Shown here: piece after piece, positions 1-64,000 of the stretch
Layout: the number at the start of each line of letters is the position of its first letter
How positions within the stretch are numbered: the first letter of the stretch is position 1
Assembly: GCA_029262115.1 (NCBI GenBank)
Contig: JAJCZZ010000101.1
Location: 62,001-126,000, forward strand
Length of the DNA stretch: 64,000 nucleotides
Source: Gemmatimonadota bacterium
Lineage (GTDB): Bacteria; Gemmatimonadota; Gemmatimonadetes; Longimicrobiales; Gaopeijiaceae
Direction of reading: 5' to 3'
Position numbers and translations under genes: made by a program
Notes under the pieces: generated by a model
What the model was told of the DNA's origin: nothing
Seen by the model: only the letters and a program-made list of their open reading frames with translations
Databases searched by the model: none

Positions 1-438
1 CATCGGGCCGACGGATGGCACGGCGTGGATACCCAGCGCCTGCGCTCCCTTCTCGAGTCGAGCTTCGGTCGGAAGCTCGCGGCCGACTACTTCGAGACGG
101 TGTCTCCCCGCCGGGTCTATTTCAGCGAACACTACCGGGCAGCCGTGGTCCTCACCCGGGAAGGCGACCTGACCTATATGGATAAGCTGGCCGTGGTGGA
201 GGATGCGCAGGGCGAAGGACTCGGCCGTGCACTGTGGGACGTCATGCGCGCCGAGAACTCGGGCCTCTTCTGGCGGTCGCGGCGAGGCAACCCGGTCGAC
301 GACTTCTACTTCCAGAACGCCGACGGGGCGAGCAAGGATGCGGAGTGGACCGTCTTCTGGTACGGGATCGATGCGTGGGACGACGTTGGACGGGCCGTCG
401 CCCACGCGCTCGGGCGGAGGCCGACCTTCCTGGCCTGA
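1..438 (+). CDS. C-terminal acetyltransferase domain of N-acetylglutamate kinase/synthase (5' end outside window)
   Basis: The reading frame is open from the first base, so the gene starts upstream of the window. The visible protein matches the NAT (DUF619) domain found at the C-terminus of vertebrate-like N-acetylglutamate synthases and bacterial ArgB/ArgA fusions. It has a LLESSFGRKL start to the domain, YMDKLAVVEDAQGEGLGRAL as the acetyl-CoA pyrophosphate-binding loop, and the typical LFWRSRRGNPVDDFYF and FWYGID signatures. This domain transfers acetyl from acetyl-CoA to glutamate in arginine biosynthesis. A GTG at 25 could start a stand-alone version, but homology to the linker begins before it, so a fusion to an upstream kinase domain is more likely. 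Confidence 0.85.
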   Translation, partial: HRADGWHGVDTQRLRSLLESSFGRKLAADYFETVSPRRVYFSEHYRAAVVLTREGDLTYMDKLAVVEDAQGEGLGRALWDVMRAENSGLFWRSRRGNPVDDFYFQNADGASKDAEWTVFWYGIDAWDDVGRAVAHALGRRPTFLA

Positions 439-612
439 GCTCCGACCGGTGGCGGGTGCCCGCTGCGACACCCGGGCGCTGTCACATTGGCTCTACGTAG
501 GGTTCCCGATGGAGTACGTGCGGGTATCGCACGAGGTTTTTGGCGTGACGCGAGGCGCCCGGTGGGTGGTGTCTCGGCGCTCCGCCCCCACCCCCCCCGC
601 GGGAGGAACCAC

Positions 613-1263
613 GTGGCCGCCTCTACATCGTACGTCGTGCCCAACACCATCATCGGCCTCCGGGTCGTCTTCGCCTTCGTTGCGGTCTGGCTCCTCCGTA
701 CGGGTTCGGTGCTGGCCGGCGGGATCGGGGTCGGCCTGATCGTCGTCACCATCGCCATGGACGGTCTCGACGGGTATGCGGCGCGTCGCCTGGGTCTGGC
801 ATCGCCGCTGGGCGCCGTGCTGGACATCACGGCCGACCGGATTGTCGAGCACGTGTTCTGGATCGCGTTCGCGGTTGCCGGTGTGGTCCCGCTGTGGGTA
901 CCCCTGATCGTGGTGACCCGGAGCTTGCTCGTCGACGCCGCTCGGGGAATGGCGTTCGCCCGTGGCAAGACTCCGTTCGGCCGGTCGACGATGATGCGCT
1001 CCTCGCTCACCCGGTTCCTGACCGGGTCACGGCTGATGCGGAATGCATACGGGGGTGTGAAGACCGCGGCTTTCGTCCTCCTTGCGCTGACGGTGGTGAT
1101 CGGGACGCATCCGGTGGTCGCTCCCTCGGCCAACCTCGCCGTGGTGATGGCGGTGGCCTTGTGCCTCGTGCGTGGTGTTCCGGTGTTGGTGGACAGCCGT
1201 GACTTTATTGCCGCGGCCGGTCAGCCAGGCGGGAACACCGGGAGCACGTCGCACCGGCGGTAG
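613..1263 (+). CDS. CDP-alcohol phosphatidyltransferase family membrane protein
   Basis: A 216-residue integral membrane protein that makes phospholipid head groups by displacing CMP from a CDP-alcohol. The full family motif D-x2-DG-x2-AR-x8-G-x3-D-x3-D is present, beginning MDGLDGYAAR and ending with the two metal-binding aspartates in GAVLDITAD. Hydrophobic segments surround it. The GTG at 613 is chosen because GGGAGG lies just upstream (601-606); a longer frame reaches 487 but the extra residues are low-complexity. The substrate (glycerol-phosphate, inositol or other) cannot be read from the motif. The gene stands alone in a run of same-strand genes. Confidence 0.85.
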   Translation: MAASTSYVVPNTIIGLRVVFAFVAVWLLRTGSVLAGGIGVGLIVVTIAMDGLDGYAARRLGLASPLGAVLDITADRIVEHVFWIAFAVAGVVPLWVPLIVVTRSLLVDAARGMAFARGKTPFGRSTMMRSSLTRFLTGSRLMRNAYGGVKTAAFVLLALTVVIGTHPVVAPSANLAVVMAVALCLVRGVPVLVDSRDFIAAAGQPGGNTGSTSHRR

Positions 1264-1430
1264 CGAGGAAGCGGCCTCAACTGGAGGGGAGAGACGCACG
1301 CCGGCGCCCGTCTGGACCGAAGTTTGCGTAACGGCGGCGTAACCAATTCGTTCTGATCGACCGTTCTGGAGGGAGCAGCGGTGCCTCCGGCTCCGGTCGG
1401 TCGCGATTCCCCGGCCGGAGACGCTTCGCG

Positions 1431-3059
1431 GTGTGGAGAAAAATCGGTCGAGCCGCACACGGTCTGGTCGCCGGATTGGTGGCCGGCTCGATACTCACGC
1501 TCGGAGCCATGGTCGGCCGGGCCCGCTTCCTGGACCATTACCTCCACGGACCGGAAGACCTGCTGGGCCCGATGGCCCTCCCAGTCGTCGCCCTACCGCT
1601 GATCGGTGGCTGGCTGGGGTGGAAGCGACCCCGCTTGATGGGGCGGGCGATCCTGGGCGCGGTGCTCGGCCTGGCCCTCGGGTCCGTTCTCGGCATCGCC
1701 ATCGGGCGGATCGTTTCGGACCCGAGTGGTGTTTGGGCGGGTGGTGTAATGGCGGCCGCACTGGGTCTGCTGGTCGGCTCCGTCGGCTCCTACATTCGGG
1801 CGGTGCGCTCGGACTGGTGGGAGGGGACCGAGAACTCCCCCGTGGAGCCGGGCGCCACCCGCGCCGCCAGGTGGGCCGGCGCTGCGCTCGTTCTCGGCGT
1901 CGTTGCGTCGGCCTGGTGGGCGCCAGGCGTCACCCCCGCCCCGATCGCCATCGCTGACGAACTCGGGCGTCCCGATCCCTCCAGCGTCGAGAGCGTGCTG
2001 TTCTTGCTCGGAGACGCGGGCGAAGCGCTTCCCGGCGAGTCGCCGTTGCTCGCACGGCTACGGGAAGACGTCGAATGGTGGGCAGACGCGATGGCCAGCG
2101 ACTCCAGCGTCGCGCTGGTCGCGCTCGGCGATCTGATCTACCCGGCAGGTATGAGCGACACCACCAGTCTCGATCGGGGCGCTGACACCCTGCGCATGCG
2201 TGCGCAGATCGACGTCGCGAACGGTCCGGTGGCCCGAGAACGCGGCGTTCGCACTCTGCTGCTCGCGGGCAACCACGACTGGGGAGAGCACCCGGGGTAC
2301 GGTGGGGTCTTCCACCTCGAGCTCCTTTCCGAGTTCCTGGACGCCCATGTCGAAGAGGGCTGGAACGTCGCCCTACGCCCTGCCGCCGGGACCGGGGGTC
2401 CTGGCGTATTCGATATGGGCGAGCACCTCCGGCTCATCCTCCTCGACTCCGCGTGGTGGCTGCTGGGCGCGGATCCGGAGGAAAAGAGCCGGCTCATCGA
2501 TGCGCTCCGCGACGCGATGGAAGGCGCGGACGGCCGGCGAGTCGTTCTCGCGGCGCATCATCCCTTCGAGTCCGGCGGACCGCATGGAGCCCTCGTCACC
2601 TTTGCCGGCCTCAGCGGCTTCCGCATGATCGCATCCAAGAGCGGGGCCATGTTGCAGGACCTGCACTCCGGCCCCTACCGCCGCTTGCGGGCCGGTCTGA
2701 GGGAGGTGTTCACTCAGGTCGGACCTCCCGATCTGTTCGCGGGCGGTCACGAGCACTCGATGCAGGTGCTCGAGGGTGTCAACCGTCTAGACCCCCCGAC
2801 GATTCTCGTGTCCGGGTCGGGAAGCAAGCTGACTCCCGTGGGCGATGCGCCGGGCATGCTCATCGGGCGGGCCGAGCCGGGCTACGCCCGCCTGCTGGTC
2901 ATGCGCGACGGCTCGATGCGCATGTACGTGGAAACCACGCCGGCGAAGTACCTTCGTTGTGGCGACGACCAAAGTCGCGCGGCGTGCCTCACCGAGGGCG
3001 CGGATGCCTTTCGGACCGTCTGGTCCGGTGAACTCCCGCATCCGGAGGACAAGCCGTGA
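1431..3059 (+). CDS. Membrane-anchored calcineurin-like metallophosphoesterase
   Basis: A 542-residue protein. Roughly the first 165 residues hold about five hydrophobic helices, and the rest is a metallophosphoesterase domain probably facing the periplasm. The metal-binding blocks appear in order: LLGDAGEA, ALGDLIYPAG, LLAGNHDWG (GNHD), AAHHPFESGG and AGGHEHSMQ (GHxH). Such enzymes hydrolyse phosphomono- or diesters with a two-metal centre. The first block has GDAG rather than the usual GDxH, so one metal ligand differs from the textbook motif, as in acid-phosphatase-like subgroups. The start is GTG at 1431 with GGAG about ten bases upstream. Substrate unknown. Confidence 0.8.
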   Translation: MWRKIGRAAHGLVAGLVAGSILTLGAMVGRARFLDHYLHGPEDLLGPMALPVVALPLIGGWLGWKRPRLMGRAILGAVLGLALGSVLGIAIGRIVSDPSGVWAGGVMAAALGLLVGSVGSYIRAVRSDWWEGTENSPVEPGATRAARWAGAALVLGVVASAWWAPGVTPAPIAIADELGRPDPSSVESVLFLLGDAGEALPGESPLLARLREDVEWWADAMASDSSVALVALGDLIYPAGMSDTTSLDRGADTLRMRAQIDVANGPVARERGVRTLLLAGNHDWGEHPGYGGVFHLELLSEFLDAHVEEGWNVALRPAAGTGGPGVFDMGEHLRLILLDSAWWLLGADPEEKSRLIDALRDAMEGADGRRVVLAAHHPFESGGPHGALVTFAGLSGFRMIASKSGAMLQDLHSGPYRRLRAGLREVFTQVGPPDLFAGGHEHSMQVLEGVNRLDPPTILVSGSGSKLTPVGDAPGMLIGRAEPGYARLLVMRDGSMRMYVETTPAKYLRCGDDQSRAACLTEGADAFRTVWSGELPHPEDKP

Positions 3060-3220
3060 GCCCGCGAAACGATCGGACCCGCATGTCCGACATGCCGATC
3101 GGAGACTCAGGCGTTCGCTGGTCACGCTGAGCGTCCTGGTGTCGGTGGCCGTCTCTTCTCTTCTCTGGTGATGGTCGGGAAGGGCCTCTTGTCGGCGGCT
3201 GTGGGAATCGTCGCGACCCT

Positions 3221-5203
3221 CTACTCCAGATACGTGTAGCCGTCCAGGCCATCGTCGAGAAAGCGGCGCATGCTCACCCCTTCCTCGAGAGTGATGCGCT
3301 TCTTGGCCACGGCGGACTCGATCTCTCGGCGCATGGAGCGGCGGATGGCGGCCGGATCGAACTGGACATAGCGCAGGACATCCCGGACGGTATCCCCTTC
3401 GACCACTTCCTCCAGGTACCAGCCACCGTCCTCGTCCAGAACGACATGCACCGCGTGGGTATCGCCGAACAGGTTGTGCAGGTCGCCGAGTGTCTCCTGA
3501 TAGGCGCCGGTCAGGAACACGCCCATGTAGTACGGCTCGTACTCGACGGCGGGACCGCCATTCGTACCCTGGGGAATCAGGGCGTGGAGCGGCAGGGTCT
3601 GCTCGGCGCCGTGCTGGCCGGCGAACCGCTCGACCTTGCCGTCCGAGTCGCATGTGATGTCGGCCAGCGTGCCTCGCCGCGTCGGCTCCTCGTCGAGTCG
3701 GTGGATCGGCATGATCGGGAAGATCTGATCGATGCCCCACGAGTCGATCAACGATTGGAAGAGGCTGAAGTTGGAGAAGTACAGGTCGGCCAGCCGGTCG
3801 CGAAGGTCATGGAACTCCTCGGGGAGTTCGTCGGAGTGCGCCTGCAGTACCCGGTTGCCGATGGCCCAGTAGAGCTCCTCGCACGCGGCCCGGGCCGTAA
3901 TGGTCATGTAGCCGAGGTTGAAGAGGCTCATGGCTTCCCCGAGGGCGTGCTCGGCGTCGTGGTAGACCTCGACGGGATCGCATGTCTCCTCGAACAGCCG
4001 GCCATAGGCGTCTTCCAGGTCGAGGAGGGGCTGTGGGACGTCGGCTTCGTCGACCTCGGTCAGCGCTTTTCGCACGAGTTCCTGGTCAGGTTCCTCCGGA
4101 AAAACGCGGCTGCCGACGACCTGAAACACGAGCAGGCCCGAGTGGGCTACGAGCGATCGCCCCGACTCCGTCACGATATGGGGGTGGGCGACCCCGACGT
4201 CGTCGCAGATGGAGCGGACCCGGTAGATGATGTCGGCCGCGTACTGCTCCACCGAATAATTCACCGAGGAGTCGGATGCCGACTGCGACCCGTCGTAGTC
4301 GACGCCCATGCCCCCGCCGAGGTCCAGGATGCCCATGGGGGCACCGAGCTTCACCAACTCACAGTACATCTGGGTCAACTCGCTGACCGCGAATTTGACC
4401 GTACGGATGTCGTAGATCTGCGATCCGATGTGGCAGTGGAGCATCTGGAGGCCTTCGAGCAATTCTTCACGTCGCAGGTACTCGACGGACGACAGGATCT
4501 GACTCACCGAAAGACCGAACTTCCCGCGGATGCCGCCCGACCCGGCCCATCTCCCCACGCCCCCTGACGCGAGTTTGGCGCGGATGCCGAAGCGGGGCGT
4601 CACGTCGTGGGCCCGGGCCGCCCGCACGAGTAGCTCCAGCTCGGAGGGCTGCTCGGCTACCGGCAGGATCTTCCGACCCATCTTGGCGGCGAGGATGGCC
4701 GTCTCGATGAACTCCTCGTCCTTGAAGCCGTTGCAGATGAGGGGCATGTCCGGAACGCCCGCGGTCAACGCGAGTCCCGCCAGGAGTTCGGGCTTGGAGC
4801 CGACCTCCAGTCCGAACCCCAGCCGCTGGCCGGCATCGCGCACTTCTTCGCAGATGTGCCGTTGCTGATTGACCTTGATCGGGTAGACGCACGTATATCC
4901 GCCCTGGTACTCGGCGGCGGTGATGGCGTCGTCGAACGCGGTCCGGATATGGGCCATCCGGTGCTCGAGGACCCCGGAGAAGCGGAGGACCACAGGCGGC
5001 GTGAGGTGGCGGGTCGCCAGCCCCTCGACCACATCCAGAAGGTCGATCGCGTCCGCGGGATCACCCTTGGGATGGACCACCACCGTCCCGCGATCGGAGA
5101 TCCCGAAGTACGGGCTACCCCAGTTGGCGAGGCCGTACAACTCCGCCGCGGTGGTCGCGCTCCACGGAGCGGTGGCATGCGGGCGTTCGGGTGGTACGGA
5201 CAT
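3221..5203 (-). CDS. speA: Biosynthetic arginine decarboxylase
   Basis: About 660 residues, the usual SpeA length. It converts arginine to agmatine with PLP, the first step of the agmatine route to putrescine and spermidine. Visible signatures are YPIKVNQQ with the PLP-binding lysine, CHIGSQIYDIRT, the glycine-rich LDLGGGMGVDYDGS, VTESGRSLVAH, and the ITCDSDGK block containing the catalytic cysteine donated across the dimer. The ATG at 5203 is preferred over an upstream TTG at 5254 because homology starts a few residues after it. The gene diverges from the M14 peptidase, so both promoters must lie in 5204-5407. No other polyamine gene is next to it. Confidence 0.93.
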   Translation of the reverse strand: MSVPPERPHATAPWSATTAAELYGLANWGSPYFGISDRGTVVVHPKGDPADAIDLLDVVEGLATRHLTPPVVLRFSGVLEHRMAHIRTAFDDAITAAEYQGGYTCVYPIKVNQQRHICEEVRDAGQRLGFGLEVGSKPELLAGLALTAGVPDMPLICNGFKDEEFIETAILAAKMGRKILPVAEQPSELELLVRAARAHDVTPRFGIRAKLASGGVGRWAGSGGIRGKFGLSVSQILSSVEYLRREELLEGLQMLHCHIGSQIYDIRTVKFAVSELTQMYCELVKLGAPMGILDLGGGMGVDYDGSQSASDSSVNYSVEQYAADIIYRVRSICDDVGVAHPHIVTESGRSLVAHSGLLVFQVVGSRVFPEEPDQELVRKALTEVDEADVPQPLLDLEDAYGRLFEETCDPVEVYHDAEHALGEAMSLFNLGYMTITARAACEELYWAIGNRVLQAHSDELPEEFHDLRDRLADLYFSNFSLFQSLIDSWGIDQIFPIMPIHRLDEEPTRRGTLADITCDSDGKVERFAGQHGAEQTLPLHALIPQGTNGGPAVEYEPYYMGVFLTGAYQETLGDLHNLFGDTHAVHVVLDEDGGWYLEEVVEGDTVRDVLRYVQFDPAAIRRSMRREIESAVAKKRITLEEGVSMRRFLDDGLDGYTYLE

Positions 5204-5407
5204 GGGCGATCGGTACGCAGGGGCGGAGGACGATCCTTCAGCGGAGGCGCACAAGACTCATAGACCGACCGAAGGGGGACAAGTAGGAGGGCCGAAGCGA
5301 TCGACCGTCGCGGGGTCGGCGAGTCGGGCGGGGGTGGCCCAGGTGCCTGTCGCTTCACACCTTTCGGGCGTTCGCAGGACCCCGGTCCCACGGATGTCAC
5401 CCACACG
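5204..5407. other. Divergent intergenic region between speA and the M14 peptidase
   Basis: About 200 bases separate the two divergent start codons and must hold both promoters. I see no convincing sigma-70 hexamers, riboswitch fold or long inverted repeat here; the sequence is as GC-rich as the flanking genes. Confidence 0.4.
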
Positions 5408-8182
5408 ATGAGACGGTCCCGCCCAATGCGTCGATCCTACGCCACCCTCGACCGCCCGTTCCAGGCGGTCCTCACGACCGTGCTCGCCGCCGCTCTCATG
5501 GCGGGGCCCGCCCTCGGCCAGAGTGTCCCGACGCCCGAATCCGTGCTCGGGTTTCCCATCGGCGCGGACTTTCGGCTGGCCACGTACGAGGAGTCGCTGC
5601 AGTACTTCCAACGTCTGGACGCGGCGTCCGACCGGGTGGAACTGCGGCAGGTCGGCGAGACCAGCATGGGGCGTCCGTGGTATCTGGCCCTGATCTCCTC
5701 GGCCGAGAACCTCCGCAACGTCGACCGGTACCGTGACATCGCGCTCCGTCTCGCCGACCCGGGTGACATGAACCCCGAGGAGGCACGCCGATTGGCCCGC
5801 GAGGGCAAGGCCGTCGTGCATATCGACGGCGGACTCCACGCCACGGAGGCCGCGCACGCGCAGCATTCGATCCAACTCGCTTACGACCTGGTGACCGGAG
5901 ACGACGATCCGGAGATCGCCCGGATCCTGGACGACGTGATCCTCATCCTGTGGTTCAGCATCAACCCCGACGGCCAGACCATGGTGTCGGACTGGTACGA
6001 ATCGAACGTGGGCACGCCGTTCGAGGTGGCGTCGACCCCCTTCCTGTACCAGAAGTACATCGGTCACGACAACAACCGTGACGGCTACATGATCAACCAG
6101 ATCGAGTCACGCGTCGTGACCCGGGTGACGCGGGAGTGGGAGCCGCAGATCATGTACAACCACCACCAGACCGCGCCCTTTCCCGCGCGCATCTGGATCC
6201 CGCCGTTCGCGGAGCCGATCAGCCCACACGTCCACCCGCTGATGTGGCGTACGGTCAACCTGATGGGCATGGCCATGGCCCAGGCGCTCGAGGAGCGTGG
6301 TCAGACCGGAGCGGTCCATATGGGGTCGGGCTTCGACAACTGGTACCCCGGCTTCATGGACCACGCGAACAACTTCCACAACGTGGCGTCGTTCCTGACC
6401 GAGACCGGCCTGTACCGGTACGCGACCCCGCATTTCTACACGGTCAATGACTTCCCGTCCTCCGCGCGTGAACTGCGGCCCCAGTCTCTGTACGCCTCGC
6501 CGTGGGAGGGCGGGTGGTGGAGGATCCGCGACGCGATCGACTACATGATCACGGCCAGCGTCTCCGTGCTCGACGTCGCGGCCAAGTACAAGACCGACTT
6601 GCTGTACAACCGGTACCAGGCGGCCCGGGACGTCGCGGCGGAGTATCGGGACGGACCGCCATACGGCTACTTCATCCCGCAGGATCAGGTCGATCCGGTC
6701 GCCGCCGCGGAAATGCTACGCCGCCTTGCGTTCAACGACATTGAGGTGCGGCAGTTGACCCGGCCCGTCACCGCCGACGGGGTCACGCACCCGGAAGGCA
6801 CCTGGGTCGTGTTGATGGATCAGCCGAACGCCAACTTCGCGCGCCAACTCTTCGAGGTTCAGAGCTACCCGGATCTCCGCGAATACCCCGAGGGCCCGCC
6901 CGAGCAGCCGTATGACGTGTCCGGGTGGACGCTACCGTACCAGTTCCACGTCCGCGTGGTGGAAGCGCGGTCCCCCCTTGGAGCCGACCTCCGCGGTGCC
7001 GCGGGCGAGCTGCTGGCGGACCCGCTCCCGTGGAACGCCGCCGGAGACGCTGAGCCCTTCGATTCGCCGCCGGACGTCGGCTTCGACACGCATCCGAACG
7101 CTCGAGCCATCGTTCCCCTTCCAGGACGCGTACGGGGCGGTGGCGGGGCGCTCCTCCTCGATCCGGCCGAGAACAACGGCTACAGGGCGTTGAACCGCGC
7201 CTGGGAGTCCGGCGGGCGGGTCTCCTTCCTCGCGGGCGCGGTGGGCGACAGCGGGTCGGCCGGGACGTCGGGTCGCTGGGCGATCTCGGGACTATCAGGA
7301 AGCGCCCGCAACGCCATGGTCGAAGAACTGCACCTCCAGGCGAGTGGTGGAAGTGCCGACGGGGTGGCCATGAGTCGGCCGCGGGTCGGGCTTTACCGGC
7401 CCTGGAACGCGTCGATGGACGAGGGTTGGACGCGGTGGGTCATGGAGATGTACGACTTCGACTTCACGAGCCTCTACAATGCGGACGTCCGGGCCGGCGA
7501 CCTGAACGGTCGGTACGACGTGATCGTGATGGCCGACATCGGCGCCGGGGCGATCCTCGACGGCTTCGAGGAGGGCTCCGTGCCCGCCCGCTACGCGGGT
7601 GGAATCGGCGCCGAAGGCGTCCGCGAGTTGGACGCCTTCGTCCGTCAGGGAGGCACGTTGGTCACGCTGAACAACTCGAGCCGGTTCGCCGTCGACCAGC
7701 TGCACCTGCCGGTTCGAAACGTGGTCGAGGATGTCGATCGGGACGAGTACTTCGCCGGCGGTGCCATCATCCAACTCCACGTGGACCCGTCCCATCCGGT
7801 CATGAGCGGGATGCCGGAGCGTGCCGCGGTCTTCGTCGGGAACAGCCCGGTGTTCACCGTGGAAGACGATTTCCGGGGGCGCGTTCTGGCGAAGTATCCG
7901 GAAAATGGCTCTCCCCTTCTGTCGGGGTACTTCCTCGGGGAGGAGTACGTGCACGGGTACGCCGCGGCGCTCGACGTTGCGCATGGAGATGGGCGGGTGG
8001 TGCTGCTGGGCATGAAGCCGCAATGGCGCGGGCAGCCGTTCGGAACGTTCAAGGTTCTGTTCAACGCAGCGCTGTACACGCGGGCCGTAGCCGGGAGCAC
8101 TCCCGAGACCTCGGTGTTCTGGACCGCACCCGTCGAACCGGAGGAACCCGAGGGGGGTGGCGAGGCGCGGAGTCGTCGATGA
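5408..8182 (+). CDS. Secreted M14-family zinc carboxypeptidase
   Basis: A 924-residue exported protein with a signal peptide ending near residue 38 (hydrophobic AVLTTVLAAALMAGPALGQ). The M14 domain carries the HxxE zinc motif (GGLHATEAAHAQ), a NPDGQT block corresponding to the substrate-binding region, HDNNRDGY, YNHHQTAPFPAR and TETGLYRY late in the domain. The family removes C-terminal or gamma-linked amino acids from peptides. The C-terminal third resembles a class I glutamine-amidotransferase-like fold, an arrangement common in large M14 proteins of Bacteroidota and Gemmatimonadota. It probably acts in the periplasm or outside the cell on scavenged protein. An in-frame ATG at 5426 is an alternative start. 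Confidence 0.85.
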   Translation: MRRSRPMRRSYATLDRPFQAVLTTVLAAALMAGPALGQSVPTPESVLGFPIGADFRLATYEESLQYFQRLDAASDRVELRQVGETSMGRPWYLALISSAENLRNVDRYRDIALRLADPGDMNPEEARRLAREGKAVVHIDGGLHATEAAHAQHSIQLAYDLVTGDDDPEIARILDDVILILWFSINPDGQTMVSDWYESNVGTPFEVASTPFLYQKYIGHDNNRDGYMINQIESRVVTRVTREWEPQIMYNHHQTAPFPARIWIPPFAEPISPHVHPLMWRTVNLMGMAMAQALEERGQTGAVHMGSGFDNWYPGFMDHANNFHNVASFLTETGLYRYATPHFYTVNDFPSSARELRPQSLYASPWEGGWWRIRDAIDYMITASVSVLDVAAKYKTDLLYNRYQAARDVAAEYRDGPPYGYFIPQDQVDPVAAAEMLRRLAFNDIEVRQLTRPVTADGVTHPEGTWVVLMDQPNANFARQLFEVQSYPDLREYPEGPPEQPYDVSGWTLPYQFHVRVVEARSPLGADLRGAAGELLADPLPWNAAGDAEPFDSPPDVGFDTHPNARAIVPLPGRVRGGGGALLLDPAENNGYRALNRAWESGGRVSFLAGAVGDSGSAGTSGRWAISGLSGSARNAMVEELHLQASGGSADGVAMSRPRVGLYRPWNASMDEGWTRWVMEMYDFDFTSLYNADVRAGDLNGRYDVIVMADIGAGAILDGFEEGSVPARYAGGIGAEGVRELDAFVRQGGTLVTLNNSSRFAVDQLHLPVRNVVEDVDRDEYFAGGAIIQLHVDPSHPVMSGMPERAAVFVGNSPVFTVEDDFRGRVLAKYPENGSPLLSGYFLGEEYVHGYAAALDVAHGDGRVVLLGMKPQWRGQPFGTFKVLFNAALYTRAVAGSTPETSVFWTAPVEPEEPEGGGEARSRR

Positions 8183-8285
8183 TCCGCGAGGTCGGGGAGT
8201 GGATCGGCGCGTCGGCCGCGGGACGCGACATCGGAGAGTGGAGGGCTTTGAACCCAGTGACGACGGGGAGGGGTAGGGATCGGGT

Positions 8286-9059
8286 ATGATGGCAATGACG
8301 CCGTGGGTCCAGCGACTTCTGATCGCCAACGTGGTGATGTTCTTCCTCGCGGCACCTGGGTCCGCGCTCTACAACCAGCTCTGGCTGTACCCGCCGTGGA
8401 TCCTCCAGCGGCCGTGGACGCCCCTCAGCTACATGTTTCTTCACGCGGGGCTGGGCCACCTCTTCTTCAACATGATCGGGCTCTTCTTCTTCGGGCCCCG
8501 GCTCGAAGATCGACTAGGCGGCAAGGGTTTTCTCTGGCTCTACTTCCTGTCCGGCCTCGGCGGCGCCGCGCTCAGCCTCGTGTTCGCGCGCCAGTATCCC
8601 GTGGTCGGAGCGTCGGCGGCCGTCTACGGCGTCGTCCTGGGCTTTGCCCTCTACTGGCCCCAGGAGCGGATCTACATCTGGGGAATTCTACCGGTCAAAG
8701 CGTGGCTGCTGGCGACCTTCATGGTGCTCGGCTCGCTCTACTCCGGAATCACCGGGTCGCAGTCGGGCACCGCGCACTTCGCCCACCTTGGCGGTCTCGT
8801 GTTCGGCTTCGCCTACCTCAAGTGGGCGGAGCACCGGAAGGGCGCCGCGGTGCGCACGTTCAAGAAGTCGATGCGACCTCCGGGGAGTAGCGCACCCGCA
8901 CCTCTGGCCAAGGCTCGCTGGAAGGGCATCGACGTCTCCACTCTCCATGAAATCAACCGGGAGGAGGTCGTACGCCTTCTGGCCAAGGTGGAGGCCGGGG
9001 GCACGGGGAACCTCACGGACTCCGAACGGGAGTACCTCGACCGGATGGCCGCGCGGTAG
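8286..9059 (+). CDS. Rhomboid family intramembrane serine protease
   Basis: A 257-residue protein with six predicted hydrophobic helices. It cleaves substrate transmembrane helices inside the bilayer. The catalytic serine lies in VGASAAVYG and the histidine in FAHLGGLVFGF; the HxxxN motif of helix 2 is present in LGHLFFNMIG. The residue after the serine is Ala where most rhomboids have Gly (GxSG), a tolerated variant. A soluble C-terminal tail of about 70 residues ends the protein. The start at 8286 follows a G-rich Shine-Dalgarno stretch (GGGGAGGGG). Eleven bases separate it from the yigZ-like gene, suggesting co-transcription. Confidence 0.88.
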   Translation: MMAMTPWVQRLLIANVVMFFLAAPGSALYNQLWLYPPWILQRPWTPLSYMFLHAGLGHLFFNMIGLFFFGPRLEDRLGGKGFLWLYFLSGLGGAALSLVFARQYPVVGASAAVYGVVLGFALYWPQERIYIWGILPVKAWLLATFMVLGSLYSGITGSQSGTAHFAHLGGLVFGFAYLKWAEHRKGAAVRTFKKSMRPPGSSAPAPLAKARWKGIDVSTLHEINREEVVRLLAKVEAGGTGNLTDSEREYLDRMAAR

Positions 9060-9069
9060 AGACCACCGC

Positions 9070-9690
9070 ATGAGCGGACACGCCCCGTTTCCGGTCCCCG
9101 CGCGCGTATGCCGTGTGGAAGAGACGATTCGACGCAGCCGATTCATCACGACCGCGGCGCGGGCGCCGGACGCCGAGGCCGCTCACTCCTTCGTGGCGAG
9201 CGTCCGGGACGAATTTCCGGATGCCACCCACAACTGCTGGGCGTTCGTCGCGGGCCCGCCCGGAAACACCGCACACATCGGCATGAGCGACGATGGGGAG
9301 CCCCACGGCACGGCTGGGAAGCCGATGCTCACCGCACTGCTGCATTCGGGCGTCGGCGAGGTCGTTGCGGTCTGCACGCGGTACTACGGAGGAGTCAAAC
9401 TCGGCATGGGCGGGCTGGCCCGCGCCTACGCCGCGGGCGTTAACCTCGTGCTGGAGGGTCTGCCCACCGAGATGAAGGTCCAGCGGACCCGGCTCCGGGT
9501 GACTGTCGGATATGCGGACGTGGACGGCCTTCAGCGGTTGCTGGCGGACCGGGAAGTCATCGTCCAGGACGAGCTGTTCGGGGCGGATGTGGTCTACACG
9601 TGCCTGGTGGCGACCGCCGACCTCTCGGTGTTCTCGACGGACGTGGCCGATCTGACGCGTGGGCAGGGGCGGGTGGAGGAGGTGGGGTGA
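9070..9690 (+). CDS. yigZ: YigZ/IMPACT family protein
   Basis: A 206-residue protein of the UPF0029/IMPACT family. The N-terminal domain contains the family signature (RSRFITTAA, DATHNCWAF, SDDGEPHGTAGKPML, RYYGGVKLGMGGLARAY), followed by a smaller ferredoxin-like C-terminal domain. Bacterial members have been linked to ribosome- or RNA-related roles, but their biochemical activity is not settled. The ATG at 9070 sits ten bases after the rhomboid stop codon, so the two genes are probably one transcript. Confidence 0.88.
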   Translation: MSGHAPFPVPARVCRVEETIRRSRFITTAARAPDAEAAHSFVASVRDEFPDATHNCWAFVAGPPGNTAHIGMSDDGEPHGTAGKPMLTALLHSGVGEVVAVCTRYYGGVKLGMGGLARAYAAGVNLVLEGLPTEMKVQRTRLRVTVGYADVDGLQRLLADREVIVQDELFGADVVYTCLVATADLSVFSTDVADLTRGQGRVEEVG

Positions 9691-9715
9691 GGAGACGCGG
9701 GGTCGGCCTCCGCTA

Positions 9716-10246
9716 TCAACCCGCACCGATGAGAGATGCTACGCTCGCACGTCTCTCCTCGGACGAGAGGGCCGTGTCCCCCAGCCGCTCCCGCAGGACG
9801 CCGCGGTCTACGAAACCTTTTTCGAGCATCGCCTTACAGAATTCAAGATCTTTTGGTCGACCAGCGACCGCTTTCGAGATCCACAGGTCGTGCACTTCGA
9901 GGCATTTGGCCACGACCCCATTGGTCGCCGGGCTCTCGTAGCTCACCAGTCGCCTTCCCCAGCCTTCGGGCAGGACGGTCGTCCTTTCAGTCACACCCTG
10001 GGCGTAGTACCCGAAGGTGGAGTGGAACATGGAAGCCTCTCCGATTGAGCCGTCGATGAGGTCGGCGAGGTGCCCGTCGTCGTCTCCCGCCACGGCAATG
10101 TCCACTTCGATCGAGCGGTGCGCCTCTTCGGGGAGATCCGAGTGGACGGTGCCGTGGACTGCTTGGCTCCCGATGACCAGGACTTCATCGACACCGAGCA
10201 CGGCTCCAGCGGCTCGAACGGCGTGATCGAATTCGTCCTTCTTCAC
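9716..10246 (-). CDS. Nucleotidyltransferase-fold protein (DUF6036-like), probable toxin partner of the XRE gene
   Basis: A 176-residue protein with a minimal nucleotidyltransferase look: VLVIGSQAVHGT matches the GSxAxxG loop of MNT/AbiEii-like enzymes, and IEVDIAV supplies the acidic metal-binding residues on the next strand. A conserved helical part follows (LEVHDLWISKAVAGRPKD). Proteins of this type are repeatedly encoded beside small XRE regulators and are thought to form toxin-antitoxin or abortive-infection pairs that modify RNA or protein with nucleotides. Here the start overlaps the end of the XRE gene by 4 bp, which supports a functional pair. Which partner is toxic is not shown by the sequence. 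Confidence 0.7.
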   Translation of the reverse strand: MKKDEFDHAVRAAGAVLGVDEVLVIGSQAVHGTVHSDLPEEAHRSIEVDIAVAGDDDGHLADLIDGSIGEASMFHSTFGYYAQGVTERTTVLPEGWGRRLVSYESPATNGVVAKCLEVHDLWISKAVAGRPKDLEFCKAMLEKGFVDRGVLRERLGDTALSSEERRASVASLIGAG

Positions 10247-10746
10247 CGATCCTCCTCCTCGGCCTGAAAGCGTCGATAGACCGCGGTCCGCTCGCCTGGC
10301 CCCAGGATGCCGGCGAACGGCGTCGTGTGCCGAAGCTCCCTGGCCCAGGGGGACGGATCAGTAAGAATCGGAAGGAGATCGACGAGGGGGCGGTCCAGGA
10401 GCACCTCCCACTCTCGGATGGTTTGCGACCCGGCGGCGACCCCACTCATTCGCGCGAGCGTTTTCCGAGCGCGCGCCAACACGACATCGGGTTCGGATGC
10501 CAACCGCTCCGCGATGGCCTGGTGCAGTGCGAGCGAGCGTCGCTCCTCCCGGGACATTGGTGCGTAAAATCGCACTGCCGCTTCGAGCCCGACGCCAGCG
10601 GCCAGCCGATCCAGGGTCCTGAGCGTCGGGCTCTTCACGCCCCGCTCGTAGGCCGCCACGGTCGGTTGTGAGGTCCCCGCCGCCCGTGCGAGCTCGGCTT
10701 GCGTGGCACTCGCCGTTCTTCGGAGCTTTCGTACCCAGTCCATCAT
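10243..10746 (-). CDS. XRE-family helix-turn-helix regulator paired with a nucleotidyltransferase
   Basis: A 167-residue protein. Residues about 8-62 form a canonical lambda-repressor-like HTH (TQAELARAAGTSQPTVAAYE, then KSPTLRTLDRLAAG). The C-terminal hundred residues are helical and without a recognised fold. The gene overlaps the downstream nucleotidyltransferase gene by 4 bp, so translation is coupled. A perfect 14-bp palindrome begins exactly at its start codon and probably is its own operator. No Shine-Dalgarno sequence is seen before ATG 10746, and a second ATG follows immediately, so leaderless translation is possible. Confidence 0.75.
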   Translation of the reverse strand: MMDWVRKLRRTASATQAELARAAGTSQPTVAAYERGVKSPTLRTLDRLAAGVGLEAAVRFYAPMSREERRSLALHQAIAERLASEPDVVLARARKTLARMSGVAAGSQTIREWEVLLDRPLVDLLPILTDPSPWARELRHTTPFAGILGPGERTAVYRRFQAEEEDR

Positions 10747-10759
10747 CGAATATATTCGA
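10746..10759. promoter_or_regulatory. Perfect palindrome at the XRE start codon (operator candidate)
   Basis: TCGAATATATTCGA is a 14-bp perfect inverted repeat that begins at the first base of the XRE start codon and extends upstream. It is AT-rich in a GC-rich genome, as expected for an operator overlapping a promoter. Binding by the adjacent XRE protein would give autoregulation. Confidence 0.6.
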
Positions 10760-10863
10760 AGGGATATGATTCGCCCAATCCAGGATCACCAGTCCGATCC
10801 GGCATGGGTTGCGCTCGACCCACGGTCGGCGCCACTACCGCGAGGGTCCCGTTCGGCGGTACC

Positions 10864-11259
10864 TCACTCCCCGGCCGGGACCACCTCCACCTCGTACATC
10901 GATATCGCCCGATCCGCCGTCATGATCGGCACGCCCTCCGATTGAGCCTGCGCAACGAGCAGGCGATCGAACGGATCGCGATGGTGTGGCGGCAGCGCTG
11001 AGACGCCGAGCGTATGGTGGATCAGGACAGGAACGGGCGTGACTCCTGTTTCCTCGATCATTTGCGGCACGACTTCTTCGACCGGACCCGGCAACTCGAG
11101 TTTATCCAGCCCGGTCTTGATCGCGATTTCCCAGGTGGAGGCCGCCGAAAGGAGCAAATTGGTTCCGGGGGCGCGGATCAGCGCCTGCGCGTCCACGCCG
11201 ATCCGCTCGGGAACCGCGAGCATCCAGAGCCACACCTGCGTGTCGAGGAGAACCCTCAC
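10864..11259 (-). CDS. vapC: PIN-domain ribonuclease toxin (VapC type)
   Basis: A 131-residue PIN-domain protein. The acidic active-site residues expected for a Mg-dependent RNase are visible in LLDTQVWLW (first Asp), STWEIAIK (Glu), RDPFDRLLVAQA (Asp) and MTADRAI (Asp). VapC toxins cleave tRNA or rRNA and are blocked by the cognate antitoxin. Its GTG start overlaps the stop of the upstream Phd-type antitoxin (GTGA), so the two are translationally coupled. Pairing of VapC with a Phd rather than a VapB antitoxin is common. Confidence 0.88.
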   Translation of the reverse strand: MRVLLDTQVWLWMLAVPERIGVDAQALIRAPGTNLLLSAASTWEIAIKTGLDKLELPGPVEEVVPQMIEETGVTPVPVLIHHTLGVSALPPHHRDPFDRLLVAQAQSEGVPIMTADRAISMYEVEVVPAGE

Positions 11260-11498
11260 CGGCTACCGCCGTCGAAGTCGTCGAGCACGTCTGCCGGAAG
11301 GGGAGCGTCGAAATCGTCGGCGATACGGATGGAGTCGCGGTACTCACCGAGAGCCCGTTCGCGCACGACCGGTCCGTACGGGATCAACCGCGCCACCGGT
11401 TTCCCCCCGCGGGCGATCACGACCTCCTCTCCCTCGGCCACGCGGCGGAGCAGCTTGGAAAAGTGCGTCTTGGCCTCATGAACGTTCATCGTAGTCAT
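11256..11498 (-). CDS. Phd/YefM-family antitoxin
   Basis: An 80-residue protein with the Phd/YefM N-terminal DNA-binding fold: MNVHEAKTHFSKLLRRVAEG, then VVIARGGKPVARLIPY. The acidic C-terminal tail (DDFDAPLPADVLDDFDGG) would wrap the VapC toxin encoded immediately downstream, whose start codon overlaps this stop by 4 bp. Autorepression is likely through the direct repeats just upstream. Confidence 0.88.
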   Translation of the reverse strand: MTTMNVHEAKTHFSKLLRRVAEGEEVVIARGGKPVARLIPYGPVVRERALGEYRDSIRIADDFDAPLPADVLDDFDGGSR

Positions 11499-11507
11499 GA
11501 GTCAATG

Positions 11508-11533
11508 TGGACTAAGTCATGGACTAAGTCCAC
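11508..11533. promoter_or_regulatory. Tandem direct repeats upstream of the Phd/VapC operon
   Basis: TGGACTAAGTC occurs at 11508-11518 and again at 11520-11530; the outer bases also form an inverted repeat, GTGGACT at 11507-11513 and AGTCCAC at 11527-11533. The site lies just upstream of the antitoxin start and before the 3' end of the neighbouring permease gene, a typical position for a Phd autoregulatory operator. Confidence 0.55.
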
Positions 11534-11543
11534 ATCGCCAACC

Positions 11544-14225
11544 CTACTCGCTCCGCAGCGCCTCCACTGGATCCGCACGAATGGCCCGAACGGCCGGCAC
11601 CAGCGTCGCAAGCGCGGACACGAGGATCAGGACGGTGGCCAGCGCCACGAACGTGATGGGATCCGTCGGTTCGATGCCGAAAAGCATCCCCCGTAGGAAA
11701 CGCGTGAGGAACAAGGCGCCCACGACTCCGATGACGATCCCGCCGGCCGCGAGTCGCGCCCCCTCCCCAAGCACCATCCCCAGAATCGTGGCCGAGGGCC
11801 CGCCCAGGGCACGACGGATTCCCATCTCGGCCGTTCGGATCTCCACGGAGAAGCTTACGAGTCCGTAGATCCCCACGGCGACCAGAAGCAAGGCGATGAC
11901 CGCAAACGAACCGAGGAGAACGAGGTTGAAGCGCCGCTCGAGCAGCCACTCCGACAGGAGCGATTCGAGCGTGGCGGCGCCCCAGATCGACTGGGCCGGG
12001 TTCGTCTGCCAGATCGCCTCCATGGCGGCCTGGGCGACCTGTCCGGGCGGGACGTCGGTCTGGACCACGAACGTCAGCGAACCGGTCGGCACCTGCTTCA
12101 GCGGGACGTAGATCTCGGGCCGTGGTTGAGACTGGTAGCCGCTCGGCCGGACATTCGCGACCACACCGACGATCTCCCGCGGCACCCGCCGCGAACCGAT
12201 CAGGAGCGTTTCCCCGATCGGGCTGCGATCTCCGAAGTTCTCCCGCGCCAGCGCCTCGTTCACCAGGATCACGGCGGGCGCCTGGGCGTCGTCCGTCGGC
12301 AGAATGCCTCGGCCCTCGACCAGAGGGATCGCCATGACCTCGAAGAAGCTCTCCGACACCTGGCTGTACCACGCTACAGGCTCCTGGCCCTGCTCCGGCT
12401 CGGCGCGATCCTGGATCACGAACGGGAGGTCGGTGTCGATCGAGTTGATCGTCCCGTCGATGGCGCCCGGGATGGTGGACGTAAGCCCCACCTGGCGCAC
12501 GCCGGGAATGGCCTCCATGGCCTCGATCGCGTCGTTCACGAAGGCGGCGCGGCCCCCGTCGGCGTATCCGTAGGCGAACACCTGGACGGCGAGTCGATTT
12601 TCGGGGTCGAAGCCGAGGTCCTGATCCATCAACACGAGGAAGCTCCGCCCGAGCAGGCCCGCACCGATCAGGAGCACCATCGCGACCGCCACCTGCGCCA
12701 CCACCAGCCGATTCCTGAGGACGAATGTGGAGCGGCTCCCCGTCGTGCCGCGCGCACCCTGTCCGAGCGTCTCCCTGAGGTCGGGCTTCGACAGCCGCAG
12801 CGCCGGAGCCAGCCCCGCGAGGAAGGCGCTCAGCCCCGCAGCCAGCAGCGCGAACGCGAGGACGCTCCCGTCCACGCCGATCTCCTCGATCCTCGGGAGA
12901 TGGTCCGGCCCGAGCGCGCGAATGGCCCAGATGCCCGTGTACGTGAGCAGGATACCGAAGGCCGAACCCAGCACCGCGATCGCCAGACTCTCGAGAACGA
13001 CCAGCCGCATCAGGCGCCCCGAGCCCGCCCCGAGTGCGCCCCTGAGTGCATACTCGCGCTGCCGTTCTGCCCCACGGGCGAGCATCAGGCCCGCGACGTT
13101 GGCACAGGCGATGAGCAACACGAAGCCGACGGCACCCATCACCACGAGGAGGGCCGTCCCCACATCTCCGAGGATGAAGTCGCGGAGCGGGGTGAGTTGG
13201 AAGCCGACACCGCGGTTGGTGGCGGGATACGATTCCGACAGGGACCCGGAGATACGGTCGACCTCCGCCTGGGCTCGTTCGAGGGTCGAGCCCGGCGCGA
13301 GCTTCGCGAGCCCCATCATGTAGTCCGCCCGGCGGGATGGAGCGTCGTAGCTCTGGGGGGCCCGAGGCAGCCATAGTTCGGCTTCCGACGGCAGCTTGAA
13401 CCACGCCGGCAGGACGCCGATGACCGTTTGGTCCGCGCCGTCCAGTGAAAGCGTCGTTCCGACGATGGCCGGGTCCCCACCGAAGCGTGCTCGCCAGCTC
13501 CGATGCCCTAGAAGCACGACGGCCTCGCTGTCGGGGAGGTACTCCTCGGGGGCGAAGGAGCGCCCCATGATCGGTTGGACCCCCAGGGCTTCGAGGAATC
13601 CCTCCGCCACGGCCCACGCTTGCAGGCTCTCGGCGCGCCCATCCACCTGAAGATCCTGACTGAACGGGTCGGCGACCCCCACGTACTGCAGGAACTCGGC
13701 GTTCTCGGAAATGTCGAGCGCGTTGGCCGCGGACATTCCTTCGCCGAGTTCACCGGTCTCCCGATCCACGTGCCGGATCGCGACGATTCGGTCGGAGTCG
13801 GGGTAGGGGAGGTCGCGGATCAGGACCGTATTCACCGCGCTGAAGATGACGGTGGTGGCCCCCACGCCGAGGCCGAGGGTGAGCGCGGTGACCGCCGTGA
13901 AGCCGGGTCGCTTGAGAAGCGATCGCACGGAGTGCCGAATGTCCTGCATGAAGCCTTGGCCGAAGAACGTCTCGAATCCCTCCATCTCTCCTCCCCTCCC
14001 TTCTTCGTGTCGAGTGCTCCGTCCGGCCCGCAGGCTGACGGCCAACCAAATCACTGCCTTGAACTGGCGGAGCCAGAATCCGATGGCGCCTACCGTGCCC
14101 TCTCCTCCGCCGCCCGCCCGGTCCTCCGCCACGACGGCGCACATCTCTGCTCCGAACTCCTCCCGAAACGAGGGAGGCAGAAGGCCCAAAAGGCGCCGGT
14201 AGAGTCCGAGCATCCGGTCGCTCAC
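11544..14225 (-). CDS. ADOP-type ABC transporter permease (FtsX/MacB-like)
   Basis: An 893-residue permease. Order: a short N-terminal prefix domain (MLGLYRRLLGLLPPSFREEF), a first membrane helix in SLLKRPGFTAVTALTLGLGV, a MacB-like periplasmic domain, an FtsX bundle of three helices around residue 400, a second periplasmic domain and a final FtsX bundle ending VRAIRADPVEALRSE. This two-core arrangement with a prefix domain is typical of ADOP permeases in Acidobacteriota and Gemmatimonadota, whose substrates are unknown and whose ATPase is often encoded elsewhere. The GTG start overlaps the PadR stop codon (GTGA), so it is the second gene of a PadR-permease operon. Confidence 0.88.
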   Translation of the reverse strand: MSDRMLGLYRRLLGLLPPSFREEFGAEMCAVVAEDRAGGGGEGTVGAIGFWLRQFKAVIWLAVSLRAGRSTRHEEGRGGEMEGFETFFGQGFMQDIRHSVRSLLKRPGFTAVTALTLGLGVGATTVIFSAVNTVLIRDLPYPDSDRIVAIRHVDRETGELGEGMSAANALDISENAEFLQYVGVADPFSQDLQVDGRAESLQAWAVAEGFLEALGVQPIMGRSFAPEEYLPDSEAVVLLGHRSWRARFGGDPAIVGTTLSLDGADQTVIGVLPAWFKLPSEAELWLPRAPQSYDAPSRRADYMMGLAKLAPGSTLERAQAEVDRISGSLSESYPATNRGVGFQLTPLRDFILGDVGTALLVVMGAVGFVLLIACANVAGLMLARGAERQREYALRGALGAGSGRLMRLVVLESLAIAVLGSAFGILLTYTGIWAIRALGPDHLPRIEEIGVDGSVLAFALLAAGLSAFLAGLAPALRLSKPDLRETLGQGARGTTGSRSTFVLRNRLVVAQVAVAMVLLIGAGLLGRSFLVLMDQDLGFDPENRLAVQVFAYGYADGGRAAFVNDAIEAMEAIPGVRQVGLTSTIPGAIDGTINSIDTDLPFVIQDRAEPEQGQEPVAWYSQVSESFFEVMAIPLVEGRGILPTDDAQAPAVILVNEALARENFGDRSPIGETLLIGSRRVPREIVGVVANVRPSGYQSQPRPEIYVPLKQVPTGSLTFVVQTDVPPGQVAQAAMEAIWQTNPAQSIWGAATLESLLSEWLLERRFNLVLLGSFAVIALLLVAVGIYGLVSFSVEIRTAEMGIRRALGGPSATILGMVLGEGARLAAGGIVIGVVGALFLTRFLRGMLFGIEPTDPITFVALATVLILVSALATLVPAVRAIRADPVEALRSE

Positions 14226-14569
14226 GGACCGGCCTGAGGGAGAATGCGGGCGCTTCGCGCCATCTCCACCAACTCCGCGAGTCGCTCCGACTCGGCCTTC
14301 AGGACCGTGCGGCCCGCCGCTGTCAGTCCGTAGTATCGACGGCGCCGGTCCGCTCCCTCCGGCGCGGTGCCCTCCTCGAGCAACTCGTCGTCCCGGAGGC
14401 GCTTGATGGCCGCGTAGAGGGTGCCCGCCTCCAGGTCGAGGCGGCCGTGCGTGCGCTCCCGGACGTCCTTGATGATCCCGTAGCCGTGCGCCGGAGCACG
14501 CGAAAGGCTCAACAGGATGTGGTAGACCACATGACTGAGCGGGAGGTGACTCTCGGGCGAGAAAGGCAT
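14222..14569 (-). CDS. PadR-family transcriptional regulator (first of a divergent pair)
   Basis: A 115-residue PadR winged-helix protein. The DNA-binding part is HVVYHILLSLSRAPAHGYGI with the recognition region LEAGTLYAAIKRLRDDELLE, followed by the wing (RRRRYYGLTAAGRTVL) and a C-terminal dimerisation helix. PadR proteins usually repress the genes next to them and release DNA on binding small ligands. It is translationally coupled to the downstream ADOP permease. The upstream region, shared with a second PadR gene on the other strand, carries AT-rich repeated elements. Confidence 0.92.
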   Translation of the reverse strand: MPFSPESHLPLSHVVYHILLSLSRAPAHGYGIIKDVRERTHGRLDLEAGTLYAAIKRLRDDELLEEGTAPEGADRRRRYYGLTAAGRTVLKAESERLAELVEMARSARILPQAGP

Positions 14570-14577
14570 GGGCGGAA

Positions 14578-14615
14578 ACTATAGGGTGAAACACTATATA
14601 GCGTACCTCACTATC
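14578..14615. promoter_or_regulatory. ACTATA repeats upstream of the leftward PadR gene
   Basis: ACTATAG (14578-14584), ACTATATAG (14593-14601, containing the palindrome CTATATAG) and ACTATC (14610-14615) recur every 15-17 bp just upstream of ATG 14569. On the minus strand these give TATAGT hexamers that could serve as a -10 element. This is the likely promoter and PadR operator of the leftward operon. Confidence 0.5.
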
Positions 14616-14733
14616 GTGCGGGTGTCCGCCACCGTCAAGGGCTCGGACTGCTGCGTCGCGGCGGGGGACGGGCTGACGCCGTCCCCGAGAGGGCCCCTGA
14701 AACTTCCCACCGAGCCCCCACGTCAGGTTCGAC

Positions 14734-14760
14734 GTCTACATTGTCCACTTCGATGTAGAC
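14734..14760. promoter_or_regulatory. PadR-type operator upstream of the rightward PadR gene
   Basis: GTCTACAT and ATGTAGAC form a perfect 8-bp inverted repeat separated by 11 bases, 13 bp before the start codon at 14774. The TGTAGAC half-sites match the TACA/TGTA-type dyads bound by PadR regulators. It is distinct from the ACTATA elements serving the leftward PadR gene, so the two regulators probably do not share operators. Confidence 0.65.
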
Positions 14761-14773
14761 AAATTCGACACCG

Positions 14774-15121
14774 ATGGGAGACGAGATGGCGCCGGGCGGA
14801 TTTCCGGGTGAACTGGAGCAGATGATTCTGTTGGCCGTGCTGCGGCTGGGCGGTGACGCCTACGCGCTGGCGGTGCTGCGGGAACTGGACGCCCGAGCGG
14901 GTCGCCGGCTGTCGCGGGGCGCCCTCTACAAGACGCTCGACCGCATGGAGCGGAAGGGATACGTCCGCTGGTCGCAGGAAGTGGCGACGCCCGAGCGTGG
15001 CGGCCATCCACGCCGGCTCTTCGAAGTCACCCCCGAGGGGGTCGAGGTCCTACGCACGTCCCGGGCGGCTCTCGAGCGCTTGTGGGCCGGGCTCGACCCG
15101 GTGTTCGGTCGCCCCGCGTAG
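14774..15121 (+). CDS. PadR-family transcriptional regulator (second of a divergent pair)
   Basis: A 115-residue PadR protein: FPGELEQMILLAVLRLGGDA begins the winged helix, SRGALYKTLDRMERKGYVRW is the recognition region, and GGHPRRLFEVTPEGVEVL forms the wing. A C-terminal helix follows for dimerisation. It lies 10 bp upstream of an ADOP permease, its probable regulatory target. A strong dyad just upstream suggests autoregulation. It belongs to the subgroup with 'GALYKTLDRMERKG', which typically accompanies ADOP permeases. Confidence 0.92.
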   Translation: MGDEMAPGGFPGELEQMILLAVLRLGGDAYALAVLRELDARAGRRLSRGALYKTLDRMERKGYVRWSQEVATPERGGHPRRLFEVTPEGVEVLRTSRAALERLWAGLDPVFGRPA

Positions 15122-15131
15122 CGCCCGCGCC

Positions 15132-17765
15132 ATGCGACACCCCCCGAGACTGCCTGAAGCGTTGCTCCGCCGTTGCCTGCCGTTCGGCACCGTCGGCGAC
15201 AGCATCGTCGGCGACGCCCGCGAAGAGTTCGCCGAGTACGTCGCGAGCCGGGGCGCGCTCCCCCGTCTCTGGTACTGGATTCACGCCCTGGGAATCGCAG
15301 GGCCCTATATACGTGAGGCCGTGATGGACACGCTCCTGAAGGATATCAAGTTCGGCGCCCGCTCGCTGTCGAAGCAGCCCGGTTCGGCGTTGATCTCGAC
15401 GCTGATCCTGGCCCTCGGAATCGGGCTGTCGACCTTCATGTTCTCGCTGATCTACGGCGTGTTCTTCCGTGGACTGGACGTGCCGGAGCCCGACCGCGTT
15501 GCGGTTATGGCCGGGATCAACACCCGGGAAGCCAACCAGAACCAGGTCAGTATCTCCGCGCATGACTACATGGACTACCGTGAGCGGCTGCAGTCCTTCC
15601 AGGGATTGGCGGGGTACCGGGGGGGAACGGTCAACCTGTCGGACGAGGAGGGGCCGGACCGGTTCCAGGGGGCGTTCGTCACCGCGAACACGTTCGACGT
15701 GCTCGGCGTGCGCCCGGTCCTCGGTCGGAGTTTCGCCGAGGGAGACGACACACCCGGGGCCGCGCCCACGGTCCTGATCGGGCACCATGTTTGGCGCGAC
15801 CGCTTCGGGAGCGACCCGGCCGTCGTGGGGCAGAGTGCTCGGGTCAACGGCGAAATGGGCACGATCGTCGGCGTCATGCCCGAGGGCTTCAAGTGGCCGT
15901 CGAACCACGATGTCTGGGTGACCCTCGACGACGATCCGCTGAGCCGGCCGCGGGGCGAGGGGGGTAGCTACCAGATCATCGGGCGCCTTGCGGACGGGGT
16001 CTCGTGGGACCAGGCGTCGGCCGAAGTCGCCCGCGTCGCCGCCCAGCTCGAACAGGAGTATCCGGAGCTGAACGAGGCGCGCTCGGCGCGGCTGCTCACG
16101 TTCTCCGAGTCGCAGAACGGCGATGAGATCACCGTGATCTTCACGGCCATGATGGTGGCCGTGCTCCTCGTGCTCCTGGTCGCGTGCGCGAACGTCGCAA
16201 ACCTGCTCCTCGCCCGTGCGGCAAGTCGAACCCGGGAGGCGGGGGTGCGTGTCGCGCTCGGGGCCAGCCGCACCCGTGTCATGATCCCGTTCCTGGCCGA
16301 GGCCTTCGTGCTCGCGGCGGCGGGGGCGGTGCTGGGTACGGCGATGGCGTACTGGGCCGTCGGCCTGTTCGATGCGGCCACCGCCCCGGCGCTGACCGGC
16401 CGCCCGTACTTCATGGTCTTCCAGGTCGACGCTCCGATCCTGGCGTGGGTCGTCGGGATCACGGCCCTGACCACCCTTCTGGCCGGAGTCGCCCCGGCGC
16501 TACAAATGTCCCGCACGGACGTCAGCTCGGTCCTCAAGGACGAGTCGCGTGGGTCGTCGTCGCTCCATCTCGGCCGCCTGAGCCGTGTGTTGGTGCTGGC
16601 GGAAGTCGCGTTGTCGGTCGCGCTCCTGGTCGGGGCTGGCCTGATGACCAAGAGCATCGTTCAACTCCGCACCCACGAGCTGCCCTTCGACGAGACCGCG
16701 TATATCACCGCTCGGGCCGGTCTCTTCGAAGCCGACTACCCGGAGCGGGCGGACCGGCAGGAGTTCTGGGACGAGGCGCTCCGGCGGGTGCGGAGTCGAG
16801 CCGAAGTGGCGGACGCGGCGCTTTCCAGCTCCGTGCCGGGCGACAACGCCGGTGGTGCGCGTATTCGACTCGACGGGCAGGTCTACGACGAGCCGACCGA
16901 CCGGCCGATCACCCATATCCAGATTGTGTCGTCCGAGTACTTCGACCTGATGGGCGCGACCCTTCTCGAGGGCCGCGGCTTCACGGCGTCCGACCTTCAG
17001 GACGAGGACCCGGTCGTGGTCGTGAACCAGTCGTTTTCCGAGCGTTTCTGGCCGGGCTCGTCCGCGCTCGGACGGCGCTTTCGAACCGGCACCGCGGACA
17101 CGATCCCCTGGCTGACCGTTGTCGGCGTGGTCTCCGACCTGCAGATGGAAGGCTTCCAGCCGCGCGGATCTCCCTCGTCCGTGCCCGACGGATTCTACCT
17201 GCCTTTCACGCAGTCCGACCCGTCGTTCATGAACGTGTTGGCACGTCCGGTCTCGGGCGCACCGCTGGCGCTCGCCCCTACGCTCCGCGAGGCGATCCGT
17301 GGCCTCGACGCCGACCTGCCGCTGTATGACGTGAAGACGGTCGCCACGCAGATCTACGAGTCGTCGTGGTTCTACCAGGTGTTCGGATCGGTCTTCATCG
17401 TCTTCGGCGCGGCCGCGCTGTTCATGGCGTCCGTCGGTCTCTACGGCGTCCTCTCCTTCTCCGTGAGCCGTAGGACCCAGGAGATGGGCATCCGGATGGC
17501 TCTCGGGGCCGGGTCGTCCCAGGTCATGAAGATGGTGCTACGCCAGGGAGGCCTGCAGATCGTGTTCGGCCTCCTCCTCGGTCTCGTCATGGCGGCCGGG
17601 GTGTCCAGCGCCGTCGGGGCCCTCATGTTCGAGGTGAACCCTCGCGACCCGGTCGTCTTCGGAGCGGTGGTTGTGGTGATCCTGATCGTTGGACTCGCGG
17701 CCAGCCTGGTGCCCGCGCGCCGTGCCACCCGGGTCGATCCGATGGTCGCGCTGAGATCCGAGTAG
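15132..17765 (+). CDS. ADOP-type ABC transporter permease
   Basis: An 877-residue permease with prefix domain (residues about 1-65, PEALLRRCLPFGTVGDSIVG), first membrane helix (SALISTLILALGIGLSTFMF), MacB-like periplasmic domain, FtsX bundle (VAVLLVLLVACANVANLLLA), second periplasmic domain and C-terminal FtsX bundle ending RATRVDPMVALRSE. It forms an operon with the PadR gene 10 bp upstream. It is only moderately similar to the leftward ADOP permease at 11544-14225, so the pair does not look like a recent duplication. No ATP-binding subunit is encoded nearby. Confidence 0.88.
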   Translation: MRHPPRLPEALLRRCLPFGTVGDSIVGDAREEFAEYVASRGALPRLWYWIHALGIAGPYIREAVMDTLLKDIKFGARSLSKQPGSALISTLILALGIGLSTFMFSLIYGVFFRGLDVPEPDRVAVMAGINTREANQNQVSISAHDYMDYRERLQSFQGLAGYRGGTVNLSDEEGPDRFQGAFVTANTFDVLGVRPVLGRSFAEGDDTPGAAPTVLIGHHVWRDRFGSDPAVVGQSARVNGEMGTIVGVMPEGFKWPSNHDVWVTLDDDPLSRPRGEGGSYQIIGRLADGVSWDQASAEVARVAAQLEQEYPELNEARSARLLTFSESQNGDEITVIFTAMMVAVLLVLLVACANVANLLLARAASRTREAGVRVALGASRTRVMIPFLAEAFVLAAAGAVLGTAMAYWAVGLFDAATAPALTGRPYFMVFQVDAPILAWVVGITALTTLLAGVAPALQMSRTDVSSVLKDESRGSSSLHLGRLSRVLVLAEVALSVALLVGAGLMTKSIVQLRTHELPFDETAYITARAGLFEADYPERADRQEFWDEALRRVRSRAEVADAALSSSVPGDNAGGARIRLDGQVYDEPTDRPITHIQIVSSEYFDLMGATLLEGRGFTASDLQDEDPVVVVNQSFSERFWPGSSALGRRFRTGTADTIPWLTVVGVVSDLQMEGFQPRGSPSSVPDGFYLPFTQSDPSFMNVLARPVSGAPLALAPTLREAIRGLDADLPLYDVKTVATQIYESSWFYQVFGSVFIVFGAAALFMASVGLYGVLSFSVSRRTQEMGIRMALGAGSSQVMKMVLRQGGLQIVFGLLLGLVMAAGVSSAVGALMFEVNPRDPVVFGAVVVVILIVGLAASLVPARRATRVDPMVALRSE

Positions 17766-17769
17766 GGTA

Positions 17770-17797
17770 GCCGCCGCTCACCTTCACGGGTGGCGGC
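17770..17797. terminator. Hairpin between convergent permease and M23 genes
   Basis: GCCGCC (17770-17775) pairs with GGCGGC (17792-17797), with additional inner pairing between CACC and GGGTG. It sits just after the permease stop and before the convergent M23 gene. There is no clear T-run, so it may act as a weak or bidirectional terminator. Confidence 0.4.
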
Positions 17798-17826
17798 CCA
17801 AGCTCCGTCTGGGGCGCCCCGGGGGC

Positions 17827-18756
17827 TCAACCCCCGTCCGAGTCTTCCGGCGGCCCGGCGTCTCCGTCCGCGAACTCCATCAAGGCGTTATCGACGAGCA
17901 ACGGATACGGGTTGAACTGCCGACCGTTCGAGACTCGGTTCGGATTGGAAACGACCGAGATCCCGAAGTGGAGGTGCGGCGTGCCGCGAGCGTTCCCCGT
18001 GTCGCCTACGTACGCGATCGTGTCCCCCTGGCGCACCAGGTGCCCTACCCGCAGTCCCGGGGCGTAGCGCTGAAGGTGTGCATAGTAGAATATGGTCCGA
18101 CTGTCCAACGCTCTCTGGTAGAGCGTGGTTCCTCCGGCGGCGTTCGTGTCGAGCCGCACGATCACACCCGACGCCGTCGCAAGCACGGGGGTCCCGGCCG
18201 CCGCCGGGATATCGATGCCCTTGTGGTTGCGAGTGGACGTCCGCGGCGCACCCCAGGTGTCGTTGAGGTCCGTCGCCCCCACGCCGGCCACGGGAATCAT
18301 GAGGCCCCCGGACGGCAACACGGGCGCATCCACCGTGACAGGCTCGAAGGAGATCACGAGCGATCGGTTGGTGACAGCCAGAAAGAGGAAGAGGAGAATG
18401 GCGAAGGCCGCCTCCCCGAGGACCAAGCCCACGACGACGCGGCGCCAACTCCACCCCGGGGGCGCCCACCCATCGAATCGGGATCGGGCCCGCGCGATCC
18501 TGCGGGCGAACCAGCCGGGCGGCAGCGGGTCAGGTGGGGTGGTCGACTCCTCCGGGTCAGACGGGGTGGTCGACTCCTCCGGGTCGGGAGGGAGCTTCGG
18601 GTTCGAATGCGGACCAGAGGTCGGACGGGGTCCCGGGTCGGGGACCGTAGGCCGGCCGAGCCGCGCTGCGGCCTCGCCCACAAGGGGACCCTGAGGCCCC
18701 GGAGGGCCCGCGTGGTCATCACCGTCTCGATGGTCTTCGCTCATTCCTGCCTTCAT
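17827..18756 (-). CDS. Membrane-anchored M23 family metallopeptidase (LytM-type)
   Basis: A 309-residue protein. The first 80 residues are proline-rich and cytoplasmic, including a tandem DPEESTTPSDPEESTTPPDP repeat; one transmembrane helix follows (GLVLGEAAFAILLFLFLAVT). The C-terminal LytM/M23 domain has the zinc ligands in NHKGIDIP (HxxxD) and HLHFGI (HxH). Such enzymes cleave peptidoglycan cross-bridges or regulate amidases. The domain looks complete, with YVGDTGNARGTPHLHFG as in active members. An ATG at 18744 is an alternative start. It is convergent with the ADOP permease and stands alone. Confidence 0.88.
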   Translation of the reverse strand: MKAGMSEDHRDGDDHAGPPGPQGPLVGEAAARLGRPTVPDPGPRPTSGPHSNPKLPPDPEESTTPSDPEESTTPPDPLPPGWFARRIARARSRFDGWAPPGWSWRRVVVGLVLGEAAFAILLFLFLAVTNRSLVISFEPVTVDAPVLPSGGLMIPVAGVGATDLNDTWGAPRTSTRNHKGIDIPAAAGTPVLATASGVIVRLDTNAAGGTTLYQRALDSRTIFYYAHLQRYAPGLRVGHLVRQGDTIAYVGDTGNARGTPHLHFGISVVSNPNRVSNGRQFNPYPLLVDNALMEFADGDAGPPEDSDGG

Positions 18757-18969
18757 CCCCGGGCAGGATCGTGGTCACTCTGCTTCCGACCCGCCGCCCC
18801 GAAACATAATCGTCGCGGACGGCGGGGGCTCTCGACCGGTTTGTGATCGGCGACCGCAGGCGTGCCCAGAACTCGACGGGACCGGCTTTCCACTCCCTGC
18901 CGCCCGCCTCTACTATGACCGTCCGTTGTGACCGTCCGTCCACTCTGACCCAGGTCCGTGGAACTGTCC

Positions 18970-20763
18970 ATGATACGCCGCCCGGCCGTCGTCGTGTTCG
19001 TGGCCCTCTGCCTTCCTCATCCGGTCGCCGCCCAGGCGCCGTCTCTGGCCGAGGCGGTGAAGTCCACCGTGTCGGACCGTGCCCTCGACCGCCATGCGCG
19101 CGAGATCACCTCCAGTCCGCGCCCTTCGGGGAGCCCGGGCGAGAACGCCGCCACCGACTACGTGGCCGCCACACTCCGTGCCGCCGGCGTACCGGTGGAG
19201 ATCCACGAGTTCATGGCGTACACGTCCAACCCCGTGTCGGCGGCCGTGACCGTGCCTGGCACCGACTTCGCGCCCGATGCGATCACGATGTCGTTTTCGG
19301 GAGCGACGTCGGGGGCCGAGGCGGAGCTCCTCGACCTGGGCACGCTGCGCGACCTCCCCGAGCTGGAGGTCGGCACCGGGGAGCGGCTCGCCGTCCGCGC
19401 GGCGGAGCGGTGGGCCCACGTCCGCGGCCGGGTCGTGATGGTCACGGGGCAGCCCCGCAATGTACCCACGGCCGCGCTCGAAGAATTGGGCGCCGTTGCG
19501 GCCATCTTCGTGAACCCGGAAGAACGCCTCAACGAACTGATCGTGACGTCCACGTGGGGCACCCCCTCGCTCCTCAACGCTCAGCGCTTGCCGCGGTTGC
19601 CCGCGGCCCAGATCCGCCGGAGCGACGGCGAGGCGCTCCGGGAAATGCTCGCGGACGGCCCCGTTCGGGTCCGCGTACGCACTGTGGTGGACCAGGGGTG
19701 GAAGCCGCTGCGTATGGCCGTGGCCCGGGTCATGCCGGTCGACGCGACGGAGGACACTCCCTACGTCCTCTTCGGCGGCCACATCGATGGCTGGCATTAC
19801 GGAGGCACGGACGAAGGCGCCTCGAACGCGGCCATGCTCGAGTTGGCCCTGGCGTTCCACGCCCACCGTGATCTGTTGCGCCGGGGAATCGTCGTGGCCT
19901 GGTGGCCGGGGCACTCCAACGCGCGTTACGGCGGATCCACATGGTTCGCCGACCGCTATTTCCAGGAACTCCGCAGGCGGGGGCTCGCCTACGTGAACAT
20001 CGACGGAATCGGGCAGATGGGGGCGAAGCGGTTCAGCGTGTCCACGTCACCCGCGCTCCGCAGGCTGGCGACGGACGTGGTGACGGCGGCCACGGCCCGG
20101 GCGCCGGGGCAGGGGCGACCGGGACGGAACTCCGACCAGAGCTTCAACGGGATCGGTTTGCCCCTCATGCAGATCAACCACTCCCGGTTGGCCGAAGACG
20201 GGGGCTACTGGTGGTGGCACACGCCGGAGGACACCTACGACAAGATCGACCTGGGGGTCCTGCGCACCGACACCGACCTGTATGCCGACGCGCTGGCGGC
20301 CATCCTCTCCGACCCGGTGGTGCCGCTGGATCTGAGCGCCGAGGTCGACGCGCTGCACGAAGCGTTGGACCGGCGAGAAGCGGATGCGGGGGGTGAGTTG
20401 GACCTGACGGCGGCCCGAGCAGTTACGGACGAGCTCGGCCGCATGGCGGCCCGGCTCGATGAGGCGCGCCGCCGGGGCGACGTGCCCACCGAGCTCGATC
20501 GTCGTGTGTACGATGTCCTGCGCCCGATCCACCGGGTCATGTTCGTACCCGGGAGCGACCACCACCCCGACCCGGGACTCTACGGCGCGCCGCTTCCCGG
20601 TCTCGAGGCGGCGGCGGTTCTAGCCGAGGAGTCGCCGGGCGCGAACCGGTACGGATTTGCCCAGGCCTACCTGATCCGGGAGGTGAACCGGCTGGTCGAA
20701 GCGCTCCACGAGAGTCGGGAGGCGGCGGCCTCGCTCCTCCGGGCGATGGACGTCCGGTGGTGA
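18970..20763 (+). CDS. Secreted M28-family peptidase homologue
   Basis: A 597-residue exported protein; the signal peptide is IRRPAVVVFVALCLPHPVAA followed by Q. A PA-like insert occupies the region around residues 90-230. The M28 core shows GGHIDGWHYGGTDEGASN with the His and Asp metal ligands, NIDGIGQMG with a later Asp, and WWWHTPEDTYDKID with the last His. The segment that normally carries the adjacent catalytic glutamates reads WWPGHSNARYGGS, so the Glu-Glu pair is absent. The start ATG 18970 is preferred to GTG 18958 because it gives a clean signal peptide. Its stop overlaps the next gene, making it the first gene of a five-gene coupled run. Confidence 0.8.
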   Translation: MIRRPAVVVFVALCLPHPVAAQAPSLAEAVKSTVSDRALDRHAREITSSPRPSGSPGENAATDYVAATLRAAGVPVEIHEFMAYTSNPVSAAVTVPGTDFAPDAITMSFSGATSGAEAELLDLGTLRDLPELEVGTGERLAVRAAERWAHVRGRVVMVTGQPRNVPTAALEELGAVAAIFVNPEERLNELIVTSTWGTPSLLNAQRLPRLPAAQIRRSDGEALREMLADGPVRVRVRTVVDQGWKPLRMAVARVMPVDATEDTPYVLFGGHIDGWHYGGTDEGASNAAMLELALAFHAHRDLLRRGIVVAWWPGHSNARYGGSTWFADRYFQELRRRGLAYVNIDGIGQMGAKRFSVSTSPALRRLATDVVTAATARAPGQGRPGRNSDQSFNGIGLPLMQINHSRLAEDGGYWWWHTPEDTYDKIDLGVLRTDTDLYADALAAILSDPVVPLDLSAEVDALHEALDRREADAGGELDLTAARAVTDELGRMAARLDEARRRGDVPTELDRRVYDVLRPIHRVMFVPGSDHHPDPGLYGAPLPGLEAAAVLAEESPGANRYGFAQAYLIREVNRLVEALHESREAAASLLRAMDVRW

Positions 20764-22820
20764 GGCGCGGGAGGACCGTGGTCCCCGCCTCGACGGTCGC
20801 CCGCGCCGGCATGGCCGGAGGAGCCACGCGCCCGGCCGGACCGGTGACACGCCCGTCCGCCGCCGTCACGACCATGGTGGGGCTCACGGTCCTGGCCTTG
20901 GCGGCATGCGGGGATACGCAGGCGGGGCGTACCGCTCTCTCCGACGCGGGCGCTCGGTGGACGCCGGCCGCGGACGAATGGGCCCACTACGGCGGAGACG
21001 CCGGGGGCTCGCGCTACTCCGCCCTCGACGGGGTGAACCGAGACAACGTGACGGAGCTCGAGGTAGCGTGGACGTGGGACACCGGGGACATCCCGATTTC
21101 CGGTCCGTTGCGCCCCATTCCCGGGCAGGAGGTGCGCGCCGGGAACTTCGAAGTCACGCCGCTGGTCATCGGCGACACCATGTTCCTGTCTACCCCGTAC
21201 AACCGGGTCGTGGCCCTGGACGCCGTGAGCGGCCGCGAACTGTGGTCGTACGATCCAGGTACCGCGGAGTGGGGCCGTCCCCCCAACGGCACCGGGCTGG
21301 TTCACCGGGGCGTGGCCGTGTGGACCGGGGCGGAAGGGCGGCGGATCTTCCTCAACACGCGGTGGCGCCTGATCGCCCTCGACGCGGTTACCGGTCGGCC
21401 CTTGCCGGGCTTCGGCCACCGCGGCGAAGTGGATCTGACCGAGCATCTCCTCTGGCCCACCAACCGTCTCCACTACACCCAGACGTCCCCACCCGTCGTC
21501 TACGGCGACCTGGTCATTGTCGGCAACGGCGTGTGGGACGGCTTCGTGTATCCCCAGGACCCGCCTGGCAACATCCAGGCCTTCGACGTGCGCACGGGCC
21601 AACTGGTGTGGAACTTCAACCCCATCCCCCAGGAAGGGGAGTTCGGCAACGAGACCTGGGAAGACGGGTCGTTCCGCGTGAAGGGGCACACCAACGCGTG
21701 GGCGCCCATGACGGTGGACCTGGAGCGCGGCCTCCTCTTCGCCCCGATGGGCACGCCCAGCGGCGACTACTACGGCGGCGACCGAAAGGGCGACAACCTG
21801 TTCGCGGAAACGCTGCTGGCTCTCGACGCCCGCACGGGCGAGCGGGTCTGGCACTTCCAGACGGTGCACCACGGGTTGTGGGACTACGACCTGCCCGGTG
21901 CGCCCGTGCTCTACACCGCAACGGTGGACGGTCGGCGCATCGATGCCGTAGCCGTCGCAGGCAAGACGGGATGGGTGTACGCCTTCGACCGGGTGACCGG
22001 TGAGCCCATCTGGCCCATCGAAGAACGCCCCGTCCCCTCGAGCGACGCACCCGGCGAGCGCGCCTCGCCCACACAGCCGTTCCCCACGAGCCCTCCGCCG
22101 TTCTCGCGTCAGGGCTTCACCGAGGATGACCTGGTCAGCCTGACCCCGGAGCTGAACCGGCGTGCCAGGGAGGTGGTCAGGGGACTGCGCTTCGGGCCGC
22201 TCTTCACGCCGCCGTCCGAGGACGGGACGCTGGCCATGCCAGGCATCATCGGCGGGGGCAACTGGGGCGGTTCGGCGGTCGACCCCGTCACCGGATATCT
22301 GTATGTGAAGGCCACCGAGAGCCCGGCCGTGTTCAAATTGGTTCCGGCGGATACGTCGCGGGTGGTCGCGGAGTGGGACCTGGACCGTGAGGCCCGGGGG
22401 CGCACCCGGGTCGACGGAATTCCCATCATCGATCCCCCGTACGGCACGGTGACGGCCATCGACATGAACCGGGGCGAGATCGTGTGGCAGCAGCCTGTGG
22501 GCGACGACGCCAGGGTGCGCAACCACCCGCTGTTGGAAGGCGTCGAGCTCCCCGAGCGACTGGGTGTGGCGGGCGCGCCGGGACCGATCGTCACGGCGGG
22601 AGGCCTGGTCTTCGTGGCGGGAGGTGCGGATGTACTGACCGCCTTCGACGCCGCGACGGGCGAACGCCTCTGGGAAGGCCCCCTCCCAGGCCGGGGATAC
22701 GCCAACCCGATGACGTACGCCACGGCCGACGGTCGTCAGTTCGTGGTCATCGCGACAGGGGGCGGAGCGCAGGGCGGCACCCTCGTGGCGTTCTCACTCG
22801 GTTCGGGAGGGCCGTCATGA
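20757..22820 (+). CDS. PQQ-dependent dehydrogenase (quinoprotein, glucose-dehydrogenase-like), probable lipoprotein
   Basis: A 687-residue beta-propeller protein. The propeller repeats contain the tryptophan-docking pattern (ALDAVSGRELWSYDPG, AFDVRTGQLVWNF, ALDARTGERVWHFQTVHHG, AFDAATGERLWEG). This matches membrane glucose and alcohol dehydrogenases using pyrroloquinoline quinone, which oxidise sugars or alcohols in the periplasm and pass electrons to quinone or cytochrome c. A lipobox (VLALAACG) suggests an anchored protein; the functional start may be the ATG at 20874, while the GTG at 20757 overlaps the stop of the M28 gene. Its stop overlaps the start of the next gene (ATGA). Confidence 0.82.
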   Translation: MVRRGRTVVPASTVARAGMAGGATRPAGPVTRPSAAVTTMVGLTVLALAACGDTQAGRTALSDAGARWTPAADEWAHYGGDAGGSRYSALDGVNRDNVTELEVAWTWDTGDIPISGPLRPIPGQEVRAGNFEVTPLVIGDTMFLSTPYNRVVALDAVSGRELWSYDPGTAEWGRPPNGTGLVHRGVAVWTGAEGRRIFLNTRWRLIALDAVTGRPLPGFGHRGEVDLTEHLLWPTNRLHYTQTSPPVVYGDLVIVGNGVWDGFVYPQDPPGNIQAFDVRTGQLVWNFNPIPQEGEFGNETWEDGSFRVKGHTNAWAPMTVDLERGLLFAPMGTPSGDYYGGDRKGDNLFAETLLALDARTGERVWHFQTVHHGLWDYDLPGAPVLYTATVDGRRIDAVAVAGKTGWVYAFDRVTGEPIWPIEERPVPSSDAPGERASPTQPFPTSPPPFSRQGFTEDDLVSLTPELNRRAREVVRGLRFGPLFTPPSEDGTLAMPGIIGGGNWGGSAVDPVTGYLYVKATESPAVFKLVPADTSRVVAEWDLDREARGRTRVDGIPIIDPPYGTVTAIDMNRGEIVWQQPVGDDARVRNHPLLEGVELPERLGVAGAPGPIVTAGGLVFVAGGADVLTAFDAATGERLWEGPLPGRGYANPMTYATADGRQFVVIATGGGAQGGTLVAFSLGSGGPS

Positions 22821-23407
22821 CCCAGGATCGTCGCACGTTCTTGCGTACCGCCGGAGCAGCCGTGTCCGTCACAGCGGCGGCCGGATGCACCGTCACGGAG
22901 ACGCCCCCGTGGACGGATCGACGTCCCGAGGTCCGCCTGGATCCTGCGCTTCTGGACAGCGTGGGCGCCGTGGTCCTCCCGGCAGAATTGGGCGCCGACG
23001 GACGCGCGGCGGCCATCGCTTCCTTCTCGACCTGGGCCGCAGTCTACGAGCCGGTTCCGGAACTCAACCACGGCTACGGCACGTCCGAGATCCGCTACGG
23101 TCCCCCCGATCCGGTTCCCGCGTGGGCCGCCCAACTCGAGGGACTCGGCATCGAGGCGCATAAACGCCACGGACGGGGCTTCCTGGAGCTGGCTACGTCC
23201 GAACGGGACGCCCTGGTACGGCGGAGTCTCGCCGACGTGGGTGCGCGGGCGCCCTCGCCCCTGGCCGCCGGGCATGTGGCCCTGGCGCTCCTCAGCCACT
23301 GGCTGGACTCGGCCGAGGCGACTGATCGCTGTTACGGCGTACGCATCGGACCCCGAACATGCAGGGGAATCGAAGGTGCCCCCCGCGAGCCGGAGGCACG
23401 GACGTGA
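22817..23407 (+). CDS. Gluconate 2-dehydrogenase subunit 3 family protein
   Basis: A 196-residue protein beginning with a Tat-like signal (DRRTFLRTAGAAVSVTAAAG) and a cysteine suitable for lipid attachment. The remainder matches the small subunit 3 of FAD-dependent gluconate/sugar dehydrogenases, which chaperones the flavoprotein through the Tat system and anchors it. The next gene encodes the matching GMC flavoprotein and overlaps this stop (GTGA). The third canonical component, a multi-haem cytochrome c subunit, is not encoded here. Confidence 0.8.
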   Translation: MTQDRRTFLRTAGAAVSVTAAAGCTVTETPPWTDRRPEVRLDPALLDSVGAVVLPAELGADGRAAAIASFSTWAAVYEPVPELNHGYGTSEIRYGPPDPVPAWAAQLEGLGIEAHKRHGRGFLELATSERDALVRRSLADVGARAPSPLAAGHVALALLSHWLDSAEATDRCYGVRIGPRTCRGIEGAPREPEART

Positions 23408-25017
23408 GCCGGCGCGTCGAAGAGGCCGACGTGGTCGTGATCGGCGGAGGAATTACCGCCGCCATGGTGGCCGAGAAGCTCACCGAGGAGCGGGTGGCCG
23501 ACGTCCTCGTGGTCGAGGCCGGCCAGTACTCCGTTCCGCTCGAGGAGCGATCCGCACGGCGCCAGCGGTATCTGGACTACGGCGAGAATCCGTGGACCGA
23601 CGACCACATCACGGATCAGTCGGCGCAGGGTATCATGTCCCGCTCCATGGTGGTGGGAGGCCAGGCGCTGCACTGGGGGGGAGCGACCCCGCGCTTCACG
23701 CCGGAGGACTTTCGTCACCGCTCGCTCTTCGGGGTGCACACCGACTGGCCGATCGACTACGAGACGCTGGACCCGTACTACCTGGAGGCGGAGGAGCGCA
23801 TCGGCGTGGCGGGCGAGCGCGGCCCGGAACCGTTGGACGCCCGGGGGGCGCCGTACCCCATGCCGGCCATGCCCCTGACCTGGACATTGGAGCGGTTGCA
23901 AGCCTGGGTCGCCGATGCGGGCATTCCGACGTGGACCAACCCGGTGGCCAAGAACACGCGGCCCTGGCGTGGACGCAACGTCTGCCAGCGTTGCGACAGC
24001 TGCAACATCTGTCCGACCGGTGCCAAGTACACGCCGGACTACACGTTCCAGCAACTCCTGGCGGCCGGAAGGATCCGGATGCACCCGGGCACCCTGGTGC
24101 GGCGTCTCGAGCTCGAGCCGGGGTCCTGGCGCATCCACGCTGCGGTGGCGCGGCGGTACGACGATCCGGATACTGACGTGGCGTACCGGGCCCGTACCTT
24201 CGTGCTGGCCGCGGGCTACACGTGGAGTCCGCACCTCCTGCTGCTGTCGGCTCAAGGGCGGTGGTCGGACGGATTGGCGAACTCGTCGGGACTGGTGGGG
24301 CGATACATGGCGGGCCACAGGAGCGTCGGAGCCACGGTGGAGTTACCGATGCGGCTTCTCCCGGGGATGGCGTTCGGTCACTCCCTGGTCTCCACGTACT
24401 TCCAGCGCCCGACTGCGGCGAGTGGACCCGGGCTCCCCGCCGGCTTCGCCCGCCACGACTTCCGCGTGTGGGAGTCGACGACGTCCCGCGGACCCCGGCT
24501 ACGCGACGACGATGGAGGCCTGCTCCTGGGAGATGATCTCATGGCCGACTGGCGGGCCCGCACGGCCACGGGTACCGCCCGCCTCCGCTCGTACTATGAC
24601 GTGCTGCCCGACCGGGACAGCCGAGTGGTGCTGGACGCGGGCACCCGCAACCGCTTCGGCGATCCGCTGCCCCGCCTGGGCTTTCGCGATGCACCGGAAA
24701 CCCGGTCTCTGCGCGGCGCCACGGAGGACGGGATCCGCGCGCTGTTCGAGCGGGTCGCCCGAGCGGGGGGCGGGCGGGTGTTGCGGACATCCGTCGACGA
24801 GGTGCAGGATCACCCGGGCGGAGGATGCCGCATGGGCACGGATCCGGGCGACAGCGTCGTCGATCCGTGGGGGCGAAGTCATGATCATGAGAACCTGTTC
24901 GTGGTGGGTGCGCCCACCATGGTTTCCGGAGGATGCAATAATGGCACGCTCACGTTTTCGGCCCTGTCCCTCCGCTCCGCCGAGGAAGTCGGTCGGGCGT
25001 ACCCCGCGCGGACCTGA
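23404..25017 (+). CDS. GMC-family FAD-dependent sugar dehydrogenase (gluconate dehydrogenase flavoprotein-like)
   Basis: A 537-residue GMC oxidoreductase. FAD binding is shown by VVVIGGGITAAMVAEKL near the N-terminus and by a second glycine-rich block SMVVGGQALHWGG. The C-terminal signature HPGGGCRMG followed by LFVVGAPTMVSGGCNNGTLT holds the cofactor and catalytic region. A cysteine cluster CQRCDSCNICPTG lies around residue 195, as in sugar dehydrogenases that carry an iron-sulfur cluster near FAD. It oxidises a sugar or sugar acid in the periplasm together with the upstream subunit 3. The GTG start overlaps that gene's stop. Confidence 0.85.
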   Translation: MSRRVEEADVVVIGGGITAAMVAEKLTEERVADVLVVEAGQYSVPLEERSARRQRYLDYGENPWTDDHITDQSAQGIMSRSMVVGGQALHWGGATPRFTPEDFRHRSLFGVHTDWPIDYETLDPYYLEAEERIGVAGERGPEPLDARGAPYPMPAMPLTWTLERLQAWVADAGIPTWTNPVAKNTRPWRGRNVCQRCDSCNICPTGAKYTPDYTFQQLLAAGRIRMHPGTLVRRLELEPGSWRIHAAVARRYDDPDTDVAYRARTFVLAAGYTWSPHLLLLSAQGRWSDGLANSSGLVGRYMAGHRSVGATVELPMRLLPGMAFGHSLVSTYFQRPTAASGPGLPAGFARHDFRVWESTTSRGPRLRDDDGGLLLGDDLMADWRARTATGTARLRSYYDVLPDRDSRVVLDAGTRNRFGDPLPRLGFRDAPETRSLRGATEDGIRALFERVARAGGGRVLRTSVDEVQDHPGGGCRMGTDPGDSVVDPWGRSHDHENLFVVGAPTMVSGGCNNGTLTFSALSLRSAEEVGRAYPART

Positions 25018-25030
25018 TGGGCGGGCCTCC

Positions 25031-27268
25031 GTGAGAACGTGCGCTGTCGCTGCGCTCATGGCGGCGGGCTTGGCCGGGGTCGGCGCGTGCGCTCCCGGCG
25101 AGGCGCCCTCATCTGAGGTGCGGGTCTGGCAGGATCGGGCGGCGCGGGTCGAGATCATCCGGGACGACTGGGGCATCGCGCATAGCTACGGCCAGACCGA
25201 CGCCGACGCCGTGTTCGGGATGGTGTACGCGCAGGCGGAGGACGACTTCCACCGCATCGAGATGAACTTCCTCAACAGCCAGGGCCGACTGGCCGAGGCC
25301 GAGGGCGGAGCGGAGATCTGGCGGGACCTTCGGATGAAGCTGTTCATCGACCCCGATGTGCTTCAGCGGGAGTACGAGGCCAGCCCGCCCTGGCTCAAGG
25401 AACTCATGGATGCGTGGGCCGCCGGGCTCAACTACTACCTGTACACGCACCCTGACGTTGACCCTATGGTGCTCAACCACTTCGAACCGTGGATGGCGCT
25501 GAGCTTCAGCGAGGGGAGCATCGGTGGCGACATGGAGCGCCCGTCGCTGGCGCGGCTGGAGGCGTTCTACGGGAGCCGGGTCGGTGCAGTGAGCGAAGCC
25601 GCGGCTGCGGATCCCGGGCCCATCCGCTCGGGGCTCGACCCACTGCCCGGCCATGACCTCACGACGGAGCCGACGGGCTCCAACGGCATCGCCATCGCCC
25701 CGTCCAACACCGCCGACGGGAGCGCGCTGCTCCTCATCAACCCCCACACGTCGTTCTACTTCCGGGCCGAGAACCACATGGTCAGCGAGGAGGGACTCGA
25801 CGCCTACGGCGCCACCACGTGGGGCCAGTTCTTCGTGTACCAGGGCTTCAATGAGACGGCGGGATGGATGCACACGTCCACCGGGGCCGACGCCATCGAC
25901 GAGTACTACTACGACGTTGACATCCGGGACGACGGGGTGTGGTATCCGTACGACGGGGAGCCGCGGAAGATGGACGAGCGTCAGATCACCGTCCCGTACC
26001 GCACGGCCGACGGGACCATGGCCGAGCGGACGTTCACGGCCTACTTCAGCCATCACGGACCAGTCGTGCGGGCGGACGGCGACCGCTGGGTGGCCGTGAA
26101 GCTCATGAACAACCCGGTCGACGCGCTGACCCAGTCGTACATGCGTACCAAAGCCGCGAATTACGACGAGTTCCTGGAAACCATGCGCTACCACACGAAT
26201 TCGTCGAACAACACGGTCTTTGCCGACGCGGACGGGACGATCGCGTATTTCCAGGCCAACTACGTGCCGATCCGCGATCCGGGCTTCGACTGGAGCGAGC
26301 CGGTCACGGGCATGACCTCCGCAACCGAGTACCGGGGGATCCATCCAGTCGAGGAGTCACCCCTGGTCGTGAATCCGGCGACGGGTTGGCTCCAGAACAC
26401 CAACAACGCCCCCTGGTCGGTCATCGGCCCCGAGAGCCCAAAGGCCCGCGACTATCCGGCGTATATGGACAGCTACGGAGAGAACTTCCGCGGCGAACAC
26501 GCGCTACGCGTGCTCGAGGGTCACTCCGACTTCACGGTGCAAGGGCTCATCGATGCCGCCTACGACAGCTACCTGCCCGGCTTCGAGGACGTCATTCCGG
26601 CGCTCGTAGCCTCCTGGAACCGAGCCCCGGCGTCCCACCCACTGAAGGCACCACTCTCCGAGCCAGTGGCGGCGCTGCGCGATTGGGACCTACGGTTCGG
26701 CGTGGAGTCGGTGCCCACCTCTCTTGCCATCGCCTACGGCGACACATTGCTGTCACGCGTCCAGCGCAGGGCCCGCGCTTCCGGTAACGATCCCTTCGAC
26801 TACATGGCGTCCGGCGCCGCGGACTCGGAGCGCCTCGAGGCTCTGGCCGACGCGGTCGCGCGCCTGAGCGCGGACTTCGGCGACTGGCGCACGCCGTGGG
26901 GTGAGATCAACCGATTCCAGCGCCTGACCGGCGACATCGTCCAGCCGTTTGACGACAGCCGGCCCAGCACACCGGTCGGCTTCACATCGGCGCGGTGGGG
27001 CTCGCTGGCCGCGTACGGTCAGCGGACCTTCAACGGCACGAAGCGGATCTACGGAACCCGAGGCAACAGCTTCGTGGCCGTCGTGGCGTTCGGGGACTCT
27101 CTTCGGGCGAGGGCCATCAGCGCCGGAGGTCAGAGCGGCCACCCGGACTCGCCTCACTTCGACGACCAGATCGAGCGGTACGCCACCGGGGATTTACGTG
27201 CGGTCCGCTTCTACCGGAGCGACGTCGAGGCGGTGGCCGAGGAGACGTACAGGCCGGGCGCCCGGTAG
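25031..27268 (+). CDS. Penicillin-acylase family N-terminal nucleophile hydrolase, lipoprotein
   Basis: A 745-residue protein with a lipoprotein-type signal (ALMAAGLAGVGAC). It matches the Ntn-hydrolase family of penicillin G acylase, AHL acylases and cephalosporin acylases: the alpha chain begins VEIIRDDWGIAHSYGQTDAD and the chain is cut before the catalytic serine in TGSNGIAIAPS. The beta-chain signatures INPHTSF, YFSHHGPVV and NTNNAPWS follow. Such enzymes remove acyl chains from amides; the natural substrate here is unknown. It starts 14 bp after the GMC gene stop, at a GTG, and is probably the last gene of that operon. Confidence 0.85.
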   Translation: MRTCAVAALMAAGLAGVGACAPGEAPSSEVRVWQDRAARVEIIRDDWGIAHSYGQTDADAVFGMVYAQAEDDFHRIEMNFLNSQGRLAEAEGGAEIWRDLRMKLFIDPDVLQREYEASPPWLKELMDAWAAGLNYYLYTHPDVDPMVLNHFEPWMALSFSEGSIGGDMERPSLARLEAFYGSRVGAVSEAAAADPGPIRSGLDPLPGHDLTTEPTGSNGIAIAPSNTADGSALLLINPHTSFYFRAENHMVSEEGLDAYGATTWGQFFVYQGFNETAGWMHTSTGADAIDEYYYDVDIRDDGVWYPYDGEPRKMDERQITVPYRTADGTMAERTFTAYFSHHGPVVRADGDRWVAVKLMNNPVDALTQSYMRTKAANYDEFLETMRYHTNSSNNTVFADADGTIAYFQANYVPIRDPGFDWSEPVTGMTSATEYRGIHPVEESPLVVNPATGWLQNTNNAPWSVIGPESPKARDYPAYMDSYGENFRGEHALRVLEGHSDFTVQGLIDAAYDSYLPGFEDVIPALVASWNRAPASHPLKAPLSEPVAALRDWDLRFGVESVPTSLAIAYGDTLLSRVQRRARASGNDPFDYMASGAADSERLEALADAVARLSADFGDWRTPWGEINRFQRLTGDIVQPFDDSRPSTPVGFTSARWGSLAAYGQRTFNGTKRIYGTRGNSFVAVVAFGDSLRARAISAGGQSGHPDSPHFDDQIERYATGDLRAVRFYRSDVEAVAEETYRPGAR

Positions 27269-27406
27269 GGGGGGATCCGACCCGGCGGCCGCCGCACTTC
27301 ATCACGAGCACTCCGGCCGTTCCAACAGGAATCCAAGCAGGCGTGGTGAGCATGAGGGTTGTGCACCGCGCTCCCATATAGCATCTTATGTGCGTGACAG
27401 GATTCT

Positions 27407-27412
27407 TATAAT
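27407..27412 (+). promoter_or_regulatory. Consensus -10 element upstream of the AraC-like gene
   Basis: A perfect TATAAT stands about 50 bp before the proposed start at 27460, in a locally AT-rich patch (27375-27415). The matching -35 region is poor (TCTTAT at 17-bp spacing). This is probably the promoter that begins the accessory block 27460-32581. Confidence 0.45.
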
Positions 27413-27459
27413 CCGTATGGAAGCGGGCGTTGGGTCGGGAGGAGATTGCCGTCCCCGTT

Positions 27460-28302
27460 ATGGCAGGGGGGGCGGTGGTGTCAGGACACCAACTGACCAG
27501 GCGCCAGGAGCGGATGGCGATGATTGGTCCGGCGTTGCGCGGCGTCACGGTCGTTAGCCAGAGTGAGATTGGCGCCCGGGCGCTGAAAGCGTGCCTCGAG
27601 GGGCTCCGACCGGCCAGTCGTGGGTTCGAGATGCTCGAGACAACGCCGCCCATCGGGGCAGGGTGTCTCGTCCTCGACGGTGTCGAATCCGAGGATCTCG
27701 TCACCCGGGTTCCTCCAAAGCTCCGGCGATGGGACCTCGAGGACCGGTGCGTGATTGTCGCAAACTTGGATCCCAGCACCGCTCGTCTCCTGGTACGCGA
27801 GTGGTCGAGTGCTGTCGTCTGGCGTGACGAAGTCGACAAGCTGTTGAGGCAAGAGGTCGTCCGAATCATGCATCAAGGTACATGTCAAGAGATGCGGAGC
27901 TTGCTAGCCCGGCGTGTGGTGGATCGCCATCCGATCGTGGGGCGCGTGGCCGACGTGGTGTTCCTGGCCGAGCTCCCTCCTCAAAGGCTTGAAGCTGCCA
28001 CACGGGCGGCGGCTGCGTCCCGCAGGTCCGTACGCTCGGCTTGGCGCGAGGCGGGCCTCCCCGACCGCCCGGAGGCCCTGATCGACTGGGGCCTCCTGTG
28101 CCACCAACTCGACGGTGCGCGGCAAGGCCGGTCCCTTGCCGCTGTCGCCTCGCAGATAGGGTTGGAACCGTGGCGAATACAACGAGCGAGCAGGCGGCGG
28201 ACTGGCGGCTCGGCCGGGCGTCTCACGCCTCCATCGCTCCTCCAGATGTTCCATGCATGGCTCCATGACGACACGGACGCGGCTTCTGCCCTCGACCCGT
28301 GA
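27460..28302 (+). CDS. Uncharacterised protein with a C-terminal AraC-like helix-turn-helix
   Basis: About 280 residues. The last 70 contain SLAAVASQIGLEPWRIQRAS, which fits one HTH unit of AraC-type regulators, followed by RRTGGSAGRLTPPSLLQMFH. The N-terminal half (VTVVSQSEIGARALKACLEG and CVIVANLDPSTARLLVREW) looks like an alternating alpha/beta fold of a degenerate receiver domain, but the phosphorylated Asp and conserved Lys cannot be identified. It may control the lipoprotein/receptor cassette that follows on the same strand. GGGAGGAG lies about 15 bases before ATG 27460; a TTG at 27430 is the alternative start. Confidence 0.55.
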   Translation: MAGGAVVSGHQLTRRQERMAMIGPALRGVTVVSQSEIGARALKACLEGLRPASRGFEMLETTPPIGAGCLVLDGVESEDLVTRVPPKLRRWDLEDRCVIVANLDPSTARLLVREWSSAVVWRDEVDKLLRQEVVRIMHQGTCQEMRSLLARRVVDRHPIVGRVADVVFLAELPPQRLEAATRAAAASRRSVRSAWREAGLPDRPEALIDWGLLCHQLDGARQGRSLAAVASQIGLEPWRIQRASRRRTGGSAGRLTPPSLLQMFHAWLHDDTDAASALDP

Positions 28303-28438
28303 CACTTCTGCCCTTGAGTGTCGGGCGACGGGTCCACGTGATTGCTCCAGGGTGGCGAATCAACGGGCATGATTCTCCAGATCCGGCCGTCCGCGGGCCA
28401 CCCTCGGCCGGGTCCCGTGGAAGTGTAGGAGGAATATC

Positions 28439-29329
28439 GTGACAGCGCTGAGGAGCATCTCCATCATGGCCGTTCCGTTGACGTCTGCCGCGTGTCGGGA
28501 TGTGGCAGGACCCGAGACTGAGTGGCACCCTGACCCTGTTGTGGTTCGGCAGTCAACGGACATGAGCGATCAGGAACGCCTGGACCTGATCGCCTCCGCC
28601 GTTGCCAAAGGCGCTAGTGTCAGGAGCGTCCGCCAGCGACTCGCGGCCGCGAGTCGACAGTCCGCCGCCCCCGAAGGGAAGGTCTTTTTCCGAGACCTGA
28701 TCGCGGCGGACGGACAGGTCGCCGCGGGGTTCCAGGCCAAGCTGAGCGGGGTCGCTATGGAGACGTTGCTCCAAGGGCTGCCTCCGCTCGACTTCTATAT
28801 CGCCCGCGCCTCCGATCGCCGGACTTGGGACGGCGCGGGGCCACGTGTAGCGGTGATCGCAGTTCTCGATCCCGATCAAGGAATCGGAACCGCATACTTC
28901 TCAGACGGCACGAGTGAGGTCACCACGGACCCGAACGCGATCATCGCTGACGCACTGATCGCGATTCATCCGACCGAACGGGCTCAGCATACGCAACTCG
29001 CCTCGATGCTCACCCCTTCGATCGGGAGTCAGATCTACGGAACGGACGACAAGAGTACGAGCCCGCTTCCGCAGGAAGCCGTTCCGCTTCGAGACGGCTT
29101 CCGCGTGAATGCCGCTTGCGAGGAGGGCTCGGAAACCTGCGGTGGTGGGGGGGAGGTAGCTACGCCATCTCCCGAGTCGAGAACTTCGAAGTCAACTTTG
29201 GAGACTGGATCGGCACGGCTGAGGTCGAGTTTCGCGCCAACGCCTATTGCGGGTCGGATTTCATGGCGTCGGGTCTTTTCCGGCAGGACGACGTTGAGAT
29301 GTATGTCAGGTACGCAGGCGGCACTTTGA
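28439..29329 (+). CDS. Putative secreted lipoprotein, upstream frame of a frameshifted gene
   Basis: The gene starts at GTG 28439 with an excellent AGGAGGA site at 28427-28433. A signal with lipobox (MAVPLTSAAC) is followed by helical and mixed sequence without a known domain. From about 29147 a run of seven G residues interrupts the frame: the real protein most likely continues in the frame that ends at 29523, because the residues encoded here after the G-run are serine/arginine-rich shadow sequence while the other frame encodes well-formed beta-strands. One more G would join them. Function unknown; first gene of a three-gene exported cassette. Confidence 0.65.
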   Translation: MTALRSISIMAVPLTSAACRDVAGPETEWHPDPVVVRQSTDMSDQERLDLIASAVAKGASVRSVRQRLAAASRQSAAPEGKVFFRDLIAADGQVAAGFQAKLSGVAMETLLQGLPPLDFYIARASDRRTWDGAGPRVAVIAVLDPDQGIGTAYFSDGTSEVTTDPNAIIADALIAIHPTERAQHTQLASMLTPSIGSQIYGTDDKSTSPLPQEAVPLRDGFRVNAACEEGSETCGGGGEVATPSPESRTSKSTLETGSARLRSSFAPTPIAGRISWRRVFSGRTTLRCMSGTQAAL

Positions 29330-29523
29330 TCGCGGGGTTTGCACCGTCCCAATGCTACGGCGGCCGACTCGAAGTCAAATTGTGGGAGACGGACCCTCTC
29401 GGCGGCGACGACTATTTCGGCAGCGCTACGTGGGAGAACGGCGAGAGTGGGTACGGTAAGTACTTCGTATTCTTCGATCCCAACGCCTTTGCCGCGATGA
29501 ACTGGACGTACGTTCCCGGCTGA
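29116..29523 (+). CDS. Downstream frame of the frameshifted lipoprotein gene
   Basis: This frame carries the C-terminal part of the protein starting upstream at 28439. After the G7 run (29147-29153) it encodes a compact beta-rich domain (FEVNFGDWIGTAEVEFRANA, YVRYAGGTLIAGF, EVKLWETDPLGGDDYF) reminiscent of small Ig-like or C2-like secreted domains. It has no signal peptide or good ribosome site of its own, so it is probably produced only by frameshifting or slippage, or the G-run length in the assembly is wrong. Its TGA overlaps the ATG of the next gene (TGATG). Confidence 0.6.
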   Translation: MRGGLGNLRWWGGGSYAISRVENFEVNFGDWIGTAEVEFRANAYCGSDFMASGLFRQDDVEMYVRYAGGTLIAGFAPSQCYGGRLEVKLWETDPLGGDDYFGSATWENGESGYGKYFVFFDPNAFAAMNWTYVPG

Positions 29524-31760
29524 TGCAATACCTGAGTCGTCCTCTCACGGTGAGCGCCATCGTCTTGGCCACGATGGCAGCGCCGCTCATCCCAGGTCTG
29601 CGCCCCGATCTCGGGGCGCAGACGCTCACATTTGTGATTGTCGATGAAGAGTCCACACTCCCGTTGGGAGGGGCGACCGCGACTGTCGGCGCGACCGTGG
29701 CCGTTTCCGACGAGGAGGGTGTTGTCACCATCAGGGGAGGCGTTGGCGTTAGCGGCGACATCGTCCTCGCACGCCTTGGGTATGTCACCCGGGTGCTCGC
29801 TTTGCAGGCGATGACAGAGGGACAAGTCGTGCCGTTGACGAGGTCGCCGATCCCTCTTCCGGGTCTTACCATCGGTGCCACAGCAGGTCCACTGCAGATT
29901 GGCCGGCTCGGCTCGCGCGCCATAGAATCGCCACGGCTGGAAACTCCACCCGGCGGCCTGCTGTCCGACCCGATCGGAAGTCTGGACCAACTGGGCATAG
30001 CTGCGCGAGTCAATGACTTCACGGCTCTGCCGGTCGTTCGCGCTGGCAGATGGGACCAGGACCAACTCCTCCTTGGGAGTGTGCGAGTCTGGGCACCGTT
30101 CCATGGGCTCGGAGTGAGCAGCGTCGCTACGCCGGGCGGAGCCTCCGGCCTCGTCATCGGGAGTGCGTTGCCGGGTATAGGAAACGTCAACACCACCGGC
30201 ACCGTTATCGCGATTACGCCACGCCTCCAGCCCGGGGGGCTTTGGGTACGTGGCTCCGCCAGCCTCGCCGATGCTGCGCTCTCCGCGGGAGGGTCCGCGC
30301 CATTTGGACACGCCCTGGCTTGGGTCGCTACCGCAGACCGATCGATCGACTCGGGAGCCGTTGGGGCCCTGCTGGCGGGCGACCTCCCCTTCACGTATTG
30401 GTCCCTCGCGTCCCATCTCGGCGGAAATCTGTCGGCCGACAGTCGCCTGCAGTTGTCCTTCTTCTTGTCCAGGGATTCTACGGCGTTCCGAGCGGCAAGG
30501 CTGAGCGAAGACCTCTCCAGTACGTGGCACTCGCTGGGGGTCGGTGGGTCGTATGTCGTATCTCTGTCGGATGTGACGAGCCTGGCGCTAGGACTCAGGG
30601 GTAGCCGGTATGGCGCGAACGTAGCCCGCAGCAGTCGCGAAGGCACCGCGCTGGGCGTCGAAAACTCCTTGCTCGACCTTGAGATGTCCGCCCAGGTGGC
30701 ACACGATAGCAGGGTCGGGATCGTGCGGGGTCATCTATTAGCAACTCGCCTTGGGACCGACCTCGAGGATCGACCGAGTAGGACAAGAGGCCTGCAGAGT
30801 CGGTCCGCCGACGTCACGGTTATGGGGGCAGGCCTGTCACTTGATGCGGCGGTGGGTGAGTGGGAGTGGTCCTTGGGCGCACGCGCCGACGCTTCAGCGG
30901 ATCAGTGGGCCTTCCAGCCGCAGCTCGAGATCGCACGGCCGATTGGCCGGCACTGGCGGGCACAGGCCGCTTTCGGGCGGGCGTCCCAGTGGGTGTCCGC
31001 GATCAATGCGGACCAGATTGTTCCACAAGCACCACTGTGGTGGGTCCACGACGCACAGTTCAGGTGGGCCACTTCCTGGAACGGATCGCTCGCGGTACTT
31101 GGACGGACCGGCGACGTCGGGCGCCTCAGCTTTGAAACCTTTATGAGGCGCCTTCGCAACCTGCCCAGGGCTGCGACCCAGGCGGCTGTGGAAGGCCCAG
31201 TGGGGTTGAGGGCTTGGTCCGGCGGTTTGGGTGTTGATGTCGTCTTGCCTGAGGTGGGCCCTGGCACGTTCCACTGGAACCATACATGGGCGAAAGCCAC
31301 CTTCGGGACTGACGAGTCACTGCCCCCGTGGGACATTCGACACGCCGGCCAGGTAACCTACGGCCTCCGCGTCGGTTCGTGGTCTCCTGCTGTTTCTTGG
31401 ACGTATGCGACCGGGCGACCGGTGCCCTTGCCGCTCGGGCTCTTCCAAGGTCTGGAGATCGACGCCCTGACTGGCGACCTCCGGTACACCGGTCTCTACA
31501 TGGTCTTCACCGATGAGACTGCTCGGCTCCCCGCGTATCTGCGCTTCGACGCATCTATGCAGCGAACGATGCAGGTCGGCCGGCTTCAGGCTGAGTTCGT
31601 GGTCCGTGGAGTCAATCTCATGAATCGCTCCAACCCGCTGTTCTTTCAACTAGGAAACTCAACTCTCGGCAACGCCGACGGGGCCCAACGATATATACCG
31701 GTGCCGCAGCTTCCGCGCTCGCTGGTAGCGGAACTGAGGGCCACCTGGGAGAGACGATGA
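29523..31760 (+). CDS. TonB-dependent-receptor-like outer membrane protein
   Basis: A 745-residue exported protein. After the signal (ends near LGAQ, residue 33) comes a carboxypeptidase-regulatory-like beta-sandwich (FVIVDEESTLPLGGATATV, IVLARLGYVTRVL). A plug-like domain follows (ALPVVRAGRWDQDQLLLGSV, VRVWAPFHGLGVSSVATPGG) and then about 500 residues of alternating strands ending in an aromatic-rich C-terminus, as in outer-membrane barrels. No TonB box is obvious and the barrel is shorter than in most receptors. The start overlaps the upstream stop and the stop overlaps the downstream lipoprotein start, so the three genes are translationally coupled. Confidence 0.7.
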   Translation: MQYLSRPLTVSAIVLATMAAPLIPGLRPDLGAQTLTFVIVDEESTLPLGGATATVGATVAVSDEEGVVTIRGGVGVSGDIVLARLGYVTRVLALQAMTEGQVVPLTRSPIPLPGLTIGATAGPLQIGRLGSRAIESPRLETPPGGLLSDPIGSLDQLGIAARVNDFTALPVVRAGRWDQDQLLLGSVRVWAPFHGLGVSSVATPGGASGLVIGSALPGIGNVNTTGTVIAITPRLQPGGLWVRGSASLADAALSAGGSAPFGHALAWVATADRSIDSGAVGALLAGDLPFTYWSLASHLGGNLSADSRLQLSFFLSRDSTAFRAARLSEDLSSTWHSLGVGGSYVVSLSDVTSLALGLRGSRYGANVARSSREGTALGVENSLLDLEMSAQVAHDSRVGIVRGHLLATRLGTDLEDRPSRTRGLQSRSADVTVMGAGLSLDAAVGEWEWSLGARADASADQWAFQPQLEIARPIGRHWRAQAAFGRASQWVSAINADQIVPQAPLWWVHDAQFRWATSWNGSLAVLGRTGDVGRLSFETFMRRLRNLPRAATQAAVEGPVGLRAWSGGLGVDVVLPEVGPGTFHWNHTWAKATFGTDESLPPWDIRHAGQVTYGLRVGSWSPAVSWTYATGRPVPLPLGLFQGLEIDALTGDLRYTGLYMVFTDETARLPAYLRFDASMQRTMQVGRLQAEFVVRGVNLMNRSNPLFFQLGNSTLGNADGAQRYIPVPQLPRSLVAELRATWERR

Positions 31761-32581
31761 TCCGAAGGAGTGCTTCGGTCCTGTTACTCACGCTCGGGGT
31801 CGGGTGTGGGGCTGAGTCGCCGCTGGAACCGGGCGGAGGCATAGCGATTCTCGCTGTGGTTGATCCGTCCAGCGAGGTCTTGCTTGTCGAAATCCGCGGA
31901 CTTGGGCTCGCAACTGCCGAAGCCGAGGTCGTTCTCGAGCGCTACCGCGACGGAGTCAAAACCGTCGCGTTCGGTACTTTGAGAGCGCCAGGTGAGTTCT
32001 TTTGCGGTCCGTATGGTGGCGGCGCCTTCGTCGGGTCTCTCTCCTGCTTCGCTATTCAGCATCCGGTTGCACCGGGCGACAGCGTCGCGCTGTCCGTTTC
32101 GACCCACTCCCTTTTCGCAAGCGGATCGACAACCGTCCCCGGATCCATGCGCGTTTCTGCTGTCCGGAGTGGGCCCGACTCGATGACCGTGGCGTGGACC
32201 CGTAGTGCGGGTGCGGGCGGGTACGTGGTGTCACTGCGTCGGGAGGGATGCCTCGATGGCGACGATTGTCGGACACCCTTGACGTCGATCGTTCGCGACA
32301 CTGTGGCGGTGGTAGGGTCGCCCCCTCAGGCGGCACCAGAGACCTTGATTCTCGATGTGACCGCTTTCGACCCGCACCTCGTGGAGTTCGTAGAGTCGGG
32401 GGCCCCGGGCGGTCTTCTCGCCGTTCTCCCCATTTCTTCGATTCGCGGTGGTTGGGGGGTCGTCGGCTCGACGGTTACGGCTTCTACATCCCTCGCCGAA
32501 GTCCTGAAGTCCTGTTACGTGGAGTACGGGGGCAACGTGCAATCGGGTGCGGCGTGTGGGTCGGTTCGTCGGGTACCGTGA
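31757..32581 (+). CDS. Putative cell-surface lipoprotein downstream of the receptor-like gene
   Basis: A 274-residue protein with a clear lipoprotein signal (SASVLLLTLGVGC followed by G). The mature part is beta-rich and looks like two Ig/fibronectin-like domains: about residues 30-130 with YRDGVKTVAFGTL, and 130-240 with SMRVSAVRSGPDSMTVAWT and a GYVVSLRR strand. No catalytic motif is seen. Position after a TonB-receptor-like gene recalls the receptor plus DUF4249-type lipoprotein pairs of Bacteroidota, where the lipoprotein caps the receptor. The ATG overlaps the receptor stop codon (ATGA). Confidence 0.65.
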   Translation: MIRRSASVLLLTLGVGCGAESPLEPGGGIAILAVVDPSSEVLLVEIRGLGLATAEAEVVLERYRDGVKTVAFGTLRAPGEFFCGPYGGGAFVGSLSCFAIQHPVAPGDSVALSVSTHSLFASGSTTVPGSMRVSAVRSGPDSMTVAWTRSAGAGGYVVSLRREGCLDGDDCRTPLTSIVRDTVAVVGSPPQAAPETLILDVTAFDPHLVEFVESGAPGGLLAVLPISSIRGGWGVVGSTVTASTSLAEVLKSCYVEYGGNVQSGAACGSVRRVP

Positions 32582-32757
32582 GACCTGATACGGCAGGTCG
32601 GTTGACAGTTTGGAAATTTGCCCTGGCGCTTGGCCACGCCGTAGACTGATCCATCGGCGGCGACGGGCTCCTGCGCGCGCGCCCGCCCGACCGTGCCGTA
32701 CGTCTCGCGCCTCCGACGGAGCGTGGCTCTCCCTGCCACGTCGGACTCGTACGGCCC

Positions 32758-32763
32758 AGGAGG
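32758..32763 (+). promoter_or_regulatory. Strong Shine-Dalgarno site for the dCache gene
   Basis: AGGAGG ends six bases before ATG 32770 and fixes that start. The preceding 180 bases after the lipoprotein stop hold no gene, so the promoter of the sensor gene should be there. Confidence 0.6.
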
Positions 32764-32769
32764 ATTGCG

Positions 32770-33747
32770 ATGCGCGCCGCCACCCGCACTCAGATCCGAC
32801 TTCTCGTGTTGGTGTTCCTTGCGTTTCTCCCGGCCGTGCTGCTGTACGGCTTCGCGAGGGCGACCCTCGAAGGGCGTGAACAGGAGCGCCAGGAGCAGGA
32901 GCTTCGCCAGCTCGCCCGGATCACGTACTTTGAGTACGGTCGCCTCATCAGCCGGAGCGAACAGCTCCTGGCCGTGCTCAGTGAGTTCCCGGAGATCCGC
33001 GAGGGCGCCAATCCGGCCTGCTCGACGAGGCTGGCGAGCGTGCTGCGGCACATGCCGGAGTACACGACCATCACGTTGATCGGGGGCGACGGCTACCTCG
33101 CATGCGGATCGCTCACGCCGGAGGGCGACCTGTACCTCGGCGATCGGTCCTACTATCTGCTGGCCACCACGGTCAATCGCTTCAGCGTCGGTGAATACGC
33201 GGTCGGCCGTATCACCGGAAAGCCGACGGTCGGCGTCGCCTATCCCATCGTAGAGGAAGAAGAGCGCAGCATATCCAAGGTCCTGGCGGCCTCTATCGAC
33301 CTGTCGAGCCTCGGTGCCGTAGTGCCCGGGGTCGACTTCCCGTCCCATGGCACCCTCACGGTCCTCGACCGGAAGGGGACCGTCCTGGTGCGCGCCTCGG
33401 CGAACCCGAACCCGCTCGGTCCGGACACGGTCGGGTCGATGGCGCCCGAGTCCTTCGCGGACCTGGGCGCTGCCGGTGGATCGGTTGCGTCGCCGTCGTT
33501 GATCACGGCCACGGACCTCGACGGGGTGGACCGCGTGTTCGCGGTCGTGCCGCTGCACACTGGTCGTGCCGTGAGCGGCTACATCCTGGTCGGAAAGGAC
33601 GAAGCCATGGTACTCGACGAGATCCGAGCCGGGTCGGACCGCGAGCTTCAGCTGTTGGGGTTCGGCGGACTCGCGGTCATCCTGCTCGCGTGGCTCTTCG
33701 GCCACTACGGACTGGTCCGTGAGGCCCGAGAGGAGCAGCCCGCCTAG
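32770..33747 (+). CDS. Membrane dCache (PDC) sensor protein without an output domain
   Basis: A 325-residue protein with an N-terminal membrane helix (LLVLVFLAFLPAVLLYGFA), a periplasmic double-Cache domain (about residues 40-285; YTTITLIGGDGYLACGS, YLGDRSYYLLATTVNRFSVG, RITGKPTVGVAYPIV) and a second membrane helix (LLGFGGLAVILLAWLFGHYG), after which only about a dozen residues follow. dCache domains bind amino acids and other small molecules for chemoreceptors, kinases and cyclases. No kinase, HAMP or GGDEF domain is fused or encoded nearby, so this is an orphan sensor that may partner another protein. Confidence 0.75.
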   Translation: MRAATRTQIRLLVLVFLAFLPAVLLYGFARATLEGREQERQEQELRQLARITYFEYGRLISRSEQLLAVLSEFPEIREGANPACSTRLASVLRHMPEYTTITLIGGDGYLACGSLTPEGDLYLGDRSYYLLATTVNRFSVGEYAVGRITGKPTVGVAYPIVEEEERSISKVLAASIDLSSLGAVVPGVDFPSHGTLTVLDRKGTVLVRASANPNPLGPDTVGSMAPESFADLGAAGGSVASPSLITATDLDGVDRVFAVVPLHTGRAVSGYILVGKDEAMVLDEIRAGSDRELQLLGFGGLAVILLAWLFGHYGLVREAREEQPA

Positions 33748-33767
33748 ACCGGGCGAACTGTCGCGCG

Positions 33768-35075
33768 TCAGCCCCCCACCGCCCACCACACTCCCACGGC
33801 CAGGATCACGCCGGGGAGTACGAAACGGATCCAGACGTGGAGGAAGCGGTGCAGGGGGCCGGGCGCACCGGATGCCAATTGCTGGAGCGCACGGCCTCGG
33901 TCGAGGGACCACCCGAATGTGACGGCGGCGACCAGCGCGCCGAGCGTCTGCATGCCCGAACCGAACGTCAGGTCCCACGGAACGAAGATCTCCATATTCA
34001 CCATCGGGGGGATGGCGAGAAGGAGGACGGCAGCGGCCATGATGCGGATGGCGCCTCGGCGGGAGAGGCCGGTGTTGTCGTCGAGGCCGGCCACCAGCAC
34101 CTCGAAGGCGGCCACCGCCGAGAGGAAAGCCGCCCCGCTGAGCGACACGAAGAAGACCGCGCCCACGACCCATCCACCCGGCACGCGACCGAGCACCTCG
34201 GGGAGGGTCGAGAAGAGCAGGCCCGGACCGCTACCCGGCTCCATCCCCAGGGCAAAAACAGCGGGTACAACGGCTAGACCGGCGAGCAGTCCGGCCAGCG
34301 TGTCGCCCAGCACGGTGAACACGGCCCCCGTTCCAAGTCGCTCGTCCTCGTCGAGGTACGACCCGTAGACCACCATGAACGTCCCCCCGAGCGCCAGGGA
34401 GAAGACGACCTGGCTGACCGCGGCGATCGCGACGTCGGGCGTCAATCCGGCGGGGTCGAAGTCGAGCAGCCACCGGACGCCGGAGCCGGCACCCGGGAGG
34501 GTCAGAGAGCGCACCACCAGGACGAGTAGCCCGACGAACAGAAGCGGCGTGAGCACCGCGCTGACACGCTCGATGCCGCTTCGCAGGCCGCGTAGGAGCA
34601 CGGCGACGCAACCCCCGACCACCGCCACCGTGAAGATCGCTTGGAGCATCAACGAACGGGGGTCGACGCCGGTGTTCGGCGGGAGGATCCAGGCACCGAC
34701 CAACCGCCCCCCGAACGGTGTGCTCAGCTCCGCCGCGGCGTGCCACACGACCCAACCGATGACGTTCACGTAATACGCGGTGGCTGCGGTCACGACCACG
34801 AAGAAGAACCGTCCGACGTGCCGACCTCCAGGGAGGTCGGCCCGCTCGAACGCGCCGACCGTTCCTCGTCGGGTGGCGCGGCCCAGCGCCCACTCGGCCA
34901 TCAAGGCCGGGACGCCGACTGCCAGAGCCGCCAGAAGATACACCAACAAAAAGGCGGCCCCACCGTAACTTCCGACCATGTACGGGAAGCGCCATACGTT
35001 CCCGAGGCCGACGGCCACGCCGACCATGCTGAGGACCATCCCGAGCCGTGAGGCGAAGTGCTCCCGCTCGGTCAC
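33768..35075 (-). CDS. Sodium-dependent neurotransmitter-symporter family transporter
   Basis: A 435-residue NSS (SNF) family transporter with about 11 membrane helices. The hallmark first helix GVAVGLGNVWRFPYMVGSYG, including the unwound GNxWRFPY region, is intact, as is the NSS helix 6 region (AAVSQVVFSLALGGTFMVVY) that binds sodium and substrate. Bacterial members such as LeuT and TnaT import leucine, tryptophan or other amino acids with sodium. It follows a class V PLP enzyme by 34 bp and belongs to a leftward catabolic run, so the cargo is probably the amino acid that the run degrades. Confidence 0.88.
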   Translation of the reverse strand: MTEREHFASRLGMVLSMVGVAVGLGNVWRFPYMVGSYGGAAFLLVYLLAALAVGVPALMAEWALGRATRRGTVGAFERADLPGGRHVGRFFFVVVTAATAYYVNVIGWVVWHAAAELSTPFGGRLVGAWILPPNTGVDPRSLMLQAIFTVAVVGGCVAVLLRGLRSGIERVSAVLTPLLFVGLLVLVVRSLTLPGAGSGVRWLLDFDPAGLTPDVAIAAVSQVVFSLALGGTFMVVYGSYLDEDERLGTGAVFTVLGDTLAGLLAGLAVVPAVFALGMEPGSGPGLLFSTLPEVLGRVPGGWVVGAVFFVSLSGAAFLSAVAAFEVLVAGLDDNTGLSRRGAIRIMAAAVLLLAIPPMVNMEIFVPWDLTFGSGMQTLGALVAAVTFGWSLDRGRALQQLASGAPGPLHRFLHVWIRFVLPGVILAVGVWWAVGG

Positions 35076-35109
35076 ACCGCTCCGGCGCTCCGAGGCACCG
35101 ACGCCGGCC

Positions 35110-36282
35110 TCATCCCACCGCCTCCGCGAGCAGATCCAGTGCGCGGTCGACGTCGTCCAGTGTCGAATGGTAGTGCGGGGCCAACCGGATGGCGGGCCCC
35201 CGGGCGGAGGGCAGCACCCCGCGGGCTCGCATGAACGTCTCGACCGCGTGGGAGTCGGCCACCCGGAAGGCTACGGTCGGGGCCCGGTTGGACGGGTCGT
35301 CCGGACCGAGGAGATCCAGGCCTCGATCCAGACCCCCGGTGATGAGGCGACCCGCCAGGGTCTTCGTCCACTGGCCGATCGGTTCAAGGCCCGTCTCGAG
35401 AAGCAGGTCCATACCCGCCCTGGCGATGTAGGCTGGGAGGATGGGCGGCGTGCCGCTGTCGAAGCGACGGGCGCCGACGCCCCAGTCGAGGGCACGGGAG
35501 CGGTGGTTGTCGAAGGCGAACGGGTCCGCCCGCCCGAACCAGCCGGTCACCGCAGGGTCCATCGTTTCGGCGATTTCCCTGCGAACGTAGAGAAAGGCGA
35601 TGCCCGGAATTCCCATCAGGAACTTGAGGTTTCCCGAGGCCAGCATGTCGATCCCGGCCGCCTTCACGTCCAGCGGGCGGGTGCCCAGCGACTGATACGC
35701 GTCCACGTAGGTCAGGACGCCGGCATGGCGCGCGGCGTTCGCGACCCGCTCGAGATCCAGGAGTGCCCCGGTCTGGTAGTATCCGTGCGCGGCCGAGAGG
35801 AGGAGCACGTCGTCGTCCAGGGCCGTCTCGACCGCTTCCTCGTGAACGCGCCCAGCGACGGGGTCGACCGGAATCCAGCGAAGCGGGGTCCCCCGCGCCT
35901 CCCTCGCTTTCCACACATGGGCGACCGTTGGGAACTCCGCCTCTGTCAGGGCGACGGTCCTCCTTCCGGCCCGTTCCGCCAACCTGTCCACACACGAAGC
36001 CACGGCGGCCGTGGCGTGGGACACCGAAGAGAAGACACCGACCTCGTCGGCCTCGGCCCCGATCAGCCGGGCGAAGCTCGCGCGGGCGGCCTCCACCTCG
36101 CTGATCCAGACGTCCCAGTCCATGCCGTCGCCGTTCCACGAATCGAGGTAGCGTTCCGCGGCGGCTCGCGTCTCATCCGTCTGCGGGGCCTGGGAGCAGT
36201 GATTCATGGGCACGACCGACTTCACGAGCGGAATGCGTTCCCGCAGGCGGGTCAGGTCGTAGGGAGGCCGCGCGAGCGTCAC
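35110..36282 (-). CDS. Class V aminotransferase-fold PLP enzyme (kynureninase/cysteine-desulfurase-like)
   Basis: A 390-residue fold-type I PLP enzyme of the aminotransferase class V family. The PLP lysine is in LASGNLKFLMGIPG, and the cofactor-ring Asp is in VLTYVDAYQSLGT; LLSAAHGYYQTG supplies another family block. Class V includes kynureninase, cysteine desulfurase and isopenicillin epimerase-like enzymes; the sequence is not close enough to any one for a firm call. Seven bases separate it from the upstream cyclase-family hydrolase. With a cyclase (kynurenine-formamidase-like) and an NSS transporter beside it, a kynureninase-like role is a reasonable guess. Confidence 0.8.
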   Translation of the reverse strand: MTLARPPYDLTRLRERIPLVKSVVPMNHCSQAPQTDETRAAAERYLDSWNGDGMDWDVWISEVEAARASFARLIGAEADEVGVFSSVSHATAAVASCVDRLAERAGRRTVALTEAEFPTVAHVWKAREARGTPLRWIPVDPVAGRVHEEAVETALDDDVLLLSAAHGYYQTGALLDLERVANAARHAGVLTYVDAYQSLGTRPLDVKAAGIDMLASGNLKFLMGIPGIAFLYVRREIAETMDPAVTGWFGRADPFAFDNHRSRALDWGVGARRFDSGTPPILPAYIARAGMDLLLETGLEPIGQWTKTLAGRLITGGLDRGLDLLGPDDPSNRAPTVAFRVADSHAVETFMRARGVLPSARGPAIRLAPHYHSTLDDVDRALDLLAEAVG

Positions 36283-36289
36283 GCCGTCC

Positions 36290-37063
36290 TCACCGCTCCA
36301 CGAAGGCCAACACGCGCAGCGGGCTGCCGCTCCCGTCCACGATTTTCAGAGGAGCCGCCACCACCAGGGCGCCGGTGGGGGGTAGGCGGTCGAGATTCGT
36401 GAGGCTCGCGAGCCCGAACTTGCCCGCACCGTGCATGATCGTGTGGTTGGGAAAGGGCGGATAGAACGTCCCGGCCTGGCCGGCGTCGGTCCCGATCGTC
36501 TCCACGCCGACTCCGAGGATGTCCCGCTCGACGAGAAGCTCGGAAGCATCTTTCCGGAACCCGGGCGAGTGGGGCCCGGTCTCATCCACGTTCAGGAAGT
36601 CCGAAGGGTCGGTGCGCTTGCTCCAGTCCGTCCGCAGGAGCACCCATGCGCCGGCCGGAATCCGTCCGTGCTCGCCCTCCCAGTTCAGGATACGCTCCGG
36701 GGTCAGCAGGAAATCAGCGTCGTCTTTCACGTCGGCGGACACGTCGATCACGCACGCAGGCCCGACGAAGCGCTCGGCCGGGATGGTGTCACACCGGTTC
36801 TGCGGCTGATCCTTCCCCGTGATCCAGTGGACCGGCGCATCGAAGTGCGTGCCGGTGTGTTCGCCCAGATGGAGGGAGTTCCAGTACCAGGCCGGCCCGC
36901 CGTCGTCGTATCGGCTCAGCGTCTCGATGGTGACACCGGGCGACGCGGTGAACGGCTCCGGGAGCGCAATGACCGGTGTGTCCGGTCCGAGCGGTTGGGT
37001 GAGGTCGACCACCTGGATCCGTCCGGCGGCGAGGTCCTTCACGAACGCGTCGAGAGACGACAT
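36290..37063 (-). CDS. Cyclase-family metal-dependent hydrolase (kynurenine formamidase/isatin hydrolase-like)
   Basis: A 257-residue protein of the cyclase family PF04199. The metal-binding signature HTGTHFDAPVHW is complete, and VDLTQPLGPDTPV near the start and a late PNHTIMHGAG histidine block agree. Members include kynurenine formamidase (KynB) and isatin hydrolase, both manganese or zinc amide hydrolases. The ATG at 37063 is chosen because GGAGAAG lies at good spacing; a GTG at 37069 overlaps the preceding stop. It sits between TPP-decarboxylase subunits and a class V PLP enzyme in one transcription unit. Confidence 0.82.
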   Translation of the reverse strand: MSSLDAFVKDLAAGRIQVVDLTQPLGPDTPVIALPEPFTASPGVTIETLSRYDDGGPAWYWNSLHLGEHTGTHFDAPVHWITGKDQPQNRCDTIPAERFVGPACVIDVSADVKDDADFLLTPERILNWEGEHGRIPAGAWVLLRTDWSKRTDPSDFLNVDETGPHSPGFRKDASELLVERDILGVGVETIGTDAGQAGTFYPPFPNHTIMHGAGKFGLASLTNLDRLPPTGALVVAAPLKIVDGSGSPLRVLAFVER

Positions 37064-37065
37064 GG

Positions 37066-37674
37066 TCACTTCTCCAGTGAAATACGTGGGGTCACCGGGC
37101 CGCGCGCTCGGCGCTCGGCGATCCAGCGGCGGAAACGAAAGGCGTTCTCGGGCAGGGCAAGGTCCATACCGTAATGGTCGGGTCCGGTGGCCCGCACTCG
37201 TGCGACGATAACCGTCATGGCGTCGCGCTCCACAGCGTCCACGAACGCCTCGCCGAACTCCATCTCGTTGGCCACGCTGACCACGTGGTCCACCCCTGCG
37301 CCCCTGGCCACCGCCGCGAGGTCGGTGACCTCCGTGGCCGTGTGCGAGTCGAAGCCGCCGGTGGACAGGAGGCTGCCGTTGTCGAACACCACGTGGATGA
37401 GATTCGCCGGGCGATACCGGGCCAGTGTCGCGAACGTGCCCAGATTCATGAGCACCGACCCGTCTCCGTCCAGCACCAGGACGCGCTCGGCGGGCAGGTG
37501 CGTGGCCAGTCCGAGGCCGATCGACGAGGCCAGGCCCATCGCGTGCTGCAGGTAGAAGAAGTTCTCACGGTGGCCCAGATCGTACAGTTCCTGTGCGCAG
37601 GCGCCCATGATGGTCACCACGAGCATCTCCTCCAACTCGGGATGAATCATTTCGAGGCAGCGCGCCCGCTCCAT
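37066..37674 (-). CDS. TPP-dependent decarboxylase, pyrophosphate-binding subunit (ComE/sulfopyruvate-decarboxylase beta-like)
   Basis: A 202-residue protein holding the C-terminal TPP-binding domain of a thiamine-dependent decarboxylase. The GDG-(x~25)-N motif reads VLDGDGSVLMNLGTFATLA then HVVFDNGSLLSTGG. Size and split match the beta subunit of sulfopyruvate decarboxylase and phosphonopyruvate decarboxylase-type enzymes. It overlaps the alpha-subunit gene by one base (TGATG) and together they should form one active enzyme on a 2-oxoacid. The true substrate is probably set by the neighbouring genes. Confidence 0.8.
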   Translation of the reverse strand: MERARCLEMIHPELEEMLVVTIMGACAQELYDLGHRENFFYLQHAMGLASSIGLGLATHLPAERVLVLDGDGSVLMNLGTFATLARYRPANLIHVVFDNGSLLSTGGFDSHTATEVTDLAAVARGAGVDHVVSVANEMEFGEAFVDAVERDAMTVIVARVRATGPDHYGMDLALPENAFRFRRWIAERRARGPVTPRISLEK

Positions 37675-38183
37675 CAGTCCTCCATCAGGTCGCGCGTGAG
37701 CAGCAGCGCTACGGGTGAAAGCGAACTCTGCGAGAACGTCAGTGCCTCATGGATATGTCGCCCCACCACAGCCGGGTCGCGCGCGTACTCGAACGGGATG
37801 CCCAAGGCGCGAAGAACTCCCTCGGTGACGATGCCACCACGTGTATGCCACGGATATGGTTCGCCCCAGTGGCCCCGGAGGGCCACGAGCATGCACAGAG
37901 GAACGCCGTAGAGCTGAGCGAGCGACACGATTCCGTTGATGGCCGCAAGAAAGCCGTGGTTCTGCATCAAGAGTACATGAGGAGTGCCGGCGAAATAGGC
38001 TCCCGCGGCCACGCCGACGGCCTCTTCCTCCTTGGTCACCTGAATCAGAGACATCTCCGGGTCGTCCTCCGCCCGCTGCAGGAGCAGTCCCAGCCAGGTT
38101 TCCGGGAGAGCGGAGATCGACCGAACTCCGGCAGCGCGGATGCCCGCGTAGATGGATTTGGAGTTCTCGTAGGAAACGGTCAT
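37674..38183 (-). CDS. TPP-dependent decarboxylase, N-terminal subunit (ComD/sulfopyruvate-decarboxylase alpha-like)
   Basis: A 169-residue protein equal to the N-terminal pyrimidine-binding domain of TPP decarboxylases. The catalytic glutamate is in QVTKEEEAVGVAAGAYFAG, followed by LLMQNHGFLAAINGIVSLA. Its stop overlaps the start of the beta subunit. Sulfopyruvate decarboxylase takes part in coenzyme M synthesis, but no other coenzyme M gene is present, so another 2-oxoacid is more likely. This is the third gene of the leftward run that begins with the M24 peptidase. Confidence 0.8.
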   Translation of the reverse strand: MTVSYENSKSIYAGIRAAGVRSISALPETWLGLLLQRAEDDPEMSLIQVTKEEEAVGVAAGAYFAGTPHVLLMQNHGFLAAINGIVSLAQLYGVPLCMLVALRGHWGEPYPWHTRGGIVTEGVLRALGIPFEYARDPAVVGRHIHEALTFSQSSLSPVALLLTRDLMED

Positions 38184-38261
38184 CGGCTACCTAGCGGGGT
38201 TGGTCCGGGGCGCTCCCCAGCCACCGGGTAGCCTTGGCCGTGCCTGGCGGGCCCGGCACCC

Positions 38262-38891
38262 TCAGCCTCCCGCGCTCCACGGCGGGACCACTCCATTGGA
38301 GCGCGCGTAAGCGATGGACTGCCCCAGGTGCTCATGGAGATGCGTGATGGCTCGAACCCACAGGTCTCCCGTCGACAGGCTGTTCTCCCGGAGCATGACC
38401 TCGGTGCCGAAGTCCGACCGCGTCGCGGCCAGGGACTCGTTCATGGCGTCGAAGGAGCGCTGAAGCTCCGCCACGATCTCTGCCTTGGAGCCGCGCGCGT
38501 TCTCGTAGTCGCGGATGCCGCTCGTAGTGGTCACCCCGGTTCCTTCGACGGGGCGACCGAAAAGCGCCGGAACGTAGTAGTTGTCGGCCGCCACGTGAGC
38601 GAACACGGCGCCCACGCTGCGCACGCCGTCCATGGGGGCCCAGTCGTAGCTGTCCTCCGGCATGGCCTCGGCCAACTGCACCATCTTGGTGCCGAGGCTC
38701 TCGAGCGTCCGCCCGAGGTCGTCGGCTGCGGTCGTTGAGGAGTAGACGGTCGCCACGGGCTCCGCGGCGCCCTCACCCCTGGCGGTGCCCTCACCCTCGG
38801 ATGCCGACCCATCGGGTGATCCTCCGCATGCGGCCACGCCCAGTGCCAAAATCCAAGCAAGACTGCGGAAACGTGCCCTTTCGGTTGTCAT
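38262..38891 (-). CDS. DinB-family lipoprotein
   Basis: A 209-residue protein with a lipoprotein signal (FRSLAWILALGVAAC followed by GG) and a DinB four-helix domain. The metal-binding histidines are plausible in VFAHVAADNYY and HLHEHLGQSIAYAR. DinB-like proteins form a large metal-dependent family, some acting as thiol transferases; exported versions are uncharacterised. It starts 40 bp after the M24 gene and is probably co-transcribed with it. Confidence 0.78.
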   Translation of the reverse strand: MTTERARFRSLAWILALGVAACGGSPDGSASEGEGTARGEGAAEPVATVYSSTTAADDLGRTLESLGTKMVQLAEAMPEDSYDWAPMDGVRSVGAVFAHVAADNYYVPALFGRPVEGTGVTTTSGIRDYENARGSKAEIVAELQRSFDAMNESLAATRSDFGTEVMLRENSLSTGDLWVRAITHLHEHLGQSIAYARSNGVVPPWSAGG

Positions 38892-38931
38892 TGTGCGGCT
38901 CCGGTGAGCGGGGTGGTGCCAGCTTTCCACG

Positions 38932-40236
38932 TCAGTGCGGCCAGTTGGCGAAAGGCTCTTCCAGGGACGGACTCTGCGGCGTGAACAGCTCGGCTCCGTC
39001 GTCCGTGACCACGAGGATGTCTTCGAGCCGGACGCCGAATTCGCCGGGAATGTAGATCCCCGGCTCGTCGCTGAACGTGTTCCCGGCCACCAGTGGGACA
39101 TCGTTGCCTCGGACGAGGTACGGCCACTCGTGTCCGTCCATCCCGATGCCGTGTCCGACGCGGTGCGTGAAGTAGGTGTAGCCCGGTCCGTAGCCAGCGT
39201 CCTCGATGACCTTACGCGCGGCTCGGTCCACGTTCTCGGCCGGCACGCCGGGTGCCGCCGCCTCGAGCGCGGCGGTCTGCGCACGGAATTCGATGTCGAA
39301 CACCTGCTTCATCTTGTCCGTCGGCTGCCCGAGGACGAAGGTTCTGGAGATGTCGGAGCGGTATCCCTCCACACCGCACCCCCCGTCGATCAGGAGGATC
39401 GTACCCTCTCGGACCACCTGAGGCTGGATCGACCCGTGGGGTAGCGCGGCGTACTGGCCGGTCTGGACCGAGGCGCCTCCCGAAAAGCCAAGACGATCAT
39501 GTGCCTGGCTGACGAGCCGACCGAAGTCGGTCTGCGTCATTCCCTCCTCGAGGGCCTCGTAGGCAGCCTTGTAGGCGGTCAGCGTGACCTCGTTGGCCAG
39601 CCTCATCAGCGCGATCTCGTGGTCGTCCTTCACGCGCCGGCAGCCCGCCGTCGCCGGATCGGCGCTCACGACCTGGAGTTGGGGGGCGACGAGCGCCACT
39701 CCGTTGCTGAAGCGGAACTGTACCGTCTCTTCGACGCCGACCCGGCCGCCCGCGATTCCCCGATCGCGCAGCCCCTGGGCTACCCGCTCGGAGGGGTTCT
39801 GGTGCTCCTCCCAGGTGTAGATCTGCGCACCGCCGAGGGGACCGAGGGCGAGCTGCTCGCGGGCCCGGTCCTCCTCAAAGGCCGGACAAACGACAAAGGC
39901 ATCGCCTGAAACCGGGATCACCACGGTGAAGAGGCGTTCGCCCCCGCCCCAGCGCACGTTGGTGAAGTAGACCATCGACGTCCCACCGGTCAGCATCACA
40001 GCGTCCAGGTCGGCGTCGCGCATGAGCCGCTTCGCCTTCTCTACCCGGGCGGACCGCTCCTCCGTCGTGATCGGCGTGGCTCGATCGGCCCAACTGGTGA
40101 GGCGAGCGATCGACGGCGGCAGGTCCTGCGCCGACGAAGCGCCGGACGCGTCGGAGGTGGCGGGGGTACAACCGGTCAGCGCTGTGCCGGCTGCCGCGGT
40201 GGCCGAGGCACCGAGGAACGATCGTCTGGAAATCAT
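38932..40236 (-). CDS. Exported M24-family (Xaa-Pro) peptidase
   Basis: A 434-residue protein with a Tat-type signal (SRRSFLGASATAAAGTALTG) and a following cysteine suitable for lipidation. The creatinase-like N-domain is followed by the M24 pita-bread fold with all five metal ligands in place: LIDGGCGVEGYRSDISRTF (two Asp), THRVGHGIGMDGHEW (His), FSDEPGIYIPG (Glu) and GVRLEDILVV (Glu). It probably removes residues ahead of proline from peptides in the periplasm. ATG 40236 is chosen because it gives the Tat signal; a longer start exists at 40260. Confidence 0.85.
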   Translation of the reverse strand: MISRRSFLGASATAAAGTALTGCTPATSDASGASSAQDLPPSIARLTSWADRATPITTEERSARVEKAKRLMRDADLDAVMLTGGTSMVYFTNVRWGGGERLFTVVIPVSGDAFVVCPAFEEDRAREQLALGPLGGAQIYTWEEHQNPSERVAQGLRDRGIAGGRVGVEETVQFRFSNGVALVAPQLQVVSADPATAGCRRVKDDHEIALMRLANEVTLTAYKAAYEALEEGMTQTDFGRLVSQAHDRLGFSGGASVQTGQYAALPHGSIQPQVVREGTILLIDGGCGVEGYRSDISRTFVLGQPTDKMKQVFDIEFRAQTAALEAAAPGVPAENVDRAARKVIEDAGYGPGYTYFTHRVGHGIGMDGHEWPYLVRGNDVPLVAGNTFSDEPGIYIPGEFGVRLEDILVVTDDGAELFTPQSPSLEEPFANWPH

Positions 40237-40459
40237 GGAGCGGGCTCCGGAGTCGTGCACGCGGGTCTACGCATAGGACACCGCGAGGCGTGGTGCCCAC
40301 CTGCACTGGGAAGTCAGCCGAAGAAGCTACGTGCGACGGGGCGCGGGGGGCCAGGTTGTAGCCGGCTTGCCGTCCGGTTTCGCACGGCCCCACCTTGGGG
40401 CCCGGTAGCATTGGGTGGTGGGGGCGGGTCCGATCGATCCCACGAGCACGGAGGCACCG

Positions 40460-42091
40460 ATGTCCGACCTTCATGGCATTCCGCACTTCGGTCTCGTCCG
40501 GAGGATCGCCCGAACGGTCGCTCGGGCCACGGTTGCGGGATGGCGCCCAACCGCGCGGCCGCGCGACGATCGTCGGATCGCCCGAACGGTCGCTCGGGCC
40601 ACGGTTGCGGGGGTCACGCTCGCCACGATGACCGCGTGCGCCGCCGACCAGGGCGCTCTGGACTCCGAAGCGGATCCGGAACTGGCACACCTGTTCGCCC
40701 GAGCCGACTCACTCGAGCTCGACACACCCTACGTCCCGCCGCCCGGTGACCCACTCCACCACCACACGGCCGGGTTCGCCAAGATCCTGTGCTCGGCGGT
40801 CTTCCTCACCGGCCTCGACCCTGCGGACGCCGCGGAGACGGTCGGGTACTTCACCAGCCCGCACGAAGAGCGCGTCCATGTGACCGATACGGTGGTCGAC
40901 TTCCAGCGCCAGGAAGTCCGTCTGACCCTGCCCGACGGTGTCACGCGCGTGGCCAAGCGGTACGGGAGCCAGGGGTGTGTGGCCCGGCCGATCGGTGCGG
41001 ATTCGGTGTTCTTCACGCCCAGTCGGGTCGAGCCGGATCTTCCTCCCGCGGCCACCACCCCGTGGCCGATGGGGGACCTGCGGCTGGCCGAGGCGCCGCC
41101 GGAGGGCGTCGACATGGCCGCGGTCGAAGCAGCGCTCGACGCCGCGTTCGGCCCGGACGAGGCCATGACGGAAGCCGTGGTCATCACGAAGGGCGGCCGG
41201 ATCATCGGCGAGCGGTACGGGCCCGGCATCGACGAGCACACGCCCCTGGAGAGTTGGTCGATGGGCAAGAGCCTGACCGGCACGCTCATGGGTATCCTGA
41301 TCCAGCGCGGCGTCTACGACCTGTGGCAGCCCGCGCCGATTCCCGAGTGGCAGGGCCCCGGAGACGTCCGCGCCCGGATCCGCATCGGCGACATCATGCG
41401 CATGTCATCGGGAATCCGCATTCGTGCGCCGCAGGACCCGGGCTACGACCCTGATCTGGGGTATCCGGACCACGTCTATCTCTATACGGGGACAGTCAAC
41501 TCCTTCGAATACGCTGCGACGCGTCCGCCCGAGTGGCCGTCCAACGCGGTGGGACGGTATCGCAACACCGATCCGGTGCTGACGAACTACCTGATCCGAT
41601 TGGCGGTCGAGGGAATGGGCGAGGACTACCACGCGTTCCCGCAGCGCGCGCTCTTCGACAAGCTGGGGATCCGGGACGCGACCCTGGAGACTGACCCGTA
41701 CGGCAACTTCCTCACGCAGGGCTACGAGTTCCTGGCCGCACGTGACTGGGCGCGCATCGCGAATCTCTACTTGCAGGACGGCGTATGGAATGGTGAGCGG
41801 CTGCTCCCGGAAGGGTACGCGGCGTACGGCCGTGAGCTGGCGCCCGCGTGGCTTGCGGACGGCCGTCCGATGTACGGCGGGGCCTTCCAGTGGGTCAACG
41901 GATCGGGTCGGTACCCGGTTCCGACCGAGGCGTCGTACTTTGCAGGGGCGGGAGGGCAGGTGACCCTGATGATCCCCTCACACGACCTGGTCGTGGTTCG
42001 GCTGGGCAAGTACAAGGGGAGCCGCGCGGGTAGCGAGGCTCTCGCGGAGGGTCTGGAGATGCTCATGAGGGCGGTGCAGCCACGTAGGTAG
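40460..42091 (+). CDS. Beta-lactamase-like serine hydrolase lipoprotein with a duplicated signal region
   Basis: A 543-residue class C beta-lactamase-family protein. The catalytic SxxK is SMGK within LESWSMGKSLTG, and the tyrosine motif is YRN in GRYRNTDPVL. These enzymes include esterases and D-aminopeptidases. The start ATG 40460 has GGAGG at 40450-40454. The signal region is odd: RRIARTVARATVAG appears twice because of a 37-bp exact repeat, and only the second copy leads into the hydrophobic stretch and lipobox (LATMTAC). An extra 170-residue N-terminal domain precedes the hydrolase. Confidence 0.82.
   Translation: MSDLHGIPHFGLVRRIARTVARATVAGWRPTARPRDDRRIARTVARATVAGVTLATMTACAADQGALDSEADPELAHLFARADSLELDTPYVPPPGDPLHHHTAGFAKILCSAVFLTGLDPADAAETVGYFTSPHEERVHVTDTVVDFQRQEVRLTLPDGVTRVAKRYGSQGCVARPIGADSVFFTPSRVEPDLPPAATTPWPMGDLRLAEAPPEGVDMAAVEAALDAAFGPDEAMTEAVVITKGGRIIGERYGPGIDEHTPLESWSMGKSLTGTLMGILIQRGVYDLWQPAPIPEWQGPGDVRARIRIGDIMRMSSGIRIRAPQDPGYDPDLGYPDHVYLYTGTVNSFEYAATRPPEWPSNAVGRYRNTDPVLTNYLIRLAVEGMGEDYHAFPQRALFDKLGIRDATLETDPYGNFLTQGYEFLAARDWARIANLYLQDGVWNGERLLPEGYAAYGRELAPAWLADGRPMYGGAFQWVNGSGRYPVPTEASYFAGAGGQVTLMIPSHDLVVVRLGKYKGSRAGSEALAEGLEMLMRAVQPRR
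40503..40611. repeat. 37-bp exact direct repeat inside a signal-peptide region
   Basis: The same 37 bases occur at 40503-40539 and 40575-40611 (72-bp period), both in frame, so the encoded RRIARTVARATVAG is duplicated. This looks like a recent tandem duplication within the coding sequence. Confidence 0.9.
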
Positions 42092-42118
42092 GGATGACAC
42101 TTCTGGGTGGGGACGGGG

Positions 42119-42850
42119 ATGACGGGACTGAAAGTCGATTACAGCGGGCTGACGGAGCTGGTCGCCGAGGAGAAGCGCTCTCACGGAGGCCGAGGACCTC
42201 GCCGCTCGGGCTTCGTTCGGCGCGGCGTGCGCCGGGTGGCCATCGGCGGTATCGCCGCACTGTTGTTCGCGACGTTCCCCTTCGTCGTGCTCCTCCAGGT
42301 CGGGGTGCGCGCGCATCTTTCCGGCGTCGGTCCCTGGTCCGCCCTGGGCCTCGCGAGTGGAGCGGTCGCGGCGCTCCTGCTCTTCTATGCGGTCGTGGCT
42401 GGGAGATGGCTCGGCGCTGGGCCCGGACCCAGAGCACTCCTCCGTCGCGTGGCGGTGGCCGCGGTCTTGGGCTTCGTCGGGTACGGACTCATGTTCGTGG
42501 GCGGATCCCACACGAAGGACGCTGCAGTCCGGGCCGAATACCGCGAGCTACATCCCGTTCTGAGACTCGCGGCCAGCACCGTTTTCCTGGTCGACCCAGG
42601 CCGTGTCATGACCGACGCGTCCAGGACGCCGGAGGATTACTGGCTGATGGGGCTGCCCGTCCGTGAGGCATCGCTCCACTTCACGCAGGAAGAAACGGGG
42701 TACGCCCATGCGCTCGACCTTCGGACGCGCGGACGCACGGAGTGGAGCAATCGCCTCGTCGAAGCGGCGTTCTGGACCATGGGCTTCCATTCGCTTCGGC
42801 ATGTCGGCACTGCGGATCACCTACATGTGTCGTTGCGGTTGCCGGAGTAG
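42119..42850 (+). CDS. Membrane protein with a C-terminal LAS/M15-peptidase-like domain
   Basis: A 243-residue protein. Three hydrophobic helices occur around residues 40-62, 75-100 and 110-130. The C-terminal hundred residues end with TGYAHALDLRTRG, a Glu-containing helix, and HVGTADHLHVSLRL. The arrangement of His/Asp followed by a late HxH resembles the zinc site of LAS (M15-type) D-Ala-D-Ala carboxypeptidases, though the spacing is not canonical. I cannot name the family. It follows the serine hydrolase by 27 bp and may share its transcript. A GTG at 42107 is a possible earlier start. Confidence 0.55.
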   Translation: MTGLKVDYSGLTELVAEEKRSHGGRGPRRSGFVRRGVRRVAIGGIAALLFATFPFVVLLQVGVRAHLSGVGPWSALGLASGAVAALLLFYAVVAGRWLGAGPGPRALLRRVAVAAVLGFVGYGLMFVGGSHTKDAAVRAEYRELHPVLRLAASTVFLVDPGRVMTDASRTPEDYWLMGLPVREASLHFTQEETGYAHALDLRTRGRTEWSNRLVEAAFWTMGFHSLRHVGTADHLHVSLRLPE

Positions 42851-43022
42851 GCACCTTCGGAGCTTGCTCGCCCCTCGCGCTCATCGCGGGCTCCGAGCCC
42901 TCCAGCCATACCGACCACTCCTCCCAGGGCGCTCCACCAGGGATTCACACCGTCTAGCACCTAGAACTCTAGGCCTCCTGTGTCCACAAGACCGTGGGGA
43001 TTCCAAGGCGGACAGGCTGCGC

Positions 43023-43343
43023 CTACAGGGTGATGTCCCCGCCCGGATCCCGCTTCTTGAGCCGTTCGAGCTGCGCCGCCGCATCTCCACGGCGTCGTGC
43101 CGTCTCCTCGACGTCGATGACGGCCCGAGACCAGTCGAGGCGCGTCACCTCCGGGGTCGTCCCGTCGGCCAGGGGTGCGGTGCCCGTGGCCGCCCCCTCC
43201 TCCACCCGCAGCACACACCCTTCCTCCACCCCCTCCCGCAAATCCTCCCGGGCCACCTCCACGGCCGACTCCGGCTCCCCGTCCGGCACCAGCACCACGC
43301 GATCGCCTTCGATGCGGTCCACCACCCACACGCGCCCGCTCAA
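43023..43343 (-). CDS. DUF3006 domain-containing protein
   Basis: A 106-residue small protein: the first 60 residues are the beta-barrel-like DUF3006 (VWVVDRIEGDRVVLVPDGEP, EVAREDLREGVEEGCVLRV). DUF3006 proteins are regularly encoded beside ComEC-like secreted metallo-beta-lactamases, as here: the TTG start overlaps the stop of the upstream gene by 4 bp. Role unknown; perhaps a partner or protein-binding cap for that enzyme. Confidence 0.75.
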   Translation of the reverse strand: MSGRVWVVDRIEGDRVVLVPDGEPESAVEVAREDLREGVEEGCVLRVEEGAATGTAPLADGTTPEVTRLDWSRAVIDVEETARRRGDAAAQLERLKKRDPGGDITL

Positions 43344-44599
43344 TACACGTGGCGGGCCCGCACCCGCCCCTCAGCGTCGGTGAGGACGGCGGTGTCGCCG
43401 CTGTTGTTCCATACGGCCTGACGCCGCCCCCAGTAGAGCCGTCCTTCATCGTCTCGTCCCGACCCGGTGTGGAGCGACAATGACGCGCCGGCGTCGAGAC
43501 GGGCGCCGCGCTGGAAGCGGTAGCAGTGGCGCGCCAGGTCACACAGGACCCAGCCCGACAGGTCCAGGGCCGCCGAGCCGTCGTTCCGGAGCACCGCGTA
43601 CTCGCCGTTGAGGTTGTGGTGATCGTTGCCCGGGGCGTCGGCCACCACGTGCAGGTCGACCGAGGCCGGATTCGAGGCGATGGCATCGGTGCCGGCCCCC
43701 GCCGTTCGCTGATTCTCGCCCGCGTCGCCGGCGGTCGCGGGCCGCCCCGTCGCGATCGTGGCGCCCATCTCCACGGCCCACGACCCGTCGGCCCGCCCCA
43801 CCACAGTGACCGACCCCGCCCGGTCGGTGCGCTCGACCCGGGCGCCCGCCGCCGCGTACGCCGCGAGAGCTCCGGTCCCCGGATGCCCGTAGCTGTTGGG
43901 CCCTACGGACATCACCACCACCTCGGGTCGCGCCGCGCCGAGGAACGCGTCGGTCACCCCGTTGTCGCCGCCGTGATGGGGCGCCTTGAGCAGCTCCACG
44001 TCGGGTATCGCCCCCCGGTCCGTCCACCACGTCAGCTCGCCCTTCTCCGAATCGCCGCTCAGGAAGGCCTCGAAGTCGCCGAAGCGCACGACCAGACCGA
44101 TGGACCGGTCGTTGTGCTCGCCGGGTCCGGGCGGGAGGGGCAGCACCTCGATCTCCGCCTCGCCCAGGGCGATGCGCCGGGGCGTCGCCTCGAGATACGT
44201 GACGTCGGGCGACGCTTCGAGGCGGTTCACGAGCCGCAGGTACGTGGCGGTCGTGTGGGTTCGCCCGTTGTCCATGTAGAACCGGACTGGGAGGGCGGCC
44301 AGCACGTCGTCCATGCCGCCGATGTGGTCCTGGTGGGGGTGGGTGGCGACGAGCAGGTCGACGCTTGTGATGCCCCTGCGCCGAAGCTCGTCCAGCGGTG
44401 CGGAAGGGCCGGCGTCCACCAGGGCGGTCCGTCCGCCCGCCTGGATCAGGACGGCATCGCCTTGACCCACGTCGAGGAAGGTGAGGACGAGGCCCGAAGG
44501 TTCGTCCGGTCGGCTGTCAGCGCTCGGAGGCGGGGGAGATTGGGCCAGCGCGGGACCAGCTTCGACCTGAAGCGCGGCGAGAAAGAGGAGTCGGAGCAT
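43340..44599 (-). CDS. Secreted ComEC/Rec2-like metallo-beta-lactamase with a C-terminal lamin-tail domain
   Basis: A 419-residue exported protein (signal MLRLLFLAALQVEAGPALAQ). The metallo-beta-lactamase domain has FLDVGQGDAVLI, the metal motif THPHQDHIGG (HxHxDH), FLSGDSEKGE (Asp) and LKAPHHGGDNG (His), as in ComEC-type nuclease domains. Residues about 310-419 form a lamin-tail-domain-like beta-sandwich (GEYAVLRNDGSAALDLSGWV), a fold frequently attached to extracellular nucleases. It probably degrades nucleic acid or a phosphodiester outside the cell. It is coupled to the DUF3006 gene. Confidence 0.85.
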   Translation of the reverse strand: MLRLLFLAALQVEAGPALAQSPPPPSADSRPDEPSGLVLTFLDVGQGDAVLIQAGGRTALVDAGPSAPLDELRRRGITSVDLLVATHPHQDHIGGMDDVLAALPVRFYMDNGRTHTTATYLRLVNRLEASPDVTYLEATPRRIALGEAEIEVLPLPPGPGEHNDRSIGLVVRFGDFEAFLSGDSEKGELTWWTDRGAIPDVELLKAPHHGGDNGVTDAFLGAARPEVVVMSVGPNSYGHPGTGALAAYAAAGARVERTDRAGSVTVVGRADGSWAVEMGATIATGRPATAGDAGENQRTAGAGTDAIASNPASVDLHVVADAPGNDHHNLNGEYAVLRNDGSAALDLSGWVLCDLARHCYRFQRGARLDAGASLSLHTGSGRDDEGRLYWGRRQAVWNNSGDTAVLTDAEGRVRARHVY

Positions 44600-44606
44600 G
44601 GGGAGT

Positions 44607-46664
44607 CTACCGCAGCCTCTTCGATCGGATCCAGCCGTGCTGCACCGCGTGACTCACCAACTCGGTGTGGTGGTCCACGGCAATGACCACGGATCTCCCC
44701 CAGCCCAAGTCGACGCGGGCGACGTGGTGCGCCGCGTCCCGTCCGACCTTCCACGCTCCGGCGTTCAGCTCGAGATCGGGGAACAGGGTGCGCAGCCCTT
44801 CGAGGAGCGCGTCGTCAGGGTCTGGACGCGGGCGGAGCGTGGCGCATGTCCGGCACGTGGCCGGAGAGCCGTCGATGTCCTTTGAGCAGATCGTTCGTCG
44901 GCAGCTTTCGCATTCCCGCCTGTGGACCGCGCACGCCCGGCTGCCGCAGACGGGGCACCCCTCGAGGTCGGACAGGCGAGTGGCATGACCCTCCACGGCA
45001 CACGGTGCCGCGTGTGCCGGACAAGAGTACTCTCCGCCTGCCAGCGCGACGGAATGGGTCTCGCAATGTGGGGCGTCATCGTGGTAGCACCGATAGAGGT
45101 GGGACGCGCAGGCAGAAGCGCCGCACGTCGCGCACTCATCCACCTCGTCGACCGCCAACATGAGGTGGGGTTCGAAGGAACAGTGGGCCCGGTGTTCCGG
45201 GCACACGACCCGGCGCGTTCGGTCCGTCCGTGCCACGTGACTATGGCAATGGACGGCCTCGTCGACGTCACAGCGGGCGGAGTGATCGCCGCACACATCG
45301 ACGCCGCACGTCTGGCACACCTCGACCTCGGTTGGTGCGTGGATCTCTCCCTTCTGGCTGCGGCAGTATCGGGCACAGGCTGTACACAGGTGCAGTGCGT
45401 CCGCCCGGTCCGGCCGCCACGAGGTGGGAGCTGTATCGAGTGCGTGCGTCGGGCATATCGATGTTCCACATGCATCACACGTGGTCAGGCACTTCGCGCA
45501 CGCGTGGTGATCGTGGGTCGCGCAGTCCCCACCGTGCGTTGCGCAGTGGATGTCGCCGCAGGACCGGCACGTCCGGGCGTGCTCCGAGCAGACCCCGTGG
45601 CCGCCGTCACCGAGGCACGTGCCCCCACCATGATGATGGCACTCGGTCCGCCCGCACTCGGCGCATCCCGCCGTGCACCCGCCGCAGGTGACATGACCTC
45701 CCGCGCACACCGCCCATTCCGTCGGTGAACTGCGATGGCAGGTGGGGCACCCGATCGACCACTCCGTCGGTCCCATCGACAGCCTCCGGCCCACAACCCG
45801 TCCGTTGGCGGCACCATCGGTCATCGTCGCCTCGACGTACTCGGCCAGGATATGCAGAACCTCCAATTGGACAGGGCGGAGTTGGGCCGAGACCTGGTGA
45901 CGGGACAGCTCCTCCGCACGTCGCCGCTCGTGGTCCCTCTGGAAGGCCTCCACCGCCCGGTCCGCGTCAGCGCCGAGCCGCGCGCGCTCCTCCTCGATCA
46001 TCCCCCCGAAGTACCGGTCCAGTCGAGCGAGCTCGTGGTCCAGGCGCGTCGCGGCGTCCGTTGACGCGGCGGACACCTGGTCGGACAGCCGCGCCTCGAT
46101 GTCCTTCAGCATCGCCGGGAGCAATCGCTCCAATCCCATCATCTCCGATACTGGATGCTGTCCCGGCGACGGACGCTCGTCTCCCGCCTCCAGCGTGACC
46201 GTCACGGGTTGCCCCGTCATCAGGTCGAAGAATCCGGTCGAAACGACGTGATCCGAAACGTCGTGGCCGGCTCGCACCGACGCTGCCACGTGCAGACGAC
46301 CGACGGGTAGCCACGCCCTCCTGCGATCCGAAAGCTCGACGGTCCCTCTCCGAAGCCGCAGGGTGGGTGCCCCCGAGCCACTGGCTGCGTCCGGACCCTC
46401 GACGAACCCGCGATCCAGCCGGGCCCCGCGTTGGCGGATGGCCCCGATGAGCTGTTCGGCGAACCGGCTTCCGAGGACCGCCAACTCCGCCTCCGGATAC
46501 AGATCGATATCGTCGGGCGTAGCGGCCAGGTGGATGGATGACCGCCCGAACCACCTTCGATGCTCCGGGCCCGGATCGAACCGGAACAGGCCTTCCTGCA
46601 CCTGCTCGAGGGTCCCACCGCCCAGGTCGACGTACGACTCGAGGAGTCGGATCACCTCACTCAC
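44607..46664 (-). CDS. Cys/His-rich zinc-finger-repeat protein overlapping a SNF2 helicase gene
   Basis: About 685 residues, no family recognised. The first 170 residues are a mixed domain, 180-285 a long charged helix or coiled coil (DHELARLDRYFGGMIEEERA), and 306-607 an array of metal-binding repeats. Six copies of CxxCGxxxCxxH start near residues 334, 366, 396, 450, 511 and 570, for example CAECGRTECHHH, CRSCGDIHCATH, CQTCGVDVCGDH, CPVCGSRACAVH. A final 60-residue domain follows. The GTG at 46664 overlaps the helicase stop (GTGAGTGA), so translation is coupled; a longer frame begins at ATG 46721. Probably a nucleic-acid or protein-binding partner of the helicase. Confidence 0.75.
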   Translation of the reverse strand: MSEVIRLLESYVDLGGGTLEQVQEGLFRFDPGPEHRRWFGRSSIHLAATPDDIDLYPEAELAVLGSRFAEQLIGAIRQRGARLDRGFVEGPDAASGSGAPTLRLRRGTVELSDRRRAWLPVGRLHVAASVRAGHDVSDHVVSTGFFDLMTGQPVTVTLEAGDERPSPGQHPVSEMMGLERLLPAMLKDIEARLSDQVSAASTDAATRLDHELARLDRYFGGMIEEERARLGADADRAVEAFQRDHERRRAEELSRHQVSAQLRPVQLEVLHILAEYVEATMTDGAANGRVVGRRLSMGPTEWSIGCPTCHRSSPTEWAVCAGGHVTCGGCTAGCAECGRTECHHHGGGTCLGDGGHGVCSEHARTCRSCGDIHCATHGGDCATHDHHACAKCLTTCDACGTSICPTHALDTAPTSWRPDRADALHLCTACARYCRSQKGEIHAPTEVEVCQTCGVDVCGDHSARCDVDEAVHCHSHVARTDRTRRVVCPEHRAHCSFEPHLMLAVDEVDECATCGASACASHLYRCYHDDAPHCETHSVALAGGEYSCPAHAAPCAVEGHATRLSDLEGCPVCGSRACAVHRRECESCRRTICSKDIDGSPATCRTCATLRPRPDPDDALLEGLRTLFPDLELNAGAWKVGRDAAHHVARVDLGWGRSVVIAVDHHTELVSHAVQHGWIRSKRLR

Positions 46665-49131
46665 CAGGATCCACCCCGGCTCGAAGACCCACCTGCGGCG
46701 GAGCCAGGGGTGCCTCTTCATCAGCGTCGAGATCGATGATCGTCACCGGGAGCCGATCCGCTGACACCAATAGGGAGACGCCGCGTCCCCGGCCTGTAGC
46801 CGAATGAATACGAACCTGGGGGCCGTACTCTCCCACTCCGGCCGACTCGACGGACGAATCCGCGAGCCGGAGTGCATTCTGGATCTCGGGAACGGTCAGC
46901 CCGAGGCTGATGCGCTTCGCCTCCACCCCCTGAGGCAGGTTCATCAGTCGGGTCCCATAGGCCATTCGTACTCGGGTCGGGATGCTCAGAGCTGTGAACT
47001 CCCGTTCCAGACGGTCTGCCGTGTCCTCGGGCGCGATGAAGCTGGAGAGTTCCTCGGAGCGCCGGCCTTCCGCGAAGCTCTGGTCGACCTCTCGCTCCAG
47101 TCGTTCGATTTCGCGCTCGAACACTTCCTCGCTCGAGGCGGCGAGCCACGCCTGCGTGAACCGCTTCTCCAGTTCCGAGGCGTCCTCGAAACGACCAAGG
47201 ATCACGTCGAGTTCTCCGACCACCAGCTCGAAGACTTTGATCTTCTCGGCTAGGACCTCGAGGATGCGATCCTCGACTGTGCCCGACGCGGCCAGATTGT
47301 AGATGTGGACTTCGGAGGTCTGGCCGATGCGGTGCACGCGCCCGATCCTCTGCTCCACGAGCAGCGGATTCCAGGGAAGTTCGTAGTTCACCAGCACATG
47401 GGCGCACTGCAGGTTCAGGCCCTCGGTCCCCGAGCGGGAACTGAGGAACACCGCGTTGGGTGTGGCCTGGAACTCACGCTTGACCCGAGCCTTCCGCGCG
47501 CGATCGATGCCACCATGGTACGGAAGGACCCGGCGTCCACGGGCCTCCAGGTGCCGCTGGATGAGGTCGATGGTGGGCCGGTGCTCGCTGAACACGACCA
47601 CCCGCTCTCCTTCGTGCATGGCCATGACGGTGTCGAGAGCCCGCAGCTTGGCATGGGAACGGATCGCGTTGGCTCTGCGCCCCAGGGCTCGTGCCTCGGC
47701 GCGGAACTCCGGCCGTACATCGAAGTTCTCGGACAGTCTGAGGAAGGAGGAGGCGATGGCTTGGCTGGAGGAGCAGGCCCGTTGAGCCATGTTCGTCAGC
47801 AGGAAGTGAGCGTTCCGGATCGCGGCGTCGGGATACATCCCCTCCCGGTAGAGCGTTCGGAGGAACGACCGGATATCTCCGTAAAGCGCTTGTTCCTCTG
47901 CCTCGAGGGCGAACTGGGGACGGTGAGGAATCCGACGGGGGAGATGGAGATCCACGTTGGCGCGCCTGTTCCGGATCATCACCTGTGACGCGATGCTCCG
48001 AATTGCGGTCGGGTCTCGTGGCATCCGAGTGCCTCGGGCGATGTGCCGTGCCGAGAACTCGCGCCAGGTGCCGAACTGCCCGGGGCGGAGCAGGGTGACC
48101 AGATTGTAGAACTCGCGGAGATCGTTCTGGAGGGGCGTGGCCGTCAGAAGCAACATGAAGTCGCGCCGCATCTCCTGGAGCGTCTGATACAGAGCGGTTT
48201 GGTGGTTCTTCGCCTTGTGGGCCTCGTCGACGATCACGAGGTCCCAAGGTCGGGCGGTGGCACGGGAACGGTTGGCGGTGTGCCGCACTCGCGCGTGGCT
48301 CGCGATTGTCAGGTCGGTGCTCGACCAGTCTCGGGGTGACTCCACGTCGTTGAACTGGAGGTGGAACTTGTCGTCCATCTCCGCTTGCCACTGATCGACC
48401 AGGCTGGCCGGGCAAAGAATCAGCACGCGGCGAACGAGCCGACGGACCAGAAGCTCCTTCAGAATCAGTCCCGCTTCGATGGTTTTCCCGAGTCCGACTT
48501 CATCCGCAAGGAGAGCCCGACCACCCATCTGTCGGAGCACGCGGATGGCCGTCTCCGTCTGATGGGGCAACTCCTCGATCGTGTTGGCGTCGATGGCGAT
48601 GAGTTCGTCGAAGCCGGGATTCAGGGCCAGACGCTCGGCTCGTTGTCGCAATCGGTACCACGAGGGGTGGTCGGGCTCACGGATCTGCCCGAGGAAGGAG
48701 TCGAACTCGTCGTCCGACAATCGGAACTGGACCGTTCCTTCGTGGGCGAGGATGTCCGCCACCGCGTGCTGGCTTCCCGGCGAAGGCCCACGGCTCCGGA
48801 ACGCGGGCTTCGGTTCAGCGTCCGCCGGCATGGACTGCGGAGACGCAAGCATCTGCTCCACCCGGCTGTGAAGTCTGGCGGCCGATGCCGTGCGGCGGCT
48901 GGACAGGACGTCCAGGATCTCCCGGAGCGTGCGCGCATCTCCACTGGCGGTGGCCTGGGTGGCGAGCACCTCCAGTTGGGCGACTCTGAGGGAATGCAGA
49001 ATCAACTCCGTAGCGGGAGAGGGCCGATCGGCTGGCGCGAACGCTGCGCTAACGACAGCCTGCGACCATTCACGGTCGGTGGCAAGAGGAGTGGGGGGGC
49101 TGAGGGTGGCGTGGCCAGTGGGTCGGGACAT
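46657..49131 (-). CDS. SNF2-family DEAD/DEAH helicase-like ATPase
   Basis: An 824-residue superfamily 2 ATPase of the SNF2/RapA type. Motif I is LLADEVGLGKTIEAGLIL (about residues 208-225), motif II VIVDEAHKAKN, motif III LLTATPLQN, motif V SSRSGTEGLNLQ and motif VI QRIGRVHRIGQT. About 130 residues precede the first conserved region and a coiled-coil-rich tail follows the core (RFTQAWLAASSEEVFEREIE). Such proteins move along double-stranded nucleic acid or strip proteins from it: RapA recycles RNA polymerase, others serve in defence systems. Here it is tied by an 8-bp overlap to the zinc-finger-repeat gene; no methylase or nuclease is adjacent. Confidence 0.9.
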   Translation of the reverse strand: MSRPTGHATLSPPTPLATDREWSQAVVSAAFAPADRPSPATELILHSLRVAQLEVLATQATASGDARTLREILDVLSSRRTASAARLHSRVEQMLASPQSMPADAEPKPAFRSRGPSPGSQHAVADILAHEGTVQFRLSDDEFDSFLGQIREPDHPSWYRLRQRAERLALNPGFDELIAIDANTIEELPHQTETAIRVLRQMGGRALLADEVGLGKTIEAGLILKELLVRRLVRRVLILCPASLVDQWQAEMDDKFHLQFNDVESPRDWSSTDLTIASHARVRHTANRSRATARPWDLVIVDEAHKAKNHQTALYQTLQEMRRDFMLLLTATPLQNDLREFYNLVTLLRPGQFGTWREFSARHIARGTRMPRDPTAIRSIASQVMIRNRRANVDLHLPRRIPHRPQFALEAEEQALYGDIRSFLRTLYREGMYPDAAIRNAHFLLTNMAQRACSSSQAIASSFLRLSENFDVRPEFRAEARALGRRANAIRSHAKLRALDTVMAMHEGERVVVFSEHRPTIDLIQRHLEARGRRVLPYHGGIDRARKARVKREFQATPNAVFLSSRSGTEGLNLQCAHVLVNYELPWNPLLVEQRIGRVHRIGQTSEVHIYNLAASGTVEDRILEVLAEKIKVFELVVGELDVILGRFEDASELEKRFTQAWLAASSEEVFEREIERLEREVDQSFAEGRRSEELSSFIAPEDTADRLEREFTALSIPTRVRMAYGTRLMNLPQGVEAKRISLGLTVPEIQNALRLADSSVESAGVGEYGPQVRIHSATGRGRGVSLLVSADRLPVTIIDLDADEEAPLAPPQVGLRAGVDPGE

Positions 49132-49242
49132 CCACGCCGAAGCCGCCCGCGTACCATGCGGTGTCCCAAGGGGCCATCCCGGCGCCTCGTCGGCCAGGCG
49201 ACCGTTGCGTGCCCTACGAGGACCATCATTGCCTCCGGGCTG

Positions 49243-49269
49243 TGTACAGACGAATTTTCAATCTGTACA
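49243..49269. promoter_or_regulatory. Inverted repeat upstream of VapBC
   Basis: TGTACAGA (49243-49250) and TCTGTACA (49262-49269) form a perfect 8-bp inverted repeat with an 11-base AT-rich spacer, 16 bp before the antitoxin start. It is the likely VapB operator. Confidence 0.6.
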
Positions 49270-49285
49270 TCGACCGGAGACAACC

Positions 49286-49492
49286 GTGAGCGAGACCATC
49301 CGCAAGAACATGCGACTGAATCAGGAGCTGATCGACCGTGCGAAGCGGGTGCTGGGCACGCGCACCGAGACGGAGACGGTGGAGAGGGCGCTGGAGCTTG
49401 TCGCGTTCCGCGAAGAGGTGCTCTCTGGCCTGCGCTGGTTGGCCGGGTCCGGCGCGCTCCGCGGTCCGTACGGAGACGACGACGGACCGTGA
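49286..49492 (+). CDS. vapB: VapB-type antitoxin
   Basis: A 68-residue protein. The N-terminal part fits a ribbon-helix-helix (SETIRKNMRLNQELIDRAKR, then TETETVERALELVAFREEVL), a form of antitoxin that dimerises on an operator. The GTG start at 49286 is followed by a 4-bp overlap with the PIN toxin gene. A strong dyad lies just upstream. Confidence 0.82.
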   Translation: MSETIRKNMRLNQELIDRAKRVLGTRTETETVERALELVAFREEVLSGLRWLAGSGALRGPYGDDDGP

Positions 49493-49935
49493 AGCGGTAC
49501 GTCCTCGATACGAACCTATACGTGCGGGCCAGTCGGGACGCGGAGTTCGCCGAGGGCCTTGATCGTTTCGTGCGGGCCACGTTGCCCCACATCCACCTCC
49601 ACGCCGTGGTGGCCCAGGAACTCCTGGCCGGCGCCGTGAGCCCCGACGGGGAGCGGAGGATTCGGGGGCGCTTGATCGAGCCGTTCGAACGGCGGGGGCG
49701 GGTTGTGACGCCAACGTTTGCGGGATGGACTCGGGCGGGAGAGATCATGGCCCGGCTGATCCACCGGAAGCGGATGAGTCCGGGCGGATTCGCCCGCTCC
49801 TTCGTCAACGACTGCCTTCTGGCCGCGTCGTGCCGGGCGGAGGGCATCGCGCTGGTCACGGGGAACACACGTGATTTCGAGCCGATCCGCCTGGTCGAGC
49901 GCCTGGAGGTCGTGGAGGCCTGGCCGTCCGCTTGA
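49489..49935 (+). CDS. vapC: PIN-domain ribonuclease toxin (VapC)
   Basis: A 148-residue PIN-domain protein: YVLDTNLYVRA gives the first catalytic Asp, VAQELLAGA the Glu, RSFVNDCLLAASC the third acidic residue and VTGNTRDFEPI the fourth. It is a Mg-dependent RNase paired with the upstream antitoxin (start and stop overlap, GTGA). The module sits directly downstream of the divergent SNF2 helicase gene. Confidence 0.88.
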   Translation: MKRYVLDTNLYVRASRDAEFAEGLDRFVRATLPHIHLHAVVAQELLAGAVSPDGERRIRGRLIEPFERRGRVVTPTFAGWTRAGEIMARLIHRKRMSPGGFARSFVNDCLLAASCRAEGIALVTGNTRDFEPIRLVERLEVVEAWPSA

Positions 49936-50012
49936 TCTCAACCCGGGGAGGCGAGCGGTCTTGTAGGTGGGAGGGCATCACGGTATCGTGGTTCAAGCAC
50001 AGAATAATCATA

Positions 50013-50025
50013 TCCATCGCATGGA
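50013..50025. promoter_or_regulatory. Dyad upstream of the Phd-type antitoxin
   Basis: TCCAT-CGC-ATGGA is a 13-bp dyad seven bases before the start codon at 50032, in an AT-rich stretch. It is a candidate autoregulatory operator that would also cover the ribosome-binding region. Confidence 0.45.
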
Positions 50026-50031
50026 AATCTC

Positions 50032-50370
50032 ATGTTCCGATCCGACGACATCCATCCGGTCACCGATTTCGTCCGCAATCACAAGCGTCATCAGGAACAT
50101 CTCCGCGAGACCGGTCGCCCTGCGTTGCTCACGATCAACGGCTCTCCTGAAATCGTCGTTCAGGATGTCCGCGCGTTCGAACGCGCGGCGAGTGAGGCCA
50201 CGAGGCTCCGGGACGAGAACCGAGAGCTTCACGAGCGCCTCGAAGAACTGGAGACTTTGATTGCGCTCGACGAGGCGTACTCCGAGTTCGAGCGCGGCGA
50301 GGGCCGGCCCCTCGAGGAAGCCCTCCCCGCCCTGCGTGAGCGCCTCGGCATGGTCAGAGTCGCCGGTTGA
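50032..50370 (+). CDS. Phd/YefM-like antitoxin
   Basis: A 112-residue protein. The N-terminal half follows the Phd/YefM pattern (HPVTDFVRNHKRHQEHLRET, RPALLTINGSPEIVVQDVRA), the C-terminal half is helical with a coiled-coil-like segment (RDENRELHERLEELETLIAL). It is paired with the ParE-like protein whose TTG start overlaps this stop (TTGA). The DNA-binding region fits an antitoxin that represses its own operon. Confidence 0.8.
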   Translation: MFRSDDIHPVTDFVRNHKRHQEHLRETGRPALLTINGSPEIVVQDVRAFERAASEATRLRDENRELHERLEELETLIALDEAYSEFERGEGRPLEEALPALRERLGMVRVAG

Positions 50371-50936
50371 GGCGCTATGAAGTGCGCATTGCCCCTCGGC
50401 TGGCCGATGACGTCGAACGACACGTGGCGCGTCTGCGACGACTGGAATCCGAAGGCGAGATCAACTCCGGGTACTCCGACTCCTGGTACGCGACCTTCGA
50501 GGACACCCTGATGGGCCTCGAAGTCGCCGCAGAGCGGCACCCGTACGCACCCGAGCGGGAGGTGTGGGGTCGCGATGTCCGCAACGCTCTCTTCGCGGAC
50601 TACCGCATCCTGTACCTGGTGGTGGACCAGCAGGTCAGCGACCGAGGTGAGGTCATGACCAATACGAAGGGCGGCGTCGGATCGAGCTTCGACGATTTCC
50701 TCAGAGACGAGGGGATCCTCGAAGAGACGCGTGTTACGGCCGTCAAGCGCGTCCTGGCTCAGGCCATGGAGGAGAAGAAGCTCAGCAAGTCGGCGATGGC
50801 CCGTGAGTTGGGAACCAGTCGGAGCCAGTTGGACCGAATCTTGGATCCGGAGTACGACCAGGTCCGCCTCGACACGCTCACGGCCGCCGCCCGTGCGGTG
50901 GGTCGAGAGCTACGGGTCGAACTCGTCCAGCGCTAG
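50367..50936 (+). CDS. In-frame fusion of a ParE/RelE-type toxin with an XRE antitoxin
   Basis: A 189-residue protein. Residues 1-93 are a ParE/RelE-fold toxin (YEVRIAPRLADDVERHVARL, YADYRILYLV-like ending FADYRILYLVVD). Without a stop codon the frame continues into a complete XRE antitoxin of the HigA type: MTNTKGGVGSSFDDFLRDEG, then SKSAMARELGTSRSQLDRIL. The antitoxin ATG at 50655 has its own GAGGTGAGG site, so it can also be translated alone. In usual loci the two are separate genes. The toxin lacks its last strand, so it may be inactive or self-inhibited. The upstream Phd gene gives a second antitoxin. Confidence 0.75.
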   Translation: MRRYEVRIAPRLADDVERHVARLRRLESEGEINSGYSDSWYATFEDTLMGLEVAAERHPYAPEREVWGRDVRNALFADYRILYLVVDQQVSDRGEVMTNTKGGVGSSFDDFLRDEGILEETRVTAVKRVLAQAMEEKKLSKSAMARELGTSRSQLDRILDPEYDQVRLDTLTAAARAVGRELRVELVQR

Positions 50937-51358
50937 CGAAACCCCTGTCGTGGCTCCGGCGAAACTGCCGCCGAACGTGAGGATGTACGCAGCGGCGCAC
51001 GGATCGCAGTTCGCGGAGAGTTCGTCGGTGACGCCGAGGCCGACCAGAAAGCCGGCCAGGTCGGCTGTGCCTGCGTACCGCGACACCGGCTAGCAGACGG
51101 CTAGCAGTGCGGTGACGCGGAGGCCCTTCACGACGTTCGTCCGGCTGCGCGTGCTCATCGAGATGTCCTCCGCTCGGCCAATGCCGCGGTCAGGATCTGC
51201 CCGAGGGGGAACACGGCGATTCCCCCGAACGTCCCGGTCACGAGCAGAACGGTCGTCGTAAAACGACGTACTCGGGAGGTATCGGAGGACCCGTCCGGGG
51301 GCGGTCACGTCTGAGTGGCGAGAACGGTTCGGCCGCAAATGGCGATCCCCGGTACTCC
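50937..51358. other. Non-coding stretch with a possible gene remnant
   Basis: No intact gene is evident. On the minus strand a signal-like peptide (MSTRSRTNVVKGLRVTALLA) begins at 51159, with AGCACATCTCGATG-type spacing upstream, but it meets a stop after 22 codons where CTAGCAG is duplicated (51091-51108); beyond the stop the same frame stays open to about 50937 and encodes FLVGLGVTDELSANCDPCAA and a glycine-rich hydrophobic tail. This could be a small broken membrane-protein gene. Confidence 0.3.
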
Positions 51359-52000
51359 TCAGCGCACCGCGCGGGCCGCCCCCCGCAGCGCCGCTTCGAT
51401 GACCTCGAGCTCGTCACTCCACATCACCCGCCATCCGTCCGGGGTGCGCCCCACCGTCATCACCTTCACCTCGGGAGCCGCTCCGCTGATCCGTGCCAAC
51501 GTGCGATAGACGACATGGGCGGAGTCGGGGCCCTCCATGACCAGACCGATGATCGCGTCGTCCCGGTCGAACACGGCGTGCATGAGCCCGGGCATGTCCG
51601 CGATCGTCCGGTCAACCGCTGTCTCGAAGATCTCCGCTGGCGCCATTTCCCGGAGCCGCCCCGGTCCACCGCCCGTGAAGTACTCGGATACCCTGCCGGT
51701 TGTGTCGGGCTCGATCATCAGCCGGACCACCATGGCAAACCGGCCGGTGGTCGAGGGGTGAAGCAGCGCAGCCGCAGCGTCCCACCGGATGGCACGTACG
51801 GAGCGGAGGAACATCGTCGCCGCCGCGACCGGTGTCTCGGTCGCCAGGACTGGAAAGCCTGCCTCCCTCGAAGGTGCCGTCTGCTGCTGAGCGTGGGCCG
51901 CCGAGGGAAGCCTCGCCAGAATCGTACATGCCACGCACATAGCGATCACGCCGAGGCGCGCGTTGGGAACCGATCGGGAGGCCGGGCGTGTTGTGCACAT
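51359..52000 (-). CDS. Exported protein of unknown function
   Basis: A 213-residue protein with a signal peptide (LGVIAMCVACTILARLPSAAHAQ). The mature part has alternating helices and strands with FLRSVRAIRWDAAAALLHPS, RFAMVVRLMIE and a C-terminal set of strands (AHVVYRTLARISG, EVKVMTVGRTPDGWRVMWSD), which resembles SnoaL/NTF2-like or DUF4864-type exported folds. No catalytic residues can be assigned. The ATG at 52000 is chosen for the signal peptide; the frame extends further to 52075. It diverges from the YceI gene. Confidence 0.6.
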   Translation of the reverse strand: MCTTRPASRSVPNARLGVIAMCVACTILARLPSAAHAQQQTAPSREAGFPVLATETPVAAATMFLRSVRAIRWDAAAALLHPSTTGRFAMVVRLMIEPDTTGRVSEYFTGGGPGRLREMAPAEIFETAVDRTIADMPGLMHAVFDRDDAIIGLVMEGPDSAHVVYRTLARISGAAPEVKVMTVGRTPDGWRVMWSDELEVIEAALRGAARAVR

Positions 52001-52195
52001 GACGGACGGTACACCGTCGCCTGGACCTGCGTTCAGTGCGACCGGCGCCGGTCGCCACAGTGCTCGACGGAGCACCGCAGGCGCCGCCCCCCACCATCAT
52101 CGAAGGCCGGCCTACCGGAACAAGAGTAATCAGTTAATATTTCAACCTTCAACGATAATGGATCTCGAATCTGGAGATCTCCCAAGGAGAACATC

Positions 52196-52804
52196 ATGAA
52201 GAATCGCGCACTCTCACTCTTCGCCATCGCCGCCGCTTCGGTCACCATCGCGGCCGGGCCGGCTCCCGAACCGTGGAACGTCGACATTCCCCATACCGGA
52301 ATCGACTTCAGCGTGAAGCACTTCTTCACGCCGGTTCAAGGCTCCTTCGAGGAGTACGAAGTCGAGTTGCTCTATGACCAGGAGGCGCCTGAAAACAGCT
52401 CGGTCCGCGTCTCGATTGGCGTGGCCAGCGTCGAGACCGGAAACGAACGACGCAACAACCACCTGATGTCGGGCGACTTCTTCGAGGCCGAGACCTTCCC
52501 GTACATCACCTTCGTGTCGGAGCGGGTCGAAGAGGTGTCCCCGACGCTGCTCCACGTGACGGGCCCTCTGAAGATCAAGGGGCAGATGCACAACGTGACG
52601 CTTCCCGTGACCATCCTCGGTGTCATGGATGTGGCGCCAGAAATGAGGGAGATGCTGGGTGGAGTCACCAAGATCGCCAGCTTCCAGACGTCTCTGACGC
52701 TCGATCGTCGTGACTTCGGCGTGGGCGTCGGATCGTGGGCGGCCACCGCCGTGGTGGGCTCGGACGTCACGATCGACATCGCCGTGGAGGCGAACCGGAA
52801 GTAG
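52196..52804 (+). CDS. YceI-family periplasmic lipid-binding protein
   Basis: A 202-residue exported protein (signal MKNRALSLFAIAAASVTIAA). The YceI lipocalin-like fold is plain: WNVDIPHTGIDFSVKHFF at the start, GVASVETGNERRNNHLMSGD, FFEAETFPYITFVS, and RRDFGVGVG near the end. YceI proteins bind isoprenoid or lipid chains in the periplasm, some in polyprenoid transport or stress response. AAGGAGA precedes ATG 52196. A strong stem-loop follows the gene. Confidence 0.92.
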   Translation: MKNRALSLFAIAAASVTIAAGPAPEPWNVDIPHTGIDFSVKHFFTPVQGSFEEYEVELLYDQEAPENSSVRVSIGVASVETGNERRNNHLMSGDFFEAETFPYITFVSERVEEVSPTLLHVTGPLKIKGQMHNVTLPVTILGVMDVAPEMREMLGGVTKIASFQTSLTLDRRDFGVGVGSWAATAVVGSDVTIDIAVEANRK

Positions 52805-52826
52805 GACAGACAAGCCTACCGGATGG

Positions 52827-52865
52827 AGAGGTCCCGTGCGCCCGAGAGGGGTGCACGGGACCTCT
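52827..52865 (+). terminator. Intrinsic terminator after the YceI gene
   Basis: A 13-bp perfect stem (AGAGGTCCCGTGC at 52827-52839 with GCACGGGACCTCT at 52853-52865) around a 13-base loop, followed by a short T-containing tail (TGTTCTTGT). It starts 23 bases after the YceI stop codon. Confidence 0.8.
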
Positions 52866-52941
52866 GTTCTTGTGGCGCCCGTGTCAGCGCCGGAGGCGGG
52901 CCCGCGCGAGGTGGCCGCTGCCGTCCGATAGCCGTCCTCCT

Positions 52942-55404
52942 CTACTCCGCGCGCATCGCCTCCAGTGGATTCACGCGGGTGGCTCGGCGGGTCGGGCCCC
53001 ATGATGCGAGGGCGGTGACGGCCACGAGCGCCAGGCCCGCCATGACCAGGGGGAGCGGATCCGTCGGCGAGACGCCGAACAGCAGACTCGCCGTGAAGCG
53101 CCGAACGAGGAGCGCTCCCACCAGACCGATGGCGACGCCCGTCACCGCCAGCCGGGTCGCAAACGAGAGGATGCGCGCCGCCACCCTTCCGGCGTCGGCC
53201 CCGAGAGCCATCCGCAGGCCGATCTCGCGGGTGCGCTCCGCCACGAGGAACGCCACCACCCCGTAGAGGCCGGCGGCCGCCAGCAGCAACGCGACCAGGC
53301 CGAATGCGCTGACCAGAATCGCACTCACTTGATACCGGGCGACTTCGTCCTCGATGACCGACTCCATCGTCGTCGTCCACCCGAAGGCGAAGGAGGGGTC
53401 GAACTCCCGGAGGGTCGCCTGCACCTGCGGCGCCATGGCAGCCGCGTCTCCGCGCGTACGCACGATGAAGTGGAGGTACGGGTCCCACCGCTGCTGGAGC
53501 GAGAAATACGCCTGCGGCTTGGGCTCCTCGCCGAGTTCCAGATACGTCGCGTTCCGGGCCACCCCTACGATTGTGTGATCGCGGTCGCCGATCGGAATCG
53601 TGCGTCCCACGGGGTCCTGTCCGGGCCAGTAACGATCCGCCATCGCCTCGTTGATGACGAGGGCCGCCTCCGCCTCCGCCCGGTCCTCGATTCCGAGCGG
53701 TCGTCCGCGCAGTATCGGTATCCCCATGACATCGAAAAACGCTGGTGATACCGCGTTCAGATAGAGGATGAACGTGCCTTCGGAATCCGGGTCGCCGCCG
53801 AGCGTGATCGGGACGTCCGTGCTCCAATCCCCTTGGAGCGCAATCTGCCGCGACGTCGTCATCTCCTCGACCCCTGGGAGGGACCGGAGGCGTTCGGATG
53901 CCTGCGTGACGAACACGCGACCCTGCTCCGCGTCGTAGCCCTGGGAGCGTAGGTTGAGTTGGACGACGAGGTGGCTCTGCGTGTCAAAGCCGAGCGGCTG
54001 GGACTGGGCTGCCCAGAAGCTGCGACCGAACAGGAAGGCGCCCGCCAGGAGGATCATCGACAGCGCCACCTGGCTCACGACCAGGCCGTGGCGTAGCCGC
54101 CGTCCCGATGCCTCGAAGCGCCCTCGATGGATGGCCTGAGCCGGATCGTTGCGCACCGCCAGAAGCGCGGGCACGAGGCCGACGACCAGGGCGGTGCCCA
54201 GCGCGAGTCCCGCCGCCACCGCGAGCACGCCGGCTCCTGGCTTGAAGGAGACGACGAACGGCATGGGGAGCAGGGCTCCCACGAGATCGGACAGTTGATA
54301 CGCCAGGAGGATGCCGAGGCCTCCGCCCGCCGCGCCCAGGATGAGCGTCTCAGCCGTCAGTTGCCGCACCAATCGACCCTTGCCCGCGCCGAGCGCCGTG
54401 CGGACGCCCATCTCCCGACCCCGGGTCGTGGCACGTGACAGGAGGAGGACCGCCACGTTCGCCATGGCGATGATCAGGACGATGGCCACCGCCGCCAGGA
54501 GCATCCGCGACAGGTTGGTCAGCGTCGCCTCCTGGCCCGGACGATAAAGGATCTGACGGGCGACGAGGATCCTCTCGTCCTCCGCGCGACCGTCGAACTC
54601 GAGCGCTTTGGAGAGCGCCGTCATGTTCGCCTGGGCCGCCTCCGTCGGCTGACCGTCGGCTACGCGCCCGACCACCTGGAGCCAGGAACTGCGCTCGTTG
54701 GAGAGTCGCTCCCACCACGCCGTGCCACCGTTGCGCGAGACTGCCCCGAACATCGCGATCGGCGCCCAGGCGTCGGGCGCGTCCTCGATCGGGCTGACTC
54801 CCTCGAAGCCGTCGGGCGCGATGCCGACGACCGTGAACGGAATCCCGCTGATGGTCAGCGACCGGCCGACCGCATCCGGAGCGCCGCCGAGCGCCCGGGT
54901 CCAGAACGCATGGGACAGCACCACGACGGGGTGGGTACCTGGCGTTTGGTTGTCGTCGGAGCGGAAGGAGCGCCCTGCCGCCATCGGCACCCCGAGCACG
55001 TCGAAGTAGTTCTCGGACGTGAAGCCCACTTCCATCTGGTCCGGGCGGTCGGGTCCGATCGAATACGCCACGGTCGAAGAGCCGCCCCACGCCGCCAGGC
55101 CGGAGAAGGCGGAGGCACCCTCACGGTAGTATTCGAAGTCCGGATTTCCGAGTGATCCGCCCCGCTGATTGTCGTCCCACACCCGGTAGATCCGCACCAA
55201 GCGATCGGGCTCGGCCACATGCTCCGGCTGGAAGAAGAACACGGTGTCGACCAGCGAGAACACGGTGGTCGGCCCCCCGATGCCGAGTGCCATCACGCCG
55301 ACAGCCATGGCCGCGAAGCCCGGCCGGCGCAGCAGAGATCGTAGTCCGAACCGCAGGTCCTGTACGAGATCGTGTCCCATCATCCTCCTCCTCGTCGTCG
55401 TCAT
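52942..55404 (-). CDS. ADOP-type ABC transporter permease (without prefix domain)
   Basis: An 820-residue MacB/FtsX-like permease: first helix (FAAMAVGVMALGIGGPTTVF), periplasmic domain, three-helix FtsX bundle (LLAAVAIVLIIAMANVAVLL), second periplasmic domain and C-terminal bundle ending RRATRVNPLEAMRAE. Unlike the two ADOP proteins at 11544-17765, the N-terminal prefix domain is not fused but encoded by the preceding small gene; its stop overlaps this ATG (ATGA). Substrate unknown. It is the third gene of a PadR-prefix-permease operon. Confidence 0.88.
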   Translation of the reverse strand: MTTTRRRMMGHDLVQDLRFGLRSLLRRPGFAAMAVGVMALGIGGPTTVFSLVDTVFFFQPEHVAEPDRLVRIYRVWDDNQRGGSLGNPDFEYYREGASAFSGLAAWGGSSTVAYSIGPDRPDQMEVGFTSENYFDVLGVPMAAGRSFRSDDNQTPGTHPVVVLSHAFWTRALGGAPDAVGRSLTISGIPFTVVGIAPDGFEGVSPIEDAPDAWAPIAMFGAVSRNGGTAWWERLSNERSSWLQVVGRVADGQPTEAAQANMTALSKALEFDGRAEDERILVARQILYRPGQEATLTNLSRMLLAAVAIVLIIAMANVAVLLLSRATTRGREMGVRTALGAGKGRLVRQLTAETLILGAAGGGLGILLAYQLSDLVGALLPMPFVVSFKPGAGVLAVAAGLALGTALVVGLVPALLAVRNDPAQAIHRGRFEASGRRLRHGLVVSQVALSMILLAGAFLFGRSFWAAQSQPLGFDTQSHLVVQLNLRSQGYDAEQGRVFVTQASERLRSLPGVEEMTTSRQIALQGDWSTDVPITLGGDPDSEGTFILYLNAVSPAFFDVMGIPILRGRPLGIEDRAEAEAALVINEAMADRYWPGQDPVGRTIPIGDRDHTIVGVARNATYLELGEEPKPQAYFSLQQRWDPYLHFIVRTRGDAAAMAPQVQATLREFDPSFAFGWTTTMESVIEDEVARYQVSAILVSAFGLVALLLAAAGLYGVVAFLVAERTREIGLRMALGADAGRVAARILSFATRLAVTGVAIGLVGALLVRRFTASLLFGVSPTDPLPLVMAGLALVAVTALASWGPTRRATRVNPLEAMRAE

Positions 55405-55730
55405 CGTTGTCGTCGTAGCGCGGGGTCGTGCGTTGGCTGGTGTCGTTGCGTCGTGGGTGCCGCCGGGAGGTCGCGAAAGCGCCACCCGATAAGGCTCACG
55501 GCATCGCGCAGAAGCAGGCGCCGGGCCTCACCGCGTCCGAGCCGAGTCGTGCGTCTGCGGAGCGTTTGAAGCAGGTCACCGATCATCTCCTCCCGACGGT
55601 CCGCCGGAAGGACGAGCGTGAGGAAGGCGCGCAGCCACAGGGGGATGGCGGCTGGGCCCGGCTCGGATGGGTCGCCGTGCGGGTCAGGGCCGGGGCTGCC
55701 CCTGGACGGAGGGCGGTTCGCCGATGTCAC
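55401..55730 (-). CDS. Stand-alone ADOP permease prefix domain protein
   Basis: A 109-residue protein whose core (LRAFLTLVLPADRREEMIGD, then LLQTLRRRTTRLGRGEARRL, DAVSLIGWRFRD) is the prefix domain that normally begins ADOP permeases. Here it is a separate gene with GTGA overlap to the PadR gene upstream and ATGA overlap to the permease downstream. The clean double overlap argues for a genuine split, not a frameshift, since both starts and stops are coupled. It may bind the permease as a regulatory subunit. Confidence 0.75.
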   Translation of the reverse strand: MTSANRPPSRGSPGPDPHGDPSEPGPAAIPLWLRAFLTLVLPADRREEMIGDLLQTLRRRTTRLGRGEARRLLLRDAVSLIGWRFRDLPAAPTTQRHQPTHDPALRRQR

Positions 55731-56050
55731 CGCTCGGCTCGCGCCGGGGTGCCCCAGAGTTGCTCGCGGATCTGACGGCTACGGCGGAGAGCCTCTTCGC
55801 CCGCTTCGGTGAGCCCGTAGTGCCGCTTGGCGCGCCCCCCCCGCTCGGCGGTGGGTTCTCCGAGCCAAGAGTCCGAGTAGCCCTTCCGCTGCGCCCGGTC
55901 CATGACCGTGTAGATGGCGCCGAGCGCCACTTCGCGCTCAGCCTGATCTGCCAGGAGTTCCTGGATGTTCGCGCCGTGGGCGTCGGGTCCAAGCTGCCGG
56001 ACCGCCAGGAGCACCACCTCTTCGAACTCGCCGAGTCGCTGGCCCTTCAT
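55727..56050 (-). CDS. PadR-family transcriptional regulator
   Basis: A 107-residue PadR winged-helix protein (LGEFEEVVLLAVRQLGPDA, then EVALGAIYTVMDRAQRKGY, with the wing GGRAKRHYGLTEAGEEAL). It heads the prefix-permease operon and overlaps the next gene by 4 bp. A TGTAG-type dyad about 75 bp upstream of its start is a likely operator. Confidence 0.92.
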   Translation of the reverse strand: MKGQRLGEFEEVVLLAVRQLGPDAHGANIQELLADQAEREVALGAIYTVMDRAQRKGYSDSWLGEPTAERGGRAKRHYGLTEAGEEALRRSRQIREQLWGTPARAER

Positions 56051-56125
56051 GAGTGCTCCTGGGTGGTGGTGGGGGCGGTGAGTGGACTACGCGCGTGGCG
56101 TGGAACCCGTCCGGTGTGATTAATA

Positions 56126-56143
56126 CTACAAAATGTAATGTAG
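56126..56143. promoter_or_regulatory. PadR-type operator upstream of the third PadR operon
   Basis: CTACA (56126-56130) and TGTAG (56139-56143) flank a second inner pair TACA/TGTA (56127-56130, 56134-56137). The pattern matches PadR dyads and the site at 14734-14760, in an AT-rich patch 75-93 bp before the PadR start. Confidence 0.6.
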
Positions 56144-56243
56144 GAGAAATGGAGATGGTGGGAAGGGGTGGGGCTGGGAAGGCCCGACCTGGGTCCGGGG
56201 TGAGCGTGGCGTGGCCGCTGCAAGCTTGGCAGACGGGTCAGAA

Positions 56244-56263
56244 AACTATACTATGATATAGTT
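56244..56263. promoter_or_regulatory. Inverted repeat upstream of hipBA (operator candidate)
   Basis: AACTATA (56244-56250) and TATAGTT (56257-56263) form a perfect 7-bp inverted repeat with the spacer CTATGA. It is about 31 bp before the hipB start, AT-rich and overlapping potential -10 hexamers, as expected for a HipB-binding site. Confidence 0.6.
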
Positions 56264-56294
56264 ATAGAGCTTACCGCTATAGGATTATGTAGCC

Positions 56295-56624
56295 ATGAAG
56301 ATCACGGAAGCACTGCCCGGTCCGGTGCTGGACCAGCTCGCGCGCATTGGCGAAGGGATCCGGATCGCGCGCATGCGGCGCCGCATGACCCAGAAAGACC
56401 TCGCTTCCCGTGTAGGCACGACGTTCCACACGATTCGCCGCATCGAGCAGGGAGCCCCTGGTACGGCGATCGGCTTCTATCTCAGGACGCTATGGGTGCT
56501 CGGGCTCTTCGAGGACGTGAACGTCCTCGCCGACCCCGCGCGCGACCGGGAGGGGCTCATCCGCGAAGCGTCGGAGCGGAACCGGATCGCGCGGCCGAAG
56601 GGGAGCTTGAGCCGTGACTTCTAG
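56295..56624 (+). CDS. hipB: HipB-like XRE antitoxin
   Basis: A 109-residue protein with an XRE helix-turn-helix (IRIARMRRRMTQKDLASRVG, TTFHTIRRIEQGAPG). It represses the operon and neutralises the kinase toxin encoded immediately downstream, whose GTG start overlaps this gene by 11 bp. C-terminal helical residues (EGLIREASERNRIAR) probably contact HipA. Confidence 0.85.
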   Translation: MKITEALPGPVLDQLARIGEGIRIARMRRRMTQKDLASRVGTTFHTIRRIEQGAPGTAIGFYLRTLWVLGLFEDVNVLADPARDREGLIREASERNRIARPKGSLSRDF

Positions 56625-57888
56625 GGCCAGCACGTTCGTCTTCGTCCAGTTGCCCGGCGGAGTGAGCCCTGTGGTCGCGGCGCGCTACGAACTCGAACCG
56701 ACCGCGGCGGGGCCGCTCGGGCGCCTCGTCTACGGACGCTCCTACCTGGAGCGCCCGGAATCCTTACCGCTCGATCCGGTGCACCTCCCGCTCAGCGAGG
56801 AGGAGTTCACGACCACGAAGATCGGCGGCATGTTCGGGGCGCTCCGCGACACGGCCCCGGACGCGTGGGGCCGCATGGTCCTCGAGCGTGGCCGACTTGG
56901 CCGGAACTGGACGGAGCTGGACTACCTGCTCGAAGCGTCCGACCAGCGGGTCGGCGCGCTGCGCTACGGCCCGCGAGCGGACGCGCCCACACCGCGGGAC
57001 CGCGTCCACACGATGGAGGATCTCGAGCGCCTCGGTGAGGCGGCCGAGACGCTGCAGGCCGAGGCGGCCGGCGAGGCGACACCGCTACGGGCCGACGTTG
57101 CCGAGCTGCTCGACCCGAGCAGCGGTCTGGGCGGTGCCCGCCCCAAGGCATCGGTGGTGGACGAGCGCGGCCAGCTCTGGGTGGCGAAGCTCCCGGCCCG
57201 AGGGGATCGCCGGGTGAATGCCGTCACCGAGGGAGCGTATCTGGGCCTCGCCGCGCGGTGCGGAATCCACGTGCCGCGGAGACGCGTCGTGAACGTGGCT
57301 GGCCGGCCTACGATCCTTGTCGAGCGGTTCGACCAGGCACCGGCGCCCGAGGGGGAGACGCGGCGGTTCTACCTCAGCGCGCACACGCTCCTCGGCCTTG
57401 ACGAGTCGGTCCTCGACCGGCGGAAATGGTCCTACCTCGAGCTCGCCCATCTGCTGCGCCGGATCTCGGACAAGCCTGAGGTCGACGTCATCGAACTGTT
57501 CCGGCGTATGGTCTTCAACGCGCTCGTGACCAACCTGGACGATCATCCCCGCAACCATGCGGTGATCGGCACGGCTACGGGCGGCTGGCGGCTCTCGCCC
57601 GCGTTCGATCTCGTCGCGTCGAGCGCCGCGAGCGCCGACAACCGCGAGCTCGCGATGATTTGCGGCGCTCTGCCCGGTCGGGAGCGCTGGGGGAGTCGCG
57701 CCAATCTCGTCTCGGGCTGTCGGCATTTCGGACTGACTCCCGACGAGGCTGCGTCGATGATCGACGAGGTCAAGGCGGTCGTCACTGCGTCCTGGCGGGC
57801 GGAGGTGCGGGCCCAGGGCGGTACAGATCAGGACTGCGAGAACATCGCTCATGCGATCGTCTACGAGGGTTTCGAGCTCGAGCCGTGA
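56614..57888 (+). CDS. hipA: HipA-type serine/threonine kinase toxin
   Basis: A 424-residue HipA-family kinase. HipA phosphorylates glutamyl-tRNA synthetase and induces dormancy. The N-terminal barrel domain (residues 1-100) is followed by GGARPKASVVDE (phosphate-binding), the catalytic-loop NLDDHPRNHAV with the Asp and Asn, and LSPAFDLVAS, the metal-binding DFD-like block. The length is right for HipA (about 440). It is encoded with an XRE partner and preceded by a dyad operator. Confidence 0.9.
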   Translation: MTSRASTFVFVQLPGGVSPVVAARYELEPTAAGPLGRLVYGRSYLERPESLPLDPVHLPLSEEEFTTTKIGGMFGALRDTAPDAWGRMVLERGRLGRNWTELDYLLEASDQRVGALRYGPRADAPTPRDRVHTMEDLERLGEAAETLQAEAAGEATPLRADVAELLDPSSGLGGARPKASVVDERGQLWVAKLPARGDRRVNAVTEGAYLGLAARCGIHVPRRRVVNVAGRPTILVERFDQAPAPEGETRRFYLSAHTLLGLDESVLDRRKWSYLELAHLLRRISDKPEVDVIELFRRMVFNALVTNLDDHPRNHAVIGTATGGWRLSPAFDLVASSAASADNRELAMICGALPGRERWGSRANLVSGCRHFGLTPDEAASMIDEVKAVVTASWRAEVRAQGGTDQDCENIAHAIVYEGFELEP

Positions 57889-58031
57889 TTGAACGATACT
57901 ACGGGACGCCCCCTGGTCAAGATAAGGTCAAGGGGTCGCCGTCAGCCCCCTTTCGCGGGCGTGGTCCGGGCCTATCATGAGGACTCGGCCCTATCCCCGT
58001 CATTCCCTGGAAGCCCCGTGGAGAGAGTTCC

Positions 58032-59303
58032 GTGACCCGACGCGCATACAGGCTGGGCCTTTGTTTCGTCGCCCCACTCGCCGCAACTCTCGCCGCCGGA
58101 GCAGTCCTTCCGGGCGCCGCCGGGCAGGACGCCTCGGACCCCCCGACGCCTCTGGTCTTGCGGGGGGTCAACGTGGTGGACGGGGCGTCCGCGGAGCCCC
58201 GCATGGACGTCTCCATCGTGGTCGTCGACGGACGCATCAGAGAGATCGGTCCGCGGGGGGTCCAGGCCCCGCCCGGCGCCCGGGAGCTTCCCCTCGACGG
58301 GTACTGGGTGGTCCCGGGGTTGCTGGACGCCCACACGCATCTGAACACCCTCGACGCGGCCCGCCGCGCCCTGGAGTCCGGCGTCACGACGGTCCGCACG
58401 GCGGGCGTGGGCAGCTACGTCGACGTGGCGCTCCGGGAGGCGGTGCGGGAGGGCCGACTCGCCGGGCCCGACGTCTTGGCCACGGGGGTGTACGTGACCC
58501 CGGACATCGGCGACGGCGCGCTGGCCGACCCCCGGCTCGCCCAGTTCCTCGCCGACAGTGTGGACAGCGAGGAGGAACTCCGCCGCCTGGTGGCCGTCAA
58601 TGCCGATCACGGCGTGGACTGGATCAAGACCCGGGCGACGGAGCGGGCCGGCACGCCGTCCACCGACCCCCGCGAGCAGGTCTACAGCGAGGACGAACTC
58701 CGGGCGGTGGTGGAGGAGGCGGCGCGGCACGGTCTCTTCGTGGCCGCCCACGCCCACGGGGAGGAGGGCATCGTGGCAGCGGTGCACGCCGGGGTGAAGA
58801 GCATCGAGCACGGCACCTACGCCTCGGACGCGACGCTTCGGCTCATGCGCGACCGGGGAACCGTCCTGGTGCCCACCCTCTCCTCCGTGCTTTCGTTTGG
58901 CCAGCCGGGCGACTACGCCGATCCGCGCCTCTTCCTGCGGGGCCAGCACCTGGCGCCCCGCCGCGTGGACATGGTGCGTCGGGCCCACGCTTTGGGGATC
59001 CCGATTGTGGTGGGCGTGGACACCGACTACGGGCCCGGGAGCACCGCCAGGGTCGCCCGGGCGGTGACGTTCATGGTGGAGGAACTGGACTTCGACCCCC
59101 TCTACGCCCTCCAGGCTGCGACCAGCCGCTCCGCCGAGCTACTCGGGGTGGCCGACCGTACGGGGAGGGTGGCCGAGGGGATGGAAGCCGACCTGCTCAT
59201 CATCGACTCCAATCCCCTGGAGCGGGTGCGGACGCTTCAGGATCCGCTGGTCGTGATCTCGAACGGGTACGTGGTGCTGAACCGCCTGCCGTTCGCCCGG
59301 TAG
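58032..59303 (+). CDS. Secreted amidohydrolase family protein
   Basis: A 423-residue exported amidohydrolase (signal in LGLCFVAPLAATLAAGAVLP). The metal-dependent hydrolase barrel has DAHTHL (HxH), a possible bridging lysine in DWIKTRATE, AAHAHGEEG, IEHGTY and GVDTDYG (final Asp), so all metal ligands are in place. Homologues hydrolyse cyclic amides, imides or dipeptides (prolidase-like imidazolonepropionase-type). The GTG start at 58032 has GGAGAG nearby. Substrate unknown. Confidence 0.85.
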   Translation: MTRRAYRLGLCFVAPLAATLAAGAVLPGAAGQDASDPPTPLVLRGVNVVDGASAEPRMDVSIVVVDGRIREIGPRGVQAPPGARELPLDGYWVVPGLLDAHTHLNTLDAARRALESGVTTVRTAGVGSYVDVALREAVREGRLAGPDVLATGVYVTPDIGDGALADPRLAQFLADSVDSEEELRRLVAVNADHGVDWIKTRATERAGTPSTDPREQVYSEDELRAVVEEAARHGLFVAAHAHGEEGIVAAVHAGVKSIEHGTYASDATLRLMRDRGTVLVPTLSSVLSFGQPGDYADPRLFLRGQHLAPRRVDMVRRAHALGIPIVVGVDTDYGPGSTARVARAVTFMVEELDFDPLYALQAATSRSAELLGVADRTGRVAEGMEADLLIIDSNPLERVRTLQDPLVVISNGYVVLNRLPFAR

Positions 59304-59514
59304 GACGGGTCGTTGAGCTCGGAGCGGGCAGGGTCCGCACGGGCGGGGAGGCGCCGGTGAATCGACTCGGAGCGCGCCCTCAATCCGTCGCCGCTTTTCC
59401 GGCTGCCCGCGCCTCTCCCTTGAGTTTTCCCCCGCATCCGACGCAGGTTGAGGCGGAAGCCGTTCGTCCGAGCGGCTTTACGGAGATCCAGCAATGTATC
59501 CAGGGAGGAGTATC

Positions 59515-59946
59515 ATGAAGATCAGGGAAATCCTCCGCAACAAAGGCCGAACCGTCGTCACGATCACAGGTGACCGAACGGTTCTCGAAGCCGTGGCGGT
59601 TCTGGTCGAGCACAACATCGGAAGCGTCGTCGTGGTCGAGGGGGACCGACCCAGGGGCATTCTCACGGAGCGAGACATCCTGCGTCTCACGGCCCGCTCC
59701 CCTGGCGAGCTCGACTCGATCCCGGTGGCGACGGCCATGACCTCGGAGGTGATCACCACCACCCCGGACCGGGACCTCACGGAAGTGATGGACGTCATGA
59801 CCGGCAACAAGGTCCGCCACCTGCCCGTCGTCGAGGAGGGGCGTCTCACCGGCATCGTGTCCATCGGCGATGTCGTCAACGCCTGCCGGGTCTCGGCGGA
59901 AGAGGAGAACTCCCACCTCCGCCGGTACATCAACGTCACCGGCTGA
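59515..59946 (+). CDS. Two-CBS-domain protein
   Basis: A 143-residue protein consisting of two CBS repeats (MKIREILRNKGRTVVTITGD; TSEVITTTPDRDLTEVMDVM), each with the DRPRGILTERDI and GRLTGIVSIGDV ends. Pairs of CBS domains form a Bateman module that binds adenine nucleotides or other ligands. The protein has no effector domain. GGGAGGAG precedes ATG 59515. It may act as a free-standing energy sensor. Confidence 0.9.
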   Translation: MKIREILRNKGRTVVTITGDRTVLEAVAVLVEHNIGSVVVVEGDRPRGILTERDILRLTARSPGELDSIPVATAMTSEVITTTPDRDLTEVMDVMTGNKVRHLPVVEEGRLTGIVSIGDVVNACRVSAEEENSHLRRYINVTG

Positions 59947-60128
59947 CCCCACCGGCGCCCGGAGCTCCAGGGAGCCAAGGAAGGGATGCGCCGCGAGCGT
60001 GCTTCCGTGAGGATACCGTCGGCCCCGCTGGCTGACAGTGGGGCGGGCCCAGTATCCCGGCGGCGGTCCCCGTTGAGGAGGCTGGCCTCCCTCGCTAACT
60101 TGTCTGGCTCCGGGCAATCCGCCCGACC

Positions 60129-60204
<76 letters not shown>

Positions 60205-60209
60205 TTGGA

Positions 60210-60263
60210 CAAAACGCGTTGCCCTGCGGGACTCATTGGGGTCCCTTCGGGCAACGCGTTTTG
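60210..60263 (+). terminator. Long perfect stem-loop immediately after tRNA-Ile
   Basis: A 15-bp perfect stem (60210-60224 with 60249-60263, both beginning or ending CAAAACG/CGTTTTG) encloses an inner stem GGGAC/GTCCC. The T-rich 3' end of the arm (CGTTTTG) allows it to act as the tRNA terminator. Confidence 0.65.
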
Positions 60264-60620
60264 CGGTTGGTTGGCGAGGTGTCTAGTAGGGGTGTCTACG
60301 GGGACTACGAGGCCTCGATCTCGCCGATGAACGCTGCGGCCGCCTCCACCCCCTCCGCCAGCGTGGCTACCGGCAACCCGAGCTCCGTTGCCAGTGCCGC
60401 GAAGGGCTCTTCCCAGGCCTCCGGCGGGTCCACGGCCGGAGGCCTGGCGTGGGTGCCGCGGGAAGCCCGCCCCCGACAACACGTCCTCGTTGCGAATCCA
60501 CATAATCCGATGCTCCGCATAATGGTTACGGCAACGCTGCACGGGGTGACTCGACCCGAATACCTGATTGATCCCCTTCCTGAGCGCCTTGGAGCCATCG
60601 ATGACGAACACCGTGGGGGG
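60264..60620 (-). pseudogene. Degenerate IS256-family transposase remnant
   Basis: From about 60620 to 60500 the minus strand encodes FVIDGSKALRKGINQVFGSS and HPVQRCRNHYAEHRI, the signature of IS256 (mutator) transposases around the second catalytic Asp (DG-KAL--V-FG and QRC). Then the frame breaks and only unrelated fragments follow, including a C-terminal-like piece (WEEPFAALATELGLPVATLA) in another frame to about 60305. No inverted repeats or complete transposase are present. Confidence 0.6.
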
Positions 60621-60699
60621 GCATCCGCAACGGGTGGATCGGAGACGCCGGCTCCTGACCTCCGTCAGTGCGGGGCGCTCGAGTTGCGTGTCTCAGAAC

Positions 60700-61206
60700 T
60701 CACTCGACTTCTCGGTCGGTCCACGAGCGGCACTCCGCTACCAAATCCTCCCAATTCGTTGGCGGGCGACCCCGCTCCAGCATGGATCGAAACACGGCAT
60801 AGGCATCGGTTCGTGCTCCACTTTTTCGCAAGGTTGAATCGTCGTTCAGCCATACGTATGCGACCATGGCAGGATCACTTGAGTATCGGAAGAAGAGCCT
60901 GAAGCGCTGGAAGAACTTGTCCCTCCGCCAGTGCCGGTGTCCCGACCCAAGAGTGCGACCCTGGCGGTAGCGATCTGCGCCGGGATCTTGAGGGATATCG
61001 CGTAAAGTGGCGTCCCGAACCGCAGCGAGTAGCTTCGCCGCCGGCGCCTGTCGATAATGTTCGGGATCCCGGTCGCGCAACCGCTCAACCTTTGCTTTCA
61101 GGTCCCGCCAGCGTTCCGCGAACCCTGGCCATACTAGCAGGTGGTGTCCATTCACGAGTAGCGGGCGCGCCCGGTTTCCCGCCGCCTCTAGGGATCGGTT
61201 TTCCAT
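60700..61206 (-). CDS. yhaV: YhaV-family RNase toxin
   Basis: A 168-residue protein closely following the YhaV toxin family: VNGHHLLVWPGFAERWRDLK, DPEHYRQAPAAKLLAAV, DRYRQGRTLGSGHRHWRRDK, FFQRFRLFFRYSS, YVWLNDDSTLRKSGARTDAY. YhaV is a ribosome-associated mRNA interferase neutralised by PrlF. Its ATG overlaps the PrlF-like stop (TGATG). The active-site region appears intact. Confidence 0.88.
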   Translation of the reverse strand: MENRSLEAAGNRARPLLVNGHHLLVWPGFAERWRDLKAKVERLRDRDPEHYRQAPAAKLLAAVRDATLRDIPQDPGADRYRQGRTLGSGHRHWRRDKFFQRFRLFFRYSSDPAMVAYVWLNDDSTLRKSGARTDAYAVFRSMLERGRPPTNWEDLVAECRSWTDREVE

Positions 61207-61544
61207 CAGGGAAGTTCAAACCCCTCGTCCAGCGCTATCTCCTTGTCGTACTCCACACCATCGAGAAGCTCGTCCAAACCCGCTACATCTTCTGTCGTGA
61301 AAGGCCGGAGAAGCTCTGGGTGTCGTGTGATCTGCTCCTGGAGAAACGCCAGGTACACGGGGAACACGGGGTCCTGGGTCTCGTCCTTCTCCTGTGAGCG
61401 CGTACGAATCAGGAGGCATCCTGGGGCAATAACATCCGCCTCCACGTCCCCCTCGCCAAACTCTGGATGGGACGTAAACAAGGCACTCTCAAGACGAATA
61501 GCCTTCGAGTTTCCCGTACGAGTAGCTCGACCTGTGTACGACAT
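61206..61544 (-). CDS. prlF: PrlF-like antitoxin
   Basis: A 112-residue protein with the AbrB-like N-terminal fold of PrlF/SohA antitoxins (RATRTGNSKAIRLESALFTS, EADVIAPGCLLIRTRS) and an acidic C-terminal tail (LLDGVEYDKEIALDEG). It is co-encoded with the YhaV toxin. AGGAGG precedes the ATG at 61544. A promoter with an embedded dyad lies upstream. Confidence 0.78.
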   Translation of the reverse strand: MSYTGRATRTGNSKAIRLESALFTSHPEFGEGDVEADVIAPGCLLIRTRSQEKDETQDPVFPVYLAFLQEQITRHPELLRPFTTEDVAGLDELLDGVEYDKEIALDEGFELP

Positions 61545-61570
61545 CGTTCCCTCCTGGGTGACTGACGTTA

Positions 61571-61605
61571 GTACAAGTGTACGTCCGCTGGCCAGGTGCG
61601 GTCAA
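61571..61605 (-). promoter_or_regulatory. Promoter and operator of the prlF-yhaV operon
   Basis: On the minus strand TTGACC (plus 61600-61605) and TACACT (plus 61576-61581) stand 18 bp apart, a good sigma-70 pair. The GTACA/TGTAC inverted repeat at 61571-61575 and 61578-61582 overlaps the -10 box and probably is the PrlF operator. Confidence 0.6.
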
Positions 61606-62134
61606 GCGGTCTCCCGAGGAGGCACGGCTCTTCTACTACGAGTTCACCTCCACAGCACTGTGGCCCGTGCTCTTCTCCCTCCTGGACCGGGCCCGTTTCA
61701 CCGGTGAGTCATGGGCCGCCTTACCGGCGGGTCAACGAGGCCTTCGCCGAGGCGACGTGCGAGGAGGCCGACCCGGGCGCGCTGGTATGGGTGAACGACT
61801 TCCACCTCATGCTCCCGGCGGGCCCAGCCCGCGACGGCCGGCCGAGGGCCGCGAGGCGGGCCCGCTTGTGGGGTTTCGCGTATCGTGGCTGGACTTCAAG
61901 CTCGGTCTACGCATGCTTCTGCGCTTCTCCGGCCTGACCCTGGTGGCGACTCTGGCCATTGGCTTCGTGATCATGCTTGGTGCCGGGACCTACGACTTCT
62001 TCGAGAAGCGGGTCAAGCAGATCACCATGGGTCTGGCCGGCGGGGCCCTCCTCCTCATCGTTCTTGGAGCGTGGTTTACACGCCAGGTATCGGTCTCGCC
62101 ATCGACCACGCACGCCGTGATGTTCGTAGCCTAA
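61577..62134 (+). pseudogene. Chimeric debris: trehalose-6-phosphate synthase and permease fragments
   Basis: The open frame is not a normal gene. 61610-61720 encodes an OtsA-like piece (YYEFTSTALWPVLFSLLDRA); the OtsA homology then jumps to the next frame (YRRVNEAFAEATCEEADPGA, LVWVNDFHLMLPAG, about 61720-61830), showing a frameshift. From about 61885 the first frame resumes with an ADOP/MacB-permease-type N-terminus (FKLGLRMLLRFSGLTLVATL, AIGFVIMLGAGTYDFFEK) and a second hydrophobic helix. It ends at TAA 62132-62134 inside an attC-like core site. Two unrelated gene fragments joined together. Confidence 0.6.
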
Positions 62135-62293
62135 ACAAATTCGGTATTGATCGTTGACGCGTATCGAATGCTGTCCTGCCCGATCTCCTCTCAGCTTCTC
62201 GAGTCGAGGCTGGCGGGTCCGAGAGTACTCGCCTGGCGGCTCGCGCTCCGGGCCGCATCTTGGTCGCGCAGCAGAATTCCAAAGTTAGAGCGC
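62129..62293 (+). repeat. attC-like element 1
   Basis: The left arm begins with GCCTAAAC (62129-62136), a core-site-like AAC box that contains the stop codon of the preceding open frame, followed by TTGACGCG at 62154-62161. The right arm ends with CGCGCAGCAG and then GTTAGAG at 62284-62290. The two arms are partly complementary. Its last 63 bp (62231-62293) are 61/63 identical to the end of the element at 62973-63090. Confidence 0.5.
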
Positions 62294-62331
62294 GCGGCCG
62301 ACTCCCGGAGAACCTTGCGTAGCCCGCTTTA

Positions 62332-62350
62332 TGTAGTACATTGTACGACA
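62332..62350. promoter_or_regulatory. Dyad at the start of the RHH antitoxin gene
   Basis: A 19-bp dyad, TGTNGTACATTGTACNACA, ends at the first base of the start codon (ATG 62350). It is AT-rich compared with its surroundings and fits a ribbon-helix-helix operator that would also block translation initiation. Confidence 0.6.
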
Positions 62351-62571
62351 TGAAGACCGCAGCCGTGACCATCCGCCTCGATCCCAGCCTCGAGGAGCTC
62401 CTCGATGAGGTCTGTCGCGAAACCGGCCGATCACGCAGCGAGGTGGTGCGCGATGCACTCCGGCGACAGCTGACTCTCCGTCTTTTCGAGGAGGCGCGCC
62501 GCAAGGTCATTCCCTTCGCGGAGGCCCAAGGGGTCTACACTGACGAGGATGTCTTCAAGCTGATGTCGTGA
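62350..62571 (+). CDS. Ribbon-helix-helix (CopG-like) antitoxin
   Basis: A 73-residue protein with the CopG/RHH pattern: VTIRLDPSLEELLDEVCRET, then GRSRSEVVRDALRRQL. The C-terminal tail (EAQGVYTDEDVFKLMS) probably binds the PIN toxin. Its stop overlaps the toxin start (GTGA). ATG 62350 follows a dyad operator. It is the first gene of a cassette lying between two attC-like elements. Confidence 0.85.
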   Translation: MKTAAVTIRLDPSLEELLDEVCRETGRSRSEVVRDALRRQLTLRLFEEARRKVIPFAEAQGVYTDEDVFKLMS

Positions 62572-62978
62572 TCCGCGTCTGCCTGGACTCGAACGTCCTC
62601 GTGGCGGCCTTCGCCGCCCGTGGCCTCTGCTCGGACCTCTTGGCTCACGTTCTCAGCGAACAGCACTTGGTGATCCCCGACGTCGTGAGAGAGGAAACGC
62701 TTCGGGTGCTGTCCGCGAAGTTCAAGCTGTCCTCCGAAGCTTTGGAGTCCGTCACGGCGGTCCTGGACCGGTGCGAAGGGGCTTCGGCATCTCATGAGTC
62801 CAGCCCCATCCCAGTCCGAGACCCTGACGACGAGAGGATCCTGGCCGATACCGTGGCCGCAGGCGTCCAGATCCTCGTTACCGGCGACAAGGACCTGCTG
62901 GACGTCGCGGAACAGTCGCCGATCCCGATTCTGTCTCCTCGTGCTTTCATGATGCTGACCCGTGGGGGCGCACTCTAA
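62568..62978 (+). CDS. PIN-domain toxin (COG1569-like)
   Basis: A 136-residue PIN protein: VCLDSNVLVAAFAAR gives the first Asp, VVREETLRVL the Glu, VRDPDDERILADTVA the third and VTGDKDLLDVAE the last acidic residue. The family acts as an RNase toxin with an RHH partner. The TAA stop codon (62976-62978) lies inside the CTCTAAC core of the downstream attC-like element, the arrangement typical of integron gene cassettes. Confidence 0.85.
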   Translation: MIRVCLDSNVLVAAFAARGLCSDLLAHVLSEQHLVIPDVVREETLRVLSAKFKLSSEALESVTAVLDRCEGASASHESSPIPVRDPDDERILADTVAAGVQILVTGDKDLLDVAEQSPIPILSPRAFMMLTRGGAL

Positions 62979-63090
62979 CAAGGGGTTTGCTGCTGACGCG
63001 GTAGGCTCGGAGGCTCCGGAGCCGTTCGCCTGGCGGCTCGCGCTCCGGGCCGCATCTTGGTCGCGCGGCAGAATTCCAAAGTTGGAGCGC
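62973..63090 (+). repeat. attC-like element 2
   Basis: A 118-bp element: CTCTAAC (62973-62979) at the left and GTTGGAG (63081-63087) at the right pair with one G:U. TGCTGACGCG (62991-63000) faces CGCGGCAG (63063-63070). A 12-bp palindrome GGCTCCGGAGCC (63012-63023) stands in the loop. This order (R'', L'', variable loop, L', R') is that of an integron attC site. The consensus RYYYAAC/GTTRRRY is met except at the outermost base on each side. Confidence 0.55.
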
Positions 63091-63095
63091 TTCGT

Positions 63096-63509
63096 CTACT
63101 TCGAGTGCTTGCCGACTTTGGAAGCCGTTGACTTCCGGCGTCGTGAGGTCCGTGACTTGGTTCCGAGCTTTCGGGCGTTCTCCGGGTTGCGCGCTGCCTC
63201 GTCCACGATGCGAGCGAGCCAGGCATTCAGACTCTCCCCCTCTGCGGCCGCTGCGACCGTAGCTGCCCTGTGTAGCTCTGAGCCCAATCGGAGGTTCAAC
63301 TTCCCGGAGAAGGGCCGCTCAGGTTCCTCGCCACGAGCCTCGCAAACCTCGAGATACTGGTCGATGGCTCGGCCCATGGACGCCTCAAGCGCCTCGACGG
63401 AGTCTCCTTCGAAGTAGATCTCATCCCGAAGATCGACCACATGCCCTGTGAACAGCCGGAGTTCCGGGTCGAACTCAAAAACCCCTGTGTATCCCTTGTA
63501 GTCGATCAT
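63096..63509 (-). CDS. hicB: HicB-family antitoxin
   Basis: A 137-residue protein. The N-terminal half is the degenerate RNase-H-like HicB fold (YTGVFEFDPELRLFTGHVVD, IYFEGDSVEALEASMGRAID) and the C-terminal half carries an RHH-like segment (NLRLGSELHRAATVAAAAEG, SLNAWLARIVDEAA) that binds DNA. The tail is rich in Arg, Lys and Ser. It is encoded 21 bp downstream of the hicA remnant, which is frameshifted here, so HicB may persist without its toxin. Confidence 0.88.
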   Translation of the reverse strand: MIDYKGYTGVFEFDPELRLFTGHVVDLRDEIYFEGDSVEALEASMGRAIDQYLEVCEARGEEPERPFSGKLNLRLGSELHRAATVAAAAEGESLNAWLARIVDEAARNPENARKLGTKSRTSRRRKSTASKVGKHSK

Positions 63510-63530
63510 CTCAGAACCTCGTCGTCATGT

Positions 63531-63757
63531 TCACAGGTGTCCCCGCCCCTCAAGGAAGCTCCGTACCCTCTTTACGAGGCCCCGACCGCACTCCCGGCGC
63601 GGATGCGGTCGGTCCACCGTGAGCTTGCGACCGTCGAGGACGAAGGTCACCGTGGAGCCACTGCCCTCGTACACCTCAGCGGCTAACTTCTTGAGTAGGC
63701 CTCCACCTTCGTCCAGTGGAGCCCAGCGTTGAGGCGCCAAATCTGGTCGAGTGTCAC
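63531..63757 (-). pseudogene. hicA: hicA toxin gene with a one-base frameshift
   Basis: The frame from GTG 63757 encodes VTLDQIWRLNAGLHWTKVEA and then hits a stop; the adjacent frame carries on with LLKKLAAEVYEGSGSTVTFV and LTVDRPHPRRECGRGLVKRV, the end of a HicA toxin. One extra C:G pair near 63697-63698 would give ...WTKVEALLKKLAAEV..., joining them exactly. So the gene has lost one base or the assembly has an error. HicA is an mRNA interferase; the His of its RNA-binding strand (DRPHPRRE) lies after the break. Confidence 0.7.
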
Positions 63758-63772
63758 GTCCCCTGAGGTCAC

Positions 63773-63806
63773 GGTACTATAATATGGTACCACGAGTCGA
63801 GGTCAA
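63773..63806 (-). promoter_or_regulatory. Promoter and operator of hicAB
   Basis: On the minus strand TTGACC (plus 63801-63806) and TATTAT (plus 63779-63784) are 16 bp apart. GGTAC (63773-63777) and GTACC (63787-63791) form an inverted repeat over the -10 box, the likely HicB operator. The AT-rich patch is distinct from surrounding sequence. Confidence 0.6.
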
Positions 63807-63815
63807 GGAGGTTCC

Positions 63816-63953
63816 GTGATCGTCCAGGGAAGCGCTCCGGGAGCAGGAACAACAAGAACCTCCCGGCCGACTTTTGTATGGCGCATCTTGGGCGTCGACT
63901 ACGAGTTGGTATGGCGCGATTCGTTTAGGCCGTTCCGACCGCTCAGGAGGTAG
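63816..63953 (+). CDS. Possible 45-residue leader peptide before the HAD gene
   Basis: GTG 63816 has a very good AAGGAGG site at 63805-63811 and opens a 45-codon frame ending at TAG 63951-63953, two codon widths before the HAD start at 63955. The product (PTFVWRILGVDYELVWRDSF) matches nothing I know. The last codons contain the ribosome site of the HAD gene, so translation of this small frame could expose or couple that start. It may also be chance. Confidence 0.35.
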   Translation: MIVQGSAPGAGTTRTSRPTFVWRILGVDYELVWRDSFRPFRPLRR

Positions 63954-63954
63954 A

Positions 63955-64000
63955 GTGAGGTTGGAGATTAGAACGGTCCTCTTCGATCTGGATGGAACAC
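63955..64000 (+). CDS. HAD-superfamily hydrolase, N-terminal fragment
   Basis: Only the first 15 codons are in the window, starting at GTG with AGGAGG upstream. They encode RTVLFDLDGT, the HAD motif I with both aspartates, as at the N-terminus of phosphoglycolate-phosphatase-like enzymes. It marks the return to ordinary chromosomal genes after the accessory island. Confidence 0.8.
   Translation, partial: MRLEIRTVLFDLDGT

Follow-up and report, generated by a model that had tools for sequence, protein, structure and literature searches.

An SNF2-family ATPase and a coiled-coil partner protein form a two-gene module found in bacteria and archaea

We find that an SNF2-family ATPase gene of a Gemmatimonadota bacterium and the gene that directly follows it, which encodes a protein of no known family, constitute an obligate two-gene module, and that this module belongs to the accessory genome, where it is patchily distributed. 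SNF2 motors are recurrent in prokaryotic immunity, as in DISARM, Dpd, BREX-3, Hma and Zorya, usually within larger gene sets, and the pair described here is an unnamed variant of this SNF2-plus-partner theme. Full-text literature searches of incomplete coverage returned no description of the pair, for which a name may already exist, and no named defence or repair system with this pairing, as an earlier reading of the DNA from its letters (the sequence-only reading) had supposed. Our survey covered the genomes of one phylum together with plasmids and phages, and it started from a window, by which we mean the whole stretch of 64,000 nucleotides that was analysed. The features of the window that bear on the pair are as follows.

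46657..49131, minus strand: SNF2-family ATPase gene, 824 aa; open reading frame with Pfam SNF2-rel_dom and Helicase_C, member of a pair-specific clade
47866..48516, minus strand: SNF2 N-terminal ATPase lobe, residues 206-422; Pfam PF00176, with GLGKT, DEAH and TATP motifs
47323..47649, minus strand: helicase C-terminal lobe, residues 495-603; Pfam PF00271, with EQRIGR motif VI
46657..46664, minus strand: helicase stop and GTG start of the partner overlapping by 8 bp, read from the sequence
44607..46664, minus strand: partner gene, 685 aa, no known family; open reading frame with GTG start, conserved in 21 loci
46137..46664, minus strand: partner N-terminal domain, residues about 1-176; from zinc-free profile-profile comparison
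45804..46136, minus strand: long coiled-coil helix, residues about 177-287; from an AlphaFold2 single-sequence model
44844..45749, minus strand: zinc-ligand array, residues 306-607; from motif scan and shuffles, six C-x2-C-x4-C-x2-H units and about 12 CxxC pairs
44607..44834, minus strand: partner C-terminal domain, residues about 611-685; from conserved residues in the partner alignment
43340..44599, minus strand: metallo-beta-lactamase and lamin-tail-domain gene; from Pfam, starting 7 bp past the partner stop
49498..49935, plus strand: PIN (VapC-like) toxin gene; Pfam PIN 2.7e-11, divergent and upstream of the pair

The window helicase possesses both lobes and the catalytic motifs that define the SNF2 ATPase superfamily, with Pfam matches to SNF2-rel_dom at 2.6e-34 and to Helicase_C at 3.7e-20 and with GLGKT, DEAH, ATP and EQRIGR..R motif residues that are intact and invariant across an alignment of 19 homologues. 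The sequence-only reading had described a complete SNF2 ATPase whose gene overlaps that of its partner by 8 bp, and both statements hold, since the partner GTG at 46664 overlaps the helicase stop by exactly that length. This overlap, which measures 4-11 bp in most relatives, suggests translational coupling of the two genes. An N-terminal extension of ~140 residues is found only in the window helicase and its closest relatives, the C-terminal region (about residues 690-824) is missing from archaeal and cyanobacterial members, and the plasmid homologues, at about 520-600 aa, stop soon past the SNF2 core. The next-best SNF2 gene of the window's genome, on contig C82, is 32% identical to the window helicase, and a search of the 4.4-kb stretch around it gave no match to the partner. 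A single partner match elsewhere in the contigs of this genome was rejected as a chance match of DDIDLYPE in an unrelated protein.

Searches of Pfam, NCBIfam, PADLOC and PDB sequences returned no match to the partner, which accordingly has no known family, in agreement with the sequence-only reading of the pair as an uncharacterised system. In single-sequence AlphaFold2 predictions the long helix has a pLDDT of mostly 69-96 and nearly all of the remaining sequence lies under 50, and outside this helix neither the model of the whole protein nor that of residues 1-303 was good enough for a fold search. The C-terminal domain is marked by five conserved residues (W638, R642, D643, L653 and G654) and, in its window-type form, shares no detectable homology with the C-terminal ends of those haloarchaeal partners that carry an array. 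Between the helix and this domain lies the array, with C-x2-C-x4-C-x2-H units at residues 334, 366, 396, 450, 511 and 570, that is, six exact units against 0.07 expected from shuffles of the same composition. With the glycine included, the six read C-x2-C-G-x3-C-x2-H. At least six such repeats had been noticed earlier and this number stands, but their description as near-identical does not: mean pairwise identity is 24%, or 12% outside Cys/His, so that the units have their metal ligands in common and little else, and no tandem repeat was found in the DNA. Across 21 homologues, 57 of the 73 Cys/His columns of the array are at least 90% conserved, compared with 33 of 240 other columns, and the array is evidently functional. 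By eye, the conserved columns give about eight potential ligands per full unit (C-x2-C-x4-C-x2-H-x3-C-x4-6-H-x0-2-C-x2-C/H), a spacing that appears to resemble the binuclear cross-brace zinc modules of the B-box/RING kind; unlike those modules, the partner matches none of the Pfam zinc-finger models and its fold is without a confident model. Zinc binding by the array is thus putative, as judged from the ligand pattern and its conservation.

The two genes occur together with great regularity in the phylum. Among ~395 Gemmatimonadota genomes, a helicase search identified 27 carriers and a search with the partner profile 28, and when only loci uncut by a contig end were considered, the partner was present in 25/25 helicase genomes and the helicase in 25/26 partner genomes. 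The partner lay directly downstream of the helicase in all 20 loci that were inspected first, mostly with an overlap of 4 bp. The one exception, genome G145, has on a long contig a partner without about its first 35-40 residues and no helicase. The orphan, 5'-truncated partner that adjoins a MacB-like permease gene and has no helicase (L183:5403-7424) is a probable remnant of a lost pair.

The pairing extends well beyond this phylum. A tblastn search of plasmids with the window partner matched three, all haloarchaeal and each with the match just past an SNF2 gene, and on haloarchaeal, cyanobacterial and Rhodovastum plasmids the gene that follows other SNF2 homologues encodes a 'hypothetical protein' of 280-400 residues that has few or no cysteines and, in most cases, a coiled-coil-like stretch. 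Of 16 haloarchaeal records in the reciprocal search, at least 15 had the partner next to the SNF2 gene, as had 6/6 cyanobacterial or alphaproteobacterial plasmid records. We compared partner profiles over the zinc-free N-terminal and coiled-coil region only, and found that window-type partners match haloarchaeal ones with prob 97 (E 2e-11) and cyanobacterial ones with prob 79 (E 1.5e-5), that the direct match between haloarchaeal and cyanobacterial profiles is weak (prob 24.6, E 8e-4), and that reversed and unrelated control profiles reach prob 2.3 or less. Judged by these profiles, the partner cores are homologous across bacteria and archaea. In a tree of the core domains, the helicases of 17 pairs fall into a single clade (support 100/99.6) against four outgroups (a BREX-3 helicase, a DrmD and two other SNF2 proteins), which points to a single origin of the pair helicases; an earlier tree, in which nine outgroups lay at greater distance, gave no resolution owing to long branches. 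The window pair, a helicase of this clade followed by a partner that shares the common core, is thus a member of the wider SNF2 and coiled-coil-partner module, and the recurrence across genomes that the sequence-only reading had proposed as a check is borne out in Gemmatimonadota and on distant plasmids alike.

The array itself varies widely within this module. Cyanobacterial partners have none, the partners of Rhodovastum and of the haloarchaeal Natronorubrum type carry about one terminal finger, one finger being the rule in most haloarchaea, and the number of CxxC pairs rises from about 12 in the window type to 37 in Halorhabdus and 47 in Haloferax lucentense; even within Gemmatimonadota-type partners the unit number differs by one. 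A constraint that places all array-bearing members in one helicase clade was rejected (p-AU 5e-53), and the array has therefore been gained or lost at least twice, for which our preferred reading is independent expansion of an ancestral finger. We therefore rejected the array as the feature that defines the system, the role in which it had first been cast, and regard it as an optional elaboration of the partner.

Several observations place the pair in the variable part of the genome. Carriers make up about 7% of the genomes of the phylum, and 23 of them are among the 102 genomes of one family; the flanking genes of one pair are absent from nearly complete congeners that do not have the pair. 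In genome G203, two copies stand 24 kb apart on contig C11 (L043 and L044), with helicases that are about 80% identical and partners that are 58-68% identical, one partner being a zinc unit shorter. Both genes are under purifying selection, with dN/dS of 0.11-0.26 in the less saturated comparisons. Partner protein identity falls somewhat faster than that of the helicase, the array evolves no faster than the rest of the partner, and, with no sign of positive selection, we rejected the notion of the partner as a hypervariable sensor.

Purifying selection on both genes would also be expected of a pair that recycles transcription complexes or remodels RNA polymerase, in which a RapA-like motor would have had its RapA-specific domains replaced by the zinc and coiled-coil partner. 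RapA, the RNA-polymerase recycling ATPase, shares the SNF2 core and appears among both the matching models and the solved structures, and zinc fingers and coiled coils would suit an adaptor that binds polymerase. However, the match to the RapA equivalog model reaches 195.4 bits against a cut-off of 576 and is confined to the helicase core, its best stretch covering window helicase residues 153-361 from model position 120, so that the N-terminal region of RapA lies outside it. The helicase is accordingly no ordinary RapA orthologue of the partnerless kind against which the sequence-only reading had warned: its partner is always adjacent, and RapA is not known to us to require such a partner. 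Since more than 90% of the phylum's genomes are without the pair, and since it is plasmid-borne in distant lineages and sits in a variable region where this could be tested, we think a transcriptional role rather unlikely; for polymerase recycling, one of the suggestions of the sequence-only reading, we found nothing that specifically speaks. The other characterised SNF2 models nearest to the window helicase (DrmD, DpdE, BrxH and HmaA) likewise match mainly its core, and DrmD, DpdE and RapA scores are all far under the cut-offs where the models have them.

We next consider the genes around the pair. Downstream of the window partner, the metallo-beta-lactamase and lamin-tail-domain gene, which is accompanied by a DUF3006 gene (43023-44599, minus strand), is possibly co-transcribed with the pair. 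Its only homologue beside other pairs is at L039:18754-19053, near the pair of Halocatena, where a lamin-tail domain is 52% identical to that of the window gene. On the other side, the VapBC-like neighbour noticed in the sequence-only reading is supported by its PIN domain (2.7e-11) and a weak VapB, and the second toxin-antitoxin locus is less certain, comprising a Phd/YefM match below cut-off and an HTH protein; in detail, a Phd/YefM-like gene is followed there by an open reading frame whose first half is, by eye, RelE-like and whose second half is HTH (50032-50936, plus strand).

Similar genes recur at other loci. RelE/ParE genes with their antidote, or PIN genes, lie near the pair on two Nostoc plasmids, the RelE/ParE and antidote genes standing downstream of it, and ParA/ParB, relaxase, replication or toxin-antitoxin genes adjoin the pair on cyanobacterial and haloarchaeal plasmids. 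Such company would fit a helper in plasmid or mobile-element maintenance or in DNA repair, which would aid its carrier element by clearing protein roadblocks or processing replication or recombination intermediates. Against this, several Gemmatimonadota-type pairs are probably chromosomal, since the contigs that carry them measure hundreds of kb to 3 Mb, and the partner gave no match in collections of phages and viruses at the search sensitivity applied; we hold this explanation to be unlikely.

Restriction and nuclease genes form a further set of neighbours. A type III Mod-RhuM-Res set lies directly upstream on the same strand in two genomes (L052:2-5276 and L055:124-4929), ending 7-8 bp ahead of the helicase start, and in two others an HsdR-N protein or an SF1 helicase/RNase H protein is encoded downstream. 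In three haloarchaea an Mrr_cat gene overlaps the partner stop (L037:17381-18334, L038:16937-17959 and L039:15792-16448), and DUF1156/DUF499 (Hma-like) genes stand alongside the pair in several haloarchaea. The placement behind type III genes and the company of DUF1156/DUF499 genes would also be in line with a pair that is no system in its own right and serves as an add-on to existing defence systems such as Hma/DUF499, DISARM-like or type III R-M. Neighbours differ from locus to locus, however, and most pairs have no type III R-M or Hma-like genes beside them, which makes such dependence the least probable of the readings that we consider.

Comparison with known systems likewise sets the pair apart. 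The closest published account is that of BREX-3 and the DUF499-centred BREX-related (Hma) systems, whose SNF2 helicases, BrxHII and HmaA, are described as having a TUDOR domain, an inactive REase domain and an alpha+beta domain at the C-terminus, many BREX-related ones with a nuclease as well, and as being encoded together with an MTase, an AAA ATPase and often PglZ (PMC12839542). The pair resembles them in having a RapA-type SNF2 core in a putative defence context, and such systems lie beside some haloarchaeal pairs. It differs in that its SNF2 proteins are compact, have a partner of their own and form a clade outside which a BREX-3 helicase branches, and neither MTase, DUF499/BrxC ATPase nor PglZ genes were seen beside the window pair. 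DrmD of DISARM is the closest NCBIfam SNF2 model by score, yet at 249 bits against a cut-off of 610; it sits on a separate branch, the pair includes no DISARM genes, and neither DrmA/B/C nor MTase genes were seen beside the window pair. For DpdE of Dpd the score is 225 bits against a cut-off of 500. Zorya type I ZorD joins an SNF2 motor to an Mrr-type nuclease, reminiscent of the three-gene arrangement in haloarchaea, but does so in one polypeptide that acts with ZorA/B/C, whereas the genes are separate here and no ZorA/B/C was seen.

Because the pair is patchily distributed, occurs on plasmids and has R-M, toxin-antitoxin and nuclease genes as neighbours, we favour a role on DNA directed against invaders, and infer for it a physical complex, DNA translocation, zinc binding and a nucleic-acid target. 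Encoded in the accessory genome, the pair would make up a machine of two subunits driven by ATP, in which the SNF2 subunit acts as a double-stranded-DNA translocase and the partner as a dedicated targeting subunit of this motor. Through its N-terminal domain and coiled coil the partner may dimerise and attach to the motor, and through its zinc modules it may bind nucleic acid or nucleic-acid-bound protein. The target could be foreign DNA that invades or replicates, or the DNA of a competing plasmid, on which the motor might strip or remodel bound complexes, or from which it might deliver DNA to a nuclease encoded by neighbouring genes. We give close to an even chance to the proposal that the partner directs the SNF2 motor at foreign DNA and that neighbouring genes contribute the nucleases. 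More tentatively, and with some doubt, we suggest that the pair is an undescribed two-gene immune system of bacteria and archaea, in which a compact SNF2 motor has one dedicated coiled-coil partner; the terminal finger of this partner would have grown, separately in two or more lineages, into arrays with as many as 47 CxxC pairs, which would tune the number of contacts to nucleic acid or protein.

Several results count against an anti-invader role. Apart from a subtilase gene beside seven loci, Gemmatimonadota-type pairs have no conserved third gene, and the pair itself encodes no nuclease; two of the three haloarchaeal Mrr proteins appear to be without the QxK motif, which is apparent only in L039. 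The low dN/dS and an array that is no faster than its surroundings are unlike a typical fast-evolving invader sensor, and a PADLOC comparison of pair regions with 20 control regions, made on aggregate counts, fell short of establishing an enrichment near defence genes because kinase-like models were matched by control genes too. Among the SNF2 motors of prokaryotic immunity the pair would be a minimal case, two genes for a motor and an obligate partner with from none to 47 CxxC pairs, so that targeting could be separated from the motor by experiment. It also supplies a family ready for naming to genes now annotated as 'SNF2-related' and 'hypothetical' on haloarchaeal and cyanobacterial plasmids.

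Two further neighbours deserve mention. The subtilase, of about 440 aa, is accompanied by an 82-aa gene, and its seven loci (L046, L049, L050, L051, L054, L057 and L060) all belong to one family, the genes lying upstream of the pair in some and downstream in others. One gene downstream of the most divergent bacterial pair lies an RHS-repeat gene (L058:10604-14788).
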